Positions 1 to 32,143 of a DNA stretch of 32,143 nt are shown one piece after another. The position numbers and the translations under genes were made by a program. How positions within the stretch are numbered: position 1 is the first letter of the stretch; every line of letters starts with the position of its first letter. Below the pieces are notes generated by a model. That model did no database searches, had not been told where the DNA came from, and saw only the letters and a program-made list of their open reading frames with translations. The stretch is from Phycisphaerales bacterium (GTDB lineage Bacteria; Planctomycetota; Phycisphaerae; Phycisphaerales; UBA1924), in the NCBI GenBank assembly GCA_007693765.1, contig RECZ01000064.1:1-32143 (forward strand), read 5' to 3'.

Positions 1-55
<55 letters not shown>

Positions 56-64
56 GGGGACGCG

Positions 65-2212
65 TCAGGGGCATGTGTTTCCGAAGTTGGTCAGGACGAT
101 GCTCAGGTCGGCGAAGTCGACGCAGCCGTCGAAGTTGACGTCGGCGACGGGGTTGTAGCCCGGGTCGCCGGCGCAGAGGCCGAAGTTCGCGAGCACGACG
201 CCGATGTCGGCGAAGTCGATCTGCAGGTCGCCGTTGGTGTCGCCGGGGCAATCGAGGATCTCGAAGGCGTCGATGAGATCGTCCGAGCCCTCCGCGTTGG
301 TGACGCGCACGCTGCGCAGGCCGGGCGTCGCGGTCTGATCGATCACCAGCGTGAACTCGGCTTCCGTGCCCAGCGAGTTGGTGGGCGTCATCGTTCCCGA
401 GGTCCAGCCCGTTCCCGAGAGCGCGAGCGTGGTGGGGATCTTGAAGTTTGCGCCGGCGACAGTGCCGGTGACGCTCTGGCCGCGGTAGGCGCTGTTGGGT
501 GAGATTTGGCTCAGCGCGGTGGTGGCGCCGAACACGGTGACGGTGATCTGGTCGGTCGCCACGCGCCCGTCGCTGTCGTAGGCCCACAGGGTGACGTTGT
601 AGTCGCCGCTGGAGGGATAGAAGAACACGGCTTCGTCGGGCGGCGAGAGGAACGCATCGGGGACGCCGTCGCCGATGAGGTCCCATTGCAGTTCGACGAG
701 CGTGGCGCCGGGCATATTGACACGGGAGTTGATGTGCCCGAGGAACCAGCAGGCGGTGTTGGCCTCGCAGCGTTTATCGACGCCGGCGACGGCGGTGGGG
801 GGGCGATCGATGACGGAGCCGAGGAAGATCAGCAGGTCGTAGAGCTGGACGATCTGGTGCGCGTTGGGGCCGACGTCGCTGACGCGGAGCGCGTACGTGG
901 ACGGGGGGACGACACCGGTGAAGATGAACTCAGGATCGCCCGCCTGCGTGTTGTTGGCGAGCCACGAGACACCGGTATTGAGATCGACGAGCTCCAGCGC
1001 GAGGTCGCCCGCGGCGAAGGCCCACACAGATGTGACGGCGCCGTTGCAGCCGGTGGTCTGCTGGCCGTTGTCGTAGATGCCGCCGGCGGGATCGACGAAG
1101 ACGTTGATGATGTCGGGTTCGGAGAGGGTGAAGACGTACCAGTGAGAGCCCGTGTTGTTGGGGCCGGCGGCGCCGTTGAGCGCGAGGTTGCGTTCGGACA
1201 CGCCGCGGCGGATCCCGGGGAGGGGCGCGAGGTCGCCGAAGTCGTGGGCGTCGGCGAGGGTGTGGTTGCCGGCGAATCGTCCGCCGTAGTTGCGGGCGCC
1301 GCCGCGGATCTCGTCGACGGTCAGCATGTCGGTGCTGGTGTGGATCAGCGGCTCCATGAGTTTGGTCTGGTTGCAGGGGACGGTGTGGATCATGCCCAGG
1401 CCGTGCCCGAGTTCGTGGGCGACGAGGTTGCGGAAGCGGCGGAAGTTGTTCGAGGGATCTCCGAGGCTGAGCAGGGTGAAGCGGTTGGTGGCGATGTACA
1501 TGTCGCCGCCGCCGACGGCGAACATTCCCGTCGCGGAGGGGAAGGCGCTGTAGCCGAGGTACGTCGCGCCGGTGGCGTCGGCGCCCCCGATGCGGATGTC
1601 GCCGCGCCAGGGGACGGAGACCTCACTGGTGTCCATGGGGGAGTTGTCGTCGGCGACCTCGCGGAAGCGCAGGCCGGTGTTCATCTGCCACGCGGCGATC
1701 GACTGCCGGATGTGCTCGCGGCCGCGGTCGACGTCGTTGAACCTGTTGATGAGCTGCTGATTGAGCTCGTTGGGGCCGATTGTGGCGGGGTCGATGCCGG
1801 CGAGGCCCCACTGCACGCCGTCGTCGGGGAAGCTGAACGTGAGATTGGCGGGCGCGGCCTGGCCGCTGGGGCCGAACCCGGCCCCGCCCGTCCACACCAC
1901 GGTGTCGGTGAAGAACCGCGGCCCGGGAGACTGGCCGAGCATCGCGGGTGGGAGCAGGGCGTGCTGGTCCATCGCGCGCTGCATCTCCTCGCGCGTCATG
2001 TTCTCGGGGAAGCACATGGGCAGGCCCGCGGCGTGGCGGAGGAACGCCTCGCGCACGGGGTCGCAGCCGTCGTGGTGCGGCGCGGCGGCGGCGGGGGTCG
2101 CCGTGTCGTCGGGTGCGCTCGCGCCGGCGAGGGCGGAGGCGCCCGCCGCGGCGATGATTGCGCTGAGTCGGCGCATTGACAGCGGCGAGGTGGGTGTGGT
2201 GGGCTTTTGCAT
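65..2212 (-). CDS. Secreted matrixin-like zinc metalloprotease with PKD, IPT-like and dockerin-like domains
   Basis: A 715-residue exported protein predicted to cleave proteins outside the cell. The ATG at 2212 has GGAGG eight bases upstream and precedes a signal peptide (hydrophobic stretch near residues 14-32, ending in an Ala-rich cleavage region); the open frame extends further upstream, but that extension has no homology-like character. The zinc site HELGHGLGMIH is at residues 266-276 and fits the HExxHxxGxxH metzincin pattern. A pre-peptidase-like beta domain follows (about 375-460), then a PKD-like domain (about 470-555, with WDLIGDG and DYNVTLWAYDSDG), an IPT/TIG-like domain (about 560-650) and two dockerin-type Ca-binding repeats (655-715, DTNGDLQIDFADIGVVLANFG-like pair). 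Known for the families: metzincins use the three His to hold zinc, and dockerin-like tails are common on exported planctomycete proteins. The substrate is unknown. Confidence 0.85.
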   Translation of the reverse strand: MQKPTTPTSPLSMRRLSAIIAAAGASALAGASAPDDTATPAAAAPHHDGCDPVREAFLRHAAGLPMCFPENMTREEMQRAMDQHALLPPAMLGQSPGPRFFTDTVVWTGGAGFGPSGQAAPANLTFSFPDDGVQWGLAGIDPATIGPNELNQQLINRFNDVDRGREHIRQSIAAWQMNTGLRFREVADDNSPMDTSEVSVPWRGDIRIGGADATGATYLGYSAFPSATGMFAVGGGDMYIATNRFTLLSLGDPSNNFRRFRNLVAHELGHGLGMIHTVPCNQTKLMEPLIHTSTDMLTVDEIRGGARNYGGRFAGNHTLADAHDFGDLAPLPGIRRGVSERNLALNGAAGPNNTGSHWYVFTLSEPDIINVFVDPAGGIYDNGQQTTGCNGAVTSVWAFAAGDLALELVDLNTGVSWLANNTQAGDPEFIFTGVVPPSTYALRVSDVGPNAHQIVQLYDLLIFLGSVIDRPPTAVAGVDKRCEANTACWFLGHINSRVNMPGATLVELQWDLIGDGVPDAFLSPPDEAVFFYPSSGDYNVTLWAYDSDGRVATDQITVTVFGATTALSQISPNSAYRGQSVTGTVAGANFKIPTTLALSGTGWTSGTMTPTNSLGTEAEFTLVIDQTATPGLRSVRVTNAEGSDDLIDAFEILDCPGDTNGDLQIDFADIGVVLANFGLCAGDPGYNPVADVNFDGCVDFADLSIVLTNFGNTCP

Positions 2213-2287
2213 GTGCGCAACCTCCAGGGATCGATGCGGGACTCGCGCGCGTATCGGGGTACGTGGCGGCCGCTGGTCTTCGTGCAA

Positions 2288-2303
2288 CCGCTCGCGCGAG
2301 CGG
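2288..2303. repeat. 16-bp perfect palindrome upstream of the metalloprotease
   Basis: CCGCTCGCGCGAGCGG is its own reverse complement and lies about 75 bases upstream of the metalloprotease start. It could be an operator or a hairpin in the leader. Short GC palindromes also arise by chance in such GC-rich DNA, so no role is assigned. Confidence 0.4.
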
Positions 2304-2389
2304 CCCTGGGTCGTCAACCAGCGTACAGGAATCGGCACCTGAGTCCAGTAAAAAACGGGCGACCCGCGAAAACACCGATCTGGGCAATG

Positions 2390-2414
2390 AAAAACGCGGC
2401 CCGGTGGGCCGCGT
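2390..2414 (-). terminator. Rho-independent terminator after the STN-like gene
   Basis: A perfect 9-bp stem (2394-2402 with 2406-2414) around a 3-base loop is followed, reading the minus strand, by five T. It lies about 45 bases past the stop codon of the gene ending at 2457 and separates it from the metalloprotease gene downstream. Confidence 0.85.
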
Positions 2415-2456
2415 CGGTGGTTGCTTCCTGGTGTCCCTGCGGGGTCGGGGGCGTCG

Positions 2457-3368
2457 TCAGTTGCCGGCGGCGCCGGTGACGGGCACGGTGCGCACGCCGG
2501 TGACGGCGGAGTTCTTGGCCGTGCCGTGCGTGGTGACGTAGCGCCCGCTGGCGGGTCGCGCGGAGGAGCGGTTGCTCGGCCAGAAGGGGTAGCCGTCGAT
2601 CTGGCGATGGATGTAGTCCGGTGCACGGATGAGGAGGCGTCCGTCGTGGAAGCGCATGCTGGCGCCGTCGCCGCCGCGGTCGAGCCACTGCTCGGGCTCG
2701 ACGCTGTCCATGATGATGTTCATGAGTTGCTCGACTCGGACCTCTTCGGGCTCGATATCGTCCTCGTCGCCGGGATCCTGGAAGATGCCGCCTCCTCCTC
2801 CGCCGCCGCCGCGTTGGCCGCCCTGCTGGAGGACGGAGTCGAGGTCGAGGTCGGGGACGTTGGTGAAGTTGGGGATGACGAAGAGCAGGTCGCTGATGTC
2901 GTAGATCTTGAGCGTGGTGCGCCGGTTGAGGCGCGACTTGGGCCCGACCTCGAGCATGCCCGAGGGGGTGAGCTGCCAAGTGCTCTGGTCGAAGTCGTCC
3001 TGCGTGTGCTCGAGGACGCGCTCGAGCATGGTCAGCAGCGGGGCGCCGCGGACGCTGAGCGTGACGGTCTGGTCCTTGTTGAGCCCGGAGACGGCGCCGG
3101 CGTCGTCGTCCCACTTGACGTCGAGGGTGAGGTCGCCGACCTGCTCGATGAACGTCATCACGTCCTGGAGGCGCGACTCGTTCATCTCGAGGGTGACGTT
3201 CCGCATGAGGCGCTCGAGCGTGACGCGGCGCGGGTCGGCGGCGGCGCGCCGGTTCTGGGCGCCGGCGAGGCGTTCGTTGAGCGATTGGGCCAATGTCTCG
3301 CCGGTCGCGCCGAGGGCGACGATCGCGCCGAGCGCGAGTCCGAGGATGGTTGCGGGTCGTGTTCGCAT
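2457..3368 (-). CDS. Exported STN/secretin-N-domain-like protein
   Basis: A 303-residue protein with an N-terminal signal peptide (hydrophobic residues 7-26, ending ETLAQS). Residues about 45-150 resemble the STN/secretin N0 fold: an LQDVMTFIEQVGDLTLDVKW stretch, a beta segment VTLSVRGAPLLTMLERVL, then a strand marked by SGMLEVG. The next part (KIYDISDLLFVIPNF) resembles the linker that follows STN domains in planctomycete exported proteins. A Gly-rich run near residue 185 and an acidic stretch precede a second small domain (about 215-275). No secretin pore domain is present, so this is not a complete secretin. The start at 3368 has only a weak GTGAGA upstream; the same frame stays open further up without protein-like sequence. 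A terminator lies just after the stop. Its function is unknown; it may act in assembly or binding at the envelope. Confidence 0.7.
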   Translation of the reverse strand: MRTRPATILGLALGAIVALGATGETLAQSLNERLAGAQNRRAAADPRRVTLERLMRNVTLEMNESRLQDVMTFIEQVGDLTLDVKWDDDAGAVSGLNKDQTVTLSVRGAPLLTMLERVLEHTQDDFDQSTWQLTPSGMLEVGPKSRLNRRTTLKIYDISDLLFVIPNFTNVPDLDLDSVLQQGGQRGGGGGGGGIFQDPGDEDDIEPEEVRVEQLMNIIMDSVEPEQWLDRGGDGASMRFHDGRLLIRAPDYIHRQIDGYPFWPSNRSSARPASGRYVTTHGTAKNSAVTGVRTVPVTGAAGN

Positions 3369-3496
3369 GGCGTTTCTCACGTCAAAAGCATAGGCCGGCG
3401 GGGATGGCGACGTCCCCCATGGGTACCTATACGCCCGTATCGGCCCCGGGATGCCGCGACTTGCCCCGACGGGCTCCAACCATCGCTCCGTGCCGC

Positions 3497-5368
3497 TCAG
3501 GGGCGGGTTTCGCGCAACGCCGCGGTGGCCCGTAGCGTCTCGTCGATCGCCAGGAGGGTCGCGACGTTGGCGTCGATCTGGAGGCGCTGGTCCCACGGGC
3601 TGGCGCGCACGCCGCCGATGGCGCGGTCGCGGTCGCGGAACATGTGCATGAGGGCGTCGTCCACGGTGAGCTGCAGCAGGAAGCGGAGCGAGCGCGAGAG
3701 GCGCGCCAGCTCCGCGCCGGTCTCGTCGGCGTCGGTGAGCCGCGGGTCGGCGAGCATGGTGGCGAGCAGCGCGACGGGGCGGGCGGCCTGCCAGTTGGGG
3801 AGCATCGAGCGCGAGGCCGTGAAGACGACGCCGCCGAGGAAGTCCGGGGCGTCGTCGCCGGCGTCGGCGACGGTGATCTGGTGGCGCCACACGAGCTCGC
3901 GCATCTCGCGGAGGGCGGTCGCGGCGGGCACGGGGGCGCCCTCGTCGAGCAGCGCCAACTCCGCCCAGCCCAGCCACGGGGACATCGCGACGAGCATGCC
4001 GGGGGGCGTCTCGCGGAAGAGCGCCCGCGTCGCGGACCGCGCCAGGGCGCGCGTCTCGTCGGGCGGGGAGAGATCGTCGGGGATGACGCCCGCGCCCACG
4101 CTCAGCGCGTAGGCCACGAGGGCGCGGGCGGCGTCGGGGATCGCGTTGTCCCAGCCGGCGTCGGGGTCGTAGGCGTCGAGCGTGCGCAGCGCGGCGGCGA
4201 GCAGCGCATCGTCGTCGCGCTCGTCGCGGTCGCGGAGTCCGGGCGGGCGGGCCCCGGCGTGGGCGGCGGCGGCGATGAACGCGCTGGCGACGACGGGGTC
4301 GCGCAGCGAGGCCTTGTCGTGGGCGGCGATGAGGTCGAGCTGCGTCCAGGCGAAGCGGGCGGCGCGCACGCCGTCGGCGCGATCGACCCACCCGCCGGAG
4401 GCGTGGCGGAACAGGGCGTACGCGGTGAGCGCGCGCTGCACGGGGGAGGCGACGAGGGGGTCGTACGAGTCGAGCCAGGGCTGGTAGTCGCCCATCATCA
4501 CGTGCACGTCGTCGCGCCGGAGTTCGCGCGACATCAGGTGTCGGACGATGGCGCGTGAGGCGTCTCGGAGCGTGCGCTCCGATACGGCCGCGTGCGAGAG
4601 CACGCGCCCGCCGCGGAAGAGAAAGACGGGCTCCTCACCCGGCTCCGTCTGGGCGAGGTGCTGCACGGGGAAGCGGTAGAGGATCACGCCGTGATCGGCG
4701 CGCAGGGTGTCGAGGCCGAGCGGGGGAAGGTCGAGGTCGGCGCACGCGGCGATGAGCCCCTGCGCAGAAGATGTGTTGGCGCTGAGCAGCGCGCCCGGGA
4801 AGTAGGCCCGCACGCGCTGCCCGACCCGCGCCGCCACGCCCTCGACGCCGTGCGAGACCTGGTTCGCCGCGTCGCTGAAGGTGGCGCCGGCGAGCGGGAT
4901 CATGGCGCCGCCGATCTGCACGTCGATGGTCATGCGTTGGGCCGTGTCGCGCAGGGCCTCGTCGCGGAGGGCGTCGCGTGCGACGGGGGCGCGCTCGGTG
5001 GCCTGCAGCATGGCGCCGCGGGCGGCGCGCCACACGGCCGTGCCGTCGGTGACGACCTCCGTGCCGCGCCCCACGATCACGCCCGAGAGCCGCAGGGTGA
5101 CGCTGGCGCTGTGGGCGCCCTCCGGGTCGACGAAACTGGGCTCGGCGGGCGCATCCCACGCCCGCACCCACGCGCTGACCTCGTGGTAGGCCTCGAGCGT
5201 CTGGGCGGCGCCGGGCATGCCCACGGTCGCGGCGGCGGCGGCGGCGTGCGGGGGGGGGCTGAGGACCAGGATGCAGGTCAGGGCCGCGCCGATCGCCAGC
5301 GCAATCGGACGTTGCCGCGCGGCCCCACGGGTGTTGCGTGGAGGCAACGCCGCGGCGCCACCCGACAC
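3497..5368 (-). CDS. Large exported protein of unknown function
   Basis: A protein of about 620 residues that I do not recognise. It begins with a signal-peptide-like segment (basic RNTRGAARQRP, then IALAIGAALTCILVLS and an Ala-rich stretch). The N-terminal third is a mixed alpha/beta domain (ASVTLRLSGVIVGRG, then VVTDGTAVWRAARGAMLQA). The remainder is helical and Ala-rich, with recurring segments such as ALTAYALF, AARALVAYALS and VASAFIAAAA that could form an alpha-alpha toroid. No catalytic motif stands out. The start is uncertain: no ATG precedes the signal peptide at a sensible distance. GTG at 5368 is used; TTG at 5347 is equally possible (616 residues). Neither has a clear Shine-Dalgarno sequence. 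The stop is 128 bases upstream of the STN-like gene on the same strand. Confidence 0.7.
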   Translation of the reverse strand: MSGGAAALPPRNTRGAARQRPIALAIGAALTCILVLSPPPHAAAAAATVGMPGAAQTLEAYHEVSAWVRAWDAPAEPSFVDPEGAHSASVTLRLSGVIVGRGTEVVTDGTAVWRAARGAMLQATERAPVARDALRDEALRDTAQRMTIDVQIGGAMIPLAGATFSDAANQVSHGVEGVAARVGQRVRAYFPGALLSANTSSAQGLIAACADLDLPPLGLDTLRADHGVILYRFPVQHLAQTEPGEEPVFLFRGGRVLSHAAVSERTLRDASRAIVRHLMSRELRRDDVHVMMGDYQPWLDSYDPLVASPVQRALTAYALFRHASGGWVDRADGVRAARFAWTQLDLIAAHDKASLRDPVVASAFIAAAAHAGARPPGLRDRDERDDDALLAAALRTLDAYDPDAGWDNAIPDAARALVAYALSVGAGVIPDDLSPPDETRALARSATRALFRETPPGMLVAMSPWLGWAELALLDEGAPVPAATALREMRELVWRHQITVADAGDDAPDFLGGVVFTASRSMLPNWQAARPVALLATMLADPRLTDADETGAELARLSRSLRFLLQLTVDDALMHMFRDRDRAIGGVRASPWDQRLQIDANVATLLAIDETLRATAALRETRP

Positions 5369-5525
5369 GCCCGTTCGCGGGTTATTGGACAGGCAACCCC
5401 AGCGCACGCCCTCCGGGGGCGGTTTTCCACCGTGGCGCCACCCCGGGGGGGCCGCGCGGCGCGCGGGTTGTTTCTCTGTAGGGTGGACAATCCCAGACCC
5501 GCGGAAAAACAGAGAGCAGGAAGTT

Positions 5526-5624
5526 ATGACACGCATCAACAGCATCTCCAATGTGCTCGCCATGACCGCGTATCAGCGTCGCGTTCTGGTGATCGCGGCC
5601 CTCGCGTTCGTCGCCATGTGCTGA
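5526..5624 (+). CDS. Candidate 32-residue small hydrophobic protein
   Basis: A short frame that starts MTRINSISNVLAM and ends LVIAALAFVAMC. The ATG at 5526 is preceded by AGGAAG a few bases upstream. The product has a polar N-terminus, a Tyr-Gln-Arg-Arg turn and a C-terminal hydrophobic stretch of about 14 residues ending in Cys, so it could be a single-helix membrane peptide. It stands alone between two minus-strand genes and is followed 45 bases later by a strong terminator, which gives a complete small transcription unit. No convincing promoter was found; TAGGGT and GACAAT upstream are weak -10 candidates. It may instead be a chance frame in a small RNA. Confidence 0.45.
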   Translation: MTRINSISNVLAMTAYQRRVLVIAALAFVAMC

Positions 5625-5662
5625 ATCGACGGGCGGCGGTGCGTCGGGTGTGAGCGTACGCG

Positions 5663-5708
5663 AAAGAAAACGGGCCTGCGCGTCGGTTCGCGCAGGCCCG
5701 TGTGTTTT
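5663..5708. terminator. Bidirectional rho-independent terminator
   Basis: A perfect 13-bp stem (5670-5682 with 5689-5701) and a 6-base loop. On the plus strand it is followed by GTGTTTT, and on the minus strand by TTTTCTTT. It can therefore end both the plus-strand micro-gene and the minus-strand rpsA transcript, which converge here. Confidence 0.9.
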
Positions 5709-5765
5709 ACTGCTGGGGGGTTCGTGCGGGGCCGGGGGGGGCGCGTCCCGCGCGTGGGGGGAGAC

Positions 5766-7526
5766 TTAGAACTGGATCTTGTCGGTGCCCATGGCGCCGT
5801 GGTCGTCCATGCCGCCGCGCTGGGGCCCGCCGCCGGGGGCGGCGCGCTTCTCGGTGCGCTCGTGGCGTTCCTCGTCGGCGGCGCCCCACTGGGCCCGCTT
5901 GAGGGAGAGGCCGATCTTGCGGTCGTCGATGTCGACGCGGAGGATCTTGACGTCGACCTCTTGGTTGGGCTTGACCACTTCCTGCGGGTTCTCGACCTTG
6001 TGGTCGGCGAGTTCGGAGATGTGGAGGAGGCCTTCGAGGTCGTCCTCGAGTTCGACGAAGACGCCGAAGTTGGTGATCTTCGTGACCTTGCCGCGGACGA
6101 CCATGCCGGGCTGGTAGGCGCCGGGGATGGCGCTGATCCAGGGGTCTTCGGTGAGCTGCTTCTGGCCGAGCGAGATGCGCTGCTTGTCGAGGTCGACGTC
6201 GAGGACGACGCACTTGATGACGTCGCCCTTGTTGATCATCTCGTTGGGGTGCGCGACCTTGCGCGTCCAGGAGAGGTCGGAGACGTGCAGCAGGCCGTCG
6301 ATGCCGGGCTCGATCTCGACGAAGGCGCCGTAGTTGACGAGGTTGCGGACCGCGCCCTCGATGACGGTGCCGACGGGGTACTTCTCGGCGACGAGCTCCC
6401 AGGGGTTGACCTCGATCTGCTTCATGCCGAGCGAGATCTCCTGCTTGTCCTTGTCGATCTCGAGAACGACGACCTCGACCTCCTGCGCGACGGAGACGAG
6501 CTCCGACGGGTGGTTGACGCGGCGCGTCCACGACATCTCGGAGATGTGCACGAGGCCCTCGATGCCGTCCTCGAGCTTCACGAAGGCGCCGTAGGACATG
6601 ATGTTCACGACCTCGCCCTTCACGCGGCTGTTGACGGGGTAGCGCTTCTCGATCTCCTCCCACGGGGAGGCCTCGCGCTGCTTGAGGCCGAGGGCGATCT
6701 TCTCGCGGTCGTAGTCGATGTTGAGGACCTTGACCTCGATCTTCTGATCGATCTTGACAATGTCGGACGGGTGGTTGACGCGCCCCCACGACATGTCGGT
6801 GATGTGCAGCAGGCCGTCGATGCCGCCGAGGTCGACGAAGGCGCCGAAGTCGGCGATGTTCTTGACGGTGCCGGTGACGATGTCGCCCTCGTTGATCGTG
6901 CCGAGCAGGCGCTTCTTGGCCGTCTCGCGCTCGTGCTCGATGAGCTTGCGGCGGGAGACGACGATGTTGCGGCGCTCGAGGTCGATCTTGAGGATCTCGG
7001 CGCGGACGTCGCGCCCGATGAAGTCGCCGATGTCGTGCGGGCGACGGATGTCGACCTGCGAGGCGGGGAGGAAGGCGGGGATGCCGATGTCCACCAGCAG
7101 GCCGCCCTTGATCTTGCGCATGACGCGCCCCTCAACGACGTCGCCCTCGTTGGTCGTCTCGATCAGGCGCTGCCAGTTGATGATGCGGTCGGCCTTGCGC
7201 TTGGAGATCTCGACGAGGCCGCCGTCGCCCTCGACGCGCTCGAGCAGCACCTTGATCTTGTCGCCCACCTGAACGTCGGCGACGTTGTCGAACTCTTCCT
7301 TTTTGATCAGCCCCTCGGACTTCAGGCCCATGTCGACGATCACGTCGTCGCCGGCGAAGCCGATCACGGTGGCCTCGAGGATCGAGCCGGGGGTGAAGTC
7401 CTGGATCGAGCCGTCGAGGATCTCGTCCATCGTGTCGATCTGGCGGTCGGTCGCGTACGCCTGGAAAAGCTCGTTGGCTTCGGCGTCCGCCACGCCCAGA
7501 GAGGCGATCAGGGATTCATCGATCAT
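5766..7526 (-). CDS. rpsA: Ribosomal protein S1
   Basis: A 586-residue protein with six S1 RNA-binding repeats, the usual number for S1 of Gram-negative type (E. coli S1 is 557 residues). The first two repeats (from about residues 47 and 130) are divergent, as is normal for the ribosome-docking end. The last four carry classic cores such as GTVKNIADFGAFVDL, GEVVNIMSYGAFVKL, GAVRNLVNYGAFVEI and GKVTKITNFGVFVEL, each followed by an LLHIS-type segment. A charged tail of about 35 residues follows. S1 brings mRNA to the 30S subunit and matters most for messages with weak Shine-Dalgarno sites, which are frequent in this window. The ATG at 7526 has AAAGGA about nine bases upstream. A promoter lies about 150 bases upstream, which gives a long leader that could serve autoregulation. 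Confidence 0.96.
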   Translation of the reverse strand: MIDESLIASLGVADAEANELFQAYATDRQIDTMDEILDGSIQDFTPGSILEATVIGFAGDDVIVDMGLKSEGLIKKEEFDNVADVQVGDKIKVLLERVEGDGGLVEISKRKADRIINWQRLIETTNEGDVVEGRVMRKIKGGLLVDIGIPAFLPASQVDIRRPHDIGDFIGRDVRAEILKIDLERRNIVVSRRKLIEHERETAKKRLLGTINEGDIVTGTVKNIADFGAFVDLGGIDGLLHITDMSWGRVNHPSDIVKIDQKIEVKVLNIDYDREKIALGLKQREASPWEEIEKRYPVNSRVKGEVVNIMSYGAFVKLEDGIEGLVHISEMSWTRRVNHPSELVSVAQEVEVVVLEIDKDKQEISLGMKQIEVNPWELVAEKYPVGTVIEGAVRNLVNYGAFVEIEPGIDGLLHVSDLSWTRKVAHPNEMINKGDVIKCVVLDVDLDKQRISLGQKQLTEDPWISAIPGAYQPGMVVRGKVTKITNFGVFVELEDDLEGLLHISELADHKVENPQEVVKPNQEVDVKILRVDIDDRKIGLSLKRAQWGAADEERHERTEKRAAPGGGPQRGGMDDHGAMGTDKIQF

Positions 7527-7672
7527 TGCGTTGTGGTCCTTTCCGTGGCCCGCCTCCGGAACTGGCAGGCCGACGCTCGCGTTTGGCCGCACGAGCCGCG
7601 GCGCCCCCGAGGGGCGGTTCGAACGCCTCGTCGCCGCTGCACGCGCAGTGGGTCTTCGACGAGGGGGGGACG

Positions 7673-7700
7673 AGTGTAGCACGCTTCCGCGGCGCATCAA
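7673..7700 (-). promoter_or_regulatory. rpsA promoter
   Basis: Reading the minus strand, TTGATG (7695-7700) and TACACT (7673-7678) are separated by 16 bases, a good sigma-70-type pair between the mutY stop and the rpsA start. The predicted transcript has a leader of about 140 bases, including a strong GC hairpin near 7600-7620 (CGCCCC paired with GGGGCG). Confidence 0.6.
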
Positions 7701-7728
7701 AGACCCCAACGCCATTCTCGCAAAGGAT

Positions 7729-8916
7729 TTATCCGCCCAGCAGCATCCGCCTGTGCGGTGTGGCGAGGGCGAGGCGCCGGAGCTGGGCGGGGGATTTCCA
7801 GTGCCGCCCCCCCGGACCCCCGGAAGCCCCGGAACCACCAGCACCACCGGGCGCCGTGAGTACGGCGGCGGCCGCGATGGTTCCGGTCGGGGTCCAGACG
7901 CTGAATCGCACGTTGCGGTGGGTCGTCGCGACGTCGAAGCGGTCGTGCAGGCGCAGCCGCCCCGCCCCCGGACCCGCCCCCGGCCCCATGCCCAGCCACG
8001 TGGCCAGACGCCGGGCGCCGGGGGGGCGATGGTCGTCCTCGAGGGTGGGGGCCTGCCACATACCGGCCCAGAGGCCGGCGTCCGGGCGGCGCTCGACGAG
8101 CACCCGCCCGCGGTCGTCACGCAGCAGCACCGCGGCGTGGTGGACGTCGCGCCTTGCGGCGCGCTCGGCGGGGGCGGGGATGTCCGCCTGCGCGCCCTCG
8201 GCGGCGGCGCGGCAGTGTTTGTTGAGGGGGCAGTCGGCGCATCGGGGAGCGCGGGGCGTGCAGACCAGCGCACCGAGTTCCATCAGGGCTTCGTTGAAGG
8301 CGCCGGGGTCGGAGGCGGCGTTGACCATCGCCTCGGCGCGCTCCCACGCGAGCGTTTGGGCCTCGGCGTCGCGCACACGCAGGGGGCGGCCTTCGAGCCG
8401 GAGGACGACGCGCGCGACGTTGGCGTCGACGATGGGCGTGCGCTGGCCGCAGGCGATGCTGGCGACGGCGCCGGCGGTGTAGCGGCCGACGCCGGGGAGC
8501 GCGCGGAGGCGCTCGGCGTCGCGGGGGGCCGCGCCGTTGTGCCGCTCCACGATGGCGCACGCGGCGGCGTGCAGGTGGCGGGCGCGCCGGTAGTAGCCCA
8601 TGCCCGACCACGCGGCGAGGACGCGCTGCTCGCCCGCGCGGGCCATGACGGCGGGCGTGGGGAAGGCGCGGACGAACGCGGGGTAGCGCTCGGCGACGCG
8701 CGACGCCTGTGTCTGCTGGAGCATGATCTCGCTGATGAGCGCCCGCCACGGGTCGCGCACCGGCTCGCGCCACGGCAGCGCACGGGCGTTGGCGGCGTAC
8801 CAGCGTTCGAGTGCGCGGGCGATGGCGCGGTCGGTCTTCTCCCGTTCCCCCGAGGGGAGTGGGCCGGGGTGGGGGGGCTTCCTGCTTCGCGCCCGTTTCG
8901 TTCCCGCCGCGCTCAT
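7729..8916 (-). CDS. mutY: A/G-specific adenine glycosylase MutY
   Basis: A 395-residue base-excision repair enzyme that removes adenine mispaired with 8-oxoguanine. Visible features are the catalytic Glu in EIMLQQTQ, the helix-hairpin-helix LPGVGRYTAGAV (Tyr where MutY-type enzymes lack the Nth lysine), the catalytic Asp164 in IVDANV, and a 4Fe-4S loop with Cys219, 226, 229 and 235 in the C-x6-C-x2-C-x5-C spacing. A C-terminal Nudix-like domain (about residues 255-395) starts with DVHHAAVLLRDDRGRVLVERR and normally recognises 8-oxoG. The ATG overlaps the stop of the upstream Nfu-domain gene as ATGA, implying translational coupling. The N-terminus is about 25 residues longer than usual and contains PHPGPLPSGERE, which looks like an inserted repeat. 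A low-complexity Gly/Ala run interrupts the Nudix region near its end. Confidence 0.94.
   Translation of the reverse strand: MSAAGTKRARSRKPPHPGPLPSGEREKTDRAIARALERWYAANARALPWREPVRDPWRALISEIMLQQTQASRVAERYPAFVRAFPTPAVMARAGEQRVLAAWSGMGYYRRARHLHAAACAIVERHNGAAPRDAERLRALPGVGRYTAGAVASIACGQRTPIVDANVARVVLRLEGRPLRVRDAEAQTLAWERAEAMVNAASDPGAFNEALMELGALVCTPRAPRCADCPLNKHCRAAAEGAQADIPAPAERAARRDVHHAAVLLRDDRGRVLVERRPDAGLWAGMWQAPTLEDDHRPPGARRLATWLGMGPGAGPGAGRLRLHDRFDVATTHRNVRFSVWTPTGTIAAAAVLTAPGGAGGSGASGGPGGRHWKSPAQLRRLALATPHRRMLLGG
8839..8882. repeat. GERE-type repeat element inside the 5' end of mutY
   Basis: This GC-rich stretch carries CCCC/GGGG inverted segments and encodes PHPGPLPSGERE within the non-conserved N-terminus of MutY. 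From general knowledge, very similar PHPGPLP-GERE peptides recur as odd insertions in many unrelated bacterial proteins because they are translations of a dispersed short palindromic repeat. Only one copy is seen in this window, so its repeat status rests on recall and not on comparison. Confidence 0.5.
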
Positions 8917-9185
8917 GCCTTCGCCAGCGCCTTCGTCACGCCCGCCTTCACGCGCGCCCACGGCGCATCGGGGGACTTGCCGACGCTGATCCAGTTGTCG
9001 CACATGAGGATGTTCGTCACGCCGGGGGTCGCGAAGAGGGCCGCGGCGAGCGGGTCGGACGCGGCGTCCTGCGCGTTGCGGAAGGAACGCGAGCCGGCGC
9101 CCGGGGCGACGACGGCGCGGTCGAGCACGCACTTGACGGCGTTGGGGTTGGGGGTGTCTTCGAAGCGTCGGACGGTGTAGCTCAT
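8913..9185 (-). CDS. Nfu/NifU N-terminal domain-containing protein
   Basis: A 90-residue protein that matches the Nfu N-terminal domain along its full length: RRFEDTPNPNAVKCVLDR at the start, then PLAAALFATPGVTNILMCDNW and a final lysine-rich helix. It lacks the C-terminal CxxC module that holds the cluster in full-length Nfu, so it probably helps deliver or dock Fe-S clusters and is unlikely to build them. It overlaps mutY by four bases (ATGA), and MutY is itself a 4Fe-4S enzyme, which suggests a dedicated partner role. It begins 19 bases after the transporter stop. No Shine-Dalgarno sequence is visible; TACACT stands seven bases upstream of the ATG, so a leaderless message is possible. Confidence 0.85.
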   Translation of the reverse strand: MSYTVRRFEDTPNPNAVKCVLDRAVVAPGAGSRSFRNAQDAASDPLAAALFATPGVTNILMCDNWISVGKSPDAPWARVKAGVTKALAKA

Positions 9186-9192
9186 CGCGCGC

Positions 9193-9198
9193 AGTGTA
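9193..9198 (-). promoter_or_regulatory. Possible -10 element for the Nfu-mutY pair
   Basis: TACACT on the minus strand ends seven bases before the ATG. It matches the -10 used by rpsA, but there is no clear -35. If used, the transcript would start at or next to the ATG. The gene may alternatively be read from the upstream transporter. Confidence 0.35.
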
Positions 9199-9204
9199 CG
9201 CCCG

Positions 9205-10824
9205 TCACGGCGCCGCGTTGACCGGCGAAACCCCGATCGTGATGCCCAGCGCCCACGCGCCGAGGGCGTAGGTGGCGGCGGTGATGAGCATGATGCTGAT
9301 GAGGTTCAGCCAGAACCCCGCCCTGACCATCTGCCCGATGGTGACGTGCCCGGAGCCGAAGACGATGGCGTTGGGCGGGGTGGCCACCGGCATCATGAAG
9401 GCGCAACTGGCCGCGAGGGCCGCCGGCACGATCAGCAGCAGCGGGTCGGCGCCGATGCCCAGGGCGACGCCGCCGAGAACGGGCAGGAACGTCGCGGCGG
9501 TCGCGGTGTTGCTGGTCAGTTCGGTCAGGAAGATGACCACGGCGATCACGATCAGCACGAGGGCGATGATCGGGACGGTGTCGAGGGCGCCGACGTGGTG
9601 GCCGATCCACGCATCCACGCCCGTGGCGCGCACCGCCGCGGCGAGGCTGAGGCCGCCCCCGAAGAGCAGCAGCACGCCCCACGGCAGGCGCACGGCGCTC
9701 TCCCAATTGAGCGTGAACACCCCCTTGCGGGCGTTGACGGGGATGGCGAAGAGCAGGATCGCGGCGACGATGGCGATCGCGGCGTCGTCCACGGATCGGA
9801 TGCCGGGCGCCCGATCCGCGAGCCACGCCCAGCGGGTGAGCGGCTCGCGCAGCACCCACGAGAGGGCGGTGAACACGAAGACGCCCATGACCGTCCACTC
9901 GGCGCGCGACACGGGGCCGAGTTTGCGCAGTTCGTCGCGGATGAGTTCGCGCCCGCCGGGGAGTTCCTTGATGCGCGTGGGGTAGAGCACACGGGTGAGC
10001 AGCAGCCACGTGATGAACAGCATGACCAGCGCCAGCGGCACGCCGACGAGCATCCACTGACCGAAGCCGATATCGACGCCATACGCCTCGCGCACGAAGC
10101 CCGCGAGGAAGGCGTTGGGTGGCGTGCCGATGAGCGTGCCCACCCCGCCGATGCTGGCGGCGTAGGCGATGCCCAGCATGAGGCAGGTGGCGAACCGCAA
10201 AGAGCCGGCGCCTGTGAGCGGTCGCGGGTTGCCGTCGGCGTCGAAGGCGAACTCGTGCTCGGCCTCGCGCAGGCGTTCGAGCGTGAGGCCGATGATGCTC
10301 ACACCGATCGGGAGCATCATCACCGTGGTGGCGGTGTTGCTCATCCACATGCTCAGCACGGCTGTCGCGAGCATGAACCCCCCGATGAGCATGGGCGGGC
10401 GCGTGCCCACCAGCAGCACGGTGGCGAGGGCGATGCGCCGGTGCAGGCCCCAGCGCTCCATGGCCAGCGCCAGCATGAAGCCGCCCATGAAGAGGAAGAT
10501 CACCCGGTCGGCGAAAGGCGACGCCGCGGCCGCGGGTGACATCACACCCAGCACGGGGAAGAGGACGAGCGGCAGCAGGGCGGTGGCGGGCAGGGGCAGC
10601 GCCTCCGTCACCCAGAGGACGGCCATGAGAACGCCCACGGCCGCCACGGCTCGCCCGGCGTCGGAGAGGGCGCCGGGGTCGACCTCCGCGCCCGGCCATG
10701 GCTGCGCACCGGGGAGCAACCAGTAGACGGCCAGCGCCAGGATCGGGGCGCCGATGCGGCCCACCCACGCCATCGTCTGGCTGGGATTCGAGTCGCTTGG
10801 GGGGGTGGTCGTGGGCTCGCTCAT
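9205..10824 (-). CDS. DASS (SLC13) family sodium/anion symporter
   Basis: A 539-residue inner-membrane protein with about 11-13 hydrophobic segments. Two inverted repeats each carry the family's Ser-Asn-Thr substrate/sodium motif: MSNTATTVMMLPIG in the first half and LTSNTATAATFLPVL in the second. Each is followed by a helix-break element (IGTPPNAFLAGF and VATPPNAIVFGSG). Members of this family move dicarboxylates, citrate or sulfate with sodium; the motifs fit the dicarboxylate/citrate branch, but the substrate cannot be fixed from sequence. A cytoplasmic linker of about 30 residues (AFDADGNPRPLTGAG) follows the first repeat's core. The ATG at 10824 opens MSEPTTTPP with only a weak purine run upstream; the frame stays open to 10950 without protein-like sequence. 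It is divergent from cdaA. Confidence 0.92.
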   Translation of the reverse strand: MSEPTTTPPSDSNPSQTMAWVGRIGAPILALAVYWLLPGAQPWPGAEVDPGALSDAGRAVAAVGVLMAVLWVTEALPLPATALLPLVLFPVLGVMSPAAAASPFADRVIFLFMGGFMLALAMERWGLHRRIALATVLLVGTRPPMLIGGFMLATAVLSMWMSNTATTVMMLPIGVSIIGLTLERLREAEHEFAFDADGNPRPLTGAGSLRFATCLMLGIAYAASIGGVGTLIGTPPNAFLAGFVREAYGVDIGFGQWMLVGVPLALVMLFITWLLLTRVLYPTRIKELPGGRELIRDELRKLGPVSRAEWTVMGVFVFTALSWVLREPLTRWAWLADRAPGIRSVDDAAIAIVAAILLFAIPVNARKGVFTLNWESAVRLPWGVLLLFGGGLSLAAAVRATGVDAWIGHHVGALDTVPIIALVLIVIAVVIFLTELTSNTATAATFLPVLGGVALGIGADPLLLIVPAALAASCAFMMPVATPPNAIVFGSGHVTIGQMVRAGFWLNLISIMLITAATYALGAWALGITIGVSPVNAAP

Positions 10825-10916
10825 GGCGCATGCATCGTCCCGCGCCGGCGCGTCGCTCACAAGGCGTCTCGCGTTGCGTGACGATTCCGTAGGTGTGATG
10901 GGCGTCAGACGGCCGA

Positions 10917-10922
10917 TATACT
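10917..10922 (+). promoter_or_regulatory. Possible -10 element for cdaA-cdaR
   Basis: TATACT matches the -10 consensus at five of six positions and lies 55 bases before the cdaA start codon, in the divergent gap with the transporter. The -35 position reads TGTGAT at 17 bases, which is poor. Confidence 0.4.
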
Positions 10923-10977
10923 CGGTCGGTGGTGCGCAATCGCTGCGCATCTGAGGCGCCCACTCCCAGAGACACTC

Positions 10978-11913
10978 GTGCCCGGATTCGACTGGCTCAA
11001 CCAGTTCCTCAGCCGTCTACAGGGGTACCCCGTATGGCAGGTGCTTCTGGAGCTGCTGATCATCGGTGCGATCGTGTACATGGTGGTGCGGTTCGTGCAG
11101 GGCACGCGGGCCGCGGGGGCGCTGCGGACGGTGTTGCTGGTGCTGGTCGCGTGCACGGTGCTGGTGCGGTTGGCCTCGCAGCGCGACATGTTCCCCCGGC
11201 TCGATCAGTTGTACACACGGTTCCTCGGGTTCCTGGCGATCGCTCTGGTGGTGATCTTCCAGCCGGAGCTGCGCCGGGCGCTGATCCGCATGGGCGAGCT
11301 GCCCGCGGTGGGCCCGATCTTCCGCGGGATGACGAGCACGAGCGAGACGACGCCCGTGGTCGACGCCGTGGTCGGCGCGTGCAAGTTCCTGAGCAAGAAC
11401 AAGTTCGGCGCCATCATCGCCGTCGAGCGGCAGGTGGGTTTGCGAGAGGTGCTCGAGGGATCGAAGCCGCTCAACGCGGATGTGTCGCCGGAGTTGCTGC
11501 AATCGATCTTCTGGCCCAACAACCCGTTGCACGACATGGCGGTCGTGATTCGTGGTCGCAAGATCATCGCCGCGAGCGTGCAGTTCCCGCTCGCCGACCC
11601 CGACGAGGTGGCCGATTCGCGTCTGGGGACGCGTCACCGGGCGGCGGTGGGTCTGACGCGCGCGACCGATGCGCTGGTCGTCGTCGTGAGCGAGGAGACG
11701 GGCGCGATCAGCCTCGCCGAACGCGGCGCGCTGATGCGCTGGCTTACGCCCGAGTCGCTGCGTGATGAGCTGCTCAAGCGGCTCCGCCCGGACATCGCCC
11801 ACGTCAGCGCCGGCTCGGGCGACGAGGCCGACATCCGCGACCTCTCCGGCGAACCGGTGGACACCAGCATCCTCGAAGACAAAGACCGCTCCTCGACGGA
11901 GAAGAGCGCATGA
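10978..11913 (+). CDS. cdaA: Diadenylate cyclase CdaA (variant DMA motif)
   Basis: A 311-residue membrane enzyme predicted to make cyclic di-AMP from two ATP. Three N-terminal transmembrane segments (about residues 20-41, 49-67 and 81-98) lead into FQPELRRALIRMG, the usual junction to the DAC domain. The domain shows KFGAIIAVER, GLREVLEGSKPLNADVS, LLQSIFWPNNPLHD, GTRHRAA (Arg-His-Arg at 219-221) and VVVSEETGAIS, all typical. The catalytic Asp-Gly-Ala reads Asp186-Met187-Ala188, which is unusual. A C-terminal tail of about 45 residues is acidic and probably disordered. The GTG start at 10978 lacks a clear Shine-Dalgarno sequence, but no other start fits the transmembrane layout. It overlaps cdaR by four bases. 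The usual third gene of the locus, glmM, is absent. Confidence 0.93.
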   Translation: MPGFDWLNQFLSRLQGYPVWQVLLELLIIGAIVYMVVRFVQGTRAAGALRTVLLVLVACTVLVRLASQRDMFPRLDQLYTRFLGFLAIALVVIFQPELRRALIRMGELPAVGPIFRGMTSTSETTPVVDAVVGACKFLSKNKFGAIIAVERQVGLREVLEGSKPLNADVSPELLQSIFWPNNPLHDMAVVIRGRKIIAASVQFPLADPDEVADSRLGTRHRAAVGLTRATDALVVVVSEETGAISLAERGALMRWLTPESLRDELLKRLRPDIAHVSAGSGDEADIRDLSGEPVDTSILEDKDRSSTEKSA

Positions 11914-12941
11914 ACGCCCGCGCCCGCACGTGGTTGATCGTCGTCATCGTGACCGCGCTGGTGTGGCTCTACGCCGAGGCCGAGAGCCTGACCCGCAGCG
12001 AGCAGGAGATGCGCATCGCCTTCGCGTCGCCCACGCCCGACCTCGTGGCCCGGGTGGTCGGCGATGAGTGGCGCGGCTCGGTTCGGGTGCGGATCGAGGG
12101 CTCGAGCGCCGCGCTGGGGCAGGCGCCGCGGGCGCTGCGGTTCGAGCTGGGCGAGCCGGGGGTCTCCGCCGCGGAGGGCGAGCACGAGATCGATCTGCGG
12201 TCGGCGCTTCGCGCTTCGCGCGAGATTCAGCGTGCGGGCATCAACGTGCTGGACGTCGAACCGGCCACGGTGCGTCTGCGCGTTGAGACGGTGCTCGCGC
12301 TCGAGGGCGTCGAGGTGCGGCCCGAGCTCATCGGCGTCGAGCTGACGGGCGGCCTGACGATCGACCCGCCGCGCGTCGCGGTGCGCGCCCCCCGCGCCTT
12401 CGTCGACGCGCTGCGCGCGTCGCCCACGGGCGCGCACGTGATGGCGCGCATCCCCCGAGCGGCCCTCACGAACATCGTCGAGGGTCAGGAGAACCGCGTG
12501 CGCGCCCGCCTGCTCTTCCCCGAGGGCTTGCAGGACCCCAGCGCCGAGATCACGCCTGGCGAGGTGGAGTTGATCTTCACGGTGCGCAGCCGCACGGACT
12601 CCCTGAGCGCGCCCTCGGCGCCGGTGCAGGTGCTCCTGCCGCCGCGTGAGGCCGGGCGCTGGCGCATCGACATCAACCCCGAAGACGCTTTCATCCGCGA
12701 CGTGCAGGTCACCGGCCCGGGCGACGTGATCGAGCGCATCCGCTCGCGTGAGCTGCGGATCATCGCGGTGCTGTGGCTCTCGAGCGACGAGCTCGAGAGG
12801 AGGCTGGACGCCAAGCGGGCGACGTTCGCGCTGGTGCGCGACGATCAGACCACCGCTCTGCCGGCGGGCTTGGTGATCGATGCGCCCGAGACGCTGGTGC
12901 GCCTCTCGATCGAGCCAGCCCCCGAGCCCGTCGAGCCCTGA
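11910..12941 (+). CDS. cdaR: YbbR-domain protein CdaR, regulator of CdaA
   Basis: A 343-residue protein with one N-terminal transmembrane helix (WLIVVIVTALVWLYA, residues 8-22) followed by an extracytoplasmic part made of YbbR-like beta repeats. These can be followed as recurring segments VRVRIEGSSAALGQA, LTIDPPRVAVRAPRAFVDAL and FIRDVQVTGPGDVIERIRS. In Firmicutes, CdaR binds CdaA in the membrane and tunes c-di-AMP synthesis; the same role is inferred here from the ATGA overlap with cdaA. The end is Pro-rich (EPAPEPVEP). It converges with the glycosyltransferase-like gene 18 bases away, with no clear terminator between them. Confidence 0.88.
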   Translation: MNARARTWLIVVIVTALVWLYAEAESLTRSEQEMRIAFASPTPDLVARVVGDEWRGSVRVRIEGSSAALGQAPRALRFELGEPGVSAAEGEHEIDLRSALRASREIQRAGINVLDVEPATVRLRVETVLALEGVEVRPELIGVELTGGLTIDPPRVAVRAPRAFVDALRASPTGAHVMARIPRAALTNIVEGQENRVRARLLFPEGLQDPSAEITPGEVELIFTVRSRTDSLSAPSAPVQVLLPPREAGRWRIDINPEDAFIRDVQVTGPGDVIERIRSRELRIIAVLWLSSDELERRLDAKRATFALVRDDQTTALPAGLVIDAPETLVRLSIEPAPEPVEP

Positions 12942-12959
12942 GGGCCGCCGCGAGCGCGG

Positions 12960-14117
12960 TCAGGCGAGGGCCGCGTCGGTGGTCGGGACGGTGGGTTGGC
13001 CGTTGTCGGGCTCCCCCCGGCCGGCGTCGCCTCCACGCAGGGCACGCATCGCGCGGGCGAAGTCGGCGCCGTCGCAACGCTCGCGTGCGAGGGTCTCTGC
13101 GCGATCGATCTTCGCGCCGTCGGGGCCTGTTTCGAGGAAGTCGCGCAGGGCGCCGGCGAAGCCGACGCGGTCGTTGGCGTCGAGCATCGCGCAGGATCCT
13201 TCATCGAGCAGGGAACGAACACCCGGGGAATCGGCGGCGATGATCGGGGTGCGCAGCGCCGCGGCCCACGCGAGGGCCGCGCACGCGTCGCCCCGGTCGC
13301 GGGCGCAGGGCGCTGCGGGCAGCGCGGGGGGAGAGACCGCGACAACGACGTCGGCGGCGCCGATCCAGTCGCGCTCGGGGAGGCGCTCGTAGAGCATGCG
13401 CCAGCGCCGGCCGTGGCGCTCCGTGAACCGCTCGGTGCGCTCGTGGTCGTGGGCATCGTGGGGGATCACGCCCACGGCGTCGGCGCCGGAGAGGGTGAGC
13501 AGGCCGAGGTAGTAGGCGGCGAGCGGCGCATCGGCGATGCGCGAGCGCGAACCAATGAAGGCGACGACACGCTGGCCATCGCGCACTCCCCACCGGCGCC
13601 GACAGGCGTCGGCGTCGCAGCGCTGCGCCGGATCGACCGGTGCGGGCGCGACGGCCCAATCGCGTGTTCGCGGCGCTAGCGCGGACCACGCGTCGCGCAG
13701 CGCATGGGAGCCGAACGTCCCGCGCGTGACGCCCCGAATCGCGCCCCGGGCCCACGCGCTCGAGAGGGCGCCGACTGGGGGCGGTTCGAACAGCGACGCG
13801 ACACGGCGTGCCCGCGGCGCCCCGAGCCTCGCCAGCATCAGGCACCGCCAGGACCAGCAGTGAATGAGCGCCGGCGCGCCGTCGCGGCGCACGCGGTCGC
13901 GGAGCGTGCGCCACGCGAACTCCGGGCGCTGCAACGGCGGATGCGGCGACGCGGCGTTCGGTGCGCGGAGCGCACGGGTGTTGGTGGGGGGGCCGAAGGC
14001 CCAGATGGCGTCGTCGTCGCCGCGGGCGGCGTGCAGGGCGTCGAGCGTGGCCCAAGCGCAGGCGTGCGCCTCGACGAGGTGCAGCGTGCGGCCTCGGAGG
14101 CTCTCGTGGGCGTGCAT
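12960..14117 (-). CDS. Glycosyltransferase-like protein (GT-B fold)
   Basis: A 385-residue cytoplasmic protein. The C-terminal half has the layout of a GT4-type nucleotide-sugar domain: RVVAFIGSRSRIADAPLAAYYLGLL near residue 190, then ERDWIGAADVVVAVSP, ALAWAAALRTPIIAADSPGV and a closing helix. The first half is Arg/Ala-rich and divergent, with HCWSWRCLMLARLGAPRARRVASLFEPP as its clearest segment. The exact activity cannot be assigned, and some active-site residues of canonical GT4 enzymes are not obvious. The start codon overlaps the stop of the upstream lipoprotein gene by one base (TGATG), so translation is coupled. It is the last gene of a compact minus-strand cluster and may act on an envelope polymer with the lipoproteins. 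Confidence 0.6.
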   Translation of the reverse strand: MHAHESLRGRTLHLVEAHACAWATLDALHAARGDDDAIWAFGPPTNTRALRAPNAASPHPPLQRPEFAWRTLRDRVRRDGAPALIHCWSWRCLMLARLGAPRARRVASLFEPPPVGALSSAWARGAIRGVTRGTFGSHALRDAWSALAPRTRDWAVAPAPVDPAQRCDADACRRRWGVRDGQRVVAFIGSRSRIADAPLAAYYLGLLTLSGADAVGVIPHDAHDHERTERFTERHGRRWRMLYERLPERDWIGAADVVVAVSPPALPAAPCARDRGDACAALAWAAALRTPIIAADSPGVRSLLDEGSCAMLDANDRVGFAGALRDFLETGPDGAKIDRAETLARERCDGADFARAMRALRGGDAGRGEPDNGQPTVPTTDAALA

Positions 14118-14830
14118 CAGTCGAATCGCCTCGACGCCGGGCCGCCCTCGCGCTCGCGCGTGTAGAAGAGCTGGGCGACGGCCTCGCCGAAGCGGCGCGC
14201 CAGCGCCTCTTCCGCCGCGAGACGCTCGCTGACGCCGGTCGGCGCGGCGTCGGGGCGCACGGGTATCTCGACCTGGAAGGCGTGTCCGACGGCCGAAGCG
14301 GGCCACATGCGGTAGTTGTTGGCGGCGTCGAAGACCTTGGCCCGTCCCGCGGCGAAGGGCTCGTACGCGACGCCCTCGCGGCTGAGCGTGAAGCGATCGA
14401 CGATGACGTAGATCACGACGTCGGACCCGACCGCGCGCCCGACATCAACGATGCTCATCGGCTCGTTGCTGCGTTCCTGCTGTACAGCGCGGAGGGCCGA
14501 CTGCGTCGGGATCACCATCTCGGGCTTGAGCACCTTCTGGAGCATCAGCGTCTCTTCCGCCTGCTGACCGATGATCATCCGCAGGCTGCGCCGTGGCACC
14601 ACGTTGGTGCGGTCATCCACGAAAACGACGGTTGTGCGGGAGCCGTCGAGCGAGTACACGGCCTCGATCTTGGGCCCGCCGCCGACGAGGTACATGCCCG
14701 CGGATATGTAGTTGCACCCGGCCATCGTGGCCAGCGCCGAGAGCGAGAGCGCGCCGGCGAGCAGGGCGCGGCGACGGGTGCGCGACGTGGCGCGGGCGAG
14801 TGTCGATCGTGTGGTGCGCGTGCGGGGCAT
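14117..14830 (-). CDS. Lipoprotein, second of a related pair
   Basis: A 237-residue protein with an Arg-rich N-terminus, a hydrophobic stretch (residues 22-37) and the lipobox MAGC with Cys39. The mature part begins with a Gly-rich segment and then TTVVFVDDRTNVVPRRSLRM, a strand-helix unit like those of TolB-N/CsgG-type periplasmic domains, followed by VDVGRAVGSDVVIYVIVDRF and a late AVAQLFYTRERE. The order of these elements matches the upstream lipoprotein, so the two look like diverged paralogues. The start overlaps the upstream stop as TGATG, and its own stop overlaps the glycosyltransferase start in the same way. The function is unknown; an outer-membrane assembly or polymer-export accessory role is an inference from context only. 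Confidence 0.75.
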   Translation of the reverse strand: MPRTRTTRSTLARATSRTRRRALLAGALSLSALATMAGCNYISAGMYLVGGGPKIEAVYSLDGSRTTVVFVDDRTNVVPRRSLRMIIGQQAEETLMLQKVLKPEMVIPTQSALRAVQQERSNEPMSIVDVGRAVGSDVVIYVIVDRFTLSREGVAYEPFAAGRAKVFDAANNYRMWPASAVGHAFQVEIPVRPDAAPTGVSERLAAEEALARRFGEAVAQLFYTREREGGPASRRFD

Positions 14831-15525
14831 CAATAACTCGGGTAGTAGGGCTCTTGGTGGTCGTAGAAGAGCCACGTGACACGGTCGAGCAGGCGTGTCT
14901 GGAGGCGCATGGAGACGAACGATGCGCTGAAGTCGAGCGGGCCGTAGCCGTCGCCGTCGGGGAACATGACGCGTTGCTGCGAACGGAAGAGGAACTCGTC
15001 GGGCAGGGGGCCGTCGGCCTCGATCACGCCCACCGTCGCCGCTGCGGCGCCGTTCCAGATGTGCGGGTTGCCGGGCTCGTGGAGACGGAAGTCGAGCAGT
15101 TCGACAATGATCAATCGTTCGACGCCCAACTCCTCGGCGATGTCGCCAAACGGCTTGGCCGCCCATCGCGGGTTTGCTCCGAGGTAGGCCAGCATGATGT
15201 CGGGCGGAACGTACCCCGCGCCGCCGGCGTGCTCGCGGAGTCGCTCGGAGATGGCGACCTGCATGCGCGAGACGAGGTTGGGGTTGTCGGATTGGATGAC
15301 GCGGTCCGCCGAGACGATCACGGCGAAGTTTTTGCCCTCGAGGCCGCGGTACTCCGCCGGCACGAGCCTGGTGCTGCTGCGCTTGTACGACTCCACCATC
15401 ACACTGGCGAGGCCGGCGATCTCGCAGCCGGCGCCGACGCACAGAGCGCAGGCCAGTCCCAGCGACGCGAGCGTGCGCCGGGCGAGGGCTCGGGATGTGT
15501 TGCGATGCGCGATGACCACGCTCAC
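14830..15525 (-). CDS. Lipoprotein, first of a related pair
   Basis: A 231-residue protein. The GTG start at 15525 is well supported by AGGAG six bases upstream. A signal peptide runs to a probable lipidated Cys34 (CVGAGC, a slightly weak lipobox). The mature part has KNFAVIVSADRVIQSDNPNL, then RMQVAISERLREH, a PPDIMLAYLGANPRW segment, GDIAEELGVERLIIVELLDF and a closing RVTWLFYDHQEPY. This strand-helix-strand order parallels the next gene and resembles TolB-N/CsgG-like folds. It starts 29 bases after the DUF2752 gene and is coupled to the following lipoprotein by TGATG. Function unknown. Confidence 0.75.
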   Translation of the reverse strand: MSVVIAHRNTSRALARRTLASLGLACALCVGAGCEIAGLASVMVESYKRSSTRLVPAEYRGLEGKNFAVIVSADRVIQSDNPNLVSRMQVAISERLREHAGGAGYVPPDIMLAYLGANPRWAAKPFGDIAEELGVERLIIVELLDFRLHEPGNPHIWNGAAAATVGVIEADGPLPDEFLFRSQQRVMFPDGDGYGPLDFSASFVSMRLQTRLLDRVTWLFYDHQEPYYPSY

Positions 15526-15554
15526 GTGAGGCTCCTGGGTGCGATGGGGACGGC

Positions 15555-16064
15555 TCAGACCGGCGTGACCAGCAGCTTGTACGCCCACGCCGCGCCGGCG
15601 GCTCCCGCCAACCACCATAACACTCTTGCCTGCAGGATTCCCGTGCAGAGCGTCCCGGCGAGGCGAGAACCCGTCAGCGCCGCGTGGAGGGCGATCCAGA
15701 AGCCCGTGGCCGTCGCCACGGCGAGCAGGGCCCCGAAGGGCTGGGCGGCGAAGGCCCCGGCGAGGTCGCCGCGGCTGGCGTAGGCGAACGAGGTGGTCAT
15801 GCCGCACGTTGCGCAGGGCCTCCCGGTCGCGATGACCCACCCGCACGAGGGGAGCCCCAGCTGGGTGTGGGTGCCGTGGCCCTCTGCGGAGGGGCTCAGA
15901 AAGAACGCGGTCAGCAACAGGGCGGCGCACACCGCGGCGACGACGCTCGCGATGACCCTGTCGCCCGTGGACGCCGTGCGCGGGGCGGTCGCGGGGCGCG
16001 ACGGGGGAGCCGGGGTTGCGCGAGGCGTGGGGGGGTGTGTTGGGATGGCGTCGTGCGGCGTCAC
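15555..16064 (-). CDS. DUF2752 membrane protein
   Basis: A 169-residue protein with a Pro/Thr-rich N-terminus and three to four hydrophobic segments (residues about 36-58, 108-128 and 135-165). Between the first two lies the DUF2752 signature: a Cys-Gly turn, ATGRPCATCGMTTSF with a Cys-x2-Cys pair, then GDLAGAFAAQPFGALLAV. The family is of unknown function. The GTG at 16064 is chosen because it opens VTPHDAIPTHPP; the open frame continues upstream over the nuoA stop. No Shine-Dalgarno sequence is visible, and TACACT stands six bases before the GTG, as for the Nfu-domain gene. It begins 25 bases after nuoA. Confidence 0.82.
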   Translation of the reverse strand: MTPHDAIPTHPPTPRATPAPPSRPATAPRTASTGDRVIASVVAAVCAALLLTAFFLSPSAEGHGTHTQLGLPSCGWVIATGRPCATCGMTTSFAYASRGDLAGAFAAQPFGALLAVATATGFWIALHAALTGSRLAGTLCTGILQARVLWWLAGAAGAAWAYKLLVTPV

Positions 16065-16089
16065 GCGCGGAGTGTAGGGTCGTCCCCGC

Positions 16090-16482
16090 TCAATCGAAGC
16101 GGAAAACGCCCTTCTTGGCGGCGTAGACATACGCGATCACCGTGGTGAGCAGGAAGAAGAGCACGCGCCCGAGGAAGAGCGCCGCGTCGTCCGACCGCGC
16201 CCCGACTTGGGCGAACGTCGCGGCCCACGGGAAGAGGAAGATGATCTCGACGTCGAAGACCAGGAAGGCCATAGCCAGCAGGTAGAACCGCACGTTGAAG
16301 CGCTTGCGGGCGCTGCTGAGCGGGTTCATGCCCGACTCGTACGCCGTGCCCTTGACGGCGCCCTGGCGGCGCGGCCCGATGATGCCCGAGGCAACGACGT
16401 TCACCACCGCGAAGGTGATCGCGATCAGCAGCAATACGCCGATCGGGAGGTAGTGCGAGACGTCGGTCGAGGTGGGGGGCAC
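16090..16482 (-). CDS. nuoA: NADH-quinone oxidoreductase subunit A
   Basis: A 130-residue membrane subunit of respiratory complex I. It has the three transmembrane helices of the family and the conserved loop YESGMNPLSSARKRFNVRFY between helices 1 and 2, followed by FLVFDVEIIFLFPWA with the conserved acidic pair in helix 2. The GTG at 16482 (PPTSTDVSHYLPIGVLLL) gives the usual length; a longer frame to 16557 has a non-conserved Arg/Pro-rich extension. No nuoB follows and no other complex I gene is in the window, so nuoA is separated from the rest of its operon. Confidence 0.9.
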   Translation of the reverse strand: MPPTSTDVSHYLPIGVLLLIAITFAVVNVVASGIIGPRRQGAVKGTAYESGMNPLSSARKRFNVRFYLLAMAFLVFDVEIIFLFPWAATFAQVGARSDDAALFLGRVLFFLLTTVIAYVYAAKKGVFRFD

Positions 16483-16540
16483 GGCGGGGGTTTCCGGGGT
16501 TCCGGGGCTGCGGGTCTGATGGGCTCGGCGAGGGGCGGGC

Positions 16541-16546
16541 AGTGTA
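16541..16546 (-). promoter_or_regulatory. Possible -10 element for nuoA
   Basis: TACACT on the minus strand, 58 bases before the nuoA GTG and 38 bases past the TolC-like stop. It matches the -10 proposed for rpsA and for the first PEP-CTERM-like unit. The -35 region (CTCGAC-like) is weak. Confidence 0.4.
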
Positions 16547-16584
16547 GCGGCGACCACGGGCGGTCGTCGAGCCTTCGCCCGGGC

Positions 16585-18294
16585 TCAGCGCATGCCGGCC
16601 TCTTCGACGCTGCGCCAGCCGCGCAGCGGGCCGCGGTCGGCGTCGGAGCGGGGGTCGAGCGGCTCCCACGAGACCTTCGAAGCGCCCAGCAGCGTGCCGG
16701 TGGCGAAGGCGAGGTCGACGAGAGCGATCTGGTACTCGGCGAGGGCGCGGATCTCGGCGAGCTGGGAGTCGGCGAGGCGGGTGGAGGCGTCGAGGACGTC
16801 GGTGCTGGTGCTGGCGCCGACGTCGAACTGGCGCTGCTCGGCGTCGAGGGCGCGCCCATTGAGGAGCGACGCCTGCCTCGCCGCGAGGATGCGCTGCCAG
16901 CCGGATTCGACGGCGTCGACGGCGCTGTAGACCTCCTGACGGATAGAGATCTGGCGCGCCTCGCGCGTGGAGAGGCGCTGGAGGCGGGAGAGCACGGCCT
17001 GGTGGACGCGGGCGCGGGCCCGCTCGTTGCCGACGGGGATCTCGGCGTTGAGGGAGACGACGTGATCGTCGAAGTCTCCGCTTCGCATCGTGCTCAGGGC
17101 GTCGTTGGGGTTTCGACCGAGGGCGTTGAGGCGGTAGGTGTAGTCGACGGTGAAGAGCGGCAGGGCCTGGTTGCGGGTGAAGTCGATGGTGCTGGAGTCC
17201 TGGGCGAGTCGGAGCTCGAGCTCCAGCATCTCCATGCGCTCGTAGACGGCGATCTCGGCGAGCTCCTCGCCGGGGAGTTCATAGCGCACGGGGTCGGGGT
17301 CGGTGCCGGCGACGATGAGCACGGGCGAACCCATTTCGAGGCCGGGCACGTTGATGATGCGTTTGAGGTCGCGCTGGGCGTCGCGGAGGTTGGCCTCGGC
17401 GACGATGATCGCCTCGAGCCGCTCGGCGATGCCGGCCTCGGCGCGGATGACCTCGATCTCGGCGACTTGCCCGGCGCGCACCTGCCTGCGGGCGCGTTCG
17501 AGCTGCTCAACGGCGAGCTCGTACTGCATCTGCCGGACCTCGAGCGCGCGGGCCGTGCCGTACATGCGCCAGTAGGCGCGCTCGACGTTGGCGAGCTGAC
17601 GGATGACCTCGAGCTTGGTGCGGGCGCGGCTGATCTGCTCGTTGTAGGACGCGATGCGGATGGAGTGCGTGTTGGCGCGCTGCCCGGCGTTGCGGAGCAG
17701 GGGCTGGCTGATGGAGAACGCGGGGTTGATGGTGTACGAGGGGTCCAGCGTCGAGAAGACGTTGTTGGTCTCGGTGCGATTCATCGGCAGGCTCACCGTC
17801 GCGGTGCCGCCGGTGCGCAGAGGGATGCGGACGCCGGGCTCGAAGTCGAGCGAGCGCAGCTCGTTGCTGGCGAGTTGGCTGGCGGTCGGTCGCGTGAACT
17901 CGCTGTAGGAGAGCCGGGAGAAGATGGTGGACTCGAACTTCGCCTCCTCCTCGCTGAGCGCCTCGCCGCTGATGACGGGATCGATAAGCGCGACGCGCAG
18001 GTCGGGGTTTCGCTCCAGCGTCCACGCGCGGCATTCTTCGAGCGTGACGGTGACGCGCTCCAGACCCTCGAAGGGATTGAAGATGCGCTCTTTCTCGTCC
18101 TCGATCTCGTCGGGCGGGCGCTCGTACGCGGCGATGTTGAGCGGCGGCACTTCGCGGAGCCGTTCGGGCGCAGGGCGCATCGTCTCGTACCGCTGGGCGG
18201 TTTGGAGGGGGCTTTCGCAGGCGGCGCAGAGCAAGGCCGCGCAGGTGACGGGGAGGAGCGTCGCCGCGCGGATCGCCGTCGGTCGTTCATTCAT
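16585..18294 (-). CDS. TolC-family outer-membrane efflux lipoprotein
   Basis: A 569-residue outer-membrane channel protein. It begins with a lipoprotein signal (LLCAAC, Cys26), as in OprM-type members of the TolC family. The mature part has the two long coiled-coil hairpin regions expected of two outer-membrane-efflux repeats: NPDLRVALIDPVISGEAL and SRARTKLEVIRQLANVERAY in the first, and ARQASLLNGRALDAEQRQFD with STDVLDASTRLADSQLAEI in the second. It should form the exit duct for the ABC system encoded immediately upstream. Its ATG lies inside the end of the second permease gene (8-base overlap), so the five genes from 22961 to here form one operon. It is longer than E. coli TolC because of an N-terminal extension of about 70 residues. 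Confidence 0.9.
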   Translation of the reverse strand: MNERPTAIRAATLLPVTCAALLCAACESPLQTAQRYETMRPAPERLREVPPLNIAAYERPPDEIEDEKERIFNPFEGLERVTVTLEECRAWTLERNPDLRVALIDPVISGEALSEEEAKFESTIFSRLSYSEFTRPTASQLASNELRSLDFEPGVRIPLRTGGTATVSLPMNRTETNNVFSTLDPSYTINPAFSISQPLLRNAGQRANTHSIRIASYNEQISRARTKLEVIRQLANVERAYWRMYGTARALEVRQMQYELAVEQLERARRQVRAGQVAEIEVIRAEAGIAERLEAIIVAEANLRDAQRDLKRIINVPGLEMGSPVLIVAGTDPDPVRYELPGEELAEIAVYERMEMLELELRLAQDSSTIDFTRNQALPLFTVDYTYRLNALGRNPNDALSTMRSGDFDDHVVSLNAEIPVGNERARARVHQAVLSRLQRLSTREARQISIRQEVYSAVDAVESGWQRILAARQASLLNGRALDAEQRQFDVGASTSTDVLDASTRLADSQLAEIRALAEYQIALVDLAFATGTLLGASKVSWEPLDPRSDADRGPLRGWRSVEEAGMR

Positions 18295-19525
18295 GTCGCA
18301 GTGCCTCGATGGGGTCCAGCCTCGACGCCTTGATGGCGGGGAACATGCCGAAGATCAGGCCGACGCCGGCGCTGAAGGCGATGGAGAACACGATCGCCCA
18401 CATGGGGATGGAGGCGTCCTCGAGCGTCGCCCCGGGCATGCTCTTCATCGCCGCCGTCAGCCCCTGGCCCACGATCACGCCGATCAGCCCGCCGAAGATG
18501 CAGAGGGTGACGGCCTCGACGAGGAACTGCGCGAGGATCACCGCGGGGCGGGCGCCCACGGCCTTGCGCAGCCCGATCTCGCGGGTTCGCTCGCTCACCG
18601 AGACGAGCATGATGTTCATGATGCCCACGCCGCCGACGAGCAGCGAGATGCCCACGATCCCGCCGGCGACCATGGTGACGCCCGTGGCGACGGATTGGAA
18701 CTGCTCGATGTACCGCTGCATGACCTCGACGAAGAACGTGGACTTCTGATCGGGGCGCAGGTCGCGCATGCGCCGGAGGATGAACTCGGCCTCGGCGCGG
18801 GCGTCCTCGGCTTTCTCCGGCGCGATCGCCTGCCCGGTGGTGAAGGAGATCCAGCCGTAGGGGTGCAGCTTCTGGGCGGTGGTGAAGGGGACGTACACCT
18901 CGGCCCGGGGCCGCCCCTGGCCCATCATCTGCCCCTGCTTGGTCTCGACCACGCCGACGACCATGAAGCGGATGCCCGCGAGCAGGATGTAGTCGCCGGT
19001 GGGGTCGCGGGCCAGATCGAGTTCGGTGACGCCGACCTCGTTGATGAGGCAGACGTAGAGCGCGCCCTCGTTGTCCGACTGGGTGAACTGCCGACCCATC
19101 AGCACCGAGCGGGACTCGACGCTGTGCCAGTCGGTCCAGATGCCCGTGACCTGCACGCCCTCGAGCGTCTGGTCGCGGTTGCGGACCGTGGTCGTGAGGC
19201 GCCACATGGGGCTGAGCTTGGCGATGGAGGGGGCGCTCTCGACGAGTTCCTCGATCTCGTGCTGCTTGAGCACCACGTCCGTCCACGACAGACGGTGCTG
19301 CTCCTCGATCGGCACGGTGGCGCCGATGAACATGTAGTTGGCGCCGATGGTCTCGAACTCGCGCAGCACGAAGGTGCGCATCCCCGTGAGGGCGGCGATC
19401 ACCGCCAGCACCGAGGCCACGCCGATGATGATGCCCAGCGAGGTGAGCAGCGCCCGCACCTTGTTGGCGCGGATCTGCCCCAGGGCGAGGCCCACCGTCT
19501 GCATGAGGAAGCGCAGGCCCATCAT
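18287..19525 (-). CDS. MacB/FtsX-type ABC permease, second of two
   Basis: A 412-residue inner-membrane permease without its own ATPase domain. One N-terminal transmembrane helix ([20 protein letters not shown]) is followed by a MacB-type periplasmic domain of about 230 residues and a C-terminal FtsX domain with three helices. It carries the conserved coupling stretch [22 protein letters not shown] and ends ASRLDPIEALRHE. It is clearly paralogous to the upstream permease, nearly identical at both termini but divergent in the periplasmic domain. ATG at 19525 or 19522 is preceded by GGGGGTG. The upstream permease gene ends 33 bases earlier, and its own stop overlaps the TolC-like gene. Confidence 0.92.
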   Translation of the reverse strand: MMGLRFLMQTVGLALGQIRANKVRALLTSLGIIIGVASVLAVIAALTGMRTFVLREFETIGANYMFIGATVPIEEQHRLSWTDVVLKQHEIEELVESAPSIAKLSPMWRLTTTVRNRDQTLEGVQVTGIWTDWHSVESRSVLMGRQFTQSDNEGALYVCLINEVGVTELDLARDPTGDYILLAGIRFMVVGVVETKQGQMMGQGRPRAEVYVPFTTAQKLHPYGWISFTTGQAIAPEKAEDARAEAEFILRRMRDLRPDQKSTFFVEVMQRYIEQFQSVATGVTMVAGGIVGISLLVGGVGIMNIMLVSVSERTREIGLRKAVGARPAVILAQFLVEAVTLCIFGGLIGVIVGQGLTAAMKSMPGATLEDASIPMWAIVFSIAFSAGVGLIFGMFPAIKASRLDPIEALRHE

Positions 19526-19558
19526 GGGCGCACCCCCGATCGGCTCGTGGCTGTGTGG

Positions 19559-20800
19559 TCATTCATGGCGCAGCGCCTGGATGGGATCGAGGCGCGAGGC
19601 CTTGATCGCCGGGAACATGCCGAACACCACGCCTACGCCGGCGCTGAACGCGAACGCCAGCCCCATCGCCCACGTGGGGATGAACGCGTCCTCGAGGTTG
19701 GCCCCGGGCATCATCCGCAGGCCCATGGTCAGCGCCTGCCCGATGAGCAGCCCGATCAGCCCGCCCACGAGACACAGCGTGACGGCCTCGACGAGGAACT
19801 GGGTGAGGATGACCGCGGGGCGGGCGCCCACCGCCTTGCGCAGACCGATCTCCCGGGTGCGCTCGCTCACCGAGACGAGCATGATGTTCATGATGCCGAT
19901 GCCGCCCACGAGCAGCGACACGCTGACCACGCCTCCGGCGATGGCCGTGATGCCGCCCGCGAGGGCGTTGAAGCTGTCGATGTGCTGCTGCATGACCTCG
20001 ACGTTGAAGGTGTCCGGCTCGCCGGGCTGCTGCCCGCGGCTGTTGCGGAGGATGAACCGGACCTCGGCGATGGCGTCGTCGGACAACTCCGGCGAGCGGA
20101 GCTGGGCGATGGCGTTCATCCACGAGTGCGGGCTGAGCTTCACTGAAGTGGCGAAAGGGATGTAGACCTCGGTGCGCGTCTCGCCGTCGCCCCCGAAGAT
20201 GGGGCCGACCTCCTTGGTCTCGACCACGCCCACGATGAGGAAGCGTCGACCGCCGATGGTGATGTGCACACCGACGGGGTCAGCGCCGAGGTCGAGTTCC
20301 TCGATGGCCTTGTCGTTGATCAGGCAGACGGGGCGGCGCTCCTCCTCGTCGATGCGGGAGAAGGTCCGCCCGAGTGTGACGTGGCGGTCCTCGATCGTGT
20401 GCCAGTCGGGCTGGATGCCCACGACCTGCACGCCGCGCACCAATGCGGCGCCGCGCTGCACCTCGTACGTCGCGAAGTGCTGCATCGAGAGGGCCTCGAT
20501 GGAGGGAGCGTTCTCGAGGATCGCGACGCCCTCCTCGGGCGTGAGGCGGACCTGATCCCAGCTCAGGCGCCCGCGCATCTCCCGGGGCACCTGCCCCCAG
20601 ACGAAGATCTTGCGGGCGCCGAAGGTCTCGAAATCGCTGAGCACGCTGGCCCGCATCCCCGTGAGGGAGGCGATGACCGCGGTGACGGAGGCCACGCCGA
20701 TGATGATGCCTAGCGACGTGAGCAGCGCCCGCGCTTTGTTGGCTCGGATCTGCCCCAGCGCCAACGCGACCGTCTGCGTGAGCAGCCGAACGATGATCAC
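19559..20800 (-). CDS. MacB/FtsX-type ABC permease, first of two
   Basis: A 413-residue permease with the same plan as the next gene: an N-terminal helix ([20 protein letters not shown]), a periplasmic MacB-type domain with its own distinct sequence ([40 protein letters not shown]) and a three-helix FtsX domain ending [13 protein letters not shown]. The GTG at 20800 overlaps the ATPase stop as GTGA. Two different permeases with one ATPase suggest a heterodimeric transporter, as in YknYZ-type systems where ATPase and permease are separate, although two alternative homodimers sharing the ATPase are also possible. Confidence 0.92.
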
Positions 20801-21582
20801 GCGGGCGTCTCCTCGACGGGCGTCGCGCCGGCGCGCTGGGGCGTGTTCATGGCGGTCAGCGTCGCCGCGGCCCGCTCGGCCCATTCGCGGTGGATCGGGT
20901 CGTCGCGCGTGGGCAGGTCGCTCATGACGCGCCCGTCGCGGAGGCGGACGATGCGCTGGGCGTTGCCGGCGACGTCCTCCTCGTGGGTGACGATGACGAT
21001 GGTCTGGCCCTCGTCGTGCAGCTCACGGAAGAGGCTGATGATCTCCTCGGAGGTCTGCGAGTCGAGGTTGCCGGTGGGCTCGTCGGCGAGCAGGATGCTC
21101 GGCTCGTTCACCAGCGCGCGGGCGATGGCCACGCGCTGCCGCTGGCCGCCCGAGAGCTGGTTGGGCTTGTGGGTCATGCGGTCGGCGAGGCCGACGCGTT
21201 CGAGGGAGCGTTTCGCCAGTTTGCGGGCCGTCCACCACCCGTGCTTGGAGTAGATCAGCGGCAGCATCACGTTCTTGAGCGCCGTCGCCCGCGGCAGCAG
21301 CTCGAACGACTGGAACACGAACCCGATTTCTTTGTTGCGCACCAGCGCCAGCTCCCCCGCGGGCATGCGGTGGGTGGGCTTGCCGTTGAGGATGTAGGCG
21401 CCGCCCGTGGGCTTGTCGAGGCAGCCGAGGATGTTCATGAGCGTGGACTTGCCCGACCCCGAAGCGCCCATGATGGCGACGAACTCGTTGCGCTTGATCT
21501 CGATGTCCACGCCGCGCAGCGCGTGCACGCGCTCCACCCCGACCTTGTAGACCTTGGTGAGTGATCGGATCGAGATCGTCAT
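20797..21582 (-). CDS. MacB/LolD-type ABC transporter ATPase
   Basis: A 261-residue nucleotide-binding protein. It shows Walker [10 protein letters not shown], the Q-loop [10 protein letters not shown], the signature [15 protein letters not shown], Walker [14 protein letters not shown] and the switch His in [10 protein letters not shown]. The DEPTGNLDS form is typical of the MacB/LolD/FtsE branch that works with FtsX-type permeases. A tail of about 40 residues beyond the usual end is specific to this protein. The ATG overlaps the stop of the membrane-fusion gene (ATGA), and the stop overlaps the first permease (GTGA), so translation is coupled on both sides. Confidence 0.95.
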
Positions 21583-22961
21583 CGCGCAGCGCTCTGCTCG
21601 GCGGGTTCGTCGTCGTCTCCGGGCGGCTCGTCGTCGGCGCGGGCGGTCTCGACGGCGTCGCCGTCGGCGTCCTTCTGCGCGGGGGTCGCGGCGTCGCCGT
21701 CGCGGACGCGCACGCCGTTGGACATCGAGAGCAGCGCCTTGTACGGCCCCACGATCACGCGCTCGCCCGCCTCGACGCCCGCGAGCAGCGCCGTGGTGCG
21801 CAGGTCGCTGGGGCCGACGGAGACCGGTCGGGCCTTGGCCTCGCCGTTCTCGATGAGGTAGACGACGCGGGCGAAGGTGCGGTCGCGGAGCACGTTGGGG
21901 TTGTCGCGCAACTCGTCGGGCAGTTCGTCGACGCGCACGTCGAGCACCGCCTGGCTGGGCACGAGCATGACGTCGCGGAGCGTCTCGATCTCGATGTCCA
22001 CGCTCGCGGTGAGCCCCGAGTAGATCGAGCGGCCGCGGAGGTCCAACACCACCTCGACCTCGAAGACGTCGTTGGAGGCGCCCACGCTGATGCCCGACCG
22101 CCCGCCGGCGCGCCGGCGTTCGAGGGCGATCTTGCGGACCACGCCCTCGAACTCCTCGTCCGGGTAGGCGTTGAGGTAGACGCGGGCCCGCTGGCCGACG
22201 CGCACGTGGGCGATGTCCGTCTCGTCGACCTCGACGCGCACGATCATCTCGGAGAGGTCGGCGATCTCCATGATCACGGTGCCCGGGTTGTTCATGGTGC
22301 CGGTCATCACGATCTCGCCCACCTCGGCGTTGAGGCGGGTGAGGGTGCCGTTGATGGGCGAGGCGATCTGGGTGTAGCGCAGGTCCTCGCGCACCCGTGA
22401 GATCGAGGCCCGGGCCATCTCGATGCTCGCCTCCGCGGCGCGCATGTTGGCTTCGGCGCGACGTCGCTCCGCCTCCGCCTGATCCAAGGCGGACTTGGGC
22501 ACGTCGTTGCTCTCGTACAGGGCGGACTGGCGCTCCCACTCGGAGACGGCGTTGATGTACGTGGCCCGGGCGCCCTCCAGGCGGGCCTCCTCGGCCCGCA
22601 GGGAGGCCTCCACCGAGGCGAGTTGGGCCTGCAGGTCGCGGTCGTCGAGCTTCAGGATCATGTCCCCCCGGCGGATCGTGTCGCCCTCCTCGAAGGGCAG
22701 GTCCTCGATCTGGGCCGAGATCCGGGCCGAGATCGACACCCGCCGGGCGGCCTCCACCAGCCCGGGGGCGCTGACGGTCCGCACCAGGTCGCCGACCTCG
22801 ACGGGCTCGAGACGCACGAGCTGGCCCACGCCCCCGCCGCGGGAGGCCTCCATCTGCTTCTTGACCATGGGCCAGAGCACGGCCGCCGCCCCGCCGCCGA
22901 TCACGGCCAGCAGGATCACAGCGCCCACGACCCATTTCACGATGCCCATTGCTCCGCGCAC
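21579..22961 (-). CDS. HlyD/MacA-type periplasmic adaptor (membrane fusion protein)
   Basis: A 460-residue adaptor that links the inner-membrane permeases to the TolC-like channel. It has an N-terminal membrane helix ([20 protein letters not shown]), a first half-motif of the lipoyl domain ([20 protein letters not shown]), a long coiled coil (about residues 120-205, [18 protein letters not shown] and [19 protein letters not shown]), the second lipoyl half ([20 protein letters not shown]) and beta-barrel/membrane-proximal domains. The tail is acidic and disordered. The GTG at 22961 has AGGTGG seven to eight bases upstream; an ATG at 22949 is possible but lacks a properly spaced site. This is the first gene of the efflux operon. 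Confidence 0.92.
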
Positions 22962-23168
22962 TGGCGTTCCACCTTGCTGGTACGTGTGATCGAACCCTCG
23001 CGACTCGTGCCCTCGCCGGGCGTGCCGGCCCGAGACTCTCCGCAACACCAAGCATACACCGGTCATTCCGCGGCCGGTTGCATCCTCATCGGGCGCACGG
23101 CGGTGCGCCGACGTACCATCTTGGGATGTTCGCACGGGCCCTTTCACCCCCCGTGCGGCATGTCCCCG

Positions 23169-23242
23169 CAGGGTGTAGCTCAGCTTGGTAGAGCGCCGCG
23201 TTTGGGTCGCGGAGGCCGCTGGTTCGAATCCAGTCACCCTGA
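23169..23242 (+). tRNA. tRNA-Pro (anticodon UGG)
   Basis: A 74-base cloverleaf: acceptor arms CAGGGTG and CACCCTG, D-arm GCTC/GAGC, anticodon stem CCGCG/CGCGG around TTTGGGT (anticodon TGG), and T-arm with the TTCGAAT loop. The C1-G72 pair is typical of bacterial tRNA-Pro. The CCA end is not encoded. It sits alone between the divergent efflux operon and purD. No integrated element is visible beside it. Confidence 0.96.
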
Positions 23243-23303
23243 TTCCCCACCCCTTTCCGCCACGGACTCGCTCCATGCGCGAGGATCGGTATCATCCGCC
23301 CCA

Positions 23304-24602
23304 ATGCGCCAACCCCCAGACGACATGCGTGTGCTTCTCGTCGGCGGCGGCGGGCGTGAGCACGCGCTGGCGTGGCGTCTGGACCAGTCCCCGCGCGTAC
23401 GCCGAATCTTCACGACCCACCCCGAGAACCCGGGGATCGCCTCGCTGGCGGATCCCGTGGGTTTCCCGTTCAACGTCAAAGAGGCCTACCGCCTGCGCCA
23501 GTTCTGCGATCGCGAGAAGGTGAACCTCGTGGTCATCGGACCCGAGGCGCCGCTGGCGGCGGGGCTGGCCGATGCGCTCGAGGCGTCCGGACGGGCAGTG
23601 GTCGGACCCGGCGCCAAGGGGGCGCAGATCGAGGCCAGCAAGGCGTGGTCGAAGGCGTTCATGCGGGCCGCGTCGATCCCGACCGCGGACGGTCGGGCCT
23701 TCGACAACGCCCACGACGCCAAGCGCTGGATCGAGTCGCGCGAGCACGCCCCGGTCGTGAAGGCCTCCGGGCTGGCGGCGGGCAAGGGCGTGATCGTGCC
23801 CAAGACGATCGAGGAGGCGCTGGACGCCGTCGACCGCATCATGAGCAAGCGCGAGTTCGCCGACGCCGGCGCCGAGATCGTGGTGGAGGAGTGTCTGGAC
23901 GGGCGTGAGGCGTCGGTCTTCGCGCTCGTCGACGGGCGCACGATCCTGATGCTCGACGCATGCCAGGACCACAAGCGGTTGCTCGACTACGACGAGGGGC
24001 CGAACACGGGCGGCATGGGGGCGTACTCCCCGGCCCGCGTGCTCGACGACGAGATGATGACCCGCGTGGAGCGGGAGATCATCCTCCCCACCGTCGACGC
24101 CCTCCGCCGCGACGGCATCGATTACCGCGGCGTGCTCTACGTGGGGATCATGCTCACGCACGCCGGGCCCAAGGTGCTCGAGTACAACGCCCGCTTCGGC
24201 GACCCCGAATGCCAGACCCTCATGCCCCGGCTCATCGGCGACCTCGCCGACCTGCTCTGGCGCACCGCCAGCGGCTCGCTCGAGGACGCCGAGATCGACT
24301 GGGACCGGCGTTCGTCCTGCTGCGTGGTCATCGCCAGCGAGGGCTACCCCGAGAAGCCGGTCACCGGGCGTCCAATCTCCGGAATCGAGGACGCGCTGGC
24401 GATGGACGACGTGCACGTCTTCCACGCCGGCACGGCGATGGACAAGCAGGGGGCGCTGGTCAGCGTCGGCGGGCGCGTGCTGAGCGTTGTCGCCCTCGCG
24501 GACGACCTCGCCGGGGCGAGAGAGAAGGCGAACGCCGCGTGCGCGTGCATCACGCTCGAGGGCGCCCAGCATCGAAGCGACATCGGGGCGAAGGCGATCT
24601 GA
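23304..24602 (+). CDS. purD: Phosphoribosylamine-glycine ligase
   Basis: A 432-residue enzyme of purine synthesis that joins phosphoribosylamine and glycine using ATP. It shows the N-terminal MRVLLVGGGGREHALAW, the ATP-grasp loop VVKASGLAAGKGVIVPKT, GGMGAYSPA, and VLEYNARFGDPECQTLMPRL with the metal-binding Glu/Asn, followed by the C-terminal SVGGRVLSVVALADDL domain. The conserved start of the family is the ATG at 23325 (425 residues). The ATG at 23304 adds seven residues and follows a TATCAT sequence by eight bases. Neither has a Shine-Dalgarno site. It lies 61 bases after tRNA-Pro and may share its transcript. Confidence 0.95.
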   Translation: MRQPPDDMRVLLVGGGGREHALAWRLDQSPRVRRIFTTHPENPGIASLADPVGFPFNVKEAYRLRQFCDREKVNLVVIGPEAPLAAGLADALEASGRAVVGPGAKGAQIEASKAWSKAFMRAASIPTADGRAFDNAHDAKRWIESREHAPVVKASGLAAGKGVIVPKTIEEALDAVDRIMSKREFADAGAEIVVEECLDGREASVFALVDGRTILMLDACQDHKRLLDYDEGPNTGGMGAYSPARVLDDEMMTRVEREIILPTVDALRRDGIDYRGVLYVGIMLTHAGPKVLEYNARFGDPECQTLMPRLIGDLADLLWRTASGSLEDAEIDWDRRSSCCVVIASEGYPEKPVTGRPISGIEDALAMDDVHVFHAGTAMDKQGALVSVGGRVLSVVALADDLAGAREKANAACACITLEGAQHRSDIGAKAI

Positions 24603-24657
24603 CCCGCCGCGCCGTCGGGGGTCGAGCGGGGGCCGCATCACCGAATCACGGGCGTAG

Positions 24658-24689
24658 AAAAAACGCCGAGCGCGTGAAGCGCTCGGCGT
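24658..24689 (-). terminator. Rho-independent terminator of the second PEP-CTERM-like unit
   Basis: A perfect 11-bp stem (24663-24673 with 24679-24689) and a 5-base loop, followed on the minus strand by six T. It lies about 50 bases past the stop of the last gene of the unit; purD converges from the other side. A smaller CGCCCC/GGGGCG hairpin lies between it and that stop. Confidence 0.9.
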
Positions 24690-24738
24690 CATGGGGGGAT
24701 ATGCCCGCCCCGTGAGGGGCGGCACTCGCTTTGGTTGG

Positions 24739-25425
24739 TTAGCGGCGGCGGCGGATCGAGATCAGCCCGGTCATCGCGAACAGGGCGATGGCGCCGGGTG
24801 TCGGGATGATCGTGCCGGAGAACGAGGCGCGGGCATCGAACGCGTCGATGCCGACGACGACGCCGTTCTCGAGCAGGAGCACGGCGCCGTCACCCTGGTT
24901 GAGATCGGTGAGGGTGAAGCCGAAGTCGCCGGGGGAGAACTGCCCGAAGCCGGTGATCCCGGAGATGATCGAGCCGAGCTCGTACTCGATCTCGAAGCCC
25001 GAGATGAAGCCGGACTGGATGATGGTGCTGGTGCCGAGGGCGACCATGGCGGCCACGCTGTCGGTGATGACGCCGCGGAGGAGGAAGTCGTTGGTGTCGG
25101 CGTCGAAGAACTCAAAGATGCCGTTGAGCGAGAAGTAGTGGGCGAACACGCCGGGGCCTGTCTCCACGGTGGACTGATAGACGAGGTCGAAATCCACGGT
25201 CAGGTTGGCGTTGAAGGCCGAGACCGGCCCGCCGTCCTGCGGGTCGACGAGCAGCATCGTGAACGTGGGGCCCATGTCGGTGACGTTGGTCACGGTGTTG
25301 ACGGCGTCAAACTGACTGAGAAGGCTGGGCTGGGTGGGGTCTACATCGGCGGCGAACGAGATCGTTGCGGCGTTTGCCGTCCCGATCGCGAGCAGGGCGC
25401 CGAGCATGGTGAGGCGGGTAATCAT
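24739..25425 (-). CDS. PEP-CTERM-like exported protein, subfamily A (copy 1)
   Basis: A 228-residue exported protein. It has a signal peptide (MITRLTMLGALLAIGTANA), a beta-rich body starting ATISFAADVDPTQPSLLSQFD, and a C-terminal sorting tail: Ile-Pro-Thr-Pro-Gly, a hydrophobic helix (IALFAMTGLISI) and four Arg. Such tails are recognised by exosortase-type machinery in other bacteria; no exosortase is in the window. It contains PGDFGFTLTDLNQGDGAVLLLENGVVVGI-type segments shared with all three neighbours. It is closest to the copy at 26790-27476. The ATG at 25425 has GGAGA about ten bases upstream. It is the second gene of a B-A pair and is followed by a strong terminator. The function of the body is unknown. 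Confidence 0.85.
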   Translation of the reverse strand: MITRLTMLGALLAIGTANAATISFAADVDPTQPSLLSQFDAVNTVTNVTDMGPTFTMLLVDPQDGGPVSAFNANLTVDFDLVYQSTVETGPGVFAHYFSLNGIFEFFDADTNDFLLRGVITDSVAAMVALGTSTIIQSGFISGFEIEYELGSIISGITGFGQFSPGDFGFTLTDLNQGDGAVLLLENGVVVGIDAFDARASFSGTIIPTPGAIALFAMTGLISIRRRR

Positions 25426-25554
25426 TTGGATCTTTCTCCGAGTTTCATGGACGCGACGTCGGGTCGCGCCGGTGTTTGTTTGTTTTTGATCGAACACGGG
25501 TATGCATGACCTGCACACTGTCGGGGCGTGTTTGGGCCTACAGGCCCGCCGTTC

Positions 25555-26259
25555 TCACACGTTGCGACGGCGACGGATCGCCATCACACCGCTCATCATC
25601 GCCAGAGCGAGGGCTCCGGGGGTCGGGATGAAGCTTCCCGAGAAGGACGAGTGCGCGAAGAAGTCTTCGATGCCGACAACGGAGCCGTTCTCGAAGATGA
25701 GCGTCGCGCCGGCGCCGTTGTTGATGTCGGTGAGGGTGAACCCGAAGTCGCCGGGCAACTGCGTGCCGCCGAAGCCGACGATGGCCTCGCCCGCGGGGCC
25801 GATGTCGTAGGTGGTGTTGAAGTCGCCGATGCCGCCGGAATTGATCTTCGTCGCGGTGCCGAGGCCGACGAACACGCCGCCGCTCTCGCCGGCCGTCCCG
25901 CGGTAGAGCAGATCGTCGGTGACCTGGTCGCGGAACTCGAACGAGCCCGAGACGCTGAAGGTGTGCGCCCACAGGCCGGGCATGATCTGGTTGCTGGTGA
26001 TGTGCGTCATCGAGAAGGTGAGCAGCAGCGCCACCGGCGACGTGACCGGCGAAGCGGACCCGTCGTCCGGGTGGGTGAGCAGGTTCAGCATCGTGGGCCC
26101 ACGGTCGAGGATGCTGGTGATCTTCGACCCGGCGTCGAACTGGCTCACAAGCGTGGGGTCGTTGGGGTTGCTGCCCGCGGCGAACGAAATGAGCGCGCTC
26201 TGTGCGCCGGTCACAGCGAGACCAAGCGCCGCAGTCGCGGCAATACTCTGAATCAACAT
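25555..26259 (-). CDS. PEP-CTERM-like exported protein, subfamily B (copy 1)
   Basis: A 234-residue exported protein with a signal peptide (AATAALGLAVTGAQS), the body opening ALISFAAGSNPNDPTLVSQFDAG and a tail of Pro-Thr-Pro-Gly, hydrophobic ALALAMMSGVMAI, then four Arg and Asn-Val. It shares GGVFVGLGTATKINSG and PGDFGFTLTDINNGAGA with the copy at 27614-28321, its closest relative. The ATG at 26259 has a perfect AAGGAG seven bases upstream. It is the first gene of its unit, with a strong promoter about 125 bases upstream and a conserved hairpin in the leader. A hairpin (GGGCC/GGCCC) follows the stop without a T-run. Function unknown. Confidence 0.85.
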   Translation of the reverse strand: MLIQSIAATAALGLAVTGAQSALISFAAGSNPNDPTLVSQFDAGSKITSILDRGPTMLNLLTHPDDGSASPVTSPVALLLTFSMTHITSNQIMPGLWAHTFSVSGSFEFRDQVTDDLLYRGTAGESGGVFVGLGTATKINSGGIGDFNTTYDIGPAGEAIVGFGGTQLPGDFGFTLTDINNGAGATLIFENGSVVGIEDFFAHSSFSGSFIPTPGALALAMMSGVMAIRRRRNV

Positions 26260-26282
26260 CTTGTAGCTCCTTTTTTCCTGCA

Positions 26283-26307
26283 GGCGACGGGCGTGCAACC
26301 TATCGCC
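26283..26307 (-). promoter_or_regulatory. Leader hairpin with TGCAC loop (copy 1)
   Basis: On the minus strand, GGCGATAGG pairs with CCCGTCGCC (nine positions, one mismatch and one G-U) around the loop TTGCACG, about 25 bases before the Shine-Dalgarno site. The same loop core and position recur before the copy-2 B gene. It may control translation or mRNA stability. Confidence 0.5.
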
Positions 26308-26381
26308 GAGGCTCTCTCTACGGTTAGTGTTTCCGTCCTCTTTCCGACTCCGGCCGAGGGTTTGCCTCCCTCTTCACCCGC

Positions 26382-26410
26382 ATTATCAGAACCGCGTTCA
26401 ACCAAGTCAA
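26382..26410 (-). promoter_or_regulatory. Promoter of copy-1 PEP-CTERM-like unit
   Basis: On the minus strand, TTGACT (26405-26410) and GATAAT (26382-26387) are separated by exactly 17 bases, close to the sigma-70 consensus. This is the best promoter in the window. The leader to the B gene would be about 115 bases. Confidence 0.8.
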
Positions 26411-26528
26411 TACAAATCGCTTGTCGTGTGCGCGATGCGCAGTGTTCGATTCCGCACACGTACGTGTAACTACTGTGTCACGAACGCCAATGGCGATTCA
26501 AGAGCGGGCGCGTACGGCCTCTGTGCGT

Positions 26529-26548
26529 CAGGGTTTTACCCTGTTTTT
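26529..26548 (+). terminator. Plus-strand terminator-like hairpin
   Basis: CAGGGT and ACCCTG form a perfect 6-bp stem with a 3-base loop, followed by five T on the plus strand only. No plus-strand gene precedes it, so it could end a small RNA; a CGCC/GGCG hairpin lies about 40 bases upstream. Confidence 0.5.
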
Positions 26549-26712
26549 CAGGCGCAAAAGAATTTTCATGAATCGTCAGCGATCCGTTTCATTCGCGTTC
26601 CGAGACGCGCGAACGCCCGCGATGTGCGCCCTCGATGCGCGAAGCGGAAGCACGCAATGCAGAACGGATCAAGACGCATGGTGAGGCTTGGACGCGGCTC
26701 GTCACAGCGCGC

Positions 26713-26746
26713 AAAAAAAGAGCCGGGCGCGATTGCGCCCGGCTCT
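26713..26746 (-). terminator. Rho-independent terminator of the first PEP-CTERM-like unit
   Basis: A perfect 12-bp stem (26719-26730 with 26735-26746), a 4-base loop and seven T on the minus strand. It closes the copy-2 B-A pair about 45 bases past its last stop, just as the terminator at 24658 closes the other pair. Confidence 0.9.
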
Positions 26747-26789
26747 GTGATGGTCAACTCAATGTGCTCCCCCGCGTCGTGAGGCGGGT

Positions 26790-27476
26790 TCAGCGGCGGC
26801 GACGAGCAGCCAGCAGGCCGATGAAGGCCATCGCACCGGCCGCGCCGGGGGCAGGGATGAAGCTGCCGGAGAACGAGGCGCGGGCCTCGAAGGGCTCGAT
26901 GCCGATGATCTCGCCGTCCTGGTTGAGGATGAGGTCGGCGCCGAGGCCGTGGTTGAGGGCGGTGATGGTGAAGCCGAAGTCGCCGGGGAACATGCCCTCG
27001 AAGCCGACCACGCCGCCGACGATGGAGCCGATGTTGTACTGGATGTCGAAGCCGGTGATCAGGCCGGACATCACCGTCGTCGCGGTGCCGATCGCGGCGA
27101 GGACCGCCTCGGCCTCGTTGACGGATCCGGACAGCAGGAACTCGTCCGTGGTCGCGTCGCGGAACTCGAATGATCCGGTCAGCGAGAACAGGTGCGAGAA
27201 CACGCCGCCCACGGGCGTCGAGAACTGGTAGGCGAGGTCGAAGTTCACGCTGAGGTGTGCGTTGATCGCCGTGGCGGGGGAGCCGTCCTCGGCGTCGATG
27301 AGCAGAACCGTGAACGTGGGGCCCATGTCGACGACACGGGTGGTGTTTGTGTTCGTGTCGAAGAAGCTCAGCAGGGTGGGCTCCGTCGGATCGTTGTCGG
27401 CGGCGAATGAGATCGTCGCGGCGTGCGCCGTTCCGATCGTGAGCATGGCGCCGATTGCAGCAATGCGGGTCATCAT
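26790..27476 (-). CDS. PEP-CTERM-like exported protein, subfamily A (copy 2)
   Basis: A 228-residue protein of the same length as copy-1 A. It has a signal peptide (AAIGAMLTIGTAHA), the body start ATISFAADNDPTEPTLLSFFD, VDMGPTFTVLLIDAEDG and MFPGDFGFTITALNHG, and a tail of Pro-Ala-Pro-Gly, a hydrophobic helix (AMAFIGLLAA) and four Arg. The ATG at 27476 (or 27473) has GGAG about 11 bases upstream, in a CGGAGAGAGA context like that before copy-1 A (CGGAGAAAGA). It is the second gene of its unit, 137 bases after the B gene. The function is unknown; these are likely surface or secreted proteins anchored or released by exosortase. Confidence 0.85.
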   Translation of the reverse strand: MMTRIAAIGAMLTIGTAHAATISFAADNDPTEPTLLSFFDTNTNTTRVVDMGPTFTVLLIDAEDGSPATAINAHLSVNFDLAYQFSTPVGGVFSHLFSLTGSFEFRDATTDEFLLSGSVNEAEAVLAAIGTATTVMSGLITGFDIQYNIGSIVGGVVGFEGMFPGDFGFTITALNHGLGADLILNQDGEIIGIEPFEARASFSGSFIPAPGAAGAMAFIGLLAARRRR

Positions 27477-27613
27477 GGTTGTCTCTCTCCGGCTCTCGTA
27501 TTTACGGCGCCGCGGGGCGCTCGTGCGGGGGGGTCTGGTGTGGTTGATCATGGTGGGCACATCCGTGTGTCCGGCGTTCCGTCAAGGAGCGCCATCGTGG
27601 TTGAGCGGGTGCT

Positions 27614-28321
27614 TCAACGGTCGCGGCGGCGGCGCAACGCGACGAGCCCGGCGATCGATGCCAGTGCGGTGAAGCCCGGCGTGGGGATGAAGCTCCCGGA
27701 GAACGAGGACTCGGCGATGAAGTCCTGGATGCCGACGACGTCGCCGTTCTCGAAGGCCAGCATGGCGCCGGAGCCGTTGTTGATCGACGTCAGCGTGAAG
27801 CCGAAGTCGCCGAGCAGGTTGGTCCCGCCGAAGCCGACAATCGCAGCGCCGAGAGCGCCGATGTCATAGGTGGCGTCGAAGGCCGAGATCGAGCCCGACA
27901 TGATCTTGGTCGCGGAGCCGAGGCCCACGAACACGCCCCCGCCCTCGCCGGTGGCGCCGCGGTAGAGCAGCTCATCGGTGTTGACGTCGCGGAACTCGAA
28001 GTCGCCCACAACGCTGAACGTGTGCGACCAGAACCCGGGGAAGATCTGCCTGCTGTCGACGTGCTCCATCGTAAAGCCGAGCGACATCGCGACGCTCGTG
28101 AAGACGGGCCCGAGCGGGCCGTCCTCATCGGGGTCGGTGAGCAACTCGAGCATGGTGGGGCCGCGATCGAAGATGCTGGTGATCTTCGAACCGGCGTCGA
28201 ACTGGCTGAGGAGCGTGGGCTCGTTCGGGTTCGAATCCGCGGCGAACGAGATCAGCGCACCCTGTGCGCCGGCCGTCATGAGGCCGGTCGCCGCGAGCGC
28301 GGCGAGACTCTGAAGATACAT
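27614..28321 (-). CDS. PEP-CTERM-like exported protein, subfamily B (copy 2)
   Basis: A 235-residue protein paralogous to the gene at 25555-26259. It has a signal peptide (ALAATGLMTAGAQG), a body opening ALISFAADSNPNEPTLLSQFDAG, KITSIFDRGPTMLELLTDP, GGVFVGLGSATKIMSG and GDFGFTLTSINNGSGA, and a tail of Pro-Thr-Pro-Gly, a hydrophobic helix (ALASIAGLVAL), four Arg, then Asp-Arg. The ATG at 28321 has AAGGGAG seven bases upstream. It is the first gene of its unit, behind its own promoter and a leader hairpin. A small hairpin (GGCG-TCC with GGA-CGCC) follows the stop, without a T-run, so read-through into the A gene is expected. Confidence 0.85.
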   Translation of the reverse strand: MYLQSLAALAATGLMTAGAQGALISFAADSNPNEPTLLSQFDAGSKITSIFDRGPTMLELLTDPDEDGPLGPVFTSVAMSLGFTMEHVDSRQIFPGFWSHTFSVVGDFEFRDVNTDELLYRGATGEGGGVFVGLGSATKIMSGSISAFDATYDIGALGAAIVGFGGTNLLGDFGFTLTSINNGSGAMLAFENGDVVGIQDFIAESSFSGSFIPTPGFTALASIAGLVALRRRRDR

Positions 28322-28340
28322 GTGGTGACTCCCTTGATGG

Positions 28341-28368
28341 TCCGACGACGGGTGTGCAGCCCGACGGA
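28341..28368 (-). promoter_or_regulatory. Leader hairpin with TGCAC loop (copy 2)
   Basis: On the minus strand, TCCGTCGGG and CCCGTCGTCGGA form an interrupted stem around the loop CTGCACA, about 12 bases before the Shine-Dalgarno site. GAGAGAG precedes it, as in copy 1. The loop core TGCAC is identical, while parts of the stem differ. Confidence 0.5.
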
Positions 28369-28433
28369 GGACTCTCTCCTGGTTTTTGAATAGCTCTGAC
28401 TAAGACGGGGATGTGCGGTCCTCGTCGCCCTTC

Positions 28434-28461
28434 AGTGTATTGATTGGGCGACGCCAAGCAA
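28434..28461 (-). promoter_or_regulatory. Promoter of copy-2 PEP-CTERM-like unit
   Basis: On the minus strand, TTGCTT (28456-28461) and TACACT (28434-28439) are 16 bases apart. The predicted leader of about 105 bases is similar in length to that of copy 1. Confidence 0.6.
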
Positions 28462-28556
28462 GGGGAAACCCCCATGTAATCACGAAAAATTGACAAGCAC
28501 ACCCCCCCAACCGCTCTAATGGGTCCGAAAAGCGGGGGGAGCAGTCTTCGCGGAGC

Positions 28557-28586
28557 AAAAAAAATCGGCGCTTTCTCTCGGCGACC
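28557..28586 (-). terminator. Probable rho-independent terminator of pcrA
   Basis: On the minus strand, GGTCGC and GCGCC pair with one bulged T around an AGAGAAA-type loop, followed by GA and eight T. The stem is short, but the T-run is long and the position, about 90 bases after the pcrA stop, fits. Confidence 0.55.
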
Positions 28587-28678
28587 TTGCTGCCACCACT
28601 GGATTTGGTGCGTGTTCGGTCTGGCGGCGCTGGTTGTGAGCGCTTGATGCTCAGCCAGAGTGCCCGCCCAGAGCCCGA

Positions 28679-31120
28679 TCAGAGGCGTTCGAGCCGGGCA
28701 TATCGCAGCACCAGCGTCTTCACCCCGGCGTCCCGGAACGCGATCCGGGCCCTGGCGTCGGCGTTGGGCCCGCTCAGGGCCACGATGGTCCCCGTTCCGA
28801 ACTGCGGATGCCGCACAACCGTGCCCACTTCCACGCGTTCGACGCCCCCCGAGCCGCCCGCGCGCTGGGCGCCGCCCTCGAACTCGTCCTTAAAAGGCGC
28901 GCCCGGCCCGCCCCGCCGCGCTCTCGCGCCCCAGCCGGGGGCGTCGTCGTACGAGGCGCCCCAATCGTCGGACTGGTCGCTGCGGACGACGTGCTCGCGC
29001 CCGATCTCGTCGAGGAACTGGCTGGGGACCATGCGCTCCTCGACGCCGCGGATCATGCGCCGCTTGGCGCTGGTCATGAGCACCCGCTCCTGCGCGCGGG
29101 TGATGCCCACGAAGCAGAGGCGGCGCTCTTCTTCCAGTTCCGCCTCGGACTCGCGCGAGCGTGAGTGGGGGAGCGTCCCGTCTTCGAGGCCGATCATGGC
29201 GACGACGGGGAACTCGAGGCCCTTGGCCGCGTGCAGCGTCATGAGCGTGACGGCGCCCTGCGCCGGGTCGACCTTGTCGGCGTCGGCGACCAGCGAGACG
29301 GATTCGAGGTACGCGCGCAGCATTGTGAGCAGCGGGGGGGTGTCGGCGTCGGGCGCGTTCTCGCGCGGCGCATCGAGCGAGGGGTCGTTCTCGGGCGCGT
29401 ACTCGCGCTCGAACTGCAGCGCCGAAGACACCAGCTCGCCGAGGTTGGCCAGCCGCTCTTCCTCGCGCTCGTCGGCGGCGTTCTTCTTGGCGCCGTGCCG
29501 GGCTTCGAGGCCCGACTCCTTGATCACCCGCTCCACCAACTCGGCGAGCGAGCCGCTGACGTCCGAGCCCATGAACGAGCCGGCGCCCGTCCAGCGGTCG
29601 ATCATCGCCGCGAACTCGCGCATCGCGCTCCCGGCCCGCGCCGAGACGCCCTCCACGCTCCCCGCCTGCCGCAGCGCCTGCATGAGCGGCGCGCCCAGCG
29701 CGCCCGCGCGCTGCTGCACCTGCCCGAGCGACGCGGCGCCGATGCCCCGCGTCGGCTTGTTCACGATGCGCAGCAGCGAGACGTCGTCATTGGGGTTGGC
29801 GATCACGCGCAGGTAGGCGAGGGCGTCCTTCACCTCTTCGCGCTCGTAGAACGCCGTGCCGCGGGCGATGACGTAGGGCACGCCGCCGGAGCGCAGGGCG
29901 TCCTCGATCACGCGGCTCAGGGCGTTGGTGCGGTAGAAGACGGCCATGTCCTTCCACGCGGCGCCGCGCTCGCGCTGCGACTTGAGCCAGTCCTCGACGA
30001 CGCCGGACTCGTGGCGCTCGTCGCGGCATAGGATCACCTCGACGCTCTCGCCGCCCTCGCGCGAGGTGTAGAGGTCCTTGTGCCGGCGCAACTGGTTGTG
30101 GCGGATGAGCGTGTCGGCGACGTGGAGGATCGGCGCAGTGGAGCGGAAGTTCTCGCCCAGCGTGATGACGGCGCACCGCGTGTGCCGGCGCTCGAACTCG
30201 AGGATGTTGGTGATGTCCGCCCCGCGCCAGCCGTAGATGGACTGGTCCGGGTCGCCCACAACGCAGATGTTGGGACCGGCCGCGCCGGCGTCGTCGCCGC
30301 CGGCGATGAGCGTCGCCAGCGTGAACTGGGCGTGGTTGGTGTCCTGGTACTCGTCGATGAGCAGGTACTGCCAGCGGTCGCGCACCTCGCGCAGCGCCTC
30401 GGGGCTGGTGCGCAGCAGGCGCACGGTGAGCATGAGCAGGTCGTCGAAGTCCACGGCGTTGGCGCGGCGCAGCGCGGTCTCGTACGCGGCGTAGATCTTC
30501 GCGTGCGTGTGCGAGGGGAAGTCGAACGCCTCGGCCTCCACGCTCGCGGCGTCCTTGAGCTCGTTCTTCGCCTTGCTCACCGCCCACAGCGCCGAGCCGG
30601 GCGGGAAGTTGGTCGTGCTCAGCCCGATGTCGACGATCACGCGCTTCATCAGGGACGCCTGATCGGCGCTGTCGTAGATGCTGTACGACGCGTCGAGCCC
30701 CGGCACGCGCAGCAGGTCGGCGTACCGGCGCAGCAGCCGGGCGCAGAGCGAGTGGAACGTCGCGACGGTCAGGCCGCGCGCCGCGCGCGTGTCCTCGCCC
30801 AGCAGCACGCCGACGCGCTCGCGCATCTCGCCCGCGGCCTTGTTGGTGAACGTGAGCGCGAGGATGCTCCACGCGGGCACGCCCATGCGCACAAGGTGCG
30901 CGATGCGCCGCGTGATGACCCGCGTCTTGCCCGATCCCGCCGCGGCGAGGATGAGCAGCGGCCCCTCCGTGTGCAGCACGGCGGCGCGCTGAGCGTCGGT
31001 GAGGTCCGCCAGGAGGGGATCGGGGTGAGGAACTCCGGGGGGACGTCCGGGGGAACTTCCGGGGGTGTGGTCCGAGGGCTGGGGAGACGGAAGGTCTTTG
31101 CTGTCCACGTCTTGGGTCAC
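28679..31120 (-). CDS. pcrA: ATP-dependent DNA helicase UvrD/PcrA
   Basis: An 813-residue superfamily 1A helicase for repair and replication-fork maintenance. Motifs in order: AAAGSGKTR (Walker A, about residue 57), LTFTNKAAGEM (Ia), LLIDEYQDTN (II, about 254), GDPDQSIYGWRGAD (III), ITLGENFRS (IV), VTLMTLHAAKGLEFPVV (V, about 627) and EEERRLCFVGITRAQERVLM (VI). The C-terminal segment VGTVVRHPQFGTGTIVALSG is the Tudor-like domain that contacts RNA polymerase in PcrA/UvrD. The GTG at 31120 is chosen because GGAGG lies ten bases upstream; the ATG at 31141 would add seven residues but has no site. A Pro-rich, disordered N-terminus of about 35 residues precedes the helicase core. It is somewhat longer than the typical 720-780 residues. 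Confidence 0.95.
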   Translation of the reverse strand: MTQDVDSKDLPSPQPSDHTPGSSPGRPPGVPHPDPLLADLTDAQRAAVLHTEGPLLILAAAGSGKTRVITRRIAHLVRMGVPAWSILALTFTNKAAGEMRERVGVLLGEDTRAARGLTVATFHSLCARLLRRYADLLRVPGLDASYSIYDSADQASLMKRVIVDIGLSTTNFPPGSALWAVSKAKNELKDAASVEAEAFDFPSHTHAKIYAAYETALRRANAVDFDDLLMLTVRLLRTSPEALREVRDRWQYLLIDEYQDTNHAQFTLATLIAGGDDAGAAGPNICVVGDPDQSIYGWRGADITNILEFERRHTRCAVITLGENFRSTAPILHVADTLIRHNQLRRHKDLYTSREGGESVEVILCRDERHESGVVEDWLKSQRERGAAWKDMAVFYRTNALSRVIEDALRSGGVPYVIARGTAFYEREEVKDALAYLRVIANPNDDVSLLRIVNKPTRGIGAASLGQVQQRAGALGAPLMQALRQAGSVEGVSARAGSAMREFAAMIDRWTGAGSFMGSDVSGSLAELVERVIKESGLEARHGAKKNAADEREEERLANLGELVSSALQFEREYAPENDPSLDAPRENAPDADTPPLLTMLRAYLESVSLVADADKVDPAQGAVTLMTLHAAKGLEFPVVAMIGLEDGTLPHSRSRESEAELEEERRLCFVGITRAQERVLMTSAKRRMIRGVEERMVPSQFLDEIGREHVVRSDQSDDWGASYDDAPGWGARARRGGPGAPFKDEFEGGAQRAGGSGGVERVEVGTVVRHPQFGTGTIVALSGPNADARARIAFRDAGVKTLVLRYARLERL

Positions 31121-31226
31121 TGCTGGTTCGCCTCCGTGCATCCGGGCAAGGGTAGCAGCGGGTCGGGGCCTCTTGTGGGCAGTCCACGGCAAGCGACAGC
31201 CGCCGACACCCACCGACAGATTTCGA

Positions 31227-31304
31227 CACGATCTGCACCGCCGCCACCCACGATATCTAGGCCCCCGAACACCCGCGGACAGGATATCCACACGATATAT
31301 CGTG
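31227..31304. promoter_or_regulatory. Phased CACGAT motifs with palindromes
   Basis: CACGATCT (31227), CACGATATCT (31249) and CACGATATAT (31291) lie 22 and 42 bases apart, close to two and four helical turns. The last is part of a perfect 14-bp palindrome CACGATATATCGTG (31291-31304). Next to it are GGATATCC (31282-31289) and ATATCCACA, one base from a DnaA box (TTATCCACA). This looks like an operator cluster upstream of pcrA. Confidence 0.4.
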
Positions 31305-31623
31305 CTCGCCGCGACGGCCCGATGCCCCTAAACTCCTGCATGATCCGGAGTTGGGTCGCCAGTTCCGTTCTCGGACCAAAATCAACTGCATTTTGTGCCG
31401 ATGAACCCTTGCACCCACCACGGGTAGTAGTAGGATGCCTCGTACTGCCACACCGATGTACGGCTAGGGTTGAGTTTGGCCCTGCGTCGGGAAGAGAGGG
31501 CGAATCGTCGGCGAGTGCCGAGGGGTCCCGAGCCCCAAGCGGGTCCGAGACCTCATTCAACACCATCAACCACACGGGCCGGCGAAACTCGTATCGCCGC
31601 GACCCCCTGACAACGACCGAATA

Positions 31624-31629
31624 TACAAT
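31624..31629 (+). promoter_or_regulatory. Possible -10 element for dcd
   Basis: TACAAT, within TATACAAT, 72 bases before the dcd start. It is an AT-rich island in otherwise GC-rich DNA. The -35 position has no match. Confidence 0.35.
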
Positions 31630-31700
31630 CCAGCGCAACCCCACCTCGCGTCGCGGGATCCGGCCCCCAGGATCCCCCCAGCGGCGCGGCGGAGGCTCCT

Positions 31701-32143
31701 ATGGCCGTTCTCTGCGACACCCAGATCCGTGAACTCATCAGCATCGAGCCCTTCGCCGAGGGCGAGAAGCGCCAGGGCGCCGTCTCGTACGGGCTCTCCT
31801 CGTATGGATACGACGTCCGCGTGGGCTCGCGCTTCAAGATCTTCACCAGCACGCCCCGCACCGGCGGCGTCACGGTGGTGGACCCCAAGCGCTTCACCGA
31901 CGACCTCTTCGTGGAGGTGGACGTGGACCCCGCGGCCGGCGGCGCCGGCTACGTGGTCATCCCGCCCAACTCCTTCGCGCTGTGCGAGACCGTCGAGACC
32001 TTCAGCATCCCGCGCGATGTGCTGGTGCTGTGCGTCGGCAAGTCCACCTACGCCCGCTGCGGCCTGATCGTGAACGTCACCCCCCTCGAACCCGAGTGGC
32101 GGGGCAAGATCACCATCGAGATCAGCAACACCACGCCGCTGCC
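31701..32143 (+). CDS. dcd: dCTP deaminase (3' end beyond the window)
   Basis: The first 147 codons of a dCTP deaminase, which converts dCTP to dUTP for thymidylate synthesis. The start [13 protein letters not shown] has GGAGG five bases upstream. Recognisable family segments are [55 protein letters not shown] (the nucleotide-binding Ser-x-x-Arg and the catalytic Glu region) and [12 protein letters not shown]. Compared with the E. coli enzyme (193 residues) about 45-50 residues are missing, only because the window stops. Whether it is a mono- or bifunctional dCTP deaminase/dUTPase cannot be judged without the C-terminus. It is divergent from pcrA across a long intergenic region. Confidence 0.93.

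Follow-up and report, generated by a model that had tools for sequence, protein, structure and literature searches.

Four paralogous genes of an uncultured Phycisphaerales-type bacterium, lying in a row between a helicase gene and purD, probably form a tandem array, specific to their lineage, that encodes surface proteins of the exosortase type. One gene would have given rise to a two-gene unit, B-A, and this unit would then have been doubled; the products would be exported and cut by an exosortase. Such expansion has been described before (PMC1569441), although searches assigned the body of these proteins to no named family. The best explanation starts from what is observed of the array order, the relationships among the copies, the terminators, the similar B leaders, the site, the homologues and the exosortases. 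In the window, the whole analysed stretch of 32,143 nucleotides, the four ORFs share a single direction on the minus strand, in the order B1-A1-B2-A2, and the genes are arranged as follows.

28679..31291, minus strand: PcrA/UvrD-like helicase gene, upstream neighbour of the array (Pfam UvrD-helicase; ORF homologous from about residue 93 onward)
27614..28321, minus strand: B1, exported-type protein of 235 aa with a PxPG/helix/Arg4 tail
26790..27476, minus strand: A1, exported-type protein of 228 aa (AF2 model with pLDDT 81.1, pTM 0.74)
25555..26259, minus strand: B2, exported-type protein of 234 aa (AF2 model with pLDDT 83.9, pTM 0.73)
24739..25425, minus strand: A2, exported-type protein of 228 aa
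22953..24602, plus strand: purD, convergent downstream neighbour of the array (ORF as searched; TIGR00877 match from residue 125)

As the TIGR00877 match begins at residue 125, the true start of purD lies downstream of 22953. A preliminary description of this DNA had reported four exported-type ORFs in a row, and their starts and shared direction are borne out by the coordinates, the strand, the hydrophobic N-termini and the tails, while its repeat unit of about 1.75 kb fits the measured layout. That description holds in large part as an observation and is partly supported as an interpretation.

The relationships among the copies bear on the alternating order. Amino-acid identity reaches 70% for B1/B2 and 56% for A1/A2, as against 46-49% for the four A-B pairs, and 25 diagnostic columns split A from B, where each alternative pairing has 2, which bears out the proposed B-A-B-A alternation. 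A tree of 95 rows resolves ((B1,B2)100/98,(A1,A2)100/97), with the four array proteins as a clade of their own (97/92); in a 24-row tree the array clade receives 69/28 and (A1,A2) 91/90. An older duplication separating A from B, followed by duplication of the B-A unit, had been suggested, and the groupings that would contradict it, A1 with B1 and A2 with B2, are both rejected by AU tests (p-AU 2e-46 and 1e-4, respectively), as is the pairing of A1 with B2. The A copies are more diverged than the B copies (99/227 vs 70/234 amino-acid differences, Fisher p 0.003), and one simultaneous duplication can account for this only if rates were unequal or the B genes were homogenised afterwards. Dating of the duplications by synonymous distances was rejected, as these lie at 0.52-0.80 for every pair and are uninformative. 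Mixing of A and B through gene conversion was likewise discarded, with no clear sign of it in sliding identity or column patterns.

Further evidence comes from the sequences flanking the genes, where the following elements have been located.

28346..28361, minus strand: shared leader motif before B1, GGCTGCACACCCGTCG
27477..27613, minus strand: B1-A1 spacer, 137 nt, without terminator
26719..26746, minus strand: terminator-like hairpin and T run after A1, 12 pairs
26382..26410, minus strand: sigma-70-like promoter site of B2, TTGACT-17-GATAAT, 10/12, equalled in 5/200 shuffles
26285..26300, minus strand: shared leader motif before B2, GGTTGCACGCCCGTCG
25426..25554, minus strand: B2-A2 spacer, 129 nt, without terminator, folding better than shuffles
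24662..24690, minus strand: terminator-like hairpin and T run after A2, between A2 and the convergent purD, 12 pairs

The near-perfect terminator described behind each A is present at both, with 12 pairs and a T run, and no terminator was found on the same strand after B1 or B2. Similarity between the two terminator tails is matched by 2 of 300 shuffles, both tails containing T runs. The leaders of B1 and B2 align with a local score of 28, equalled in 1/300 and 0/300 shuffles, in a lenient test in which, among 21 comparisons, some non-sister gene pairs also score low (per 300 shuffles, 0 for B1/G069b, 3 for A2/G012, 5 for B1/G012 and 6 for B2/G069a, G012 and G069 being two related genomes). 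Searched across the whole genome, the exact pattern GGNTGCACNCCCGTCG, the 16-base core of the leaders, occurs only before the two B genes; one mismatch or fewer yields seven sites, compared with two for a reversed control, and of 183 fetched loci the six that contain an exact match all overlap the window. The pattern was therefore rejected as a genome-wide regulatory motif and is likely a relic of duplication rather than a demonstrated regulon. Taken together, the leader similarity, within the limits of the lenient test, and the genome-unique core suggest that the B1 and B2 leaders may be homologous, which makes a common start region likely.

The remaining claims on these elements have fared unevenly. 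A promoter proper to each B is supported for B2 (10/12), but not for B1, whose best site (7/12, equalled in 199/200 shuffles) is no better than chance. The B-A spacers, put at 130-140 bases, measure 137 and 129 nt and are alike in length only, their sequences showing no likeness beyond chance (96/300 shuffles equal the score). The hairpin proposed after each B is upheld in the B2 spacer (z -2.65) but not in the B1 spacer (z -1.21). The B leaders fold no better than shuffles, and a riboswitch or structured leader before B was rejected, as none of the 15 hits (E <= 10) from a search of Rfam over 24400-28700 reached gathering score.

Relatives of the array proteins come mainly from one Phycisphaerales-type family of bacteria. 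In the loci read, the protein family counts 95 full-length members, the array's four among them. Its members sit among housekeeping genes such as pcrA/purD, recG/pyrF and miaB. A first contig scan with the four array proteins as queries found no relative; 163 genomes of the bacterial family have been searched, no member of the source genus being among them. No orthologue of A or B was found outside the source genome, and as the four proteins are the sole members of their clade, the B-A pair itself is not seen elsewhere. The proposed search for conserved B-A pairs is thus split in its outcome: among the genomes searched this pair is confined to the source genome, yet elsewhere tandem groups of unlike paralogues from the protein family keep their order between species (the G111/G114 quartet, G112/G113, G155/G156, G104/G105/G106 and G099/G020). 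Between the helicase gene and purD, G012 has one copy and G069 has two sister copies, while no full-length family gene is found there in eight genomes that keep both flanks (G020, G100, G042, G093, G029, G091, G108 and G151). The seven proteins encoded at this site group weakly (75/60 in the 24-row tree), and given also the low support for the array clade in that tree, their common origin at the site rests mainly on gene order. Tandem arrays, from several independent duplications, recur in 22 of 60 homologous loci and speak in favour of the array reading.

These homologous loci also provide the case for a different origin, to which we would give somewhat less than an even chance: the array may be no more than a side effect of unequal crossing-over that recurs in a family of surface proteins with fast turnover, its copies being kept for dosage or variety (for example, against phages), so that A and B need not cooperate. 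The recurring arrays of 2-4 copies differ in spacings and terminator positions, and a terminator-like site is present in 11 of the 31 internal gaps of the 22 arrays. At the same helicase-to-purD site, G069 has a hairpin behind each copy and two leaders alike (score 56, 0/300 shuffles), which makes one gene the repeat unit there. Frequent duplication and loss have moreover been described for PEP-CTERM families (PMC1569441). Against this origin stand the clean separation of A and B types by diagnostic columns, the B-A order in both copies with no internal terminator, and the order kept between species by unlike paralogues elsewhere.

It is improbable that the four genes arose successively as single genes, with the alternation a coincidence of order and no two-gene unit ever duplicated. 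Such a history would accommodate the gap in divergence between A1-A2 and B1-B2 and the unlike spacer sequences, but would require two separate steps, each placing an A 129-137 nt behind a B, as well as similar leaders confined to the B genes and similar terminators confined to the A genes.

All four proteins end in PxPG, a hydrophobic stretch and RRRR, with B1 and B2 carrying two more residues. The C-terminal hydropathy peaks at 1.65-1.82 and a helix is predicted in both AF2 models (B2 and A1); each protein thus bears at its extreme C-terminus the motif, hydrophobic helix and basic cluster of PEP-CTERM/exosortase substrates. As candidate signal peptides, the N-termini have hydropathies of 1.41-1.88 and, judged by eye, AHA/ANA/AQG/AQS-A sites. 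The near-invariant Pro-Glu-Pro is absent from the four tails, which have PTPG or PAPG instead. TIGR02595 and PF07589 do not match the four proteins even at E <= 10, and match 3/36 and 5/36 family members, respectively, at E <= 0.01. Genome-wide, none of the 20 PF07589 matches at E <= 1 exceeded the cut-off, and TIGR02595 gave no match at E <= 0.001, in a search whose controls also matched nowhere. The tails fall below every curated cut-off among C-terminal tail models, the best matches being PGAP-CTERM for B1 (16.7 bits) and MYXO-CTERM for A1 (14.2 bits). As the architecture is present but the motif is PTPG/PAPG and the curated models are missed, the earlier label of PEP-CTERM-like is retained for the architecture. 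The exosortase that had been sought is represented twice in the same genome (162.5 and 157.8 bits vs a cut-off of 25.7), with TIGR02602 over its cut-off for both proteins. Cys (EAC-GMR), Arg (NVVR) and His are visible by eye in both, at what we take to be the positions of these residues. Two other tail-bearing gene sets in the genome, among eight stretches examined, are tandem paralogues too.

With respect to the protein body, ten members searched without their tails against Pfam and NCBIfam gave no model over cut-off, and searches of the open-access literature listed no title or abstract on the body family or on duplicated pairs of such genes. The AF2 models of B2 and A1 agree on a beta-rich body with a C-terminal helix. 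Foldseek returned 825 matches against the PDB at E <= 10 (best E 0.017) and 429 against viral models, in both cases none at E <= 0.001. VIA alignments, for which the stated background is Z 7-8, were barely higher at Z 8-9: PagL (Z 8.9, rmsd 3.4 A, 127 aligned), OmpW (B2, Z 8.2, 3.4 A, 116 aligned; A1, Z 8.2, 3.3 A, 112 aligned) and the soluble barrel PloI4 (Z 8.9, 3.6 A, 128 aligned). Assignment to a known fold family was therefore rejected, the predicted models pointing to a barrel-like arrangement only. It is very doubtful that the proteins function within the outer membrane, with bodies forming small beta-barrels of the OmpA/PagL/OmpW type, instead of serving as tethered surface domains, since PagL and OmpW are among the best alignments but the soluble PloI4 ties with PagL near background, Foldseek gives nothing at its threshold and the modelled C-terminus is a helix with Arg4 instead of a terminal barrel strand.

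The preferred history, duplication of a B-A unit, would begin with a single ancestral gene between the pcrA/uvrD-like helicase gene and purD. Its duplication would have produced adjacent B and A, forming a two-gene unit of leader, B, A and terminator that may be co-transcribed, and the whole unit would then have been copied. The proteins would most likely be exported through a putative N-terminal signal peptide, with the C-terminal helix and Arg4 holding them in the inner membrane until one of the two exosortases cuts at or near Pro-x-Pro-Gly. Cleavage would free the beta-rich, putatively barrel-like body, or attach it, at the outer surface or matrix. A and B would be diverged copies made together, probably as components of a common surface layer or matrix, and they may plausibly act together. 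A stronger form appears unlikely, namely that A and B are obligate partners in a small beta-barrel-bodied Phycisphaerales family whose members assemble a layer or fibre of two components; within this family, tandem duplication and divergence would repeatedly make partner pairs, and here the whole pair would have been copied into a second parallel set.

The array adds a body family of exosortase-type proteins, outside the Pfam and NCBIfam models for the ten tail-less members, that has been repeatedly amplified in place. A single site with 0, 1, 2 and 4 copies allows a stepwise reading of the birth of surface genes and, if A and B are partners, would show a route to hetero-oligomeric surface structures through duplication. 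Among the closest known systems, that of PEP-CTERM proteins and exosortase (EpsH/Xrt), described by Haft et al. 2006 (PMC1569441), shares several features with the array: a signal-peptide-like start, a body without named domain, a tail of motif, helix and basic residues, genomes that encode exosortases and carry many such tails, and lineage-specific expansion of paralogues. The array proteins differ from that description in having Pro-x-Pro-Gly in place of Pro-Glu-Pro, and their tails lie below the cut-offs of PGAP-CTERM (NF050189, 25 bits), VPLPA-CTERM (TIGR03370, 25.35 bits) and MYXO-CTERM (TIGR03901, 20 bits). The models for the exosortase-dependent surface protein XDP1 (NF041927) and the THxN family PEP-CTERM protein (NF038125) match 9/36 and 7/36 family members at E <= 0.01; in one fully displayed member they cover the last 23-26 residues only (19.3 and 16 bits vs cut-offs of 125 and 85), and neither matches the ten tail-less members. 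The floc_PepA model matches 2/36 members at E <= 0.01 and 0/10 without tails. PepA itself, a floc-forming PEP-CTERM protein described as RpoN-dependent (PMC9850573), likewise has an exosortase-type tail and, by analogy, its role in aggregation would be a likely kind of function for the proteins of this array.

Four tandem minus-strand genes encoding PEP-CTERM-like paralogues, alternating between types B and A, lie between a helicase gene and purD on contig C18, which the window covers entirely and which belongs to a draft genome of 2.9 Mb that is 96% complete. The features, in array order, are as follows:

28679-31291, minus strand, PcrA/UvrD-like helicase gene, one flank of the array
27614-28321, minus strand, B1, ORF, first in the array
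26790-27476, minus strand, A1, ORF, second in the array
25555-26259, minus strand, B2, ORF, third in the array
24739-25425, minus strand, A2, ORF, fourth in the array
ending at 24602, plus strand, purD, other flank of the array

All four proteins have a hydrophobic N-terminus ending at an Ala-rich cleavage-like site (4/4), a body starting with ISFAA and a tail of the form PxPG - hydrophobic - RRRR. Protein identity is 70% between B1 and B2 and 56% between A1 and A2, with 46-49% between A and B. Of the alignment columns that split the proteins into two pairs, 25 set the A proteins apart from the B proteins, 2 set cassette 1 (B1-A1) apart from cassette 2 (B2-A2) and 2 follow the third way, and the A/B alternation exceeds chance. 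A maximum likelihood tree of 95 full-length homologues places the four in one clade (97/92) containing the pairs (B1,B2) (100/98) and (A1,A2) (100/97); in a smaller tree of 24 rows, where a long-branched protein from genome G012 falls near them, support for the four-protein clade is weak (69/28), and (A1,A2) receives 91/90. The preliminary description had proposed a duplicated promoter-B-A-terminator cassette, and the two pairings that speak against such a unit are rejected, A1 with B1 at p-AU 2e-46 and A2 with B2 at p-AU 1e-4. The repeat unit in the window is probably two genes, copied together. Divergence of A and B is uneven, being greater between A1 and A2 than between B1 and B2 (p 0.003), and codon positions and dS give no dates for duplications of the window genes. 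Duplication of a two-gene unit encoding exosortase-type surface proteins is considered, with moderate confidence, the best explanation overall; the leniency of the leader test described below lowers that confidence slightly.

The regulatory elements proposed for each cassette were only partly recovered. A scan of 24000-29500 detected nine terminator-like sites against 3.3 expected, and the two longest, each a 12-pair hairpin with a T run on the coding strand, stand directly after A1 and A2, bearing out a terminator behind each A; B1 and B2 have none behind them. A promoter of its own for each B was recovered for B2, as a sigma-70-type site matching at 10/12 positions (equalled in 5/200 shuffles), and nothing above chance was seen for B1. 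The two B leaders share a stretch of 36 alignment columns, its score equalled in 1/300 and 0/300 shuffles in two runs, a lenient test, since low values among the 21 leader comparisons of the second run also included B1/G069b (0/300), A2/G012 (3/300), B1/G012 (5/300) and B2/G069a (6/300); exact copies of its 16-mer core occur nowhere else in the genome. The B-A spacers are alike in length and unlike in sequence, and, as regards the hairpin suggested after each B, folding is better than in shuffles for the B2 spacer (z -2.65) and not for that of B1 (z -1.21). An Rfam search of 24400-28700 returned no family at gathering score.

The helicase-to-purD site adds readable copy-number steps. Neighbour comparison revealed the same flanking genes in G012, with one copy, and G069, with two. 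When the DNA downstream of purD was surveyed in 40 further genomes, chosen by hand, chiefly from the upper half of a list of 145 genomes that had a purD match, and with some stretches stopping at contig ends, the helicase gene was convergent with purD in 8/40, and no helicase match lay within the fetched stretch in the remaining 32. In G020, G100 and G042 the two matches are 12-71 bases apart, and in G093, G029, G091, G108 and G151 extra sequence or other genes intervene; a full-length family member was found between them in 0/8 genomes (five searched, three without room). In G091 (locus L137), an ORF with a PSPAG...RRRRA tail at 2090-2767 (plus) lies there on the opposite strand, resembling the family in its tail only. 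The flank arrangement is therefore common to several genera, with family members gained or lost within it, in copy numbers of 0, 1, 2 and 4. The two G069 copies are sisters (100/100 in the 95-homologue tree); a strong terminator stands behind the first, and behind the second a hairpin whose T run is weaker. Their leaders (L083, upstream of 5092 and 6111) are alike (score 56, 0/300 shuffles) and share CCGATCAGGTA, a possible promoter or operator. Sister copies with their own hairpins and similar leaders thus point to a duplication distinct from that in the window, its unit being a single gene.

Tandem arrays occur at other loci, at least two full-length copies being present in 22/60 fetched loci, all picked for having matches, with a terminator-like site in 11/31 internal gaps of these 22. 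Judging from one representative each, other members are located near recG, pyrF, a nuoI-like ferredoxin gene and an aminotransferase gene, or adjoining miaB. Same-locus sister copies in G069, G162, G106, G039 and G040 imply repeated independent duplication, and one-to-one ordered orthologue sets (the G111/G114 quartet, G112/G113, G155/G156, G104/G105/G106 and G099/G020) imply that unlike paralogues can remain together. Loci L062 (G114) and L065 (G111) each hold four unlike paralogues, and in both a terminator-like site follows the third gene. The eight stretches examined in the window's own genome include two further sets of tandem paralogues that carry such tails on different bodies:

C52 (L176), 638-1864 and 1996-3027, plus strand, tandem pair of larger tail-bearing paralogues, ~58% identity
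C75 (L178), 303-1004, 1159-1968 and 2044-2928, plus strand, tandem tail-bearing triplet, 60-70% identity

On contig C7, two equal-scoring PEP-CTERM-like tails (26287-26355 and 27450-27518, plus strand) are separated by ~1.2 kb and lie about 10 kb away from one of the two exosortases; they are maybe another tandem pair.

A profile of the four proteins, with up to 17 candidates scored per genome, matched 147/163 genomes of the bacterial family (E <= 0.001), many by the tail only. A 37-row family profile matched 53/163 at E <= 1e-18, a strict cut-off that misses G069, whose two members reach E 3e-30 or better with an iterated profile. At order level, 42/400 genomes matched the four-row profile at E <= 1e-10, all from the same bacterial family except G164 and G355, and at class level 18/397 matched at E <= 1e-15, one of them (G204) from outside it. 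The family is also carried by QWIH01000002.1 (L119), titled 'Leptolyngbya sp. PLA1', whose proteins (G113) group with those of G112, a Phycisphaerales genome; this title is apparently mistaken. Full-length members, tails included, mostly matched tail-type models only, below cut-off wherever scored in the cases shown. After trimming of the C-terminal 30 residues, ten members (all four from the window plus six more) gave nothing over cut-off in Pfam and NCBIfam, and three sub-threshold matches (E 0.02-0.045) were to unrelated models. Judged by these ten tail-less members, the case adds a body family that matched nothing over cut-off in these two libraries.

AlphaFold2 models of B2 (pLDDT 83.9) and A1 (pLDDT 81.1) agree in showing a body rich in beta structure, with a helix at the C-terminus. 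Structural matches are barrel-like, including PagL (rmsd 3.4 A, 127 aligned) and PloI4 (rmsd 3.6 A, 128 aligned), with Z up to 8.9, which barely exceeds the stated background, and are divided among membrane and soluble barrels. The likeliest role of the four is that of a surface or matrix component, and the suggestion that A and B act together comes solely from their shared unit and preserved difference. Two exosortases are encoded in the genome, both scoring far above cut-off, and Cys, Arg and His are visible by eye in each, at positions which we take to be those of the exosortase family. A Cys/Arg/His triad of exosortase is among the proposals of Haft et al. 2006 (PMC1569441). The cut-offs of curated tail models were reached by 0/4 window proteins, and the tails are named PEP-CTERM-like on account of these scores and of their motif: they share the architecture of the exosortase signal, but with Pro-x-Pro-Gly in place of Pro-Glu-Pro.
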